From Lysobacter avium (lineage in GTDB: Bacteria > Pseudomonadota > Gammaproteobacteria > Xanthomonadales > Xanthomonadaceae), in NCBI RefSeq assembly GCF_015209745.1, contig NZ_CP063657.1, positions 1,612,001-1,676,000 of the forward strand: a stretch of 64,000 bases of DNA. The letters are read 5' to 3'. This document shows, in pieces, positions 1 to 64,000 of this stretch (position 1 is the stretch's first letter; the number at the start of each line of letters is the position of its first letter). A program made the position numbers and the translations under genes. Under the pieces are notes generated by a model. That model worked only from the letters and a program-made list of their open reading frames with translations, did no database searches and was not told the DNA's origin.

Positions 1-347
1 GGCACCTCAAGCCGGGCGCTCACAATCGCCAAAGCCTCCGGTTCGATGACGACGTCTCCGCTTGCCCACCAAGGCAGCAGGACGGCGTCGGCCGTCGCCA
101 GCACCTCCTTGGCCATCCGGTGAACGGCCGTTTCGAAGCCCCCGGGGCAGGAGGTCGCACGCGCGTGCTGGAAGTGCCGGACGCGGCGCCGTTCCGGGAA
201 GTCGCGGTTTCGCGCGATCAGCGGCTCCCCACACTCCGGGCAGGTGCACCTGCAGTCCAAGCCCAACGCGACGTCCGACACAAAGACAGGGCGCTCATCG
301 CGCATGCCGAAGGGGACCGTCAGTTTTCGAAGTGCGCGCTTGCTCAT
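1..347 (-). CDS. CoiA-like zinc-binding protein, N-terminal part (runs off window)
   Basis: An open frame on the minus strand starts at ATG 347 and is still open at the window edge, giving 115 visible residues. An in-frame TAG lies four codons upstream, so this is the first possible ATG, although no strong ribosome binding site is visible. Residues 32-39 carry a cysteine cluster (C32, C34, C36, C39), followed by CGEPLIARN, an arginine-rich RRRVRHFQH stretch, and CPGGFETAVHRMAKEVL. The order 'cysteine finger, HFxH, then GGFETAVHRMAK' matches the N-terminal region of competence protein CoiA-like proteins (family recognition from memory). CoiA acts with DNA uptake and recombination in Gram-positives; the many CoiA-like proteins on proteobacterial islands have unknown roles. 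It follows the TIR/DUF4209 genes on the same strand. The C-terminal half, where a nuclease domain would lie, is outside the window. Confidence 0.72.
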   Translation of the reverse strand, partial: MSKRALRKLTVPFGMRDERPVFVSDVALGLDCRCTCPECGEPLIARNRDFPERRRVRHFQHARATSCPGGFETAVHRMAKEVLATADAVLLPWWASGDVVIEPEALAIVSARLEV

Positions 348-493
348 GAGATCGTTCTAGGGCCAGGGGCGCCTGGGGTGAGGTCAGGTTAGGTTAACAA
401 CTCACAATCTCATACCAAGCGACAGCCTATGTGCGCCGGTCCCGCTGCGTCGTCGTTCCAGTTGAAGCTGCTCGGCGCTGAAGATGGTCAGTT

Positions 494-523
494 GATGTCC
501 GTTTTCGACCCAAAGCGGACGTC
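494..523. repeat. Short hairpin intergenic repeat, copy 1
   Basis: The 30-base element has 12-base arms of the form GATGTCCGTTTT and AAAGCGGACGTC around a CGACCC loop. The arms pair except for one T.G wobble and one mismatch. It lies in the 261-base gap between the DUF4209 gene and the CoiA-like gene. Similar TGTCCGCTTT/AAAGCGGACA hairpins are, from memory, widespread intergenic repeats in xanthomonads and rhizobia. The remainder of 348-608 shows no convincing gene. Confidence 0.5.
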
Positions 524-608
524 GGCAGTCAATTTGCCTACCTTGGCTGGCTGCCCAATAGCCCATGGTTCTACCGCAGGCAAGCTCTCTATTGACATGG
601 TGGATCAA

Positions 609-1775
609 CTAAACGTTGTCCTGATCGACAGGGGTTGAAGTCTCCCGGTTCGGAAGTGCGTCGCCCTCGCAGGTTGGTGTGGGGGCCAAGACAGCCGGAT
701 GCTCATGCCAGGGAAACAGAATCATCCGCCACAGCAGCCACCACAGCGACATAATCCCGGCGCTCTCCAGTGCATCGTCTGACATCAGGCCGTGGCAATA
801 TTTATTTCGTAAGTTGAAGCCAGCTTGCTCGACCAAATGCACTTGCAACTCAAAGACCAGGTCCTTACCGAAGAAGGCTTCCGTCTCAGGCGTAGATAGA
901 AGTTCACCGAGGGTCTTTTCGTGCTGCACGCCGTGCTCGTCCAGTGCCATGGTGTGTGCACCGACACGCTTGAGCTGATGGCGCACAAATGGCTCCATGG
1001 CCGGAATGAGATAGGCGGAAGCCCCCAGCCAATCGGCAGTGAAGCCAGCAAAAAGGCCACGAGCAAGGGTTTCTGACTGCGCATCGGGGGCAACAATGGA
1101 TGTCTCGACGATCTCCTTGATGCCTTGAAAGGACGGCTGGTAGGACGAGTAAAGCGCGTAGATCGATCGCGATACCATGATCCGTGCACGCAAGTTCAGA
1201 TCGAATTGCGTGGCATCGCGGATCATATGCTCGCGGACGGAAGTGGGATCGTTGGCATCGAACGCCGAGGTCCTAGCCACGATAGCTCCTTCAGCATTGG
1301 CATGGCTGGATGCGAAGAAGTGCGAGAGGGGGTGGTCTTCGGCGTTCTTGCGCACTCGCGCTTCAAGCTCTTCCATTCGCAGGGTCTTGTTGGCACGGTA
1401 AGCCATGCGAAGCAGTGATGCGAAGAAGCTCGGCGCTTCCAGCTGCTCGTCGATCCACTTGATCCATTCGGTGGCGTCGAACTCGTGTGAATGATGGCCG
1501 TAGTGGTCTAAGGATGCGCGTTCGTAATGCGTCAGCTGATCACGCAGGGCTTGAATACGCGTCGGATCCGCCTTCGCGCGGCGCAGGATCGAAATGGCTT
1601 CGGTCAGCTGCATGGGTGCCAAGATCGGCTGATGCTGCGCCGACAATTCTGCAGCCCGTGTCATGGCCTCGCCTTGAGCTAACAGCGCCGCATTTGCCTC
1701 GCTCCGTTGGCCCAACCGCCAGCGCAGACGGTGAGCCAGCTTGTGCCAGTCAGCCGCTTGCTGAGGCGAGCCCAC
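609..1775 (-). CDS. DUF4209-domain C-terminal fragment
   Basis: This frame gives 388 residues from GTG 1775, but the same frame is open back to codon 1883, directly after the TAA, so the true domain boundary lies upstream of the GTG. The C-terminal third carries the DUF4209 signature as I recall it: HGVQHEKTLGELL, then GKDLVFELQVHLVEQAG, NLRNKYCHGL, and a closing LWWLLWRMIL. The NLRNxxxHGL motif is reminiscent of HEPN-type RNxxxH sites (here R-N-K-Y-C-H), but nuclease activity is not established for this family. No good ribosome binding site precedes the GTG, which argues that this piece was originally made as part of the upstream reading frame. It ends at TAG 611-609. Confidence 0.55.
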   Translation of the reverse strand: MGSPQQAADWHKLAHRLRWRLGQRSEANAALLAQGEAMTRAAELSAQHQPILAPMQLTEAISILRRAKADPTRIQALRDQLTHYERASLDHYGHHSHEFDATEWIKWIDEQLEAPSFFASLLRMAYRANKTLRMEELEARVRKNAEDHPLSHFFASSHANAEGAIVARTSAFDANDPTSVREHMIRDATQFDLNLRARIMVSRSIYALYSSYQPSFQGIKEIVETSIVAPDAQSETLARGLFAGFTADWLGASAYLIPAMEPFVRHQLKRVGAHTMALDEHGVQHEKTLGELLSTPETEAFFGKDLVFELQVHLVEQAGFNLRNKYCHGLMSDDALESAGIMSLWWLLWRMILFPWHEHPAVLAPTPTCEGDALPNRETSTPVDQDNV

Positions 1776-1883
1776 ATCAAGCTCGGCCGCCTTGGCTTCG
1801 ATCTGCGGAACAATGATCTCGCACGCTTCCCTTGAGCGATCCAGTGCTTCATCGCATAAGCGAAAGACTAGCCCCGGCCAGTT

Positions 1884-2474
1884 TTACTTAATCGCGTGTG
1901 GAACCTCTTTGAGAATGGCGCACCAATATCGTCCCCACAGAGTCTCGTCCCGCTTGGCGTAGACGCGCAACAGCACCAGCCCGCGCCGGATCTCGTCTAG
2001 CCCATCGATTGCCCAATCCGAGCCGAAGACGGTAATGGCATAGTCCAGATACGCGTTTGCTGCCAGCTGGCCCAGTCGCCAGTCTGGCGGGATGCTGCCC
2101 TCAGCAGAAACAGCCAAGTCCGCGAACCGCGCTCGCACCCAAGGGTGAGGCGCGTCAGCTGCGGCACGCGCCAATAAGGCAATATCGTGTTCTCCCAGGT
2201 CCTCCATGGACATACTTCGCCGGCCTTCCATTTGCATAACGGGCCCGAAAGAAGCATGCGATGCGTGTCGCATGTGCATGGAGATGGCACCGCCAAGCAC
2301 TTGCAGAGCTTGCGATTGGGCCAGTTGCCCAGATTCCTCAAGCTCACGTGCTCGCCCCCAGAACCTAGAGGCAAGCGCCCACTGAAAATGCCGATCCTCA
2401 GGTGTTCCCGCCAGCGCCACCCAGTTGATGGCGGCGTAGGTTTCTTCGTCGATAGGTTGTTGAAGGTGGGGCAA
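1884..2474 (-). CDS. DUF7380-like N-terminal fragment of the DUF4209 protein
   Basis: 196 residues start at TTG 2474, chosen because a strong ribosome binding site (GGAGGA, 7 nt spacing) precedes it and an in-frame TAG lies two codons upstream. The helical, Ala/Arg-rich sequence includes FWGRARELEESG, then RRSMSMEDLGEHDIALL and ARFADLAV, which match what I recall of DUF7380, the N-terminal partner of DUF4209. The start lies 18 nt after the stop of the TIR gene, so the two are co-transcribed. The frame ends at a TAA that looks like a nonsense mutation rather than the natural end. Function is unknown; DUF4209 proteins occur on islands. Confidence 0.6.
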   Translation of the reverse strand: MPHLQQPIDEETYAAINWVALAGTPEDRHFQWALASRFWGRARELEESGQLAQSQALQVLGGAISMHMRHASHASFGPVMQMEGRRSMSMEDLGEHDIALLARAAADAPHPWVRARFADLAVSAEGSIPPDWRLGQLAANAYLDYAITVFGSDWAIDGLDEIRRGLVLLRVYAKRDETLWGRYWCAILKEVPHAIK

Positions 2475-2492
2475 GTGCTATTCCTCCATGGC

Positions 2493-3461
2493 TTACCGCT
2501 GCAGGTGGCCGACAAGCAGTTCCCAGAAATACTCAGACGCTCCCTGGGGTGAGAGTTTCTGCTCGCGATCCGCCCCGAAGTTCGCCATGCCAAAGCTCCG
2601 CAGGAAGACCGACTGGTCGTCGGCACACACTGTCAGTGTTTCGTTGGTTGTGTTGCTGCCAGTCGCTTCGCCTTGCACATAGTTAATGCCATCCCCAAAG
2701 GAGCCCCCTCCAGTGAAGTAGGTGGCCCGTGCCACGTCCTTTCCATCGTGATAGATCGTGGCAAATAAGCGATTGGCATCGATCCGCTTGAACACGCCCT
2801 CATACCCTGAATTACGATCGGTCAGCTCAGCTAGCGAATTCTCGATGAATTTGGCGATGTATTCGAAGGCCTCATCCTTGAATCGGTCCTTGTCGCGCTG
2901 TGTGAAGTTCTTGGCCAATCGCAGGTTGCTGGATCTAGGACCGGCGGCGGCCGGTGCAGGCGTGGCCGGGGTCGCTAGCTCGGCCGTGCTACCGGCTGAG
3001 GCAGTGTCCCGTGGAGCTTGCCAACGCTCCGCTGCCTGCCGGACGGCCTTGGCGACCTGAAGCATGGCCTCGTCAATATCAGGCCATTGCTTGATCGCCT
3101 TGCCGTCGCGGGGCACGGCCTGGAGCTTGCCAAAGGGAGTGGAGTGCCAGTCGCATACCCGCAGGATGACCGGGATTACAGTGGCCTCGCCGGCCTCGTG
3201 TCTTTCGATTGCTCGCTGCATCTCGATCTCATAGCAATAGTCGGACGCAATGAAATCGGGGCTAACCAGCAGTAGGATGATCCGGTCACGGTTGATATGG
3301 TCATCAATAGCTTGCGCGAACTCCTCGCCTGGCCTGATATGGCGATCGTGCCATGTCTCGATAACTCTTTGCCGCTTGAGCGTGGAAAGCTGCTTTTCGA
3401 TCTGATCGCGCATGGCTTCGTCGGCGTGCGAATAAGAGAAGAAGACGCTGGGAGCTGTCAT
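2493..3461 (-). CDS. TIR-domain protein with C-terminal domain of unknown function
   Basis: The start at ATG 3461 (322 residues) is preferred over ATG 3503 (336 residues) because the TIR fold begins at once with SVFFSYSHADEA and because an AAGGA lies upstream; the extra 14 residues look non-conserved. Residues 1-145 form a TIR_2-type domain. The motif SPDFIASDYCYEIE places the likely catalytic NADase glutamate at E78 (start at 3461), in the usual 'S..F..S.yC..E' context. After a Pro/Ala-rich linker (about residues 155-180) comes a predicted alpha/beta domain of about 140 residues that I do not recognise (KDEAFEYIAKFIENS, YFTGGG, FGMANFG). Bacterial TIR proteins often deplete NAD+ in abortive-infection defence. 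The DUF7380-DUF4209 gene follows after 18 nt, so the pair is probably one transcript. Confidence 0.85.
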   Translation of the reverse strand: MTAPSVFFSYSHADEAMRDQIEKQLSTLKRQRVIETWHDRHIRPGEEFAQAIDDHINRDRIILLLVSPDFIASDYCYEIEMQRAIERHEAGEATVIPVILRVCDWHSTPFGKLQAVPRDGKAIKQWPDIDEAMLQVAKAVRQAAERWQAPRDTASAGSTAELATPATPAPAAAGPRSSNLRLAKNFTQRDKDRFKDEAFEYIAKFIENSLAELTDRNSGYEGVFKRIDANRLFATIYHDGKDVARATYFTGGGSFGDGINYVQGEATGSNTTNETLTVCADDQSVFLRSFGMANFGADREQKLSPQGASEYFWELLVGHLQR

Positions 3462-3773
3462 GTTCCTGATGGGTCCTTTGGAAGACTGTTTGACGAACTT
3501 CATGTTCGGTGATCGATCTCGACGATCTACCTAAATCGGCTCAATAGTCGCGGCTGGCAATCCTCTACTTGCTAACTTACCGACCTTGGGCTCTCCTAAT
3601 GCAATGTAGGTGGCACCCAGTCAGCGAGTCGAAATTTTGCGGGTGGACCAGCGCCCCACCACAAAATGCGGATTTGCATGCGCTTTTCTTATGTCTGCTT
3701 ATGGCCGGAAGCGGTCAGTTCGCTGATCGCTCAGTTTGCCCTCCACGGGACCCGACTGGCTCAGACCACATCG
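3462..3773. other. Gene-free, AT-richer spacer upstream of the TIR gene
   Basis: No credible coding sequence is seen between the TIR gene start and the sbcC remnant. The stretch is less GC-rich than the core genome and should hold the promoter of the TIR operon on the minus strand. The only structure seen is the hairpin repeat at 3691-3717. Confidence 0.5.
3691..3717. repeat. Short hairpin intergenic repeat, copy 2
   Basis: An imperfect hairpin of the form ATGTCTGCTT, ATGGCCGG loop, AAGCGGTCA. Its arms resemble those of the hairpin at 494-523 (TGTCCG...CGGAC with T/C changes), while the loop differs. Together the two copies bracket the TIR/DUF4209 genes. Assignment to one repeat family is inference from the arm sequence. 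Confidence 0.35.
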
Positions 3774-3970
3774 GCGTCAGGCCACACCGTCACGCTATGC
3801 CCCCTCCCCCGCGTCTTCCGCACCTGCATCGGCACCGGTTTCCGCTCTTTCACTGCGCACGCCGATCAGCTTGCCCTGGGCAATGAGGCTGTCGAGCGCG
3901 ACCTTGAGCGAATCCGGGTCAAGGCTGCCGAAGCCCTAGTCGAGTAAGAAGCGTCCATGCGGGTCTTGTG
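3774..3970 (-). pseudogene. Decayed second copy of the sbcC 3' end
   Basis: About 195 bases align with the last part of the intact sbcC (5714-5925) on the same strand. Conserved pieces, read across frameshifts, are HKTRMD, GFGSLDPDSL, ALDSLIAQGKLIGV and QVRKTRGRGHS, ending at an aligned TGA. The copy has lost about 15 and about 9 bases relative to the intact gene and carries frame breaks around its Walker B region (intact: FFLDEGFGSLD). Homology stops abruptly at 3970, two bases before the stop codon of the MFS gene. Divergence is clearly greater than expected for a recent duplication, so this may be the end of an sbcC allele imported from a relative. Confidence 0.8.
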
Positions 3971-3972
3971 TC

Positions 3973-5640
3973 CTACGGCAACCGAGTGGGATCAATCAGC
4001 CGCTCGCGCGCGGGCCTGGGGGCAATCGGTGCGCACTGACGTTCGATCATGCGTCGCACGGCAGGCGCATCGCGACCGCAGTGGAGTGTCCGGAGGCGCT
4101 CGGATATGGCCGCGTCGTGGTGGGTCATGCGACTGTTGTGGCGCACGTAGTCGAGCCACGTAGGCGTCTCGTAACGCTCGATCCATATCTCGGGGTCGGC
4201 GAGATCGCGCAGCAGCGTCCAATTACGCGCCCCATCGCGGCGCCGGACGCGACGTCGCTCGACCATCGCTCCCATGAACTCCCCGAGATCCGCCTCACGA
4301 ATCGCGTATTCGATCGTGATCACGACCGGACCCGTTCGCCCGTCGACGGGGACCACCGTGCTCGGCTCTTTCCACAGGTGCAGCAGATCGAGATTGAGTT
4401 CCTTCGTTTGCGCCACCGGCCACCAGCGCCCCAACGCCGCGCCGCCGAGCATGACGACGGATGCCGCCAGCAGTGCCAGGGTGACGCTCGTGCTTGCCGC
4501 GACTTCACCCCACAGCCAGCTGCCGCTCGCCAGGCCGCCAAAAGCCGCCATCTGGTAGATCGACAGCGCGCGCGCAACCACCCACCGTGGCGCCGACATC
4601 TGCACGGCGACGTTGAACGTGGCGAGCGCCAACAGCCAACCGGCTCCGGCCACAAGCAACGCCGCCATCGTCACCAGCAGATGCGTACTGACAGCAGCGA
4701 TCGCTCCAGCGACGGCAAACGCGACACTGGTCCAGCCCACGATGGCCCCTGTCGACATCCGCTGGCGCAGCTTCGCGTTTCCTACGGCGCCTGCAACCGC
4801 GCCCACGCCAAACGCACCGAGCAGCAGGCCATACGTGAGCGGTCCGCCGCCGAGCCTGTCCTTGGCGAGCAGCGGCATGAGCGCCATGAGTCCGCTTGCC
4901 GCGATACAGAACACCGCGCTGCGCACCAGAACCGTGCGAATGGCGGGCGATCCGGCGACAAAACGGACGCCCGCGCCCATGGCGATGCCGAGCGTTTCCC
5001 GCGGCAGCGTCCGCGGGTTCGCGGGTGGACGCCAGCGCAGCAGCACGACGATCAGTCCGATGTTGCTGACCGCGCTCACCGCGAACGCCGCAGCGGCACC
5101 GGCGGCCGCAACGATGGCACCGCCGATGGCAGGTCCCGCGCTGCGGGCAATGTTGAAACCCATGCTGTTGAGCGCCACCGCGCCCGGCAACTCTGCCCGC
5201 GGCACCATGTCCCCGACGGACGCCTGCCACGCCGGCCCGTTGAAGGCGCTGCCGCAGCCCATCAGGAAAGTGAAAATCAGCAGCAGCCACGGCGTGATCC
5301 ATCCGCTCCATGCGAATCCTGCCAGCGTGGCCGACACAATCAGCATGAAGGCCTGCGCGGCAAGCATCACCTTGCGTCGATCGAGATTGTCGGCGACCGC
5401 CCCGGCGACCAATGAGAACAACGTGATCGGCAAATAGACCGACGCCAGCACCAGCGCGACCATATCGGCCGATGGGGCGATCGCGATCATCAGCCAGGAA
5501 GCGCCGACCGACTGGATGAGTACGCCAAGGTTGCTGACCGTGCTGGCGGCCCATACCCCACGGAACACCGGGTAACGCAATGGCGACAGCGCCGAGGGGG
5601 CTTGCTCGTTGTGCACGGAGCCGGATTCGTCTGGTGTCAT
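3973..5640 (-). CDS. MFS exporter (EntS/MFS_3 type) with C-terminal soluble domain
   Basis: 555 residues. The first 410 or so form about 12 hydrophobic segments with the MFS loop motif GAVADNLDRRKVML between helices 2 and 3 and NSMGFNIARSAGPAIGG in the middle, typical of the MFS_3 'transmembrane secretion effector'/EntS group of drug and siderophore exporters. Residues from about 425 to 555 are soluble and Arg-rich (ITIEYAIREADLGEFMGAMVERRRVRRRDGA, shown in part), resembling the ferredoxin-like domain often fused to this subfamily. It lies between intact sbcC and the sbcC remnant on the same strand, 73 nt downstream of sbcC. The substrate cannot be inferred. ATG 5640 has only a weak ribosome binding site. 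Confidence 0.85.
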   Translation of the reverse strand: MTPDESGSVHNEQAPSALSPLRYPVFRGVWAASTVSNLGVLIQSVGASWLMIAIAPSADMVALVLASVYLPITLFSLVAGAVADNLDRRKVMLAAQAFMLIVSATLAGFAWSGWITPWLLLIFTFLMGCGSAFNGPAWQASVGDMVPRAELPGAVALNSMGFNIARSAGPAIGGAIVAAAGAAAAFAVSAVSNIGLIVVLLRWRPPANPRTLPRETLGIAMGAGVRFVAGSPAIRTVLVRSAVFCIAASGLMALMPLLAKDRLGGGPLTYGLLLGAFGVGAVAGAVGNAKLRQRMSTGAIVGWTSVAFAVAGAIAAVSTHLLVTMAALLVAGAGWLLALATFNVAVQMSAPRWVVARALSIYQMAAFGGLASGSWLWGEVAASTSVTLALLAASVVMLGGAALGRWWPVAQTKELNLDLLHLWKEPSTVVPVDGRTGPVVITIEYAIREADLGEFMGAMVERRRVRRRDGARNWTLLRDLADPEIWIERYETPTWLDYVRHNSRMTHHDAAISERLRTLHCGRDAPAVRRMIERQCAPIAPRPARERLIDPTRLP

Positions 5641-5713
5641 TCAGGTCGGCTTCTGGGAATGGATCTGCGTCCGTAGCGTAGCAGCGCGGGCATGCCCGCC
5701 CGGCCGCTTAATG

Positions 5714-8700
5714 TCAGGGGCATACCACCGCGCTATGCCCCATCCCGCGCGTCTTGCGCACCTGGATCTGCACCGGGATGCGCTCTTTCACCGCATCCAC
5801 ATGGCTGATCACGCCGATGAGCTTGCCCTGGGCATTGAGGCTGTCGAGCGCGTCCAAGGCGACGTCGAGTGAGTCCGGGTCCAGGCTGCCGAAGCCTTCG
5901 TCGAGGAAGAACGAGTCGATCCGGGTCTTGTGGCTGACCAGATCCGACAGGCCCAGTGCCAGCGCGAGGCTGACCAGGAAACTTTCGCCGCCGGACAGGG
6001 TGCGGGTGTCGCGCCGGGCGTCGGCCTGCCAGGTGTCGAGCACGCTCAGGGCCAAGCCTTTGCCGTCGCGGGCCAGCAGGTAGCGGCCGCCGTCGAGCCG
6101 CTGCAGGTGCTGGTTGGCCAGACGCACCAGCTGGTCCAGGGTCAGCCCCTGGGCGAAGGTGCGGAACCTGTCGCCCTGCGCCGAGCCGATCAGGCCATTG
6201 AGGTGCTGCCATTCCTCCAGCCGGTCGCCGGCCTCGGCGATCTGCGTGTGCAGCGCCTGCAGGCCGCTGCGCTGGGCCTGATCCAGCGCGAGCTGGGTAC
6301 GGATCTGCGTGGCCTGATCGCGCGCCTGCTCCACGGCGGCTTCGCTGGTCTGTGCGTCCGCAATGAGTTGCGCCAGATCCGCGTCGCTGCGGGGCGTGGC
6401 CTGCAGTTCGTCGCATCGCTCACGCAGTTGCGTGGCACGGCTGCGGATATCGGCGAGTGTCTGGGTCAGCGCGTCCTGCTCGGACTGCAACTGCTCGCGT
6501 TCCTCGGGCGGCAGCCGCGCGGCCAACAGCGCGTCGTGGTTGGCGAAGCCGTGCTGCTGGAGCGCCGATTCGAGCTGGGTTGTGGTGTGGGCGAGATCCT
6601 GCGAACGGCTTTCCAACAACATCTCAGCCCCGTGCAGGGCGGAGGCGGCGTGATGCACCTGCTGCTGCACCTGCTCCAGTTCCGCGACGGCGCGGCGTAG
6701 TGCGGCGGCGGGCTCGGCTGCCGGTGCGAGCGCCTCACCGGGTGTTCCGGCATGGGGGCTCTTCTCCCAGCGCTGCTGCCAATGCTCGCCCTGCTCGCCC
6801 GCCTGCTTTGCTTTGCTGCGGTGCTCGACCAGCGCGTGTTGCAGGCGCTGCAGTTCGGCATCGCGTTGGCGCCATTGCGACCACTCGTGCTCGCGCTCGC
6901 TCAGCCATGCTTCCGCATCGGCGGGCAGCGCGCGGTCCGGCAGGTCGGCGGACAGCTGCTGGCGCAGGCGCTCGGCTTCGCTGACGGCGGCATCGTGGCG
7001 CTCACGCTGCTCCTGCTCACGGCCCGCGGCCATCGTCAGCGATTCGCGCAGGCCCTCAAGCCTGGTGTCGTGGTGCGCCAACGCCAGTTGCTGTTCGTCG
7101 CGTTGCTTGTTCGCGACCTGCACGGCGGCATGCAATTGCTCCAGCTTGGCGACGTGCTCGCTGGCCTGTTTGCCCTGCATGCCGACGGCGGTGAGTTCGA
7201 CGGCCAACGCCGACTGCTCGTCGCCGTCGGCAAGGGTGAGCCGCAGCGCGGCGCAGCGTGACGCCCAGTTGTCGGCGAGCGTGGCGCTTTGCGCGTCCAA
7301 TGCCTGCAGATGGTGATCGGTACGGGTCAGGTCGGCTTGCCTGGACGCATGCTGGACCTCACTGCGCCGGTGACGCTCGCTGGCCTGCTGGAGCTGCAAC
7401 TCGGCCTCGCTGGCATCGGCCTGCGACTGGCTGGGGTCGAGCTGCCGGTACTCGTCGATGGCCGGGTGCTCGGTGGCGCCGCACAGCGGGCACGCCTGCC
7501 CGTCTTCCAGGGCCGCGCGGTGGCCGGCCAGGTCCATGATCTGGCGCTCCAGCGCGACGATGCGCTGGCGATCCTGCAGGGTGGTCTTGGCGCCGTCCAG
7601 TTCCGACTGCGCCTTTGCCAGTTGCTCGGCGTCGCTGACGAGCATGGCCTTCAACGCTTCCAATCGCGCCTGTTCGTCACTGATCTGCGTGCGCAGCGTT
7701 TGCCGCTGTTCGACCAGCGGCGACAGGTCGCGCAAGGCGGCGTATCGCTCGCGCAGGCCGTCGCGCGCCGCGCGCAGTGCTTCCACGCTGGTGCCGGCGC
7801 TGGCGGTCGCGAACTGCACGGTGTCCGCGTCGACCTGCGCGCTGGCCTCAGCCAGGGCCGTCGCCAGCCCTGCCCGCTCCTCTTCGCCGGACCTGAGCAA
7901 CGCTTGGGATTGCTCGTGCCTGGCGGACGCGTCGGCGAGCGCTTGCCTGGCCTGCGCTTCCTGTTGGGTGGCGGTCTGCAGTTGGGCGAATCCGGCGCGC
8001 CATCCCGGCAGTTTCTCGCCGAGTTGCGCATGCGCGCTCAAACCCGTCTGGGTGGACTGCAATTGGTCAAAGCGCTGCTGGTCGGTCTGCAGCGCCAGCG
8101 CGCTGGCCTGCGCGCACTGTCGGGCCAGTTGCAGGCATTGCCACAGGCCGTTGCGCTCCAACCCCAGCTGCTCGGCGTGCTGTTGCTGCGCCTGCTCACG
8201 GTTGGTCTTTGCGTCGGCAACGCCCTGGGTCGCCTTCTGCCACTGGCTGTAGGGCGGCCACGCCGCCTCCGCAGGTTGGGACCGTTGCAGGCGCTCACGC
8301 GCCGGGGCGGCGGCGTTCAGTGCGTCCTGCGCGGCGCGCTCCTGATCGTCAACGGCGCGCAGCTGCGCCTGCACCTTGTCCAATTCCTGCCGCCACGCCA
8401 GCGCGTCGCGGCTGCGCTGCCGCGCGACCACCAGACGCTCCACGTCTTCGGTCACGGCTTGCAGCTGTTCCTGCATTGCGGCGAGCGCGTCCTCTGACAG
8501 CAGTTGCACGCCGCCGGCCGTCGCCTGCAGCTGGTCGACCTCGCGCTTGATCCGGTCGGTCTGCGCGTACACCCGCTGCGAGATGTCGCTGTAGATATCG
8601 GTGCCGGTCAGCTGCTCCAGCAGCTCGGCGCGCTCGTTGTCCTTGCTGTGCAGGAAGCTCGCGAACTCGCCCTGCGCGAGCAGGACCGAGCGCGTGAAGC

Positions 8701-9130
8701 GGTCGAAATCCAGCCCGGTGCGGGCCTCGGTTTCGTCCAGTTTTTCCTTGATCGAGGTGGTGATGATGCTGCCGTCGGCCAGCGCCAGCTCGACCTGCGG
8801 CGCCTGCAGCTTGCCGCCCGCCTTGCCATGCGCACGCCGCTGCGACCAGAACGCGCGGTAGCGCTGGCCACGGCTCTCGAACTCCACCTCGGCCAGGCAG
8901 TCGGCGGTGTGCTCGGTCATCAGCGGATTCTGCGAGGCCGAGATCGTGGCCATGCGCGGGGTGCGATGGAACAGCGCCAGACAGATCGCGTCCAGCAGCG
9001 TGGTCTTGCCGGCACCGGTAGGCCCGGTGATCGCGAACAGCCCGTCTGCAAACGCGGGGGCAGTGAAGTCGATCGCGGTCTCGCCCTTGAGCGAGTTGAG
9101 GTTCTTCAGGCGCAGCGAGAGGATCTTCAT
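5714..9130 (-). CDS. sbcC: Exonuclease subunit SbcC (Rad50-like ATPase)
   Basis: 1138 residues, normal for SbcC. The N-terminal Walker A is GPTGAGKT (residues 36-43). Two long Glu/Gln/Ala-rich coiled-coil arms flank a zinc hook CPLCG near residue 545. The C-terminal ABC half has LSGGESFLVSLALALGLSDL and the Walker B/D-loop FFLDEGFGSLDPDSLD near 1070-1085. With SbcD it forms the ATP-dependent nuclease that opens hairpins and trims protein-blocked DNA ends. Its ATG overlaps the sbcD stop by 4 nt (ATGA), so the subunits are translationally coupled. A decayed second copy of its 3' end lies at 3774-3970. Confidence 0.97.
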   Translation of the reverse strand: MKILSLRLKNLNSLKGETAIDFTAPAFADGLFAITGPTGAGKTTLLDAICLALFHRTPRMATISASQNPLMTEHTADCLAEVEFESRGQRYRAFWSQRRAHGKAGGKLQAPQVELALADGSIITTSIKEKLDETEARTGLDFDRFTRSVLLAQGEFASFLHSKDNERAELLEQLTGTDIYSDISQRVYAQTDRIKREVDQLQATAGGVQLLSEDALAAMQEQLQAVTEDVERLVVARQRSRDALAWRQELDKVQAQLRAVDDQERAAQDALNAAAPARERLQRSQPAEAAWPPYSQWQKATQGVADAKTNREQAQQQHAEQLGLERNGLWQCLQLARQCAQASALALQTDQQRFDQLQSTQTGLSAHAQLGEKLPGWRAGFAQLQTATQQEAQARQALADASARHEQSQALLRSGEEERAGLATALAEASAQVDADTVQFATASAGTSVEALRAARDGLRERYAALRDLSPLVEQRQTLRTQISDEQARLEALKAMLVSDAEQLAKAQSELDGAKTTLQDRQRIVALERQIMDLAGHRAALEDGQACPLCGATEHPAIDEYRQLDPSQSQADASEAELQLQQASERHRRSEVQHASRQADLTRTDHHLQALDAQSATLADNWASRCAALRLTLADGDEQSALAVELTAVGMQGKQASEHVAKLEQLHAAVQVANKQRDEQQLALAHHDTRLEGLRESLTMAAGREQEQRERHDAAVSEAERLRQQLSADLPDRALPADAEAWLSEREHEWSQWRQRDAELQRLQHALVEHRSKAKQAGEQGEHWQQRWEKSPHAGTPGEALAPAAEPAAALRRAVAELEQVQQQVHHAASALHGAEMLLESRSQDLAHTTTQLESALQQHGFANHDALLAARLPPEEREQLQSEQDALTQTLADIRSRATQLRERCDELQATPRSDADLAQLIADAQTSEAAVEQARDQATQIRTQLALDQAQRSGLQALHTQIAEAGDRLEEWQHLNGLIGSAQGDRFRTFAQGLTLDQLVRLANQHLQRLDGGRYLLARDGKGLALSVLDTWQADARRDTRTLSGGESFLVSLALALGLSDLVSHKTRIDSFFLDEGFGSLDPDSLDVALDALDSLNAQGKLIGVISHVDAVKERIPVQIQVRKTRGMGHSAVVCP

Positions 9131-10353
9131 GCCGGCTCCCCGCCTTCGATGTCGGCCAGCACCTCATCGAAACACGCGTGCAGCCGTTCAATCCGCACGT
9201 CCGACAGGTCCTGTTCCTGGGCCAGGCGCTGGGCGAACACCTCACGCGGCTGCAGTTCATCCAGGTGCTGGCCGTCGGCGGCATCGATCACCGCGCCGGC
9301 GAGGCTGCGCTTGCGGCGGATGCGCAACACCTCCAGCGGCAGCGCTTCGACCAGCTCGGCGACCCGGTTCTGCAGGTCGGGCAGGTAGTCATCCGCCTCG
9401 ACCATGACCTCGACCCAGCCGAGCCCGCCGTCCGGCACTTCGGCGGCGATGGCGGCCAGTTGCGGCGGCAGGCGGGCGAGCGTGCCGGCCACCCGCCCCA
9501 GCACGCGGAAGCGCGGCACCGGCAATGGTGTGACCTCATGCAACTGCTCGCCCCGCAGCTCGACCAGCAACACCTGCTTGGCCTGGCCGATCTCGTCAAA
9601 GCTGAGCGGAATCGGCGAGCCGCTGTAGCGGATGTGGTCCAGCCCGCCGACCTTCTGCGGCTGGTGGATATGCCCCAGCGCGATGTAGGCCGCCGGCGGA
9701 AACGCACTGGTGGGAAAGGCGTTGAGCGAGCCGACATAGATCTCGCGCACCGAGTCGCTGGTGCTGGCGCCCACGGTGGTCAGGTGGCCGCTGGCGACGA
9801 TCGGCAGAGGCTCGCCGGCGGCGTCGCGTATGGCGACGGCGGCCTCGTGGATGCGCGCGTAGTGGGAGGCGATGCCGTCCATCATCGCGCCGCGCTTGTC
9901 CTCGGCGCTCTGCCCGGCCTCGCTGCGGGAGACATCGCGCGAGCGGATGAAGGGCACCGCGCACAGGATCATCCCCGGACCGCCATCGCGGCCCGGGATC
10001 CGGTACACGTGCTCCTCCGGCGACTGCATCAGCGTTGGCACCACCAGCGTGTCCAGCCGCGCCAGCAGGCCGCGCGATTCGGCCAGCATCGCCGGTGAGT
10101 CGTGATTGCCGCCCAGCACGATCAGTCGCGCGCCCGCATCACGGATGCCGACAATGAAGCGGTTGTACTGCTCGCGCGCGTAGCTGGGCGGCGTGCCGGT
10201 ATCGAACACATCACCGGCGACCAACACCGCATCCACGCGATGCTCCTGCACCTGCACGACCAGCCAGTCCAGGAACGCCGCATGCTCGGCTTCGCGCGAT
10301 TGGCCGAGAAAGTTCTGGCCCAGATGGAGATCGGAGGTGTGCAGCAGACGCAT
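9127..10353 (-). CDS. sbcD: Exonuclease subunit SbcD (Mre11-like nuclease)
   Basis: 408 residues from ATG 10353, chosen because the protein family starts MRLLHTSDLHLGQ; the upstream in-frame extension is unrelated. Metallophosphoesterase motifs are D8-L-H10, GDVFD (47-51, with D48), GNHDS (82-86) and a later SGHLTT and GHIHQPQ, supplying the metal ligands. The C-terminal region matches the SbcD capping domain. It acts with SbcC as a dsDNA exonuclease and hairpin endonuclease. It is the first gene of the sbcDC pair, and the divergent DUF2939 gene starts 207 nt away. Confidence 0.96.
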   Translation of the reverse strand: MRLLHTSDLHLGQNFLGQSREAEHAAFLDWLVVQVQEHRVDAVLVAGDVFDTGTPPSYAREQYNRFIVGIRDAGARLIVLGGNHDSPAMLAESRGLLARLDTLVVPTLMQSPEEHVYRIPGRDGGPGMILCAVPFIRSRDVSRSEAGQSAEDKRGAMMDGIASHYARIHEAAVAIRDAAGEPLPIVASGHLTTVGASTSDSVREIYVGSLNAFPTSAFPPAAYIALGHIHQPQKVGGLDHIRYSGSPIPLSFDEIGQAKQVLLVELRGEQLHEVTPLPVPRFRVLGRVAGTLARLPPQLAAIAAEVPDGGLGWVEVMVEADDYLPDLQNRVAELVEALPLEVLRIRRKRSLAGAVIDAADGQHLDELQPREVFAQRLAQEQDLSDVRIERLHACFDEVLADIEGGEPA

Positions 10354-10560
10354 GCGTAGCGGGTCCCCGGAGAGTCGTGGGCGCCAAGGCGCGCCGGATG
10401 TGGCAAAGACCGGCCAGTGTGCCTGCCGGCCCTGTTCCGGGCCATTCAATCCGCAATGGATCGCACCGGTTGCGACGACAAGGGCGCCGCGCGCGGTCGT
10501 GGTTCACCCTACGGCAGCGCTTTTGCGGCAGGCTTCGTACATGAATCAGGAGGATCGACG

Positions 10561-11124
10561 ATGAAGAAATGGCTGCTGGCGGCAATCCTGATCGTGCTGG
10601 CGCTGGTTGGCTACGTCGCCGCCGGCCCGTACATCACCTACACCGCGATCCGCGATGCGGTGGAAACCAAGGACACCGCCAAACTGTCGCGCCAGGTCGA
10701 CTTCCCACAGCTGCGGGCCAACCTGAAGCTGCAGCTGGACGACTACATGGTCCGTCGCGCGGGACCGGACATGCAGTCCAGCCTGTTTGGCGTGTTCGCT
10801 GTGCGCGTGGCCAGCGGCGTGGCAGGCGCGGCGGTGGACACAATGATTACCCCGGCAGGACTGGCGGCGATCCTGGAAGGACGCGCCGTGGTGCACCGTG
10901 TCGCCGGAGATACCGGACCGGACCCCTATCGCCCTGCCCGGCCGACCAACCCGCTGCGCGATCCCAGCTACCGGTTCGAATCGCTATCGCGCTTCAGTGC
11001 CACGGTTCCCGGTGAAGACGGCGAGGACATCACGCTGGTGCTGACCCGCCAGGGCCTGCGCTGGAAGCTCAGCGACATCCGCCTGTCCGAGCCCGCCAGG
11101 GACGCACTGATGCGGCGCCCCTGA
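10561..11124 (+). CDS. DUF2939 family protein, single N-terminal membrane anchor
   Basis: 187 residues from ATG 10561, preceded by a strong AGGAGG ribosome binding site about 6 nt upstream; the longer in-frame extension is discarded. Residues 1-25 form an uncleaved signal-anchor (KKWLLAAILIVLALVGY). The remainder contains YTAIRDAVETKDTAKLSRQVDFPQLR (shown only as the landmark IRDAVETKD), the characteristic start of DUF2939, and a C-terminal beta-rich segment (LVLTRQGLRWKLSDIRL). The protein is expected in the cell envelope. Its function is unknown. It is transcribed divergently from sbcDC. Confidence 0.85.
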   Translation: MKKWLLAAILIVLALVGYVAAGPYITYTAIRDAVETKDTAKLSRQVDFPQLRANLKLQLDDYMVRRAGPDMQSSLFGVFAVRVASGVAGAAVDTMITPAGLAAILEGRAVVHRVAGDTGPDPYRPARPTNPLRDPSYRFESLSRFSATVPGEDGEDITLVLTRQGLRWKLSDIRLSEPARDALMRRP

Positions 11125-11193
11125 TTTCGCCGTCGCGGCTGACCCGGCACCGGGTCGGACGCATCTGAGCGCCCCACCCGATGACACTCGACG

Positions 11194-12639
11194 TCAGGCG
11201 CTCTTGCGCTCCTTGACCGCCGGCTCGGCGTCGGCGACGCCGGCCACATCCGCGCGCGACAGGTTCGCCTTGCGCACCTCTTCCGCGGTTTCGCCATCCT
11301 CGGCCAGGAAGGCCTCCAGCGAATCGTCCATCGCCTCCATCCACGGGGTGTGGTGGGGCGGCGCGAGGGTACCGGTCATCGTCGAGCGGTAGCTCTTGTT
11401 GCGGTAGCCCAGGATGTCCTTCTGCTTGTCGCGCTTCCATTCCTTGAACAGCTCGCCCATGCCCTCGATGTCGAAATCGGGGTAGTCCGTAGGACCGAGG
11501 ATGTCGCGGATGTAGGCCGCCTGGAAGTCGATATCTTCGAACACGTCCTCCGTGGCCTCCTCCATCTCGACCCATTTGCGCGAGTCGGCGACCATCTCGT
11601 CCCTGGACGGCAACGCCAGCTTGCCCAGGATCACATCGCGGGCGTACCAGGCCTGGGCGTCGAACATGTTGAAGGTGTAGTACTGGTCCTGCATGCCCAG
11701 GTAGATCAGCTTCGGGTTGTCGATCCAGAAGATGCCCTTGTAAAGGTCCTCCGGGTACAGCCGGTTGTAGGTGCGAAGGGTCAGGTCATCCGGCAGGAAC
11801 GAGAAGTAATGCTGGTAACCCGTGCACAGGATGATCGCGTCGACGTCGCGCGTGCTGCCATCGACGAAATGCGCGGTGGACCCTTCCAGGCGGGTCAGCA
11901 GCGGGTATTCGCGGAACTCCGGCGGCCACTCGTAACCCATCGGCGAGGTGCGGTAGCTGAAGGACACCGACTTGGCGCCGTACTTGTGGCACTGGGTGCC
12001 GATGTCTTCGGCCGAATAGCTGCTGCCGACCAGCAGCAGGTCCTTGTCGGTGAACTCGCAGGCGTCGCGAAAATCATGCGCGTGCAGGACGCGGCCCGGG
12101 AACTGCTCCAGACCTTCGAAGTACGGAGCGTTGGGGGTCGAGAAGTGGCCGGTGGCCACGATCACGTAATCGAACTCCTCGGTGGAGAGCTCATCGGCTT
12201 TCAGGTCACGGACGGTGACGGTGAACTTGCCGGTCTCTTCCGAATAATCGACCCATTGCACTTCGGTATGGAAGCGGATGCTGCGGCGCAGGTCGATCTT
12301 CTCCACCCGGCCCATGATGTAGTCCCGCAGCACCGCGCGCGGCGGGTAGGAAGCGATCGGCTTGCCGAAGTGCTCCTCAAAACTGTAGTCGGCGAACTCC
12401 AGGCATTCCTTGGGGCCGTTGGACCACAGGTAGCGGTACATGCTGCCGTGCACGGGCTCGCCGTAGGCGCCGACGCCGGTGCGCCACGTGTAGTTCCACA
12501 TGCCGCCCACGTCGTTCTGCTTTTCATAACAGACGATTTCGGGAATCTCGGCGCCTGCGTTCGCGGCAGCCTCGAAGGCGCGCAACTGCGCAAGGCCGCT
12601 GGGGCCGGCGCCAAGGATCGCAATACGTTGGTTACTCAA
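11194..12639 (-). CDS. tmm: Flavin-containing monooxygenase, trimethylamine monooxygenase-like
   Basis: 481 residues from TTG 12639, chosen because AGGAG lies 6 nt upstream and the FAD fold begins at residue 5. Motifs are FAD GAGPSG (10-15), the FMO signature [11 protein letters not shown] (180-190), NADPH-binding [10 protein letters not shown] (205-214) and CTGY further on. Segments such as [20 protein letters not shown] and [22 protein letters not shown] are, from memory, nearly those of Methylocella-type Tmm, which oxidises trimethylamine to its N-oxide using NADPH and O2. The general FMO assignment is certain; the amine substrate is inferred. It stands alone on the minus strand. An inverted repeat at 12762-12779 lies upstream and may be its operator. 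Confidence 0.85.
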
Positions 12640-12761
12640 TGGAAACTCCTGTTGTCTGGCGGCGGGAAACAACCGCGATGGGGCGCGTGAATCGGGCGGC
12701 AGCGCACACGAACACATGAATCCGTCGGAAGACGGAACGAAAGTCCGTAGTGGCCCTCTCC

Positions 12762-12779
12762 GGTCACCAATCAGTGACC
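12762..12779. promoter_or_regulatory. Perfect inverted repeat upstream of the tmm-like gene
   Basis: GGTCAC-N6-GTGACC, a perfect 6+6 palindrome, lies about 120 nt upstream of the tmm-like start in a gene-free stretch (12640-13078). Its size and symmetry suit a dimeric repressor site. No regulator gene is adjacent, so its role is inference. Confidence 0.4.
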
Positions 12780-12880
12780 CGGACGCTCAGCCCGGTCGCC
12801 CCGCTCGAACAGCCGACGCAGGTGCGCCGCGTCCACGATCGACCCGCTTCATTCCGTTGACCGGGATCGCCCGCGAGGCG

Positions 12881-12908
12881 AAAAAAAAGACGGGATTTCC
12901 TTCCCGTC
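12881..12908 (-). terminator. Intrinsic terminator, minus strand
   Basis: Read on the minus strand: GACGGGA, six-base loop, TCCCGTC, then eight T residues. A textbook Rho-independent terminator. It lies 170 nt beyond the stop of the 5'-nucleotidase gene and presumably ends that transcript, or a short RNA started in the gap. Confidence 0.8.
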
Positions 12909-13078
12909 ATTGCGGCGAATGGACCGCCGAACCGCATGAGACACGGTTTGAATTGGGGCTTTACATCAACGGTGAATGTTAACACAAATGCAACGGCCAT
13001 GCCAGTTTTGCGACCATCACACTCACCCATAGCGCTGGTCCGTGCTAGACGGGCGCTCCGACGGGCATCAAGCCCCGA

Positions 13079-13987
13079 TCAATCCGGATTCGCGACGCCG
13101 TGCGGGACGTGGCCGGCGGTCACCAGACCGCGGGCAGACTCGATGTTGTGCTCGGAATCATCGAAGAAGATGTCGGCGCCAAACGCCTCCAGGAACGGCC
13201 CCTTGGGACGGCCGCCGAGGAACAGCGCCTCGTCCAGGCGGATGTCCCAATCGCGCAGCGTGCGGATCACCCGCTCATGCGCCGGAACGGAGCGGGCCGT
13301 GACCAGGGCGGTGCGGATCGGGGCTTCCTGACCCATCGGGAACGCGTCCTGGAGCCGGTGCAGTGCGTCCAGGAAGCCGCGGAATGGGCCGCCCGACAGC
13401 GGCTCGCCGGCGCGGTCGAGCTCGTGCTGGGAGAACGCCTCCAGCCCGCCCTCGCGCGAAACGCGCTCGCTCTCGTCGCCAAAGATCACGGCGTCCCCAT
13501 CAAAGGCGATCCGGAGCTGGTGCTGGCGCTCCGGCAGCGCCTTGGCGGGTAGCAGCGTCGCCGCGGCGACACCCGCGGCCAGCGCATTGCGCACGTCCTG
13601 CGCGTGGGTGGAAAGGAACAGGTCGGCACCGAAGGGCCGAATGTAGGGAAACGGCGGCGCGCCGTTGCTGAAAGCCGCGCGGCGGATCGACAGGCCGTGA
13701 TGGGCAATGGAATTGAAGATTCGCAGGCCGGTGTCGGCGGAGTTGCGGGAGATCAGGATGACCTCGACCCTGGGCGCTTCCGGCGGGGAGTCCTCGTTGA
13801 GCGCGAGCAGCTTGCGCACCAGCGGAAACGCGACGCCGGGCTCGAGCAGTTCATCCTCCCGGCTGAGCTGGTAGGCCGCGTAGGCGTCCAGCCCCTCGCT
13901 GGCGAACAGCGAATGACTGTCTTCCAGGTCGAACAGGGTCCGCGAGGAGATCGCGACGATCAGGGGGTCGGCTTGTTTATCGGGCAT
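13079..13987 (-). CDS. 5'-nucleotidase (cytosolic cN-I-like family)
   Basis: 302 residues from ATG 13987, taken because the conserved region starts just after it (PLIVAISSRTLFDLEDSH); the longer upstream frame is low-complexity Ala/Arg. The sequence matches the PF06189 5'-nucleotidase family: the early D-L-E-D motif, ISRNSADTGLRIFNSI in the middle, FDGDAVIFGDESE, and GGRPKGPFLEAFGADIFFDDS towards the end with an Asp pair typical of HAD-like phosphatases. It should dephosphorylate nucleoside 5'-monophosphates in the cytosol. NAD kinase lies upstream on the same strand at 14070, in line with a nucleotide-metabolism pairing. A strong terminator follows at 12881-12908. Confidence 0.85.
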   Translation of the reverse strand: MPDKQADPLIVAISSRTLFDLEDSHSLFASEGLDAYAAYQLSREDELLEPGVAFPLVRKLLALNEDSPPEAPRVEVILISRNSADTGLRIFNSIAHHGLSIRRAAFSNGAPPFPYIRPFGADLFLSTHAQDVRNALAAGVAAATLLPAKALPERQHQLRIAFDGDAVIFGDESERVSREGGLEAFSQHELDRAGEPLSGGPFRGFLDALHRLQDAFPMGQEAPIRTALVTARSVPAHERVIRTLRDWDIRLDEALFLGGRPKGPFLEAFGADIFFDDSEHNIESARGLVTAGHVPHGVANPD

Positions 13988-14069
13988 GCCGATATTGTGC
14001 GCGATCGCCGTCGCAGGGGCTGCGATGGCGGCCCGGGCGCGCGCAAACGTGACGGGCCTCGCCGCACGG

Positions 14070-14843
14070 CTAGCCACCCACAAACTGCTCGGTCAGCATC
14101 CGCTCTTCCAGGCTGTGCTCGGGGTCGAACAACAGGGTGACGGTGTGTTCGCTCGACTCGCGGATGGTGACCTGGACCACGTCGCGCACCTCGTGCGAGT
14201 CGGCCGTCGCGCTCACGGGGCGCTTGTAGGGGTCCAGCACGCGCAGCCGCACTTCGGTGTCGGCCTTTAGCACGGCGCCGCGCCAACGCCGGGGCCGGAA
14301 CGCGGCGATCGGCGTCAGGGCGACCACCTGGGTGTCCAGCGGCAGGATCGGACCGCCGGCGGAAAAGTTGTACGCAGTGCTGCCGGCCGGCGTGGCCACC
14401 AGGACGCCGTCGCAGATCAGCTCGTCGAGCCGGCGCTGGCCGTGCAGCTCGATCGACAGGTGCGCCGCCTGGCGGGTCTGCCGAAGCAGCGAGACCTCGT
14501 TGTACGCCAGTGATCGCACCCTCGCACCGGAGTCGGTCTCGGCCATCATCTCCAGCGGGCGCAGCACGGACGGCTTTGCCGCCTGTACGCGCTCAGCCAG
14601 TTGATCGGCGCTGTAGTGGTTCATCAGAAAGCCGACCGTGCCCTGGCGCATGCCGTACACCGGTTTGCCCAGTTCGCCGTAGCGGTGCAGCGTCTGCAGC
14701 ATGAACCCGTCGCCGCCGAGCGGGACCAGCACGTCGGCCTCGTCCGGTGCGTGATCGCCGTGCAGGTCCACCAGCTCGCTGCGCGCTGCCTGCGCCTCTT
14801 CGGCAATGCTGGCAAGGAATGCAAAACGCGGGGATGAAGTCAT
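14070..14843 (-). CDS. nadK: NAD kinase
   Basis: 257 residues from ATG 14843, preferred over an ATG six codons upstream because GGAG sits 7 nt before it. The kinase motif GGDG is at 43-46, followed by [13 protein letters not shown], then YNEVSLLR, and the glycine-rich [22 protein letters not shown] that forms the NAD site. It phosphorylates NAD+ to NADP+ with ATP. It is followed on the same strand by the 5'-nucleotidase after 82 nt. The GDH terminator at 14892-14932 insulates it from the gene upstream. Confidence 0.95.
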
Positions 14844-14891
14844 TGGCCGCTCCGGAATCATTGCCCGCAGGATAGCGTGGCTGCGGCGCGC

Positions 14892-14932
14892 AAAAAAAAG
14901 CCGGCGGGAGCCCGAGGGCCACCGCCGGCTTT
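14892..14932 (-). terminator. Intrinsic terminator after the NAD-GDH gene
   Basis: On the minus strand an 8-bp perfect GC stem (GCCGGCGG/CCGCCGGC, extended by A-T pairs) with a 14-base loop is followed by eight T residues. It starts about 15 nt beyond the GDH stop codon. Confidence 0.88.
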
Positions 14933-14946
14933 GTTGGCCGTCCGGA

Positions 14947-17900
14947 TCAGGCGGCCGCTTCGGCCAACTGTGCCAGGCGACGCACCGCGACGGACACGGT
15001 CGGGTAGTCCAGGTTCTTCTGGTTCACCAGCTCGGCGAGCATCGACAGGGTGAAACGCACGCCCTGGTCGTCGCGTGCCAGCCAGGCTTCGATCTTCGCT
15101 GCCGCCGGCTTCTTGCCGCCGCCGGCGAGGATCTGCCCGACCAGTGCCCGCTGCTGCGCGGCCAGTTCGTCACGCATCGCGCCGCGGGCGAGCGCCTGCC
15201 AGCGTCCCTCCACCGGCAGAGCGTTGATCTGCTCGTGCAGCCACGGCAGCTGGAACGCGGCGCCGAGGTCGAAGTAGGCACGCGACGCTTCCAGCGCCGA
15301 CACCTTGCGGGCGTTGGCGATCTCGATGATGTCGCAGGCGAACTCCAGCACCGGCAACGCCGCCAGATGCTCCGCCAGCGCCGACGGCACGCCCTTGGCC
15401 TTCCACTCGGCCAGCTGGGCGTTGAACTTCTCGCGGCGCACCGGCGACATCGTCTCCGGCAGCGCCGCATGCACGGCCTTGAAGCCGTCGCCGAAGCGCG
15501 CCATGCCCTTCGTGATCTCCGGCATCGGGCCCGGACGCGACAGCAGCCAGCGGGTGACCGTACGCAGCAGGGTCCAGATCGTCTGCAACGCATCGATCTG
15601 CACCGACTCCAGCACCTTGCCGTCGAGCGCGTCGATCTGCGCCCACAGCGCGCGGGCATCGAGCGCTTCGCGCGCGATGGTGTAGGCCTCGGCGATCTCG
15701 CCCGGGCTGCGGCCGGTGTCCTCCTGCATCCGCAGGGTGAACGTCGCCCCCATCCGGTTCACCATCGAGTTGGTGATCGCGGTGGCGATGATCTCGCGCT
15801 TCAGACGGTGGCCTTCCATCGCCTTGGCGTATTTGGCCTGCAGCGGTTTGGGGAAGTAGCGCACCAGCTCCTTGGACAGGTAGGGATCCTCGGGCACGTC
15901 CGAATCCACCAGTTGCTGGAACAGCACCAGCTTGCTGTAGGACAGCAGCACCGCCAGCTCCGGCCGGGTCAGGCCCAGCCCGCGTGCCTTGCGGTCGGCA
16001 AATTCCGCATCCGATGGCAGGTACTCGATCTGGCGGTCCAGCAGGCCCTGCGACTCCAGCGTCTGGATGAAGTGCTGCTTGGAACCCAGGCGCGGCGCGC
16101 TCATGCGCTCCATCAGGCTGATGGCCTGGTTCTGGCGGTAGTTGTCCACCAGCACCAGCCCGGCCAGCTCGTCGGTCATCTCCGCCAGCAGCTTGTTGCG
16201 CGCCGGCAGGGTGAGCTTCTTCAGCTTGACCTGCTCGTTGAGCAGGATCTTGATGTTGACCTCACGGTCGGAGGTACCCACGCCGGCGGAGTTGTCGATG
16301 AAGTCGGCGTTCAGCAGCGCGCCCGCCTGGGCGGCCTCGATGCGGCCGAGCTGGGTCATGCCCAGGTTGCCACCCTCGCCGATCACCTTGCAGCGCACGT
16401 CGCGGCCGTCGATGCGCAGGCCGTTGTTGCCGCGGTCACCCACGTCGGCGTGGCTCTCGGTGCTGGCCTTGATGTAGGTACCGATGCCGCCGTTCCAGAG
16501 CAGGTCGACGGGCGCCTTGAGGATCGCGCTCATCAGTTCGTTGGGGCTCATCGACTTGATCGACTCGTCGATGCCGAGCACGGCCTTGACCTGCGCGGTC
16601 AGGTCGATCGACTTGGCGCTGCGCGGGAACACGCCGCCGCCCTCACTGATCAGCTCGCGCTTGTAGTCGTCCCAGCTGGAACCTGCCAGCTTGAACAGGC
16701 GCTGGCGCTCCTTGTAGGACGTGGCCGCCACCGGATCGGGATCCAGGAAGATGTGGCGGTGATCGAACGCGGCGACCAGGCGGATGTGCTTGGACAGCAG
16801 CATGCCGTTGCCGAACACGTCGCCCGACATGTCGCCGATGCCGACCGCGGTGAAGTCCTCCTTCTGGGTGTTCACGCCCAAGGCGCGGAAGTGGCGCTTG
16901 ACCGACTCCCACGCGCCGCGCGCGGTGATGCCCATGCCCTTGTGGTCGTAGCCGACCGAGCCGCCAGAGGCGAACGCATCGCCCATCCAGAAGTTGTGGT
17001 CGGCCGAGATCGCGTTGGCGATGTCGGAGAAACGCGCGGTGCCCTTGTCGGCGGCAACCACCATGTAGGCGTCATCGCCGTCGTGGCGGACCACGTTGTC
17101 GGGATGCACGACCTTGCCATCGACCAGGTTGTCACTGATGTCGAGCAGGCCGTTGATGAACATCTGGTAGCAGGCCACGCCCTCGGCCTGCAGCGCGGCG
17201 CGATCGGACGGCGGGCGCTTGACGATGAAGCCGCCCTTGGCGCCGACCGGCACGATGATGGTGTTCTTGACCATCTGCGCCTTGACCAGGCCGAGCACCT
17301 CGGTGCGGAAATCCTCGCGCCGGTCCGACCAGCGCAGGCCGCCACGGGCCACCGGCCCGAAGCGCAGGTGGATGCCTTCCACGCGCGGTCCGTAGACGAA
17401 GATCTCGCGGTACGGACGCGGCTTGGGCAGGTCGGGGACCAGCGCGGAATCGAACTTGTAGGCCACGTAGCCGCAATCGGCTCCGCCGACGCCGCACTGG
17501 TAGTAGCTGGTGCGAAGCGTCGCCTCGATCACGTCCATGAAGCTGCGCAGGATGCGGTCCTCATCGAGGCTGGAGACGCGATCCAGCAGCGTCATCAAAG
17601 CGGTCGACGCGGCTTCGGTCTGGGCCTCGCGCTTCCCACCACGGGCCGCGACGACAGGTGCCAGCGCCGCCAGGACGGTCTCGTCTCCGCCGCTCAGGCG
17701 CTCAACCTGTTGCTGCAGCAACGCCTGACCGGCCTTGATGTCCGCCTTGTCCTCGCTGCCGGTACTGGGATCGAAGCGCGCTTCAAACAGCTCCACCAGC
17801 AGCCGGGCCAGGACGGGATAACGCGCGAACGTCTCCTCGACATAACTCTGCGAGAACGGTACGCCGACCTGGAGCAGGAACTTGGCGTAGGCGCGCAGCA

Positions 17901-19971
17901 TCGCGACCTGGCGCCAGGTCAGGCCGGCAGCGAGGATCAGGCGGTTGAAGCCGTCATTCTCGGCCTCGCCGCGCCAGGTGCGGGAAAACGCGTCCTCGAA
18001 GTTGTCACCGATGCCCTCGACGTCGACATCCGGCGTGCCGGTCTCGACCTCGAAGTCCTGGATGTAGACCACCTCGCCGCCGGCGTGCAGGCGGTAGGGG
18101 TGCTCGGCAATCACGCGCAGGCCCATGTTCTCCATCATGGGCAGTGCGTCCGACAGCGAGATGTCGTCGTGCTGGCGGTAGAACTTGAAGCGCAGGCCGC
18201 CGGTGCCCGGGCGGCTGCGGTACAGGCTCAGGCGCAGGTCCTCGGGGCCCGTCAGCGCGGCCAGGTGTTCCACGTCGGCCGCGGCCACGGGCAGCGAGAC
18301 GTTCTCGATGTAGCCCGCCGGCAGCGCGTTGCCGAACGTGGCTGCCATCTCCAGACCGCGCTCCTCGCCATGGCGCTCGGCGAGCACGCCGGCCAGGTCG
18401 TCGCGCCAGTCGCGGACGATTTCCGCCAGTTCCGCCTCGATGACGGCGTTGTCCACCTGCGGCATGCCTTCCACGCCCAGTGCGCCGGGTTTGGGGCGGA
18501 CCAGCACGTGCAGTTGGGCCAGCGGCGAGTCGCTCAGCATTACGGTGGTATCAATGTGCTCGCCATGCAGTTCGCGCTTGAGCATCGCCTCGATGCGCAG
18601 GCGCACGTCGGTGTTGAAACGCTCGCGCGGGATGTAGACCAGGCCGGAGAAGAACCGGCCGAAACGGTCGCGGCGCAGGAACAGCTTGCTGCGCACGCGC
18701 TCCTGCAGGCCGAGGATGCCGGTGGCGGTCTTCAGCAGCTCCTCGCCGCTGGACTGGAACAGCTCGTCGCGCGGCAGCGTCTCCAGGATGTGGCGCAGCG
18801 CCTTGCCGCTGTGGCTGTCATCGGCGAAGCCCGAGTGGCGCATGACGTAGTCGTGGCGCTCGCGCACCAGCGGGATGTCCCACGGGCGACGGGTATAGGC
18901 GCTGGAGGTGTACAGGCCCAGGAATCGTTCCTCGCGCACCGGCTTGCCGTTGTCGTCGAAGCTCAGCACGCCGATATAGTCCATGTAACCGCGGCGGTGC
19001 ACGGTGGCGCGCGCGTTGGTCTTGGTCAGGATCAGCGCATCGACCGAGCCCGAGTTGGGCATGCGGGTCGCCGCCAGCGACGAGAGCGAGCGCGGCTTGT
19101 GGTTGTCCTTGCCGCGCAGCAGGCCCAGGCCGCTGCCCTTGACCGCGCGGAGCACGTCTTCGCCGCCCTGCTCCACCACGTCGTACTCGCGGTAACCCAG
19201 GAAGGTGAAGTGGTTGTCGGCCACCCAGTGCAGGAATTCGCGGCCCTCGTTGCGGCCCGCGTCGTCCACCGGCAGGGTGCGATTGGCCAGGTCGTCGGCC
19301 ACTTCCAGCATCTTGCCGCGCATCTCGCTCCAGTCGGCGACGATCGCGCGCACGTCGTCGAGCACCGTCGCCAGCTTCTTCTCGATACCCGCCATCGACG
19401 CCTTGGACTGGCGGTCGATCTCAAGGTGCATGATCGACTCGGGCTCGCCTTCGCCGATTGCCGTCAGCTTGCCGGCCTTGTCGCGCGTGACCGGTACCAC
19501 CGGATGGCCGAGGACGTGCACGCCGATATCGGCTTCCGCCAACGCCATCGATACCGAGTCGACCAGGAACGGCATGTCATCGTTGATGACCTGCAGGACT
19601 GTGTGCGCTGACTCCCAACCATGGCTGTCCAGGGTCGGATTGAACAGGCGGATCTTGGCCGCGCCCGGCTTGCGCTGACCGGCGAAGTCGAGCATGTCCA
19701 CCGCAAGTGCGGCCCAGCCCTGGGTGGAGTGCTGGGACCACTCGTCATCACCCATGCGCTCGTAGAACGCCTTGGCAAACGACTCGGCCTGGGCCTGATC
19801 CTTCCTGGCGTCCTGCTTGCGGACCACACCCAGGACCGTGTCGAGCGAGACGTGGCCTGCCGCGGAAGCCTCCCCCGCGGTTTTTGCGACAGCGGTGCTG
19901 GTCGCGCCCTTGGGGGCGGAAGCGGATTTCTTGCCGGTGCGGCGGGCGGGGGTTTTGCTTTCAGTGCTCAT
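14947..19971 (-). CDS. gdhB: NAD-dependent glutamate dehydrogenase, large (about 180 kDa) class
   Basis: 1674 residues, the size of the large bacterial NAD-GDH class. The enzyme oxidises glutamate to 2-oxoglutarate and ammonia, feeding the TCA cycle. The N-terminal regulatory region contains [10 protein letters not shown] and PRDELFQSS; the catalytic region has [41 protein letters not shown] (seen as [11 protein letters not shown]), GNGMLLS and [12 protein letters not shown]. The first 38 residues are a Lys/Ala/Ser/Thr-rich extension without domain content. GTP/amino-acid regulation is known for the family but not visible here. The acyl-CoA dehydrogenase gene lies 91 nt upstream on the same strand. 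A strong terminator follows. Confidence 0.95.
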
Positions 19972-19996
19972 GCGAATGTGGTTTCCAATGCAGTGA

Positions 19997-20018
19997 GGCC
20001 CGCGTTTTCACACGGGCC
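19997..20018 (-). terminator. Hairpin between the acyl-CoA dehydrogenase and GDH genes
   Basis: On the minus strand GGCCCGTG and CGCGGGCC pair around a six-base loop (one G.T pair). There is no T-tract, so it may be a weak or Rho-linked terminator, or a 5'-UTR structure of the GDH messenger. Confidence 0.3.
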
Positions 20019-20062
20019 AAGGCTCAGGAGTCAGTACACCAGATGGGTGTGGGCGTGCATTT

Positions 20063-21223
<1,161 letters not shown>

Positions 21224-21333
21224 GTCCGCACCTCTGGCTGGTAAACGATCCGCCAATTGTAGCCCTGCGCGGCAATTAAACCGAACCGGCAGCGGCGACC
21301 GTGCTTGACCTGCGCACCACCCGTCATCACACT

Positions 21334-21351
21334 TATCGCTGCATCGCGATA
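21334..21351. promoter_or_regulatory. Inverted repeat before the SahR-like regulator
   Basis: TATCGC-N6-GCGATA, a perfect palindrome, ends at the ribosome binding site region of the ArsR-type regulator. Its position between two divergent genes and its A/T-flanked form suit an ArsR-family operator, so autoregulation of the regulator-metH operon is likely. The link is inference. Confidence 0.5.
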
Positions 21352-21362
21352 GGTGGATGAAT

Positions 21363-22349
21363 ATGGATCTGGAAGGCTGGTCGTCACGGCTCAAGGTGTT
21401 TGCCGACGCGACACGGGTGCGGTTGCTCACATTGCTGGAACGTGAAGAGCTCACCGTTGCGGAGCTTTCGGCCATCACCCGGCTGGCCCAGCCGCGGGTA
21501 TCCACGCATCTGGCGCGCCTCAAGGATGCCGGACTGGTGCGTGACCGGCGCGCCGGCGTGTCAGCGTACTACCGCTTCGACGAGGCGGCACTTGATCCCG
21601 CGCAACGCGCGCTGTGGAACACCCTGCGCGAGGGCAGCGACGATCCGTTGCTGCGACAGGACGCCGAGCAGGTCCGCCAGGTGCTGGCGATGCGGGCCGC
21701 CGACCAGAACTGGGCCGACTCGGTCGCCGGCGACATGGAGCGACACTACTCTCCCGGCCGCACCTGGGAAGCGATGGCGCGTTCCGCCCTGCCGCTGCTG
21801 GAGACCGGCGACGTGCTCGACGTGGCTTCCGGCGATGGCGTGCTGGCCGAGTTGCTGGCGCCACACTCCCACCGCTACGTCTGCCTGGATTCCAGCACCA
21901 AGATGGTGCTTGCCGCCTCCGAGCGCCTGCGACGGCTGGAAAACGTCGAGGTCCAGGAAGGCGACATGCACGAGCTGCCTTTTGCCGATGCCAGCTTTGA
22001 CCTGGTCGTGTTGATGCACGCCCTCTCGTACGCCGACCATCCCGCCGAAGCCGTCGCGGAGGCGGCACGGGTGCTGAGGCCCGGCGGTCGCCTGCTGCTG
22101 ACCAGCCTGGCCGGGCACGGCCACCGCTCGGTGGTGGAAGCGTACGGCCACGTCAATCTCGGCTTTGCGCCGGCCGAGCTGCGCAACATGGTCGGCAAGG
22201 CCGGGCTGGGAGTGGAGAGTTGTGAGGTCGTCACCCGGGAGCGACGCCCGCCGCATTTCGAGGTGATCGCGCTGCTCGCCCGCAAGCCCTCCGCTGATAC
22301 GCAATCGAAAGCGCGCACGACGCGCAGCAAGACCGGGGCAAAATCGTGA
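21363..22349 (+). CDS. SahR-like regulator: ArsR helix-turn-helix fused to SAM-methyltransferase fold
   Basis: 328 residues from ATG 21363, which has AGGTGG spaced 6 nt upstream; ATG 21357 lies directly against that site and is less likely. Residues 1-75 form an ArsR winged helix ([28 protein letters not shown]). Residues 120-310 form a class I methyltransferase fold with the SAM-loop LDVASGDG (152-159) and [14 protein letters not shown]. This architecture matches SahR regulators, which sense S-adenosylhomocysteine and control methionine-cycle genes (family knowledge). Its TGA overlaps the GTG of the first metH gene by 4 nt. The C-terminus is a basic tail. Confidence 0.85.
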
Positions 22350-23446
22350 ATACCGAACTGCCATGGCTGAATCCCGCCCGCGCGGACGCCCTTCAGGCGC
22401 AACTGCGCGAGCGCATCCTGGTGATCGACGGCGCGATGGGCACGATGATCCAGCGACACGGGCTGGAGGAAGCCGACTACCGCGGCGAGCGGTTCGTCGA
22501 CGGCTACGACCGCGAGCACGACATGCCCGACCACGTGCACGGCGCCGACTGCGGCTGCGCCCGCGACCAGCGCGGCAACAACGACCTCCTGAGCATCAGC
22601 CGTCCCGACCTGATCCTGGATATCCATACCGCCTACCTGGCCGCCGGCGCCGACATGGTGGAGAGCAACACCTTCAACTCGACCCGGACCTCGCTGGCCG
22701 ATTACGGACTGCAGCACCTGGCGCGCGAGTTGAACGCGGCCGGAGCGCGGCTCGCCCGCGCCGCCTGCGACGCCGCGGAACGGGAGACGCCCGGTCGGCA
22801 GTGCTTCGTGATCGGTGTCATCGGCCCGACCAGCCGTACCGCGTCCCTGAGTCCGGACGTCAACCGCCCCGGCTTCCGCGCGACGAGTTTCGATGACTTG
22901 CGCCTGGCCTACCGCGAGGCGGCCGAGGGCCTGATCGATGGCGGCGCGGACGTGCTTATGGTGGAAACCGTGTTCGACACCCTCAACGCGAAGGCGGCAC
23001 TGTTCGCCATCGCCGAGGTCTTCGAAGGGCGCGGCGCCCGGCTGCCGGTGATGGTCTCGGGCACGATCACCGATGCCTCCGGCCGCACCCTCTCTGGCCA
23101 GACCGCCGAAGCGTTCTGGTACTCGCTGCGGCACGCGCGCCCGCTGTCAATCGGCCTCAACTGCGCGCTGGGCGCGAAGGAGCTGCGGCCCCACGTGGAC
23201 ACCCTGTCGCGGATCGCCGAGGTCGCGGTCAGCGCGCACCCGAACGCCGGCCTGCCGAATGCCTTTGGCGGCTACGACGAGACCGCCGAGGACACCGCCG
23301 GCATGCTGCGCGAGTTCGCCGAATCGGGCCTGCTGAATTTCGTCGGTGGCTGCTGCGGCACCACCCCCGAACACATCGCGGCGATCGCCGAGGCCGTGCG
23401 CGGCCTGCCGCCGCGGCAGCCACCCCGCATCGCCGACGTGGCTTGA
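22346..23446 (+). CDS. metH: Methionine synthase, homocysteine-binding module (split MetH, part 1)
   Basis: 366 residues from GTG 22346, translationally coupled to the regulator (GTGA overlap). It covers only the N-terminal S-methyltransferase barrel of MetH: it starts [17 protein letters not shown] and carries the three zinc ligands C273 (LNCALG), C336 and C337 ([11 protein letters not shown]). It binds and activates homocysteine for methylation. The remaining MetH modules are in the next gene, so the two proteins must work together. From memory this split is usual in xanthomonads, so it is natural and not a frameshift: the gene ends in a proper linker and the next has its own ribosome binding site. 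Confidence 0.95.
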
Positions 23447-23456
23447 GGTTTAAACG

Positions 23457-26144
<2,688 letters not shown>

Positions 26145-26197
26145 GGTTTTTTTCGCGACCTGCAGGCCTTCGCCAATCATCCCGATGCTGGATAGAC

Positions 26198-26287
26198 GGG
26201 AGCGGAGGCCATGGGGTGTGAAATAAAGGAGGAGGCACCAGCTTCATCGGTGCCGGGGGACATTCACACCCCATGGCCTCTGCTCCC
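26198..26287. repeat. Large palindrome (25-bp stem) between metH and the DUF2058 gene
   Basis: Two 25-base arms (26198-26222 and 26263-26287) are inverted complements with a single G.T pair. The 40-base loop itself contains a second hairpin, GGCACC-N9-GGTGCC (26234-26254). It sits between two convergent genes, so it could end transcription from both sides, but it lacks a T-tract and is far longer than a normal terminator. It has the look of a mobile palindromic element (REP/ERIC-like or a MITE). No target-site duplication was recognised. Confidence 0.8.
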
Positions 26288-26314
26288 GGCGCTCCCGGCG
26301 CTCCGGCGCAAATA

Positions 26315-26989
26315 TCACCAGACCAGATCGTCAGGCACCTGATACTGCGGGTCCGCGTAAGGGTCGTCGGCCGCCGGGGCGTCCGGGTCGACCTTCAGCG
26401 CGACCGCCGGGGCGAACACCTGCTCGGCCTCGGCCAGCAACGCCGCATCGACCAGCAGGTAACGGCCGTCGGTCTGCAGCACGCCCAACTCGCCGGCATT
26501 GAGCGCTTTGAGCTGCTCGGCAGTGACGTGGATGCGCTTGATCTTCCCGCCGTACTCGAAGTGCCGGGCGATGTCCGCGTCGGCGGAATTCAGCGCCTTG
26601 CCCTGCACCAGCTGGGTCAGTTTTGCGCGCGCTTCGCGCCGCTCGCGGGCCGCATCCTGCTTGGCCTTTTCCGCCGCGATGCGCTCGTCCTTCTCGCGCT
26701 GGGCGCGGATCGCGTAGGCCTTCGCCAGGTCGATGTCCTCGCGCGAGCGCGCCGGGTTGCGGGGCGGACGCGCCTGTCCCGGTGCACCGGGGCGCTGCCG
26801 CTTGTCGGACGGTTTGGCGACCCGGCCTTGCGCCGCCGGATTTCCCCGCCGCTCTGCGCCGCGCCCTGCCCCGACACTGCCGCCTTTGCGCTCCGGGCTG
26901 CCATCGCGCTTCTTCGCGGGACGGCGCTCGGGCTCGGGCGCAGGCTTGAAGCCAAGGCCCATCAACTGATTGCGCAGGGTGTCATTCAT
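26315..26989 (-). CDS. DUF2058 family protein (YaiL-like)
   Basis: 224 residues. The N-terminus NDTLRNQLMGLGFKP is the hallmark of the DUF2058/YaiL family. Residues 20-90 are a basic, Pro/Gly/Arg-rich disordered stretch, followed by a charged helix (AKAYAIRAQREKDERIAAEK, typical) and a C-terminal domain with RHFEYGGKIKRIHVTAEQ and YLLVDAALLAEAEQVF. The family is annotated as nucleoprotein or polynucleotide-associated but has no proven role. It is convergent with metH, across the palindrome, and lies downstream of slyX on the same strand. Confidence 0.9.
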   Translation of the reverse strand: MNDTLRNQLMGLGFKPAPEPERRPAKKRDGSPERKGGSVGAGRGAERRGNPAAQGRVAKPSDKRQRPGAPGQARPPRNPARSREDIDLAKAYAIRAQREKDERIAAEKAKQDAARERREARAKLTQLVQGKALNSADADIARHFEYGGKIKRIHVTAEQLKALNAGELGVLQTDGRYLLVDAALLAEAEQVFAPAVALKVDPDAPAADDPYADPQYQVPDDLVW

Positions 26990-27031
26990 GGTGTTCTTCA
27001 GCAGACAGGAGACGGCAGATGGGTCGCGCGC

Positions 27032-27271
27032 TCAATAATGCGGCGGTGGGGGCTCGCCCGCCGGATCGGCGGAATGCGGATTTGCCGCGACCGACAGGCG
27101 CAGCTGGCGCAGGTCTTCCAGGGCGCGGTGCAGCAGCAACGCGTTGCGCGCCTCCTCGTCGCGGGCGGCGGCCAGCGCATCACTGAGCTCGCCCAGATGA
27201 TGCTCCTGGAACGAGAGCCGGGTTTCCAGGTCGACCAGGCGCTGCTCGACTCTGGGATCGGGACCGGTCAT
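27032..27271 (-). CDS. slyX: SlyX family protein
   Basis: 79 residues from ATG 27271, which overlaps the ugd stop by 4 nt (ATGA). The protein is a coiled coil ([19 protein letters not shown]) with the typical SlyX ending PPPHY. Its function is unknown; E. coli slyX neighbours slyD. Coupling to ugd here looks positional. A longer in-frame extension upstream is antisense to ugd and is not used. Confidence 0.9.
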
Positions 27272-28629
27272 GCGACCACTCCAGGCGACCCGGAACGCGT
27301 CAACGAGCGACCGCGGCCGATCCCGTAGTAGGCGATGCCGGCTTCCTCCAGCTCTGCGGGATCGTAGAGATTGCGCCCGTCGAAGATCACCCCATCGCCC
27401 AGTGCACTGCGGAGGCGGCCAAAATCGGGGCTGCGGAACTGCTTCCATTCAGTGATCACGATCAACGCGTCGGCGCCTTCCAGCGCGTCGTACTCCGAAT
27501 CGCAAAGGACGAGGTCGCCGCGCTCGCCAAAGATGCGCTGCGCCTCGCTGGACGCCTCCGGATCAAACGCGCGCACCTGCGCACCGGCAGCCCACAGCTG
27601 CTCCAGCAGGCGCCGGCTGGGAGCCGCGCGCATGTCGTCGGTGTTGGGCTTGAACGCGAGCCCCCACAGGGCGAACGTCTTGCCGGCGAGGGTGTCGCCG
27701 TAATGGCGCTGGACCAGTTCAAACAGGTGTTCCTTCTGGCGCTCGTTGACCGCCTCCACCGCGTCCAGCAGTCGCGGCTGCAGGCCGTGCTGGTGCGCGG
27801 TGCGGGCAAGCGCCTGGACGTCCTTGGGGAAGCACGAGCCGCCATAGCCAGCACCGGGATAGATGAACTGCCAGCCGATGCGCGGATCCGAGCCGATGCC
27901 CTGGCGGACCATTTCCACGTCCGCGCCGACGCGTTCGGCGATCGTGGCAATCTCGTTCATGAAGCTGATCTTGGTCGCCAGCATCGCGTTGGCCGCGTAC
28001 TTGGTCAGCTCCGCGGAACGCACGTCCATCACCACGAAGCGCTCGCGGCTGCGCACGAAGGGCGCGTAGAGACGGCGCATTTTCTCGGACGCTTCCACAT
28101 CCCCGGTCCCGATGATGATCCGGTCCGGGCGCATGAAGTCGTTGACCGCGTCGCCTTCCTTCAGGAACTCGGGGTTCGACACGACCGTGAAGTCGATATC
28201 CACGCCGCGCCGCGCGAGCTCATCGGCAATGGTCGCGAGTACCTTGTCAGCCGTACCGACCGGCACCGTCGACTTGTCGACGACCAGCGTCGGCTCCTCC
28301 AGGTACTGACCGATCGTCCTGGCGACCGCGAGCACGTATTGCAGGTCGGCGCTGCCGTCCTCGTCGGGCGGCGTGCCCACCGCGATGAAGATCACCTCGG
28401 CATGCGCAATGGCCTGCACCGGATCGCTGGTGAAGTGCAGGCGTCCGGCGTCGTGGTTGGCGCGCACCATCGGCGCCAGGCCGGGCTCGAAGATCGACAC
28501 CTCGCCCCGCTTCAGGCCATCAACCTTGGCCTGGTCGATGTCCACGCAGACCACCTCATGGCCGACTTCTGCCAGACAGGTGCCGGTGACCAGACCGACA
28601 TAGCCGGTGCCGAAAATACTGACGCGCAT
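27268..28629 (-). CDS. ugd: UDP-glucose 6-dehydrogenase
   Basis: 453 residues from ATG 28629 with a good AGGAG site. The N-terminal NAD motif is [11 protein letters not shown]; the catalytic cysteine is C266 in GGSCFPKD; the C-terminal UDP-binding domain contains [16 protein letters not shown]. It oxidises UDP-glucose to UDP-glucuronate with two NAD+, supplying uronic acid for exopolysaccharide or LPS. It is followed immediately by slyX. No polysaccharide cluster is adjacent. Confidence 0.96.
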
Positions 28630-28686
28630 GATGTTTCTCCTGTCCCGACCGCGGGAAGACCAGCCCGAAGCCGGGGTGCGGAGCGG

Positions 28687-29466
28687 CTATTCGCCCGCGT
28701 TGTCCTTGACGATGTCGAGCAGCTCGACTTCAAACACCAGCGCGGCATTCGGACCGATCGCGCCGCCCGGGGTACCGATTTCCCCATAGCCCAGCTCGGA
28801 AGGGATCCAGAAGCGGTACTTGCTGCCCACCGGCATCAACACGATGCCTTCCTGCCAGCCGGGAACGACCTGCTGCAACGGAAGGTCGGTCGGCTCACCG
28901 CGGTCATACGAGCTGTCGAAGGTCTCACCGTCCAGCAACGTGCCCTTGTAGTGGACGTTGACCACGTCATCCACGGTCGGCTTGGGGCCAGTACCCTCCT
29001 CCAGTACCTGGTACTGGAGGCCCGAAGCAGTCACCACCACGCCCGGCTTCTTCGCGTTCCCGGCCAGGAATGCCTCGCCTTCTGCCTTGTTCGCATCCCC
29101 GATGGCGGCCGCCTCGGCGGCGCGCTTGGCCTGCAGCTTCTGGCCAAAGGCCTCCGCCACCTGCGCCGCCTGCTCGTCGGTCATCAGCGACTCGCCGCCG
29201 TCCAGCTCGGTCTTGATCGCCTTGGCCAACGTGTCCACATCGACCTCGTCCTTGACCTGCTCCAGCGCCTTGGCCAGGTCCAGGCCGATCATGTAGCTGA
29301 CCTGTTCTTTCTCTGTGGCCAGGCCCTTGATCTTCAGCGGCTGGCCCTGGGCGGCGGAGGAGTCGGCAGCGTCGGCTTTCGGCGTGGCCTTGTCATCGGA
29401 CTGGCAGGCCACCAGCACGAGTGCCATGGACGCGGCAAGCAGCGCGGTACGGGAAAAATGGATCAT
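28687..29466 (-). CDS. FKBP-type peptidyl-prolyl isomerase lipoprotein (Mip/FkpA type)
   Basis: 259 residues. A lipoprotein signal with lipobox LVAC puts the lipidated cysteine at C21. One FKBP_N dimerisation domain (VSYMIGLDLAKALEQV to about residue 120) precedes an FKBP_C catalytic domain with VNVHYKGTLLDGETFDSSYDRG and FWIPSELGYGEIGTPGGAIGPNAALVFEVELL (landmarks YGEIG and FEVELL). It should act as an envelope proline isomerase and chaperone anchored in a membrane. It follows a paralogue (29541-30530) on the same strand with a hairpin between them. The start at ATG 29466 fits the signal peptide. Confidence 0.94.
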   Translation of the reverse strand: MIHFSRTALLAASMALVLVACQSDDKATPKADAADSSAAQGQPLKIKGLATEKEQVSYMIGLDLAKALEQVKDEVDVDTLAKAIKTELDGGESLMTDEQAAQVAEAFGQKLQAKRAAEAAAIGDANKAEGEAFLAGNAKKPGVVVTASGLQYQVLEEGTGPKPTVDDVVNVHYKGTLLDGETFDSSYDRGEPTDLPLQQVVPGWQEGIVLMPVGSKYRFWIPSELGYGEIGTPGGAIGPNAALVFEVELLDIVKDNAGE

Positions 29467-29490
29467 GGAATCTGGACTCCTTGGGGCAAG

Positions 29491-29516
29491 ACGCCCCGGT
29501 ACAGGGACCGGGGCGT
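29491..29516 (-). terminator. Hairpin between the two FKBP genes
   Basis: A perfect 10-bp stem, ACGCCCCGGT/ACCGGGGCGT, with a six-base loop lies in the 74-nt gap. It has no T-tract, so it may be a partial terminator or a processing hairpin that sets unequal expression of the two isomerases. Confidence 0.5.
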
Positions 29517-29540
29517 TGGCAATGAAAGGAAGGATACGTC

Positions 29541-30530
29541 CTACTTGATGATTGCCTGCAGTTCGACGTCGAATACCAGGGTCGCATTCGGCCCGATCGG
29601 ACCGCCCGGCGTGCCCTTGCTGCCGTAGGCCAGATCGCCCGGAATCCAGAAGCGGTACTTGGCGCCGACCGGCATCAGGCCCAGGCCTTCCGTCCAGCCC
29701 GCGATGACCTGGTTGAGCCCGAACTCGGCCGGCTCGCCGCGCTTGTAGGAACTGTCGAACACCGTGCCGTCCAGCAGCTTGCCTTCGTAGTGGACCCGAA
29801 CCTGGTCGGAGGGCAGCGGACGCTCGCCCGAACCCTGGCGCAGCACCATGTACTGCAGGCCCGAAGGCGTGGAGAACACTCCCTTCGCCTGCTTGTTCTC
29901 GGCAAGGAACTTCACGCCTTCGCTGCGGTTGGCCTCGCCGTTCACCTTGGCCTGCGCCGCCATCTCCCCCTGCTGCTTCTCGGCCTCGCCCTGCATCTTC
30001 TGCGAGAAGCTGTCGCGCACCGCGTTGAGCTGGTCATCGCTGAGGGCGAGCTTGTCGCCAGCGAACGTGGCGCGAACGCCCTGCAGCAGCTCCGGAAGAT
30101 CCAGCTCACCCTTGATGGGCGCGAGGTTGCGGCCAACATCAGCCCCGACCAGGTAGGCGACCTTCTGCTTGTCCACTTCGGGAATCCTGGCGTCCGCAGG
30201 TGCCTTACCCGCCCGCGAGGCGATGCGCATCATCAGGGCCTGGCCGACCTCCTGCACCTCGCCCTCGGCGATCAGCGGCGGCTTGCCATTGAATGCGTTG
30301 CTGATGGCGCGCTCGAAAGCGGCCAGGTCGATGTCCGCAGCGGCGGGGGTGATGGAACGGGCGATGTCATGGCCAACCATGTAGCTGACCTTGGCGCGAT
30401 CGGTGTTGAGCAAATTCTTCTCCTGGGCTGGAGCGTTCTGCGCAGCGGCAGCAACGGGAAACGCCACCGTGGCACCCAGCAGCGAAACGGTGGTGAACAA
30501 CACGGCACTGCCGCGCAAGAAAGCCTTCAT
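29541..30530 (-). CDS. Periplasmic FKBP-type prolyl isomerase with duplicated N-terminal domain
   Basis: 329 residues from ATG 30530, with AGGAG upstream; a longer in-frame extension is ignored. A signal peptide spans residues 1-30 (AAAA before Q31). Two FKBP_N-like units follow in tandem: about 44-105 ([16 protein letters not shown]) and 122-190 ([16 protein letters not shown]), so the dimerisation module is duplicated. The FKBP_C domain covers about 220-329 and retains [19 protein letters not shown] and [15 protein letters not shown]. The downstream paralogue has only one N-unit and is a lipoprotein. The role is presumably outer-membrane protein folding in the periplasm. Confidence 0.93.
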
Positions 30531-30619
30531 CCGGATTGCTCCTGTAGGTCGCCGGGGTGGCGGCGAAAAACGCCTATTGTCGCGGTCGCGGTGCCGCGGG
30601 GCAATCACGAGCGGACCTG

Positions 30620-30662
30620 TTGACGGCATGTGTTTCGGTGTTATAGTCGCATACAACACCGA
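30620..30662 (+). promoter_or_regulatory. Promoter and YtrA operator of the ytr operon
   Basis: A -35 box TTGACG (30620-30625) and a -10 box TATAGT (30642-30647) are spaced 16 nt. Across the -10 lies an inverted repeat with 8-bp arms, TCGGTGTT (30635-30642) and AACACCGA (30655-30662). Its core is GGTG-N16-CACC, the motif I recall for Xanthomonas YtrA. Repressor binding there would block RNA polymerase, so autorepression of the operon is expected. Confidence 0.8.
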
Positions 30663-30686
30663 CTGACCTATTGCGGGGACGGCACC

Positions 30687-30944
30687 ATGAACCGGAAGTT
30701 CAACAACTCCTTGTCTGCCCTGACCATCACCGGCGCGATGCTGGTCACGACGGTGGTGTTCGGCCTGAGTCCTCTGGATGTCGAGCGTTCCACCCAGCCT
30801 GCAATAGCGAGCGTTGATGGTAATGCATCGGCCACTCACCGCCGGGAATCTTCCGCACCACCGGTTTCCCGCGCTACTGGCGGTTCCGTCCCGTTCAGGC
30901 ACGCACTGCTGATGCCCTACTTCTCATTTGTTCCACGGGGATAA
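30687..30944 (+). CDS. Small predicted exported or membrane protein, first gene of the ytr operon
   Basis: 85 residues from ATG 30687, with GGGGA upstream and the YtrA-controlled promoter 40 nt away. It begins with a basic start and one hydrophobic segment ([19 protein letters not shown]), compatible with a signal peptide or single membrane helix. The remainder is polar and rich in Ser, Ala and Arg, with no known domain. The stop is 4 nt before the ytrA start, so it belongs to the operon. I do not recognise the family. It could also be a leader whose translation matters more than its product. Confidence 0.6.
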
Positions 30945-30948
30945 CCCA

Positions 30949-31323
30949 ATGACAGAAGTCCAATGGAGCGACGGCGCTCCGATCTATCGGCAACTGAAGG
31001 AGCGTGTCGTGGCAATGATGCTCGATGGCGAGCTCAAGCCCGGCGATGCGCTGCCGTCGGTCCGCCAGGTCGCAGCCGACTATCAGCTCAATCCGATCAC
31101 CGTGTCGCGCGCCTACCAGGAGCTGGTGGACGAGGCACTCGTCGAAAAGCGAAGGGGTCTGGGTATGTACATGACTGAAGGAGCAGCAGAGAAACTCCTG
31201 GCAAGCGAGCGCGAACGGTTCCTGACCGAGGAGTGGCCCCTGGTGCTTGAACGCATCACCCGCCTGGGTCTGAACCTGGAGCAGCTGGTAACCGCGGACC
31301 CCAACAAGGCAGGTACCCGATGA
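30949..31323 (+). CDS. ytrA: GntR-family repressor, YtrA subfamily
   Basis: 124 residues from ATG 30949. An N-terminal GntR winged helix (PIYRQLKERVVAMMLDGEL, then LPSVRQVAADYQLNPITVSRAYQEL) is followed by a short helical tail of about 45 residues, the length that defines YtrA-type GntR proteins. These repress an ABC transporter operon including themselves. The palindrome over the promoter at 30635-30662 is its likely site. It overlaps the ATPase gene by 4 nt (ATGA). Confidence 0.93.
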   Translation: MTEVQWSDGAPIYRQLKERVVAMMLDGELKPGDALPSVRQVAADYQLNPITVSRAYQELVDEALVEKRRGLGMYMTEGAAEKLLASERERFLTEEWPLVLERITRLGLNLEQLVTADPNKAGTR

Positions 31324-32207
31324 ACGCCCCTCTCGATACCAACCCCGTGAACGTCGTCAGTGCCCGCAACCTGCGAAAGGTCTACAGGAAGGGCAAGCCG
31401 GCGCTGGACGGCGCGAGCTTCGAGATCCCGGCAGGGCGGATCGTCGGCCTGATCGGTCCGAACGGCGCCGGCAAAACGACCGCGCTCAAGGCGATGCTGG
31501 GCCTGATCCAGTTCGAAGGCGGGATGAGCGTCCTGGGCCGCGATCCGCGCACCGATCGCGACGAGCTGATGCGCGACGTGTGCTTCATTGCCGATGTCGC
31601 GGTGCTGCCGCGATGGATCCGCGTCCAGCAGGCAATCGACTTTGTCGCCGGCGTGCACCCGCGTTTCGATCGCGCTCGCTGCGACCGCTTCCTAAAGGGA
31701 ACCAAGCTGACGCCGAAAATGCGCGTGCGCGAACTGTCCAAGGGCATGATCGTGCAGCTCCACCTCGCTCTGGTCATGGCAATCGACGCCAGGCTCCTGG
31801 TGCTGGACGAACCGACCCTTGGCCTGGACATCCTCTATCGCAAGCAGTTCTACCAACGCCTGTTGGAGGATTACTTCGACGAGGAGAAAACCATCCTCAT
31901 CACCACCCACCAGGTGGAAGAGATCGAGCACATCCTCACCGATGTGATGTTCATCAACGACGGACGGATCGTGATGGAAAGCGCGATGGACGACGTCGGT
32001 GAACGTTTTACGGAAGTGCTGGTCAGCGCCGACCGCGCCGACGCCGCTCGCGCGCTGCAGCCGATCCACCAGCGTTCGATGCCGTTTGGCAAGACGGTAA
32101 TGCTGTTTGACGGCGCACCGCGGGAGCAGCTCGCCGCCCTCGGCGAGGTCCGCACGCCCGGACTGGCCGATCTGTTTGTTGCCACCATGCAGGGGACCTA
32201 CGAATGA
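31320..32207 (+). CDS. ABC transporter ATP-binding protein of the ytr operon
   Basis: 295 residues. Walker A is GPNGAGKT (46-53), the signature region is ELSKGM, and Walker B with D-loop is LLVLDEPTLGLD near 158-168, followed by the switch histidine in ITTHQVEEIE. The ABC signature is the diverged LSKGM instead of LSGGQ, common in this YtrB-like class. It pairs with the permease that overlaps its stop by 4 nt. The substrate is unknown; related operons respond to cell-wall-active compounds or contribute to stress tolerance. Confidence 0.93.
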   Translation: MNAPLDTNPVNVVSARNLRKVYRKGKPALDGASFEIPAGRIVGLIGPNGAGKTTALKAMLGLIQFEGGMSVLGRDPRTDRDELMRDVCFIADVAVLPRWIRVQQAIDFVAGVHPRFDRARCDRFLKGTKLTPKMRVRELSKGMIVQLHLALVMAIDARLLVLDEPTLGLDILYRKQFYQRLLEDYFDEEKTILITTHQVEEIEHILTDVMFINDGRIVMESAMDDVGERFTEVLVSADRADAARALQPIHQRSMPFGKTVMLFDGAPREQLAALGEVRTPGLADLFVATMQGTYE

Positions 32208-33262
32208 ACGTCGCCGACACTTCGCTGCCGTCCACCGCGCGCAATGTTGCGCCGGTCCATTCCACGCACACCTTCAAGATGCTGCTCAAGCGCGAGTACT
32301 GGGAGCACAAGGGCGGTTTCCTTTGGGCGCCTCTGATCGCCGGCGTGATCTCACTGGTGTTGACGCTGGTCGCGTTCATTGCCGCCGAGGTCGCCACCCG
32401 CCGGGCAATCAGCAGCGGGCAGCTGAAAATCGACGGGGATGTCATCCTCAACGGCCTCGATCTAAGGGCACTCACGCGCACCCTGGACGCCGACCAGATG
32501 CAGCAACTGGCGCACGGGATCGACCTGTCACTGGTGATGGCCGCTTTCTGGCCGTTCGTCGTGCTCGCCTTCGTGACGTTCTTCTATTGCCTGGGCTCGC
32601 TGTACGACGACCGCAAGGATCGAAGCGTGTTGTTCTGGAAGTCGCTGCCGGTGTCGGATACCCAGACCGTGCTTTCCAAGCTGGCCAGTGCCGCGCTGGT
32701 CGCACCCGCCATCGCCGTGGCAATCGCACTGCTCACGATGGTCGGCTACATGTTCCTGCTCAGCGGGATGGTGATGTTGCACGGCGGCAACCCGGTGGAG
32801 CTGCTGTGGGGTCCCGCCAGTCCGGTCCGGTTGGCGACCTCTCTTGTCGCAGCCATTCCGGTGTTCGCCCTGTGGGGCATGCCGACGTTCGGCTGGCTGA
32901 TGCTGTGCTCGGCCTGGGCGCGCACGAAGCCTTTCCTCTGGGCGCTGATGATCCCGCTTTTCGCCGGCATCGTTGTGCACTGGTTCAACCTTATGCGGAT
33001 ATTCGACCTCGACGCTTCCTGGTTCTGGTCAAACATCGTTGGTCGGATGTTGCTGGGAACCGTGTCGGGAAGCGAATTGCTCTACCGCCCGAACCCGGCG
33101 CAAGGCGGGGGCAGCGACGGACTGCACGACCTGTTGGGCCACCTGTCCGCCGGCAACATCCTCGCCAGCTTGGCCCTGCCCTCGCTGTGGATCGGCGCAG
33201 CGGCCGGCGCGGTCATGATCTTTCTTGCGATCCGGCTGCGCCGTTGGCGCGACGAGGGCTGA
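32204..33262 (+). CDS. ABC-2 type permease of the ytr operon
   Basis: 352 residues with about six to seven hydrophobic segments (starting APLIAGVISLVLTLVAFIAA) and the ABC-2 landmark YDDRKDRSVLFWKSLPVSD in the first cytoplasmic loop, where the ATPase is contacted. It overlaps the ATPase gene by 4 nt. No solute-binding protein accompanies it, so export or membrane-stress function is more likely than uptake. Stop at 33260-33262. Confidence 0.92.
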   Translation: MNVADTSLPSTARNVAPVHSTHTFKMLLKREYWEHKGGFLWAPLIAGVISLVLTLVAFIAAEVATRRAISSGQLKIDGDVILNGLDLRALTRTLDADQMQQLAHGIDLSLVMAAFWPFVVLAFVTFFYCLGSLYDDRKDRSVLFWKSLPVSDTQTVLSKLASAALVAPAIAVAIALLTMVGYMFLLSGMVMLHGGNPVELLWGPASPVRLATSLVAAIPVFALWGMPTFGWLMLCSAWARTKPFLWALMIPLFAGIVVHWFNLMRIFDLDASWFWSNIVGRMLLGTVSGSELLYRPNPAQGGGSDGLHDLLGHLSAGNILASLALPSLWIGAAAGAVMIFLAIRLRRWRDEG

Positions 33263-33364
33263 ATACCCGGCGCAGCGCCGCTCATCCGGCCCTGCGCTTC
33301 CCGATTACTTCCCCCGACTGTGTTTCAGCGCATCACACACGACCCCTGATATCCGGAGCAGACG

Positions 33365-33991
33365 ATGAACGTCCAACATTCCTCCCGCGCGTTTCTGCTG
33401 GTGCTGTGCCTCCTCCCGCTGGCTGCGTGTTCCGGCCCGAGCCAGTCGTCGGACGGCACTCTGGCCACCGGCCTGAACGCGGTCGCGGGCAAGATCGCCA
33501 ATGCCTCCGACAAGGTGCGCGAGGAAATCCGCACCGGCGATATCGACCTCTCCAGTGACGACAACGACGCCCCCAAGGCCGTGATCACGCCGCACGGCGA
33601 GCTGGTGATCGACGGCGTGAAAGTGCAGACCAACCCCGCCCAGGATGCACTGCTGCGTGATTATCGCCAGCAGATCGAGGAAATCGCCGAGGCCGGCGCC
33701 GACATCGGGCTCAAGGGCGCGGGGGTGGCAATGACCGCGATGGGCGAGGCACTGAAGGGCGCGTTCAGTGGTGCAAGCGAGGCGGACATCGAGCGTTCCA
33801 TCGAAGCCCAGGCCAGCGGACTCAAGGAGGAGGCCCGCAGGCTCTGCGATCGCCTGCCGGCGTTCATTGCCACCCAGGACAAGCTGGCGGCCGCATTGCC
33901 CGAGTTCGCGCCCTACGCCAACGCCGACGCGGATGACGTCGCCGACTGCCGTTCCGACACCACGGGGGCGAGCGTTACTTCGTCCCCGTAG
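33365..33991 (+). CDS. DUF2884 (YggN-like) lipoprotein
   Basis: 208 residues from ATG 33365 with GGAG upstream. A lipobox LAAC near residue 22 indicates a lipoprotein. Later segments (AVITPHGELVIDGVKVQTNPAQ, RDYRQQIEEIAEAGADIG, LCDRLPAF) fit the DUF2884/YggN family as I recall it. It lies 102 nt after the permease and may be co-transcribed with the ytr operon. Its last 17 nt overlap the convergent fumC end. Role unknown. Confidence 0.8.
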   Translation: MNVQHSSRAFLLVLCLLPLAACSGPSQSSDGTLATGLNAVAGKIANASDKVREEIRTGDIDLSSDDNDAPKAVITPHGELVIDGVKVQTNPAQDALLRDYRQQIEEIAEAGADIGLKGAGVAMTAMGEALKGAFSGASEADIERSIEAQASGLKEEARRLCDRLPAFIATQDKLAAALPEFAPYANADADDVADCRSDTTGASVTSSP

Positions 33992-35387
33992 CCGAGCCGC
34001 GCGGCACGCCACCACGCGTCAACGCGACCGGATCCAGCAGCCGGGCGAGCTCATTCTCCGCCATGCCGGTGAGCTCCACTGCGACTTCCAGAACCGGCCG
34101 CTGTTGCGCGTAGGCCTGCTTGGCGATCGCCGCGGCTTTCTCGTAGCCGATCACCGGGTTCAGCGCGGTCACCAGGATCGGATTGCGCTGCAAAGCCCCG
34201 GCGACCACGTCCTGGCGGACCTTGAGCCCGGCAATGACCTTGTCGGCCAGCAGGCGCATCGAATTGGCCAGCAGGTTGATCGAATCCAGCAGGTTGGACG
34301 CGATCAGCGGCAGCATCACGTTGAGCTGGAAATTGCCGCTCTGGCCGGCAACGGTGATCGCCGCGTTGTGCCCCATGACCTGCGCGCACACCATCGTCAC
34401 CGCCTCCGGCAGCACCGGGTTCACCTTGCCCGGCATGATCGAGCTGCCCGGCTGCAACTCGGGCAGCTCCACCTCGCCCAGGCCTGCCAGCGGCCCGGAG
34501 TTCATCCAGCGCAGGTCGTTGGCGATCTTCATCAAGGCCACCGCGAGCACGTTCAACTGGCCCGACAGCTCCACCGCGTCGTCCTGCGACGCCAGCCCTT
34601 CGAATTTGTTTTCAGCGGCCTCGAACTTCGAGCCGGCCAGTGAGGACAGCGCTTTGGCCATCGCCTTGTCGAAGCGCGGGTCGGCATTGATGCCGGTGCC
34701 GATGGCCGTGCCACCAATGGGCAGGCGGCGCAGGCGCTTCAGGCAGTCCTCGATACGCGCCTGCGCCGAGGCAAGCTGGGCCGACCATGCACCGAATTCC
34801 TGGCCGAAGGTCAGCGGCATCGCGTCCATCAGGTGCGTGCGGCCGGTCTTGGTCACCTTGTCCAGCGACTTGGCCCGGCGGTCGATGACCCGGCGCAGGT
34901 GCTTGATCGCCGGCAGCAGGGTGTCCACCGTCGCCAGCTGGGCGGACACCCGCAGCGCGGTCGGCACCACGTCGTTGGAGCTCTGGCCCAGGTTGACGTC
35001 GTCATTGGGATGCACGGGCTTGCTGCGGGCGGCGCGCGAAGCCAGCGTGGCGATCACCTCGTTGGCATTCATGTTGCTGGAGGTGCCGGAGCCGGTCTGG
35101 AAGATGTCGACCGGAAACTGCGCGTCGTGGGTACCGTCGGCGACGGCCATCGCGGCCTTCCGGATTGCGGCGGCACGGCCCTTGGGCAGCAGCCCGAGGT
35201 CGGCATTGACGGTCGCGGCCGCGGCCTTCACCAGTCCCAGCGCGCGGATGAACCCGCGCGGCATCGGCCGACCGGACACCGGAAAGTTGTCGACCGCGCG
35301 CTGGGTCTGCGCGCCCCACAGCGCGTCGGCGGGCACCTGCAACTCGCCCATGCTGTCGTGCTCGGTGCGGAAATCCTGCTTGGCCAT
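33975..35387 (-). CDS. fumC: Fumarate hydratase class II
   Basis: 470 residues from ATG 35387. Signatures of the fumarase/aspartase superfamily are GSGTSSNMNANEV, GRTHLMDAMPLTFGQE and the catalytic-loop GSSIMPGKVNP near 315-325. It hydrates fumarate to malate in the TCA cycle; the oxygen-stable, iron-free class. It is divergent from purB, another member of the same superfamily, across a 107-nt gap. Its end overlaps the DUF2884 gene by 17 nt. Confidence 0.96.
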   Translation of the reverse strand: MAKQDFRTEHDSMGELQVPADALWGAQTQRAVDNFPVSGRPMPRGFIRALGLVKAAAATVNADLGLLPKGRAAAIRKAAMAVADGTHDAQFPVDIFQTGSGTSSNMNANEVIATLASRAARSKPVHPNDDVNLGQSSNDVVPTALRVSAQLATVDTLLPAIKHLRRVIDRRAKSLDKVTKTGRTHLMDAMPLTFGQEFGAWSAQLASAQARIEDCLKRLRRLPIGGTAIGTGINADPRFDKAMAKALSSLAGSKFEAAENKFEGLASQDDAVELSGQLNVLAVALMKIANDLRWMNSGPLAGLGEVELPELQPGSSIMPGKVNPVLPEAVTMVCAQVMGHNAAITVAGQSGNFQLNVMLPLIASNLLDSINLLANSMRLLADKVIAGLKVRQDVVAGALQRNPILVTALNPVIGYEKAAAIAKQAYAQQRPVLEVAVELTGMAENELARLLDPVALTRGGVPRGSATGTK

Positions 35388-35404
35388 GGCGTGCTCCTGC
35401 GTAA

Positions 35405-36871
<1,467 letters not shown>

Positions 36872-36951
36872 GATAGGCGGCTGCGTCCGCTGATTCGCAG
36901 GCGGAAAACCCACCAGCGGCCGGCCGTTCCGGCCCAACAGCAGGACGCGTA

Positions 36952-38229
36952 ATGCACAACTCCAAGGCCGCGGCGTCTGGTTCCACCCGCTCCCCGGGCA
37001 GCAAGCCCGGCGGTGACTCATTGAATCTGCCGCCGCCGATCGAAGTCGACGCGAGTACCAAGCCGCCACTGGGAATGTCACCGGCGGATTTCCTGCGCGA
37101 CTACTGGCAGAAAAAACCGCTGCTGATCCGCAACGCGTTCCCCGACCTGCAATCGCCGATGGACCCCGACGACCTGGCCGGCCTGGCCTGCGAGGAGGGA
37201 GCGCTGTCGCGCCTGATCCGCCACGACCGCAGCGATGACAGCTGGAGCGTCAGCCACGGCCCGTTCCCCGAGGAGATGTTCCCCTCGCTGCCCGGCGCGG
37301 ACTGGACCTTGCTGGTGCAGGACGTCGACAAGTGGGATGTCGATGTCGCCGCGCTCATCCGCCATTTCGCGTTCCTGCCGCGCTGGCGGATCGACGACGT
37401 GATGGTGTCCTTCGCCGCGCCAGGCGGCTCGGTCGGGGCCCACGTCGACCAGTACGACGTGTTCCTGCTGCAGGCGGTCGGCCATCGGCGCTGGCAGATC
37501 GACGCGCGCGACAACCCCCCGCTGGCCTACCGCGATGATGTCGAGTTGCGCCTGCTGCGTGAGTTCGATCCCAGCCACGACTGGGTGCTGGGACCGGGGG
37601 ACATGCTCTACCTGCCGCCCGGCGTGCCCCATCACGGCGTCGCCGAGGACGCCTGCCTGACGTTCTCCTTCGGCATGCGCGCGCCCTCCTCGGCCGAATT
37701 GCTGGGTGACCTGGTCGACACGCTGACCGCGGAGGCGGACGACGCGCTGCGCTACCACGATCCCGACCTGGCGCCTGCCGCCGATCCTGGCGAGATCGAC
37801 GCGGCGGCGATGGCGCGCGTCGTCCGCGCCCTGGATGCGCTGCGCGGTGATCGTCCCGAACAACTGGCCGAGTGGTTCGGCAATTTCATCACCCGCTACC
37901 GAAGCGCCGTCGAGGTAATTCCGCCGCAGCTGGAAGAAGGCGAACAGCCGCGCTCGCGCATCGAGATCGAGTGGGACCTGCAGCACGGCGGACGCCTGCA
38001 GCGCCATCCCTACTCGCGGATGTCCTGGCGACGCGCCGGCCCGGCGGCGGTGCTGCACGCCAACGGCGAGAGCCACCCGCTATCGATCGACGACGCGACT
38101 CTGCTGGCCAACGCGGACGTTGTCGACGGCGGCGACTATGCCTCGCTGGGCGAGCAAGGCCGGGATTGCCTGATCGAACTGATGGACGCCGGCCACTACC
38201 ACCTGATCACGGAGGAAGATGACGAATGA
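36952..38229 (+). CDS. roxA: Ribosomal protein uL16 arginine hydroxylase (RoxA/YcfD type)
   Basis: 425 residues from ATG 36952, with AGGA upstream. A JmjC/cupin core carries the iron triad H164-x-D166 (GAHVDQYDVFLLQ) and H227 or H228 (PPGVPHHG). The lead-in PADFLRDYWQKKPLLIRNAFP and the C-terminal winged-helix part are typical of the ROX family. The 2-oxoglutarate/Fe(II) oxygenase hydroxylates Arg81 of uL16 in E. coli (family knowledge). The N-terminal 45 residues are an extra Ser/Pro-rich stretch. It overlaps the next gene by 4 nt. Confidence 0.92.
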   Translation: MHNSKAAASGSTRSPGSKPGGDSLNLPPPIEVDASTKPPLGMSPADFLRDYWQKKPLLIRNAFPDLQSPMDPDDLAGLACEEGALSRLIRHDRSDDSWSVSHGPFPEEMFPSLPGADWTLLVQDVDKWDVDVAALIRHFAFLPRWRIDDVMVSFAAPGGSVGAHVDQYDVFLLQAVGHRRWQIDARDNPPLAYRDDVELRLLREFDPSHDWVLGPGDMLYLPPGVPHHGVAEDACLTFSFGMRAPSSAELLGDLVDTLTAEADDALRYHDPDLAPAADPGEIDAAAMARVVRALDALRGDRPEQLAEWFGNFITRYRSAVEVIPPQLEEGEQPRSRIEIEWDLQHGGRLQRHPYSRMSWRRAGPAAVLHANGESHPLSIDDATLLANADVVDGGDYASLGEQGRDCLIELMDAGHYHLITEEDDE

Positions 38230-39134
38230 GCGAGACCGCGTCCGATTTCAAGGTCGAGGCGATCGAATACGAGTCCGGCCTGAGCGATCTGCGAGCCGTC
38301 CGCGAAGCGGTGTTCGTGCAGGAGCAAGGCGTACCGCTCGAGCTCGAATGGGACGAACTGGATCCTGCTTCCCACCACGTGATCGCCCGCGATTCCGCCG
38401 GCACGCCCATTGGTACGGCGCGGCTGACACCGGAGCGACACATCGGCCGGATGGCGGTGCTCTCCCCGTGGCGCGGCCGCGGCGTGGGTGACGCCATGCT
38501 GCGAACGCTGCTCGAACTCGCCGGTAACCTGGGCTGGGACAAGCTCTCGCTGCACGCACAGGTGCATGCCATCCCCTTCTATGCACGCCACGGCTTCCTG
38601 CCGGTCGGCCCGCGGTTTGACGAGGCCGGCATCGACCACCAGATGATGGTGCTGCATCCAGGCGCCACCAATCCGGTGGGCGACCGGGCGGGCGCGATCG
38701 CCGCCACCCTGGGTGTCATCGTCACGGCGCGCAGGCAGCTCCTCATCTACAGCCCGGAACTGGACCCGGGCGTGCTGGACGTGCCGGAGATCATCACCGC
38801 CCTTCGGGGCTTCGCCATCGACAACGGCGAGATCCGGATCCTGTTGCACGACCCCACCGCGCCCCAGCGCAACCAGAGTCCGCTCATCGGCCTCCATCAG
38901 CGGCTGCCGAGCACCATCGCGTTTCGCGCCGTGGAGGAGCCGTTCGACCGCTCCTATGCTTCGGCCTACACCTGCAGCGACGCTGGCGGCTACTACTTTC
39001 GTCCCATCGCCTCACGCCTCGAGGGCGATACCCGAATCGATGATCGCTCCCGCGCCCGCCACCTGCTCAACCTTTTCAGCCCAGTCTGGGAACGCGCGCG
39101 GCCATGCAGCGAGTACCGCACGCTCGGCATTTGA
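38226..39134 (+). CDS. GNAT acetyltransferase with extra C-terminal domain
   Basis: 302 residues, coupled to roxA by an ATGA overlap. Residues 1-145 form a GNAT domain of the ElaA-like kind: VREAVFVQEQGVP, then RLTPERHIGRMAVLSPWRGRGVGDAML (acetyl-CoA loop RGRGVG) and FYARHGFLPVGPRFDEAGIDHQMM. Residues 155-302 form a second domain of the DUF7931 type as I recall it, with LLIYSPELDPGVLD and IRILLHDPTAPQ, reminiscent of a PLD-like fold without its HKD motif. The substrate is unknown. The tight link to roxA hints at a ribosome or translation role, which is inference. Confidence 0.85.
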   Translation: MSETASDFKVEAIEYESGLSDLRAVREAVFVQEQGVPLELEWDELDPASHHVIARDSAGTPIGTARLTPERHIGRMAVLSPWRGRGVGDAMLRTLLELAGNLGWDKLSLHAQVHAIPFYARHGFLPVGPRFDEAGIDHQMMVLHPGATNPVGDRAGAIAATLGVIVTARRQLLIYSPELDPGVLDVPEIITALRGFAIDNGEIRILLHDPTAPQRNQSPLIGLHQRLPSTIAFRAVEEPFDRSYASAYTCSDAGGYYFRPIASRLEGDTRIDDRSRARHLLNLFSPVWERARPCSEYRTLGI

Positions 39135-39236
39135 CCCCTCCTGCGAACCTGAACAGGGCTGAACCCCCAGCCCCGGCGCCGCCACGATATTGGCCAGTGA
39201 GCCGGTTCGGCACCCGCCCGTGACATCCCGAGAGGC

Positions 39237-39242
39237 TATAAT
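39237..39242 (+). promoter_or_regulatory. Candidate -10 box for the suc operon
   Basis: A perfect TATAAT lies 82 nt before the sucA start in the 189-nt gap after the GNAT gene. No good -35 box is seen at the standard distance. Confidence 0.4.
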
Positions 39243-39323
39243 TCAAACACTCGCGTGCCTGAACCGGCATTTTCCGCCCCACCGGCACACCCACTCCCCC
39301 TATTCGAGTTTAGCGACGCCACC

Positions 39324-42140
39324 GTGGCCAATCTCCTGAAGCAGTTCTCGCAGTCATCGCAGCTGGGTTCCAGCGGCGCCTACATCGAAGACCTGTACGA
39401 GCAGTACCTGGTCTCCCCCGAAAGTGTCGGGGTCGAATGGAAAACCTATTTTGACGGTTTCCACGGTCGGGAGGCGGGCGATGTGCCGCACTCCGCCGTC
39501 ATCGACACCATCATCGAAGCGGCGCGTCACGCGGGCAAATCCGCGCACGGTGCGGCCGATGAACGCGAGCGCTTCGTGGGCAAGTTGATCACCGCCTACC
39601 GCTCGCGCGGCCATCTCGGCGCTGACATCGACCCGCTGGGTTTCCTGGAAGCGCCCCCGGCGCCGGACCTGGAACTGGAGTTCCACGGCCTGTCCAAGGC
39701 GGACCTCGGCGACGAGTTCAGCACCGGCGGTGTCGCCGGCATGGACCGGATGAACCTCGGCAAGCTCTTCGACCTGCTCAAGGCCACCTACACCGGTCCC
39801 ATCGGTGCCGAGTTCATGCACATCGCCGACGCCCCGCAGCGTCGCTGGCTCTATGAGCGCCTCGAAAAGGCCGGCGGCAAGTACGGTCGCAGCACCGACG
39901 ACAAGCGCCGCATCCTTGAGCGCCTGACCGCAGCCGAGGGGCTGGAGCGTTACCTGCACACCCGCTATGTCGGCCAGAAGCGCTTCTCGCTGGAAGGCGG
40001 CGATGCCCTGATCCCGCTGATGGACACCACCGTCCGTCGCGCCGGTGAGCAGGGCGCCAAGGACGTGGTCATCGGCATGGCCCACCGCGGCCGCCTCAAC
40101 GTGCTGGTCAACACCCTGGGCAAGTCGCCGCGCACGCTGTTTGACGAGTTCGAGGGCAAGTTCGAGCACAACGAGCTGGCGCTGGCCGGCGACGTCAAAT
40201 ACCACATGGGCTTCAGCGCCGACGTGGCCACCCCGGGCGGCCCCGTTCACCTGGCGCTGGCGTTCAATCCGTCGCATCTGGAGATCGTCAACCCGGTCGT
40301 GGCCGGATCGGTACGCTCGCGCCAGACCCGCCGCGGCGGCAAGGACACGCGCAACCAGGTGTTGCCGATCCTCATCCACGGCGATGCCGCGTTTGCCGGC
40401 CAGGGCGTGGTGATGGAGCTGTTCCAGATGTCGCAGGCACGCGGTTTCCGCGTCGGCGGCACCGTCCACATTGTGGTCAACAACCAGGTCGGCTTCACCA
40501 CCAGCGCCCGCGAGGACGCCCGTTCCACGCTGTACTGCACCGACGTGGCGAAGATGGTCGGTGCGCCGATCCTGCACGTCAACGGCGATGATCCCGAAGC
40601 GGTGGCGTTCTGCGCCGAGCTGGCGCTGGACTTCCGCAACACCTTCGCCAAGGACGTGGTCATCGACCTGGTCTGCTACCGCCGCCACGGCCACAACGAG
40701 GCCGACGAGCCGGCGGCGACCCAGCCGCTGATGTACCAGACCATCCGCAAGCACAAGACCCCGCGCGAGCTGTATGCGGACCGCCTGATCGCCGAGGGCA
40801 CGCTGAGCGCCGATGAGGCCAAGGCGATCGTCGATACCTACCGCGACAAGCTCGACGCGGGCGAGGTCACCACCGAGATGGTGGCGGTGAAGCCCGATGA
40901 GTTCACCGTGGACTGGAACAAGTTCCTCAAGGGCAAGCTGTCCGACGAGGTCGATACCCGCTTCGATGAGGGGGACCTGAAGGCACTGGCGAAGCAGATC
41001 AACACCGTGCCCGACGCGATCAAGCTGCATGCACGCGTGCAGAAGATCTACGAAGACCGCCGCAAGATGGCGGCCGGTGAGCAGAGCGGCGACTGGGGTT
41101 TCGCGGAAAACCTGGCCTACGCCACCCTGCTCTCGGAAGGCTACAAGTTGCGCCTGGTCGGCCAGGACTCGGGCCGCGGCACCTTCTTCCACCGCCACGC
41201 GATCCTGCACGAGCAGACCAGCGACGATTACTACCTGCCCCTGCAGGAGTTGGGCAAGGATCCGATGGACGTGGAGATCATCGACTCGCTGCTGAGCGAG
41301 GAAGCGGTGATGGCGTTCGAGTACGGCCACGCCACGGCCGATCCGGACACCCTGGCGATCTGGGAAGCGCAGTTCGGCGACTTCGCCAACGGCGCGCAGG
41401 TGGTCATCGACCAGTTCCTGTCCTCGGGTGAGGCCAAGTGGGGCCGCCTGTGCGGTCTGGCGCTGTTCCTGCCGCACGGTTACGAGGGCCAGGGTCCCGA
41501 GCACAGCTCGGCGCGGCTGGAGCGTTTCCTGCAGCTGTGCGCGCTCGACAACATGATGGTGTGCACGCCGACCACCCCGGCGCAGGCGTACCACATGATC
41601 CGTCGCCAGATGCTGATCCAGACCCGCAAGCCGCTGGTGGTGATGACGCCCAAGTCCCTGCTGCGCCACAAGCTCGCCGTATCGACCCTGGACGAGCTTG
41701 CCAACGGCAGCTTCCAGACCCTGATCCCCGACGCCAAGGCCGACCCGAAGAAGGTCAAGCGCGTCGTGGTCTGCGGCGGCAAGGTCTACTACGACCTGCT
41801 CGAGGACATGATCAAGCGCGAAGCCGACGACGTCGCCCTGATCCGCGTGGAGCAGCTGTATCCGTTCCCGCGCGAGGCGCTGCGCACCGAACTGGAGCGC
41901 TACGCCTCCGTCGAGGACGTGGTGTGGTGCCAGGAAGAGCCGCAGAACCAGGGCGCGTGGTACCAGATCCGCCACCACCTGAACTTCTGCGTCGCGTCGC
42001 GCCATGCGCTGCACTACGCCGGACGCCCCAGCTCGCCGTCCCCTGCGGTCGGCCACATGTCCGATCACGTGATCGAGCAGGCCAAGCTGGTCGCCGATGC
42101 GCTGGTGAATCCGCTGCAGGGCGAGCCCGCCGACGAGTGA
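39324..42140 (+). CDS. sucA: 2-oxoglutarate dehydrogenase E1 component
   Basis: 938 residues from GTG 39324, chosen because the family begins [12 protein letters not shown]; an ATG 23 codons upstream would add unrelated residues. The E1 thiamine diphosphate motifs include [31 protein letters not shown] and NNQVGFTTS; the C-terminal half has RGTFFHRHA and [24 protein letters not shown] (landmark [13 protein letters not shown]). It decarboxylates 2-oxoglutarate and loads E2. The next genes, sucB and lpd, complete the complex. Confidence 0.96.
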
Positions 42141-42267
42141 TCGCTGCCCATCCGGCCCGGAACACCGGGCCGGAACCGCGTCACCTGCCGTGCCACCCGC
42201 TTCCGATTGCATAACCGATAGTCCACCCCATTCGACCCACTCCACAGTTACCCAGGATATTTTCCCC

Positions 42268-43491
42268 ATGAGCACCGAGATCAAAGTTCCGGTTCTGCCC
42301 GAATCCGTCTCCGACGCCACCATCGCCACCTGGCACAAGAAGCCCGGCGATGCCGTCAAGCGTGACGAGAACCTGGTCGACCTCGAAACCGACAAGGTCG
42401 TCCTGGAAGTTCCCTCGCCGGTGGATGGCGTGCTCAAGGAAATCAAGTTCGAAAGCGGCGACACCGTCACCAGCGAGCAGCTGCTGGCAATCGTCGAAGA
42501 AGGCGCTTCTGCTACCGAAGCCAAGCCGGAGAAATCCGACAAGGCCATCGACGCCAAGAACGACGCCGCCGCCAGCGATGTGGCCCAGCCGGTGCAGGCG
42601 AAGGCTGCCGCGGGCACCCCTGCCCCGTCCAAGGGCGGATCGGCGGAGCTGCCGCCCGGTGCGCGCTTCACCGCCCAGAAGGAAGGCATCGACCCGGCCA
42701 ACGTGGAAGGCACGGGCCGTCGCGGCGCGGTGACCAAGGAAGACCTGGTCAACTATGCCCGCAATGCCGGCGTCGGCCGGGCCAGCGGCAACCGCCCGGA
42801 AGAGCGCGTGCCGATGACCCGCATGCGCCAGCGCATCGCCGAGCGCCTGATGGAGTCCAAGAACACCACCGCTATGCTGACCTCCTCCAATGAGGTCAAC
42901 ATGTCCGCGGTCATGGCCATGCGCAAGTCGCAGGGCGACGCGTTCCAGAAGGCCTACGGCATCAAGCTGGGCTTCATGAGCTTCTTCGTGAAGGCCTGCG
43001 CCAACGCGCTGCAGCGCTACCCGGCGGTGAACGCCTCGATCGACGACAAGGACGTGATCTACCACGGCTATGCCGACATCTCGATCGCCGTGTCCACCGA
43101 CCGCGGGCTGGTCACGCCGGTGCTGCGCAACGCGGAGTCGATGAGCTTTGCCGAGGCCGAGCAGGCGATCAACGATTACGCGCTCGCCGCGCGCGAGGGT
43201 GGCCTGAAGCTGGAAGACCTGCAGGGCGGCACCTTCACCATCACCAACGGTGGCACCTTCGGCTCGCTGTTCTCCACCCCGATCATCAACCCGCCGCAGA
43301 GCGCCATCCTGGGCATGCACACCATCAAGGAGCGCGCGATTGTCGAGGACGGCAAGGTGGTGGCCGCGCCGATGATGTACATCGCGTTGAGCTACGACCA
43401 CCGCATCATCGACGGCAAGGACGCGGTGCTGTTCCTGGTCGACATCAAGAACCAGCTCGAGAACCCGCACCGCATGCTGCTGGGCATGTGA
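42268..43491 (+). CDS. sucB: Dihydrolipoyl succinyltransferase, 2-oxoglutarate dehydrogenase E2
   Basis: 407 residues from ATG 42268 with AGGAT upstream. A single lipoyl domain carries K43 in [11 protein letters not shown]. After an Ala/Lys-rich linker comes the peripheral-subunit-binding domain (about 130-165, [13 protein letters not shown]) and the catalytic core ending with H378 and D382 in YDHRIIDG. It accepts succinyl from E1 and passes it to CoA. The gene lies 127 nt after sucA. Confidence 0.96.
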
Positions 43492-45000
<1,509 letters not shown>

Positions 45001-45050
45001 GCCGCGGCGACCGGCGGCGTATACCGCCGCCGGACATCGCATCTCCACAG

Positions 45051-45073
45051 ACGGCGCACCCTCGGTGCGCCGT
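45051..45073 (+). terminator. Terminator-like hairpin after lpdA
   Basis: A perfect 10-bp stem ACGGCGCACC/GGTGCGCCGT with a 3-nt loop is followed by TCTGGTTT. A second hairpin (9-bp GC stem, 45011-45033) precedes it directly after the lpdA stop. Together they probably end the suc operon. Confidence 0.6.
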
Positions 45074-45109
45074 TCTGGTTTCACCCATCCCAACTCAAGG
45101 CAACGCCCC

Positions 45110-45709
<600 letters not shown>

Positions 45710-45802
45710 CCCGGATCGCACGCCCCGGAAGAAAGCCCCGTCGGCAGTCTTCACCAGTCCGGCGACAAAACCCGTTTCGAGTGGAAATTTCGAGAGGAAC
45801 TC

Positions 45803-46801
45803 ATGTCCAACGCCATTCCAGACCGTTTCAACGCCTTCCGCATCCACAACGACGAACAGGGCTACCGCAGCGGCATCGAAGCCCTGTCGCTGGACGATCT
45901 CGCGCCCGGCGAGGTGGTGATCAATGCCGCGTATTCGTCGGTCAACTACAAGGACGCGCTGGCCGGTACCGGCAAGGGCAAGATCCTGCGGCGCTTCCCG
46001 CTGGTCGGCGGCATCGACGTGGCCGGCCACGTGGTGGCCTCGACCGATCCGGCGTTCAAGGAAGGCGACCGCGTGCTTGCGACCGGCAGCGGGCTGAGCG
46101 AGACCCGCGACGGTGGGTACTCCGAGTTCGTCCGCCTGGAGTCCAAATGGGCGATTGCGCTGCCTGCCGGGCTTGAGCTGCGCGAAAGCATGATCATCGG
46201 CACCGCCGGCTTCACCGCCGCGCTGGCGCTGTTCCGGATGGTGGAAAACCGCCAGAAGCCCGACATGGGCCCGCTGGCCGTCACCGGCGCCAGCGGCGGC
46301 GTGGGCTCGCTGGCGATCGACATCTTCACCCGCGCCGGGTTCGAGGTGCACGCCATCAGCGGCAAGCAGGACCAGCACGCCTACCTCAAGGGGCTGGGCG
46401 CCACTGATGTGCTCGGCCGTGACGCGCTGGCACCCGGCAGGGCGATGGAATCGGCGCGCTTCGGCGGCGGCCTCGACAACGTCGGCGGACCGATGCTCAC
46501 CAGCCTGCTGGCCCAGTGCGCGCCCTACGGCAATGTTGCCAGCGCCGGCCTGGCCGCGTCCGCCGAGCTGGACGCCACCGTCATGCCGTTCATCATACGC
46601 GGCGTCTCGCTGCTGGGCGTCGCCTCGGCAGGCACCGCGCGCGATGTGCGCGAAGCGGTGTGGCAGCACCTGGCCAGCGACTGGAAGCCGGCGCACCTGG
46701 ACACCATCTGCACCCGCGAAGCGGGTCTTGCGGAGCTTCCCGACGTGTTCGACACCATGCTTGCGGGCGGGTCGCTGGGTCGCACGCTGGTCCGGATCTG
46801 A
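45803..46801 (+). CDS. acuI: Acrylyl-CoA reductase-like oxidoreductase (AcuI/YhdH family)
   Basis: 332 residues from ATG 45803 with AGGAACTC upstream. A zinc-free medium-chain reductase: YSSVNYKDALAGTGKGKI, PLVGGIDVAGHV, and the NADPH-binding VTGASGGVGSLAID. These match the AcuI/YhdH group, which reduces acryloyl-CoA to propionyl-CoA with NADPH. The physiological substrate is inferred. The last 18 nt, including the stop, are nearly repeated directly downstream. Confidence 0.88.
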   Translation: MSNAIPDRFNAFRIHNDEQGYRSGIEALSLDDLAPGEVVINAAYSSVNYKDALAGTGKGKILRRFPLVGGIDVAGHVVASTDPAFKEGDRVLATGSGLSETRDGGYSEFVRLESKWAIALPAGLELRESMIIGTAGFTAALALFRMVENRQKPDMGPLAVTGASGGVGSLAIDIFTRAGFEVHAISGKQDQHAYLKGLGATDVLGRDALAPGRAMESARFGGGLDNVGGPMLTSLLAQCAPYGNVASAGLAASAELDATVMPFIIRGVSLLGVASAGTARDVREAVWQHLASDWKPAHLDTICTREAGLAELPDVFDTMLAGGSLGRTLVRI

Positions 46802-46820
46802 CACACTGGTCCGGATCTGA
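46784..46820 (+). repeat. Tandem duplication of the acuI 3' end
   Basis: An 18-nt unit of the form AC[G/A]CTGGTCCGGATCTGA occurs at 46784-46801 and again at 46803-46820 with one mismatch. The second copy lies beyond the stop codon. It is probably a replication-slippage duplication. Confidence 0.75.
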
Positions 46821-46878
46821 ATTGTTTGGCGCTCCGACCGGACGCCGCTACAATCCGGCAGTCACTTTGGGGAAAGAC

Positions 46879-47244
46879 ATGGCTCGCATTCTGATCGTCG
46901 ACGACTCACCGTCGCAGTTGATGGGTATCCAGCGCATCGTCGAGAAACTGGGGCATGACACCCTGGTGGCAGAAGACGGCGCCGCCGGCGTGGAGGTCGC
47001 GCGCCGTGAATTGCCCGACCTGGTATTGATGGATGTGGTGATGCCAAACCTCAACGGTTTCCAGGCCACGCGCTCGATCTGTCGCGACGCCACGACCAGG
47101 CACATCCCGGTGGTCCTGGTGACCACGAAGGACCAGGAAACCGACCGCGTCTGGGGCATGCGCCAGGGTGCCCGCGCCTACATCACCAAGCCCTTCAACG
47201 AGGCCGAGCTGGGCGAGGTGCTTGAGCAGTTGCTGCCCGCCTGA
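46879..47244 (+). CDS. Single-domain response regulator, PilH-like
   Basis: 121 residues from ATG 46879 with GGGGA upstream. A lone receiver domain: acidic pair D8/D9 (LIVDDS), phospho-acceptor D52 (LVLMDVVMPNLNGF), T82 and K104 (YITKPF). There is no output domain. The sequence resembles PilH/PilG, the CheY-like regulators of type IV pili, but no pil or che genes are in the window, so the partner kinase is unknown. It is convergent with cbpA at a 15-nt distance. Confidence 0.85.
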   Translation: MARILIVDDSPSQLMGIQRIVEKLGHDTLVAEDGAAGVEVARRELPDLVLMDVVMPNLNGFQATRSICRDATTRHIPVVLVTTKDQETDRVWGMRQGARAYITKPFNEAELGEVLEQLLPA

Positions 47245-47259
47245 GAGCAGTGGCGCCGG

Positions 47260-48186
47260 TCACTCCCGGCGCCAGTCGTTCCCGAAGGCCTCGCGCAGCG
47301 CCGCGTAGGCGGCTTCCTGCTCCTTGGTCGCCGGTGCAGGAGCCAGCACCTCCAACTCGACGATCTGGTCGCCCGTGCCTGCCGGCGCCGGAATGCCGCG
47401 TCCGCGCAAGCGCAGCTTCGCGCCGGCTTCGGATTGCCTGGGAATCTTCAACTCCACCGAGCCACCGAGCGTGGGCACGCTGACCGTCGCTCCCAGCGCG
47501 GCTTCCCACGGAGCGATCGGAAGCACGTGGATCACGTTGCGTCCATCCACCTCGAACCGGGGATGGGCGGAATACTCGATTTCCAGCAACAGGGCGCTAC
47601 CATTACCGCCCTGGCCGGCGAGCCGGATCACCTGCCCCGGTGCGATTCCCTTGGGAATCTTCACGTCGAGGGTCTTGCCGTGCACGCTGACCCGCACGGT
47701 GTCGCCGGCGTACACGGTCTCCAGCGAGACGGACAGTTTGGCCCGCGTATCAGGCGTGCGCTGCGGGCCGGCGCCGGGCCGCCCGCGCTGCGCCTGCGCG
47801 AACGGGTCGCCGTGCCCTGCCTGGCCGCGCCGGAACAGGGTCTCGAAGAAGTCGCTGAAGCCACCGCCCGCGCCGCCGCCGGCAAACACCTCCTCGAAAT
47901 CCGGGCCGCCGCGGCCACCGTTGAAATCGAAGCCGCCCGGCGGCGCCCGGACCTCGTCGCCGGGGCGGTAGCCTCGCGAACGCAACTGGTCATAGGCGGC
48001 CCGCTTCTCCGGGTCCCGCAACGCTTCATAGGCTTCGTTGACGGCCTTGAACTTCTCCTCGGCGCCCGACTCCTTGCTCACGTCGGGATGGTACTTGCGC
48101 GCCATCCGCCGGTACGCGGTCTTGATCTCCGCCTCTCCGGCCGTGGGCTCTACGCCGAGGGTGTCGTAGTAATCCTTGAAATGCAT
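47260..48186 (-). CDS. cbpA: DnaJ-type co-chaperone, CbpA-like
   Basis: 308 residues from ATG 48186 with GGAG upstream. The J domain (1-70) has the HPD motif at 33-35. A Gly/Phe-rich linker (80-125) lacks the four zinc-finger repeats of DnaJ and leads into two C-terminal beta domains (LEIEYSAHPRFEVDGRNVIHVLPI landmark HPRFEVDG). This arrangement defines CbpA/DnaJ class II. It stimulates DnaK; E. coli CbpA also binds curved DNA. It is divergent from the peroxiredoxin gene. Confidence 0.92.
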   Translation of the reverse strand: MHFKDYYDTLGVEPTAGEAEIKTAYRRMARKYHPDVSKESGAEEKFKAVNEAYEALRDPEKRAAYDQLRSRGYRPGDEVRAPPGGFDFNGGRGGPDFEEVFAGGGAGGGFSDFFETLFRRGQAGHGDPFAQAQRGRPGAGPQRTPDTRAKLSVSLETVYAGDTVRVSVHGKTLDVKIPKGIAPGQVIRLAGQGGNGSALLLEIEYSAHPRFEVDGRNVIHVLPIAPWEAALGATVSVPTLGGSVELKIPRQSEAGAKLRLRGRGIPAPAGTGDQIVELEVLAPAPATKEQEAAYAALREAFGNDWRRE

Positions 48187-48316
48187 TCATTGCTCCAGTG
48201 CCTGCACCAGGACGGTGCAATGCAGGAATGGTTGCCGGGCCATGGCCAGCACGGCGGCACGCCCCACAGGATATTCGCTGCGCCGCGCCGGGTCATGCCC
48301 TGCGGTGGATATGGTT

Positions 48317-48331
48317 CCGGACAGTGTCCGG
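48317..48331. promoter_or_regulatory. Perfect palindrome between cbpA and the peroxiredoxin gene
   Basis: CCGGACA-G-TGTCCGG, 15 bases with 7-bp arms, lies near the middle of the 261-nt divergent gap. It could be an operator serving either gene. A GC-rich palindrome may also arise by chance or form a hairpin. Confidence 0.35.
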
Positions 48332-48447
48332 TTCAAGCGCTGTTGCGGCACTTTTATCCGACATCGCACGGCCTATCGCCCGGCACGCCCTTGACGTGAT
48401 TTTTAGAAGCACGCGCCTAGACTGAGCCCTTCATTCAGGAGAACCGC

Positions 48448-48927
48448 ATGAGCATCCAGGTAGGCGACCGCCTTCCCGACGTGGTACTGCAGCGCATCGG
48501 AGACGGTGTCGAGAGCGTTGACACCAGGACCCTGTTCGGTGACACCAATGTGGTGATCTTCGCCGTCCCGGGGGCATTCACTCCGACCTGCTCGGAAAGG
48601 CACCTGCCCGGATTCATCGAGCACTACCAGCAGTTCCATGACAAGGGCATCGAGGTGGCGTGCGTGGCCGTGAACGATCCATTCGTGATGCAGGCCTGGG
48701 GACAGAGCCAGAACGTTCCCGACGGCCTGATGATGCTCTCCGACGGCAACGCCGACTTCGCCCGTGCGCTGGGCCTGGAGCTGGATGCGAGTGCCTACGG
48801 CATGGGCGTGCGCGCCAAGCGGTTTGCTATCTACGCCGAGCAGGGCGTGGTGAAACAGCTCAACGTGGAAGCGCCGGGCGAGTTCCGGGTGTCATCGGCC
48901 GAGCACGTCCTGTCCCAGATCGCGTGA
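48448..48927 (+). CDS. Peroxiredoxin, Prx5/AhpE-like
   Basis: 159 residues from ATG 48448 with AGGAGA upstream. The peroxidatic site is C48 in PGAFTPTC, the Prx5 subfamily pattern; the only other cysteine is C72 (ACVAV). Length and motif FAVPGAFTPTCSERHLPGF identify the family. It reduces peroxides with thiol donors; no glutaredoxin domain is fused. The adjacent ferritin-like gene, 55 nt downstream, suggests a joint role in oxidative and iron stress. Confidence 0.94.
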   Translation: MSIQVGDRLPDVVLQRIGDGVESVDTRTLFGDTNVVIFAVPGAFTPTCSERHLPGFIEHYQQFHDKGIEVACVAVNDPFVMQAWGQSQNVPDGLMMLSDGNADFARALGLELDASAYGMGVRAKRFAIYAEQGVVKQLNVEAPGEFRVSSAEHVLSQIA

Positions 48928-48982
48928 CCCAGATCCACTGAACCAGATTACCTGACCCCTTCCCCACTGTCCGGAGAACCAC

Positions 48983-49561
48983 ATGAGCAAGCAAGACGAC
49001 TCCCGCGAGGGTTCCGACGCAAACGCCTCCCCGTTTGCCACCGATCTGGCCACTATCCGCGAACGCGCCCGTCAGCACATCGAGAAGGGGGCCATCACCG
49101 ACAGCTATACCGCTGATCGCGAGGTGGTGATCCGTCTTTTGAACGAGGCGCTGGCCACCGAGCTGGTCTGCGTGCTGCGCTACAAGCGGCACTATTTCAT
49201 GGCCAGCGGCCTGATGGCCGACTCGATCAAGGCCGAGTTCCTCGAGCATGCCCGCGAGGAAGAGGAACATGGCGACATGCTCGCCGAGCGAATCGTCCAG
49301 CTGGGCGGTGAGCCGGACTTCAACCCTGACATCCTCAGCAAGCGCGCCCACGCCGAGTACGTTGAAGGCACCGACCTGCGCGACATGGTGAAGGAAGACC
49401 TGGTGGCCGAGCGCATCGCGATCGACAGCTATCGCCAGATCATCAACTACATTGGCGACAAGGACACGACCACCAAGCGCATCCTGGAGTCGATCCTCGC
49501 CCAGGAGGAAGAGCACGCGGACGAGCTGTCGGACATGCTGGACGGCTGGACCGGCAGCTGA
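48983..49561 (+). CDS. Ferritin-like protein, bacterioferritin-type
   Basis: 192 residues from ATG 48983. A four-helix bundle with ferroxidase-like ligands: E in NEALATELVCVLRYKRHYF, EEEEHGDMLAERI, and EEEHADELSDML near the end. It is longer than standard Bfr by an N-terminal polar stretch of about 30 residues. It is likely an iron-storage or peroxide-detoxifying protein. Heme binding (a methionine ligand) is not certain. It probably shares a transcript with the peroxiredoxin gene. Confidence 0.88.
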   Translation: MSKQDDSREGSDANASPFATDLATIRERARQHIEKGAITDSYTADREVVIRLLNEALATELVCVLRYKRHYFMASGLMADSIKAEFLEHAREEEEHGDMLAERIVQLGGEPDFNPDILSKRAHAEYVEGTDLRDMVKEDLVAERIAIDSYRQIINYIGDKDTTTKRILESILAQEEEHADELSDMLDGWTGS

Positions 49562-49611
49562 GCAACCACACCAGCAGCCGCTTCACACGCGGGTTGCCGC
49601 GCCGGATACAG

Positions 49612-49640
49612 GAACGCCGCCCCATGGGGCGGCGTTCTGC
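49612..49640 (+). terminator. Terminator hairpin between the ferritin-like gene and gyrA
   Basis: A perfect 12-bp stem GAACGCCGCCCC/GGGGCGGCGTTC closes over a two-base loop and is followed by TGCTTT on the plus strand. It lies between convergent genes and could act in both directions. Confidence 0.7.
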
Positions 49641-49674
49641 TTTACCTGGTCCGGACTCGCACAGTGCGGACTGA

Positions 49675-52341
49675 TCAGCCCGGCGAGTCACCGGAAGGCT
49701 CGTCGCCGCCGGCTTCACCGGGCTGGGCCGGGATCACATCCGACACGATCACATCTGGTGCAATCGCTGCCAGTTCCGTGTCGTCGTCCAGCTCATCGTC
49801 CAGCGATGCATCCAGGCGCTCCACCGCCTGCAGCGTCTCATCGGCCGCCAGCCGCATCAGGGTCACGCCCTGCGTGTTCCGGCTGACTTGGGAGATCTCC
49901 GAGGCGCGGGTGCGCACCAGCGTGCCGCCGTCGGAAATCAGCAGCACCTCGTGGCTCTCGCTGAGCTGGATCGCGCCGACCAGCTGGCCGTTGCGGTCGC
50001 TGGTCTTCAGCGCGATCACACCCTGCGTGCCTCGTCCCTTGCAGGGGTATTCATCAAGCGGCGTGCGCTTGCCGAAACCACGCTCGCTGGCGGTGAGGAT
50101 GTCGCCGTCACCATCGACCACGATCAGGCTGACGACCTTGCCGCCCGCGCCCAGACGCATGCCGCGTACGCCCCGGGCCGTACGACCCATGGAGCGCACC
50201 GTCTCGCCGGAGAACCGGACTGCCTTGCCTTCGCTGGAGAACAGCATGATGTCCGAATGCCCGTCGGAGAGCTCGACGCCGATCAGCGCATCGCCGTCAT
50301 CCAGGTTGATCGCGATCTTGCCGCGCTGCAGGCGGTAGGCGTACTCGCTCAGCGGCGTCTTCTTGACCACTCCGTTGCGGGTCGCGAAGAAGACGTGCCG
50401 GTCGCCGTCGTAGTCGCGCACCGGCACCACGGCTTGGACCTGCTCGTCCGCTTCCAGCGGAATCCAGTTGATGATCGGACGGCCACGCGCGTTCGGACCA
50501 GCGTCCGGCAACTGGTACACCGGCAACCAGAACACCCGGCCGGCGCTGGTGAAGGTCAGCAGCGTGTCGTGGGTATTGACCAGCCACAGGCTGTCGATGA
50601 AGTCCTCGTCCTTGGTGGTGGCCGCATTGCGGCCGCGGCCACCGCGTTTCTGTGCGCGGTAGCTGCTGACCGGCTGGCGCTTGGCATAACCGGAATGGGA
50701 CAGGGTCACGACCACGTCTTCGGGCGCAATCAGGTCCAGGATGTCGAGGTCTTCCTCGCTCTCGCGGATCTCGCTGCGGCGTTCGTCGCCGAACTCCACC
50801 TTGACGTTCTCCAGCTCCTCGCGGATCACGCTCAGCAGCACGTTCGGATCCTCGAGGATCTCGATCAGGCCGCGGATCGTGTCCAGCAGCAGCTTGTATT
50901 CCTCGGTCAGCTTTTCCTGCTCCAGCCCGGTCAGGCGGTGCAGGCGCATCTCCAGGATCTGCTGGGCCTGGATCTCGGTCAGCTGGTAGAACTTGCTGTC
51001 GTTGGCGCCGGTGACCAGGCCCACGCCGCGCGGCAGGTCCTCCGGCTGCGAGGCCTCTGCGCCGGCCGCCGACAGCAGCGCACCGACCAGCCCGGGCTCC
51101 CAAGTCTTGGCCAGCATGCGCTCGCGCGCCTCGTTGGGATTGGCCGAGGTCTTGATCAGCTCGATCATCTCGTCGATGTTGGCCAGCGCGACGGTCAGCC
51201 CTTCCAGGACGTGGGCACGTGCACGCGCCTTGCGCAGGTCGAAGATGGTGCGGCGGGTGACCACCTCGCGGCGGTGGCGGACGAAGGCCTGCAGGATCTG
51301 CTTGAGGTTCAGCAACTGCGGGCGGCCATCGACCAGCGCGACCATGTTGAAGCTGAAGGACGACTCCATCTGGGTCTGCTGGTAGAGATTGTTCAGCACC
51401 ACGTCGGCCGAATCGCCGCGCTTGACCTCGATGTAGATGCGCATGCCGTCCTTGTCGGACTCGTCGCGCAGTTCGCTGATGCCTTCCAGGCGCTTTTCCT
51501 TGACCAGCTCGGCGATCTTCTCGATCAGCTTCGCCTTGTTGACCTGGTAGGGGATCTCGCTGACCGCGATCGCCTCGCGGCCGTTGTCGGCCACCTCGAT
51601 CTCGGCGCGCGCGCGCATGCGCACCCGGCCGCGGCCGGTGTGGTACGCGTTGATGATGCCCGAGGTGCCGTTGATGATGCCGGCGGTCGGGAAGTCCGGC
51701 CCGGGCACGTGCACCATCAGGCCGTCGACGTCGATGTCCGGGTCGTCAATCAGCGCGATCGTCGCGTCGATGATCTCGCCCAGGTTGTGCGGCGGAATGT
51801 TGGTCGCCATGCCGACGGCGATACCGGCCGAACCGTTGATCAGGAGGTTCGGGATGCGCGTGGGCATCACCGTGGGCTCGAACTCCTTCTCATCGTAGTT
51901 GGGCTGGAAGTCGACAGTTTCCTTCTCGATGTCCGCCATCAACTCGTGGGTGATCTTGGCCATTCGCGCTTCGGTGTAACGCATCGCGGCCGCGGAATCG
52001 CCATCGACCGAGCCGAAGTTGCCCTGCCCGTCCACCAGCATGTAGCGCAGCGAGAACGGCTGCGCCATGCGCACCAGCGTGTCGTACACCGACTGGTCGC
52101 CATGCGGGTGGTATTTACCGATCACGTCACCGACGATTCGCGCCGACTTGAAGTACGGCTTGTTGGAATGGGCTCCCAACACGCTCATGGCGTACAGCAC
52201 GCGCCGGTGCACGGGCTTGAGCCCGTCGCGGACGTCGGGAAGCGCGCGGCCGACGATCACGCTCATGGCGTAATCGAGGTAGCTGCGACGCATCTCGTCT
52301 TCGAGGTTTACCGGGATGATTTCCTTGGCAAGATCGGCCAT
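49675..52341 (-). CDS. gyrA: DNA gyrase subunit A
   Basis: 888 residues from ATG 52341. The catalytic tyrosine is Y122 ([10 protein letters not shown]). The quinolone-resistance region reads HGDQSVYDT, so position 83 is Gln rather than Ser, and position 87 is Asp. The GyrA box QKRGGRG is near 562-568 and is followed by the beta-pinwheel C-terminal domain and an acidic tail. It introduces negative supercoils with GyrB. Upstream at 52483-52491 an extended -10 promoter is visible. Confidence 0.97.
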
Positions 52342-52482
52342 CAGGTTTCCGTATTTGAGCTGAGGTGGTTTACCGCGGTGCGGGTGAGCAAGCGCCCGCG
52401 GAAAAACTGGACCAGACCGGCACTGCAGCAGGCCGGCACAAGAGAGAATCCGATCCGCGGCAATACCGGGGAAAAAGACAGC

Positions 52483-52491
52483 GAATTATAG
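52483..52491 (-). promoter_or_regulatory. Extended -10 promoter of gyrA
   Basis: On the minus strand the sequence reads TGCTATAAT, a perfect TATAAT with an upstream TG, about 140 nt before the gyrA start. No clear -35 box is present, as allowed for extended -10 promoters. Confidence 0.55.
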
Positions 52492-52539
52492 CACGAATGG
52501 CGGCCTCATGCCTCGCTGTTTTTCCAGAGAAACAAGGAC

Positions 52540-53598
52540 TTACGCGCCAAAAGCGGCCTGCATGGCGGTGGCATCCGGCTGCGTGATCACGCCCCGCTCG
52601 GTCACGATGGCGTCGATCAATCCGTGCGGGGTGATATCGAAGACGGGATTCCAGGCAGCGATCCCTTCCGCTGCGGTGGCCACCCCGCCCAGATGGAAGA
52701 GCTCGGCGGCATCGCGCTCTTCGATATGTATCCCGTCGCCGTCCGGCATCGCCATGTCCACGGTTGAGGAAGGCGCGGCGACCATGAAGTTCACGCCGTG
52801 GTGGCGGGCGGCGATGGCCAGCTGGTAGGTGCCGATCTTGTTGGCGGTATCACCGTTGGCGCAGATGCGGTCGGCGCCGACGATGACCCATTGCACCTGG
52901 CCGGTTTTCATCAGGTGCGCGGCCGCCGAATCAGCCACCAGTATCGGCGCGATCCCGTCCTGCTGCAGTTCCCAGGCCGTGAGTCGCGCTCCCTGCAGCC
53001 ATGGCCGCGTTTCACCGGCAAACACCTGCGATATGCGTTGCTGGGCGACGCCGGCACGGATCACGCCCAGCGCGGTGCCGAAGCCTGCGGTCGCGAGCGA
53101 GCCGGTGTTGCAGTGGGTCAGCACGCCGCTGCCTGGGGCGATCAATGCCGCGCCCAGCGACCCCATATGACGGTTGGCGGCCAGGTCCTCATCGGCAATG
53201 GCGCCTGCTTCGCGTTCCAGCACCTCGCGCCAGTCACGGCCGGCGGACGCGAGCACACGTCGCATGCGTGCCAGCGCCCAGGCCAGGTTCACGGCCGTCG
53301 GGCGGGCATCGTTCAGATGGGCGATGGCCGGCTCCAGCGCGAGCACCGCGGCCGCACCGTCCTCCGCCTTGATTTCGCGCGCGGCCAGAACGAGTCCCCA
53401 TGCAGCGGCGATGCCAATCGCCGGCGCGCCGCGCACGGTCAGCGCGCGGATCGCGTCGAACACGTCTTCACTGGTCTCGCAGCGGACGTACTCGACGTGG
53501 AAAGGCAAGCGGCGCTGGTCGAGCAATTCGAGCGCGTCGCCGGTCCAGCGGATCGGACGAACGCGGTCGTAACGGTCGAAGTCGAAGGTGTCGTTCAT
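52540..53598 (-). CDS. mtnA: Methylthioribose-1-phosphate isomerase
   Basis: 352 residues from ATG 53598; a GTG five codons upstream is possible. Signatures: [34 protein letters not shown], the catalytic cysteine in [13 protein letters not shown], and [20 protein letters not shown] with its catalytic Asp. It converts methylthioribose-1-phosphate to methylthioribulose-1-phosphate in methionine salvage. No other salvage gene is adjacent. It lies at the end of the smc-zipA-ligA-epmA group on the minus strand. Confidence 0.94.
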
Positions 53599-53631
53599 GG
53601 CGGCAGGGTCCACGGGTCGCGCGAAACGGGA

Positions 53632-56993
<3,362 letters not shown>

Positions 56994-57743
56994 CTACCAG
57001 CGGCTGGGCTTGCTCAGCGGCGGTGCTTCGCGCTCGCGGTCGTAGGCGCGCAGCTCGTCGCGGATGTGGCCGATGCGCTGGCGACCCAGGTTGTTGCGCT
57101 GCTCATCCAGCAGCAGGCCACCGAGCAGTTCGGCCATCCGCTCCGCGGTCGGCAGCATGGCCTCCCACGCGTCCAGGGCGGCGACGGGCGCCGGCAGGGT
57201 CAGGAAGAAGGCGATCGCGGGGGTTTCCAGCTCCTGGATGGTGCCCATCTCGAAGTTGCCCGGCTTGACGATGTTGGCCACGCTGAACACCGGGCCGCGC
57301 TCTGGCTGCTGCTCGATCAGGCGGTGGTACACGCCCATGTGGCCGTAGACCAGGCCGGCTTTTTCCGCCGCCACGACGATGTCCGGGCCGTGCAGCTTCT
57401 CGCCGGCGCGGGCGGCCAGATAGACCGTCACGATCTTGTCGAACTCGTCGCTGACCCGCTTGCCGAGCTCGGTCCCCGCGGTGCCGTCGAGACTGCGTTC
57501 AAACAGGTCCAGCTCCGCCTGAGCGGTCGGATCCTCGCGAGCGGCAGCGGTCGTATCGGCTGCGACCTCGTCCTCAAGCTGCTCGCCCAGCGTCGGCTCA
57601 CGCCTTGACCCGCTGCCGTCGGCGGCGCGCGCAACCCGCCGGCCCTGGCCGGGCTTGCGCGGCCGGCCAAAAAACAGGATCGCGCCGACCACAAACAGCC
57701 CGGCGATCAGGATTCCGATCCGCAACAGGGTTTCGTCCGACAT
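56994..57743 (-). CDS. zipA: Cell division protein ZipA
   Basis: 249 residues. An N-terminal membrane anchor (about 5-25, LRIGILIAGLFVVGAILFF) is followed by a basic patch and an Ala/Glu/Asp-rich linker. The C-terminal FtsZ-binding domain (about 105-249) has GPVFSVANIVKPGNFEMGTI and IAFFLTLPAP. It tethers the FtsZ ring to the inner membrane. The smc-zipA-ligA order is common in this bacterial group. Confidence 0.93.
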   Translation of the reverse strand: MSDETLLRIGILIAGLFVVGAILFFGRPRKPGQGRRVARAADGSGSRREPTLGEQLEDEVAADTTAAAREDPTAQAELDLFERSLDGTAGTELGKRVSDEFDKIVTVYLAARAGEKLHGPDIVVAAEKAGLVYGHMGVYHRLIEQQPERGPVFSVANIVKPGNFEMGTIQELETPAIAFFLTLPAPVAALDAWEAMLPTAERMAELLGGLLLDEQRNNLGRQRIGHIRDELRAYDREREAPPLSKPSRW

Positions 57744-57819
57744 CAGCTTTGGTACTCCGGTTTATTGCATGGGTGGGCGCCGGGAACGCCGTCGTGGCAC
57801 GACGGTCCGACGCCCGCGA

Positions 57820-60800
57820 TCAGGCGGCCCCCACCAGGCGGGTCGCCTCGGTGAGGTCAACGCTTACCAGCCGGCTGACACCGGGCTCGCGCATCGTGAC
57901 GCCGGCCAGTTGCTGCGCGGCTTCCATCGTCGCCTTGTTGTGGCTCACAAACAGGAACTGTACCTGTTCACTCATCTCGCTGACCATGGCCGCGAGCCGG
58001 CCGACATTGGCTTCGTCCAGCGGCGCGTCGACCTCGTCGAGCAGGCAGAACGGCGCCGGATTGAGCTGGAAGATGGCGAACACCAGCGCGACCGCGGTCA
58101 TCGCCTTCTCGCCGCCCGACAGCAGCGAGATGTTGGATACGCGCTTGCCCGGCGGGCGGGCCATGATCGCCACGCCGGTGTCGAGCAGATCGTCGCCGGT
58201 GAGCTCCAGATACGCGTGGCCGCCGCCGAACAGGCGCGGATACAAAGCTTGCACGCCAGCATTGACGCGGTCGAAGGTCTCCTTGAAGCGGCCGCGGGTT
58301 TCGCGGTCGATCTTGCGGATCGCGTCTTCCAGGGTTTCCAGCGCGGTGCACAGGTCGGCGTCCTGCGCGTCGAGGTACTCCTTGCGCTGGCTGGCTTCCG
58401 CGTGTTCGGCGATGGCTGCCAGGTTGACCGGTTCGAGCCGGCGCAATCTGGCGTCCAGCTCCTGCACGGTGCGTTCCCACGCCGCCGGCTCCATCTCGTC
58501 GGTCAGGGTGTTGACCACGTCGTCGAGCACGAAGCCCGCCTCGGTGATGGCCTCCACCAGCGACTCGGCCTTCAGCACCAAGGCCTGCTGCTCGAGCCGG
58601 CGCTGACCGATGCCTTCGCGCTGGGCGAGCGCCTGCTCGTCGCGTTGCTGGCGGACCTGCTCGAAGCGGCGAAGCTCCTGGTCGATCCCGTCCAGTGCGC
58701 TGCGGGCGGCGCTGAGGACCTCGCCCGCCTGCACCCGCCGCTCCAGCGCGGCCTGGCGCTGCTGCTCCAGCTCATCCACCGGGCTGGCCCCGTCGGTGAG
58801 CTGGCTGGAAATCTCCACCAGGCGGTTGTCCAGCTGGCCGCGCTGGCCGCTCATTCGCTGCAGGGCCTGGGTAAGCGAGGCGATCTGGGCGCGGTGAGAT
58901 TCCAGGGTCAATGCCAGTGCATGCGCGGCGTCGCGGGATTCGCGGGCCATGTTGCGGGCCTGGTCGCGCGCCTCGCCGAGGCGGCGGCGATCACTGTCCA
59001 GCGCCAGGCGGGCGTCTTCCAGCTCGGTCATGCGCATGACCGCCTCTTCCTGGCGGGTGCGGGCCTCGCGCGCCTGCCCGGTGAGCAGTTGCGCGGATTC
59101 GGTCAGTTGGGCGAGCTCGGCATCGATGCGCTCGATCCGGCTTCGTGCCGAGTCCAGCCGCCCCTGCTGGCTGTGCAGCCGGCCGGCCAGCTCCGCGACG
59201 CTGCGGTGGGCGACGTGGAGCGCGCGCTGCGCTTCCTCGCGCTGCTGCTCGGCGGCCAGATTCTGTTCGCGCAGCCGGGTCAGGCTGCCTTCGAGTTCGT
59301 GCTCGCGCTCCTGCAGCGTCTCGATCTGGCTGCGCAGCGACTGGATCTCCTTCTCGCGCAACAGCGCGCCCTGCTTGACCGCGCCCGAGCGCAGCACGCG
59401 CACCCAGCCGTTGCCCAGGCGCTCGCCCTTGCGGGTGATCACGGAATCGCCATCGGCCAGCGCCGGCAGCAGGGCGAGCGCGGCGGACAGGTCGTCGGCC
59501 GCGTGCAGCGGCACCAGCAGGCGTCGCACGGCGGCGGGACCCTGCACCTTGCCGGCCAGCGAGGTGGGGGCGCAGTCGACCGGCGCCTCGGCCGAGGCCA
59601 CCAGCGCCAGCCGGCCGTGGTCCAGCTCGCCGATCGCGTCCACCAGCGCTTCAGGCGAGTCCACCAGGGCGCCTTCGATGATCTGGCCCAGCGCGGTCTC
59701 GACGGCGTCTTCCCAGCCCTCCTCCACCACCAGCGCCTCGCCGACGCGGACCGCGGAGTCCAGGCCGCGCGCCTTCAGCCATCCCAGCGCGGCGCCGTCT
59801 TCCTGCCCCAATGCGGCGTTCTGCAGCGTCTCCAGCGAGGACAAGCGGCCGCGCGCGCCCTGCGCCTGCTTGCGCACGTCCGCCAATGCCGACTGCGCTT
59901 CGCGCTGTTGCTCTTGCAGGGTATCGACACCGCTTTTGCGCAGCTCCAGCACGTCGCCAAGACTGTCCAGCGAGACCTTGTGGGTCTCGTGCTGTTCTTC
60001 CAGCTCGGCGAAGGCCTCGGCCAGCGTGGTCAGGTCCAGTCCCTCGCGCTCGGACTGCAGGGCCTGCCGGCGACGCTCGGCGTCCATCGCCTGCCGCTCC
60101 AGATGCTCGATCCGGGTGCGCTCGACCTCCGCCGAGCGGGTCGCCTCGGATTGCGCGCGACTGTGGTCGTCCCAGCGCTGCTGCCACGATGACAGCGCCG
60201 CCTCGGCCGCGCGCAGCGCTTCCTGGCGATCCAGATCCTGCTCGCGCAATTCCTCCAGGCGGGGCTCGTCCACTTCCAGCGCCGCGCTCAGCACCTCCAG
60301 CCGTGACTGGTCGTTGCCGATGTGCTCGGCGACCTCGGCCAGCTGGTGGCGGGCCTCGTCGCGGGCCTTCAGCAGGCGCTCGGCCATCTCGCGCTGGTGC
60401 TGGATCTGCTGCTCGATGCGCGCGAGCGCGCCGCCGACCTCGTAACTGTCGGCCTGCGCCTTGTTCAGCGCCTCGGCGGCTTCCTCGCGGCGTACGCGGC
60501 CGGTCTCGATCTCGCGCTCGGCCTCGCGCTGCTCGGCGATCAATTGCTGCAGGCGGGTCTCCTGCTGCGCCAGCTTTTCGCGCTGGCCGGTCAGCTTGCG
60601 ATCCAGCGCACGGTGCTCCAGCGCCTTCCATTCCGCGTCGCGGATCCGGCGATCTTCCTGGATGGCCTGGTACTGCTCGGCCTGCCGCGCCTGGCGGTTC
60701 AGGTGGCCGAGCTGCTTGCCGACCTCGTCGCGCAGGTCGCTGAGCCGGTCGAGGTTCTCGCGGGTATGGCGGATGCGGGTCTCGGTCTCCCTGCGGCGCT

Positions 60801-61323
60801 CCTTGTACTTGGAGATGCCGGCCGCCTCTTCCAGATAGACCCGCAGGTCCTCCGGCCGCGCCTCGATGATCTGGCTGATCATCCCCTGCTCGATGATCGA
60901 GTAGCTGCGCGGTCCCAGGCCGGTCCCCAGGAACAGGTCGGTGATGTCCCGGCGACGGCATTTGGCGCCGTTGAGGTAGTACTGGCTGGCGCCGTCGCGA
61001 CTGACCAGGCGCTTGACGGAAATCTCGTCGAACGCGCCGTACTCGCCGGTAATCGTGTGGTCGGAGTTGTCGAACACCAGCTCGACGGTGGCCTGGGAGA
61101 CCGGCTTGCGCGTGGACGATCCGGCAAAGATCACGTCGGTCAGCGAGTCGCCGCGCAGGCGGCTGGCCGAACTCTCGCCCATCACCCAGCGCACCGCGTC
61201 GATGATGTTCGACTTGCCACAGCCGTTCGGCCCCACGACCGCGGTCATGTTGGTCGGCAGATGCAGGGTGGTGGGATCGACGAAGGACTTGAAGCCCGAC
61301 AGCTTGATCGTTGACAGACGCAT
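57820..61323 (-). CDS. smc: Chromosome segregation ATPase Smc
   Basis: 1167 residues from ATG 61323, because the family begins MRLSTIKLSGFKSFVDPT. Walker A is GPNGCGKSN (31-39). Long coiled-coil arms flank a hinge (around 520-680). The C-terminal head has LLSGGEKAMTAVALVFAIF and PFCLLDEVDAPLDEANV. With ScpA and ScpB, encoded 1.2 kb away on the other strand, it forms the condensin complex. zipA follows after 76 nt. Confidence 0.97.
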   Translation of the reverse strand: MRLSTIKLSGFKSFVDPTTLHLPTNMTAVVGPNGCGKSNIIDAVRWVMGESSASRLRGDSLTDVIFAGSSTRKPVSQATVELVFDNSDHTITGEYGAFDEISVKRLVSRDGASQYYLNGAKCRRRDITDLFLGTGLGPRSYSIIEQGMISQIIEARPEDLRVYLEEAAGISKYKERRRETETRIRHTRENLDRLSDLRDEVGKQLGHLNRQARQAEQYQAIQEDRRIRDAEWKALEHRALDRKLTGQREKLAQQETRLQQLIAEQREAEREIETGRVRREEAAEALNKAQADSYEVGGALARIEQQIQHQREMAERLLKARDEARHQLAEVAEHIGNDQSRLEVLSAALEVDEPRLEELREQDLDRQEALRAAEAALSSWQQRWDDHSRAQSEATRSAEVERTRIEHLERQAMDAERRRQALQSEREGLDLTTLAEAFAELEEQHETHKVSLDSLGDVLELRKSGVDTLQEQQREAQSALADVRKQAQGARGRLSSLETLQNAALGQEDGAALGWLKARGLDSAVRVGEALVVEEGWEDAVETALGQIIEGALVDSPEALVDAIGELDHGRLALVASAEAPVDCAPTSLAGKVQGPAAVRRLLVPLHAADDLSAALALLPALADGDSVITRKGERLGNGWVRVLRSGAVKQGALLREKEIQSLRSQIETLQEREHELEGSLTRLREQNLAAEQQREEAQRALHVAHRSVAELAGRLHSQQGRLDSARSRIERIDAELAQLTESAQLLTGQAREARTRQEEAVMRMTELEDARLALDSDRRRLGEARDQARNMARESRDAAHALALTLESHRAQIASLTQALQRMSGQRGQLDNRLVEISSQLTDGASPVDELEQQRQAALERRVQAGEVLSAARSALDGIDQELRRFEQVRQQRDEQALAQREGIGQRRLEQQALVLKAESLVEAITEAGFVLDDVVNTLTDEMEPAAWERTVQELDARLRRLEPVNLAAIAEHAEASQRKEYLDAQDADLCTALETLEDAIRKIDRETRGRFKETFDRVNAGVQALYPRLFGGGHAYLELTGDDLLDTGVAIMARPPGKRVSNISLLSGGEKAMTAVALVFAIFQLNPAPFCLLDEVDAPLDEANVGRLAAMVSEMSEQVQFLFVSHNKATMEAAQQLAGVTMREPGVSRLVSVDLTEATRLVGAA

Positions 61324-61444
61324 GCGTCGCGGGAGCCTCATTGCGCGCCGCATGCGGCGCTGCGGTGGATGTCAGGAAGCCGGCAAACCAGCAGCCGCCC
61401 GCGAGTATAGCGGTCGCTGGACGGTGCCCGCAGGGCCGGCCGGG

Positions 61445-61735
61445 CTAGCCCGCTTCGTCCGGCGCACGGGCGACAATCGACAGCGCGTGGATGTCGGTTT
61501 CCATCATCGCGCCGACGGCCTCGTACACGCGCCGGTGCCGCGCCAGCGGAGCGAGCCCGCGGAACGCGTCGCTGACGACCTCGACATTGAAGTGGCCACG
61601 GCCGTCGCGGGCGCCGGCATGGCCGGCATGGCGGGCGCTGTCATCCTCGACGGACAGGGAGACCGGCGCCAACGCAGCTTCGATGGCCGCGCGGATCGCC
61701 GGCACGCGTTGCCCGCGCGGCAGGCCGCCGGTCAC
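61445..61735 (-). CDS. BolA family protein
   Basis: 96 residues from GTG 61735, whose GTGA overlaps the stop of the YciI-like gene. The BolA fold is visible as [41 protein letters not shown] and [24 protein letters not shown] (landmarks [18 protein letters not shown]). A short Gly/Arg-rich N-terminus precedes it. BolA proteins bind [2Fe-2S] clusters with monothiol glutaredoxins. The glutaredoxin-type cysteine is absent, as normal for BolA. Confidence 0.88.
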
Positions 61736-62031
61736 GGCAGTACCCGGCGGAATGGCCGGACCTCGGTGCGCTCGTACACTCCCGCGTCGACGTAAGGGTC
61801 GGCATCGGCCCACTCGCGCGCAGCTTCGAGGGACTCGAATTCGGCCACCACCAGGCTGCCACTGAAGCCGGCCGGGCCCGGGTCCTCTGCGTCAATCGAC
61901 GGGCATGGGCCGGCCAGCAGCAACCGGCCGGCGTCGCGCAATGCCTCCAGCCTGGCCAGGTGCGCCGGCCGCGCCTTGCCGCGCAATGCCAGCACGTCCT
62001 CGCCGTCGTATCCCTCGATCACGTAGAGCAT
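61732..62031 (-). CDS. YciI-like protein
   Basis: 99 residues from ATG 62031, with GGAAATG upstream; a longer in-frame extension is rejected. It starts [10 protein letters not shown], carries [22 protein letters not shown] with the conserved histidine (H24), and ends [28 protein letters not shown] (landmarks [12 protein letters not shown]), all typical of the YCII family. These small ferredoxin-fold proteins have unproven enzymatic roles. It is coupled to the BolA-like gene by a 4-nt overlap. Confidence 0.9.
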
Positions 62032-62484
62032 GGTTTCATTTCCAGCCGACAAGCCAATCAACGATTGTAGGCCAACCCTTGCACGCGCCCCGCGCTCCCC
62101 ACGTCCTTTCGGCGCAACGCTGGACAGCGCCCGGTGCAGCCCGTAACCTGTTCGGAACCTGAGTTGGATAAAGACGTCGCGTCCCTTACGGCCCTGCCGC
62201 CGTAACGATCTTCGCGATGCCATGGCCGCGTCTGTCACAGCGGTGTTCATCCCAGATCGATTCATCTGTCAGCAAGTCCGCTTTTTACTGCTGCATGTCC
62301 AACATCGCATGATCATCGTCGCAACCCGACGATGGCTGGACCGTATTCCTGCCACCGCCAGGCAGTAGTCCGGTCCTGCCCCGTCCGCTGAGGCCTTCCG
62401 TGTCCAGCGCGCCCATGATCGAGCCGTGATGTTTCGACGCAACCGCAACAACGCAGCGCCACGGCCCGGAGGGGCCGGCACCGC
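62032..62484. other. Gene-poor divergent region between yciI and scpA
   Basis: 453 nt without a convincing gene. Both divergent promoters should lie here, but none is clear. The only item seen is a 19-codon frame (62429-62488) whose stop overlaps the scpA start codon. No RNA gene was recognised. Confidence 0.6.
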
Positions 62485-63420
62485 ATGACAAACGTTTCCG
62501 CGCCCGTCGCGACCGATGACAACCAGCAAACACCGCTACCGGACGGGGAGATCCAGGCACGGGTGTCGCCGCGACAGCAGGAAATGCCACTGGCGATGGT
62601 GCACGGGCAACCGGTGCTGCAGATTCCGCAGGACCTCTATATTCCGCCCGATGCTCTGGAAATCATCCTGGATGCATTCGAAGGCCCGCTGGACCTGCTG
62701 CTCTACCTGATCCGCCGGCAGAATCTGGAAATCCTCGACATCCCGGTCGCGGAGATAACCCGCCAGTACGTTGATTACATCCAGGCCATGCACCACCTGC
62801 GCTTCGAACTGGCAGCCGAATACCTGGTGATGGCCGCGATCCTGGCCGAGATCAAGTCGCGGATGCTGCTGCCGCGGGCGGTGTCGGAAGAGGACGACGA
62901 GGAGGATCCGCGGGCGGAGCTGGTGCGTCGATTGCAGGAGTACGAACGCTTCAAGAAGGCCGCGCAGGATATCGATGGGCTGCCCCGACAGGATCGCGAT
63001 ACCGTTCCCGCCCAGGCGTTTGTACCGGATCGCGCAGCCGTGCGTTTGCCGCCCGAGGTCGATCTGCGCGAGATGCTGCTGGCGCTGCATGATGTGTTCA
63101 AGCGTGCCGAGCTGTATACCCAGCACGCGATCAAGCGCGATGCCCTCAGTGTCCGCCAGCGCATGGGCGAACTGCTGGCCCGGCTCGATGACGGCGAGTT
63201 CCACCGCTTCGAGTCCCTGTTCGAGGCCAGCGAAGGGCGGATTGGGGTGGTGGTGAGCTTCCTGGGCATCCTCACCCTGGCCAAGGAACAACTGGTGGAC
63301 ATCGTGCAGGAGGCGCCGCTGGCACCGATCTACATCAAGTCACTGGCCATTGGCACCGCGCCCGAAGAGATCCAGCTCAGCAGCGAATTCGACGACGCTG
63401 CCAACGACGACGCGCCCTGA
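62485..63420 (+). CDS. scpA: Segregation and condensation protein A
   Basis: 311 residues from ATG 62485, with GGAGGGG upstream. The conserved N-terminal part, FEGPLDLLLYLIRRQNLEILDIPVAEITRQY (landmark FEGPLDLLLYLI), begins after a 60-residue polar extension, and AAEYLVMAAILAEIKSRMLLP follows. The acidic SEEDDEEDPR and the C-terminal winged helix complete the kleisin pattern. It bridges the Smc heads with ScpB. scpB follows 33 nt downstream. Confidence 0.94.
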   Translation: MTNVSAPVATDDNQQTPLPDGEIQARVSPRQQEMPLAMVHGQPVLQIPQDLYIPPDALEIILDAFEGPLDLLLYLIRRQNLEILDIPVAEITRQYVDYIQAMHHLRFELAAEYLVMAAILAEIKSRMLLPRAVSEEDDEEDPRAELVRRLQEYERFKKAAQDIDGLPRQDRDTVPAQAFVPDRAAVRLPPEVDLREMLLALHDVFKRAELYTQHAIKRDALSVRQRMGELLARLDDGEFHRFESLFEASEGRIGVVVSFLGILTLAKEQLVDIVQEAPLAPIYIKSLAIGTAPEEIQLSSEFDDAANDDAP

Positions 63421-63453
63421 GCGCACCGCACCAACCACACAACGACACGCTGC

Positions 63454-64000
63454 ATGGACCAGACCCTGACCAAACGCATCATCGAAGCCATCCTGCTGGC
63501 CGCCCACCAGCCGGTGAGCGCTGCCCAACTGGGCGATTTGCTCGCCGGCGACGACGAGCAGCCGATGGCGGCCGGCGACGTTGCGCGGGCGCTGCAGGCC
63601 CTGCAGGATGACTGCGAAGGACGCGGCGTCGAACTGGTGGAGCTGGCATCGGGATACCGCTACCAGGTCCGCGCCGACGTGCATCCCTTCGTCGCCCGGC
63701 TGTGGACCGAACGCCAGACGCGCTACACCCGCGCCACCCTGGAAACGCTGGCGCTCATTGCCTACCGCCAGCCGATCACCCGCGGCGAGATCGAGCAGGT
63801 ACGCGGCGTGTCGGTCAGCAGCAACATCATCCGTTCGCTGGAGGAGCGCGAGTGGATCCGCGTGGTCGGGCACCGCGATGTGCCGGGCAAGCCCGCGCTG
63901 CTGGGCACGACCCGCACGTTCCTCGACTATTTCGGCCTGAAACGCCTGGATGAACTGCCGCCATTGGCGGAACTGGGGGAAATCGGCGAGCTGGAACCGC
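63454..64000 (+). CDS. scpB: Segregation and condensation protein B (3' end outside window)
   Basis: An open frame from ATG 63454 to the window edge gives 182 residues. It has two winged-helix units: LTKRIIEAILLAAHQPVSAAQL at the start and LETLALIAYRQPITRGEIEQVRGVSVSSNIIRSL (landmarks AYRQPITRGEIE, RGVSVS), which is the ScpB signature. The final visible part ends TTRTFLDYFGLKRLDELPPL. It forms a dimer that binds ScpA and regulates the Smc ring. Only the C-terminal tail is missing. Confidence 0.95.
   Translation, partial: MDQTLTKRIIEAILLAAHQPVSAAQLGDLLAGDDEQPMAAGDVARALQALQDDCEGRGVELVELASGYRYQVRADVHPFVARLWTERQTRYTRATLETLALIAYRQPITRGEIEQVRGVSVSSNIIRSLEEREWIRVVGHRDVPGKPALLGTTRTFLDYFGLKRLDELPPLAELGEIGELEP

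What the first reader, a model, noticed from the sequence alone, without database searches (positions are those of the whole stretch)
609..3461. Two-gene TIR plus DUF7380-DUF4209 cassette: candidate uncharacterised defence system
A TIR-domain protein with a preserved catalytic-type glutamate (E78) and an unrecognised C-terminal domain is followed after 18 nt by a DUF7380-DUF4209 gene with its own strong ribosome binding site. The DUF4209 part contains a R-N-K-Y-C-H stretch that resembles an HEPN RNxxxH site. TIR NAD+ depletion together with a partner sensor or RNase would fit an abortive-infection logic. The pairing, island position and AT-richer composition are seen; the defence role is inference.
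Basis: partly seen in the sequence, partly recalled or inferred. Interest (0 to 1): 0.82.

Follow-up and report, generated by a model that had tools for sequence, protein, structure and literature searches.

The report
Chance neighbours: TIR and HEPN genes
Two genes that resemble separate bacterial anti-phage genes sit side by side on a small inserted island, but in the relatives examined they almost never travel together and the second one is broken here, so this is probably an island neighbourhood rather than a new two-part defence system.

Summary
The anatomy is real: a TIR gene (3461-2493, minus strand, 322 aa), then after 18 nt a DUF7380-DUF4209 gene (2474-609) with its own ribosome site. 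Two corrections. The catalytic-type glutamate is E80, not E78. The second gene has an in-frame TAA at codon 197, so it is broken, though otherwise little decayed. DUF4209 is a published HEPN family; the model shows a helical solenoid plus a mostly helical part with the conserved R-x4-H. PADLOC profiles match both genes: 'ThsB' and candidate PDC-S39. The pair lies on a ~11.4 kb island absent from two same-genus genomes. Elsewhere the TIR is followed by an unnamed ~157-aa gene (8 of 32) or preceded by a type VI retron-like RT (3 of 32). One metagenomic contig may carry the same pair. Most likely: two independent defence-type genes, the second recently inactivated. The best lead is a TIR effector that changes partners.

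The parts
2493..3461 (-). TIR gene, 322 aa plus stop; TIR_2 domain residues 6-116, low-confidence linker about 151-183, alpha/beta C-terminal domain about 188-321 (PF27176 in relatives)
   Evidence: (PADLOC PDLC00420 ThsB, 442 bits, residues 4-322)
3222..3224 (-). codon for E80, the invariant catalytic-type glutamate (the E78 codon is 3230-3228)
   Evidence: E in 50 of 50 sequences; aligned with the Glu of Cat1 and of AbTir
2475..2492 (-). 18-nt gap with Shine-Dalgarno-like GGAGGA before the TTG start
609..2474 (-). DUF7380-DUF4209 gene, 621 codons with one in-frame TAA; PADLOC candidate PDC-S39
1884..1886 (-). in-frame TAA at codon 197 that breaks the gene; intact relatives exist
792..809 (-). 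R-N-K-Y-C-H (codons 556-561), HEPN R-x4-H motif
1..3857 (.). right part of an approximately 11.4 kb island (about G000:C1 1604479-1615857) absent from two same-genus genomes

Best explanation
Two separate defence-type genes came to lie next to each other on a variable chromosomal island. The first encodes a TIR-domain protein whose conserved glutamate and fold fit an NAD+-consuming (or NAD+-signal-making) effector, with an alpha/beta C-terminal domain that probably oligomerises or senses the trigger (inference). The second belongs to PDC-S39: an N-terminal helical solenoid, the likely sensor (inference), joined to a HEPN-type RNase domain that would cut RNA when triggered (inference from the R-x4-H motif). 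In this genome the second gene is cut at codon 197, so only the TIR protein is likely to be made whole. The 18-nt spacing makes joint transcription likely (inference). A functional partnership is not indicated by the comparative data.
For: Domains and motifs. Island absent from two same-genus genomes and replaced there by other genes, in one of them a PADLOC PDC-S19 candidate. Other defence candidates on the same island (PDC-S42, PDC-S64). Partners not shared: family 12 DUF, 13 TIR, 2 both of 395; phylum 6 DUF, 8 TIR, 1 both of 398; genus 1 of 10 with the TIR; 1 of 38 DUF stretches with a TIR within 2 kb and 1 of 32 TIR stretches with the DUF gene. The DUF gene lies directly beside a Phage_integrase-family gene in L043, L044 and L046 and beside or near annotated recombinases in L082, L083, L085, L113 and L115. 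Stop codon.
Against: TIR relative P0006 (82%) and DUF relative P0125 (71%) are each known from one contig, and both contigs are 5346 bases long, so a second, diverged copy of the pair probably exists. In the family both genes occur in 2 genomes against 0.39 expected (P = 0.055; 0.027 if only the 9 genomes are counted that match over the whole TIR protein, one of them in two pieces, genomes). G152, which lacks this TIR, has a different TIR gene 5.1 kb from its DUF gene. No enzymatic activity was tested.
Confidence: 0.7

Rival explanations
1. A real but rare two-gene system of this lineage: the TIR protein and the solenoid-HEPN protein act together, for example the HEPN protein senses infection and one effector licenses the other.
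For: 18-nt spacing with its own ribosome site; probable second pair on a 5346-base metagenomic contig, at 82% and 71% identity; both genes in G275, although 13 kb apart and with the DUF gene in pieces.
Against: No other adjacent pair among 38 DUF stretches and 32 TIR stretches; same-genus G152 has an intact DUF gene without this TIR; the DUF gene is broken here.
Confidence: 0.13
2. The TIR is a portable effector that joins different trigger modules; here it landed in front of PDC-S39 and may use it, or may have lost its usual partner.
For: Same TIR family followed by an approximately 157-aa gene in 8 of 32 stretches and preceded by a related RT in 3 of 32 (positions, counts); the RT matches PADLOC RT_VI in the two loci scanned, L078 and L102, and the gene before it matches HTH_VI; the same annotated order is in L079.
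Against: 20 of 32 stretches have none of the three partners. The search profiles were built from five of the eight 157-aa genes and from two of the three RTs, so those were found by construction, and other kinds of RT were not sought. No test of function.
Confidence: 0.3
3. Thoeris: the TIR is a ThsB that makes a signal for a ThsA elsewhere in the genome.
For: PADLOC PDLC00420 ThsB, 442 bits over the full length.
Against: No STALD-domain (one ThsA type) match at E<=1 in the whole genome; none of the 14 control genomes reached the cut-off, so the search had no positive control. Pfam ThsB_TIR 16.6 bits, below the cut-off of 21.2.
Confidence: 0.07

Closest known systems
PADLOC PDLC00420 (labelled ThsB, Thoeris)
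   Same: Full-length profile match to the window TIR protein, 442 bits
   Different: No STALD-type ThsA match in the genome; the Pfam ThsB_TIR model is below its cut-off
PADLOC PDC-S39 (phage defence candidate)
   Same: Both pieces match in series; intact relatives P0123, L045 and L046 match over nearly the whole profile
   Different: Broken here. One paper lists PDC-S39 in P. aeruginosa PAO1 and describes PDC systems as 'not confirmed' (PMC11878078, two passages read)
C6orf70/DUF4209 family of the HEPN superfamily (PMC3710099, passages read)
   Same: DUF4209 domain, R-x4-H; the table row says active site 'Yes', fused to TPR, occurs in R-M related operons
   Different: The passages that I read mention no TIR neighbour for this family
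Type VI retron genes RT_VI and HTH_VI (PADLOC)
   Same: Upstream of a relative of this TIR on plasmids: profile matches in L078 and L102, same annotated order in L079
   Different: No related RT in the 14 kb at the window TIR or the 14 kb left of the window
Cat1 and AbTir (solved TIR proteins)
   Same: TIR fold and aligned glutamate
   Different: The matches cover the TIR part only; the AbTir tryptophan aligned with residue 75 is a tyrosine here

Membership tests
TIR NADase-type domain | TIR fold | tested here: met
TIR NADase-type domain | Catalytic glutamate | tested here: met
   E80, 50 of 50 sequences, aligned with the AbTir and Cat1 Glu; that this Glu is catalytic in those proteins is recalled
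TIR NADase-type domain | NAD+ cleavage | not testable with these tools
   needs enzyme assay
Thoeris | ThsB-type TIR | tested here: inconclusive
   PADLOC yes, Pfam ThsB_TIR below cut-off
Thoeris | ThsA effector with STALD domain in the genome | tested here: not met
   0 matches in G000 at E<=1, without a positive control; other ThsA types not tested
HEPN (C6orf70/DUF4209) | DUF4209 domain with R-x4-H | tested here: met
HEPN (C6orf70/DUF4209) | HEPN fold | tested here: inconclusive
   C-terminal part of the model is mostly helical; the listed matches of the second look lie mainly in the N-terminal solenoid, residues 16-327, and Foldseek gave nothing at E<=0.001
HEPN (C6orf70/DUF4209) | RNase activity | not testable with these tools
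   needs assay
PDC-S39 | Full-length profile match | tested here: met
   (two pieces in series), for intact relatives
PDC-S39 | Intact reading frame | tested here: not met
   in-frame TAA at codon 197
Type VI retron | RT_VI and HTH_VI genes next to the TIR | tested here: not met
   no hit of an RT profile made from L078 and L102 in L040 or L041; HTH not sought there
Conserved TIR+DUF4209 system | Recurrent adjacency across genomes | tested here: not met
   1 of 38 DUF stretches, 1 of 32 TIR stretches, both this window; one further pair is probable in a metagenome

The most novel reading that the evidence does not exclude
TIR proteins with the PF27176-type C-terminal domain are a portable effector that several unrelated trigger modules have recruited: a type VI retron HTH-RT pair, an unnamed 157-aa partner, and in this lineage a solenoid-HEPN protein. 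The window would then show a third kind of trigger, an RNase-sensor protein, wired to a TIR.
Probability: 0.25. Interest if true: 0.6.

Novelty: new member of a known kind. Interest (0 to 1): 0.3.

Why it matters
As given, the finding would have named a new two-gene defence system; the comparison says that it should not be named from this locus. What remains useful is that one TIR family appears with different neighbours, including type VI retron genes. That is a concrete test of whether TIR effectors are swapped between trigger modules. DUF4209 genes deserve testing as single-gene defence candidates.

Tried and rejected

Notes on the counts. The 38 DUF stretches are 13 from the family sample, 5 from the phylum sample, 6 from the class sample, 3 from genome contigs, 1 from viral contigs and 10 plasmids. 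They include two copies of what looks like the same X. euvesicatoria locus (L049, L082), two stretches of one genome (L053, L064), partial DUF matches (for example L064, L074, L109), and stretches cut by a contig or record end (L010 and L110 lack the upstream side; L104 and L109 hold little downstream). L004-L006 were left out as copies of L042, L043 and L049. Of 24 plasmid records with a DUF relative 10 were opened; of 32 with a TIR relative 14 were opened. Of the 13 family genomes with a TIR match 12 were fetched (not G014, on a 3982-base contig). L061-L063 match only the TIR part, so 29 of the 32 have the whole architecture. Several plasmid stretches hold only 1-6 kb per side. L082 has an annotated TIR-domain gene some 4 kb upstream that my profiles did not detect, so the TIR count can miss divergent TIRs. 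The two-genome co-occurrence in the family is slightly above chance and is given under evidence against.

Full report
What is there. On the minus strand, a 322-aa TIR protein (3461-2493) is followed after 18 nt by a TTG-started ORF at 2474 with GGAGGA seven bases before it. A longer start at 3503 is possible, but 12 of 14 aligned relatives begin at or within two residues of the 3461 start. The second gene would span 621 codons to 609, but codon 197 is TAA in frame. Relatives with an intact frame exist, the closest over the full length at 89% identity (P0123).

Domains. The TIR part matches TIR_2 at 67.2 bits and the whole protein matches PADLOC PDLC00420 'ThsB' at 442 bits. The 120 listed relatives, of 6497 found, carry PF27176 besides the TIR domain. 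The second gene matches DUF7380 and DUF4209 over their cut-offs and PADLOC's PDC-S39. DUF4209 was placed in the HEPN superfamily in 2013, overlapping the C6orf70 family, with a conserved active site, TPR fusions and R-M related operons (PMC3710099, passages read).

Catalytic residues. In 50 aligned sequences position 78 is E in 16, D in 27, N in 5, A in 1 and Q in 1; position 80 is E in 50. Profile alignments to solved TIR proteins put E80 on the glutamate of Cat1 and of AbTir. So the glutamate is preserved, two residues further on. R556 and H561 of the second protein are present in 18 of 18 sequences and in 36 of 37 of a larger set, the last having a gap there.

Decay. Apart from the stop, the second gene shows little sign of decay: 2 of 86 strongly conserved columns differ, against 1 of 86 in its intact relative P0123; for the TIR, 3 of 124 against 1 of 124 in P0003. 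The loss looks recent, or could be a sequencing error; no reads are available.

Island. Two same-genus genomes (G152, G185) match the window's genome on both sides, but the window's genome has about 11.4 kb between the matches, from 7,522 bases left of the window to about 3,800-3,860 in it. In the sisters the gap holds 2.5-2.6 kb that does not match between them, in G152 with a PDC-S19 candidate. On the window island PADLOC also finds PDC-S42 and PDC-S64, and Pfam finds a 209-aa Phage_integrase ORF. This is a variable site with defence-type cargo.

Does the pair recur? In 395 genomes of the family the DUF gene occurs in 12 and the TIR in 13, both in 2: here, adjacent, and in G275, about 13 kb apart with the DUF gene in pieces. 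Expected by chance: 0.39; P = 0.055, or 0.027 with only the 9 genomes that match over the whole TIR protein, one of them in two pieces. In 398 genomes of the phylum: 8 TIR, 6 DUF, both only here. In the genus 1 of 10 has the TIR, while G152 has an intact DUF gene without it, though with a different TIR gene 5.1 kb away. In 358 genomes of the class 7 have the DUF gene, this one included. Over the stretches opened, a TIR lies within 2 kb of the DUF gene in 1 of 38, and DUF4209 lies in the stretch in 1 of 32 TIR stretches; both are this window. Against this, P0006 and P0125, each known from one contig, share the contig length of 5346 bases, so one more pair is likely.

What the genes do elsewhere. 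Among 32 TIR stretches, 8 have a downstream gene of about 157 aa; three members tested have no Pfam match and the one tested has no PADLOC match. Three plasmid loci have a related RT gene directly upstream; in the two scanned (L078, L102) RT and HTH match PADLOC's RT_VI and HTH_VI, and the third (L079) has the same annotated order. Five of the eight 157-aa genes and two of the three RTs were used to build the search profiles. Twenty stretches show none of the three partners. The DUF gene is directly next to a Phage_integrase-family gene in L043, L044 and L046, has annotated recombinases or integrases beside it in L083 and L115, and has one within a few kb in L082, L085 and L113. It overlaps a DNA methyltransferase gene in L110.

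Conclusion. Two defence-type genes, each already matched by a PADLOC profile, lie together on a variable island. Joint transcription is likely from the spacing. A shared function is possible but not supported by comparison, and in this genome the second gene is broken. The part worth pursuing is the TIR family's change of neighbours, above all the type VI retron genes.

Noticed in passing
L078:2783-4960, L079:2783-4960, L102:1715-3951: HTH-RT genes directly upstream of a relative of the window TIR on three alphaproteobacterial plasmids; type VI retron profile matches in L078 and L102.
   Followed up: partly
L047:8791-9261, L054:9454-9927, L057:9533-10003, L058, L060, L065, L076, L096: Unnamed protein of about 157 aa directly downstream of the TIR gene in 8 of 32 stretches; no Pfam match in the three tested, no PADLOC match in the one tested.
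   Followed up: partly
window 3694-3947: Stretch beyond the MFS gene that resembles the end of the SbcC gene at about 5714-5934 (cross-matches); looks like a leftover copy.
   Followed up: no
window 1-347 continuing into L040:13328-14000: ORF of about 339 aa whose C-terminal part matches Phage_DNA_bind (helix-destabilising protein) at 29 bits, cut-off 25; the N-terminal part was not identified.
   Followed up: no
L040:6795-8449 (left of the window, same island): Two adjacent genes matching PADLOC candidates PDC-S42 and PDC-S64; the second is weakly DUF3644-like.
   Followed up: no
L092:15528-18133 and L093:15434-17969: The same chromosomal site in two sister genomes holds different cargo (a PDC-S19 gene; an oxidoreductase-like ORF, judged by eye), so it looks like an insertion hotspot.
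   Followed up: partly
L040:9516-11213 and L042:12918-14639: Related proteins (SEC-C motif in the L040 one) lie near the DUF4209 gene both here and in G309, whose contig length equals that of Pseudoxanthomonas sp. PXM02.
   Followed up: no
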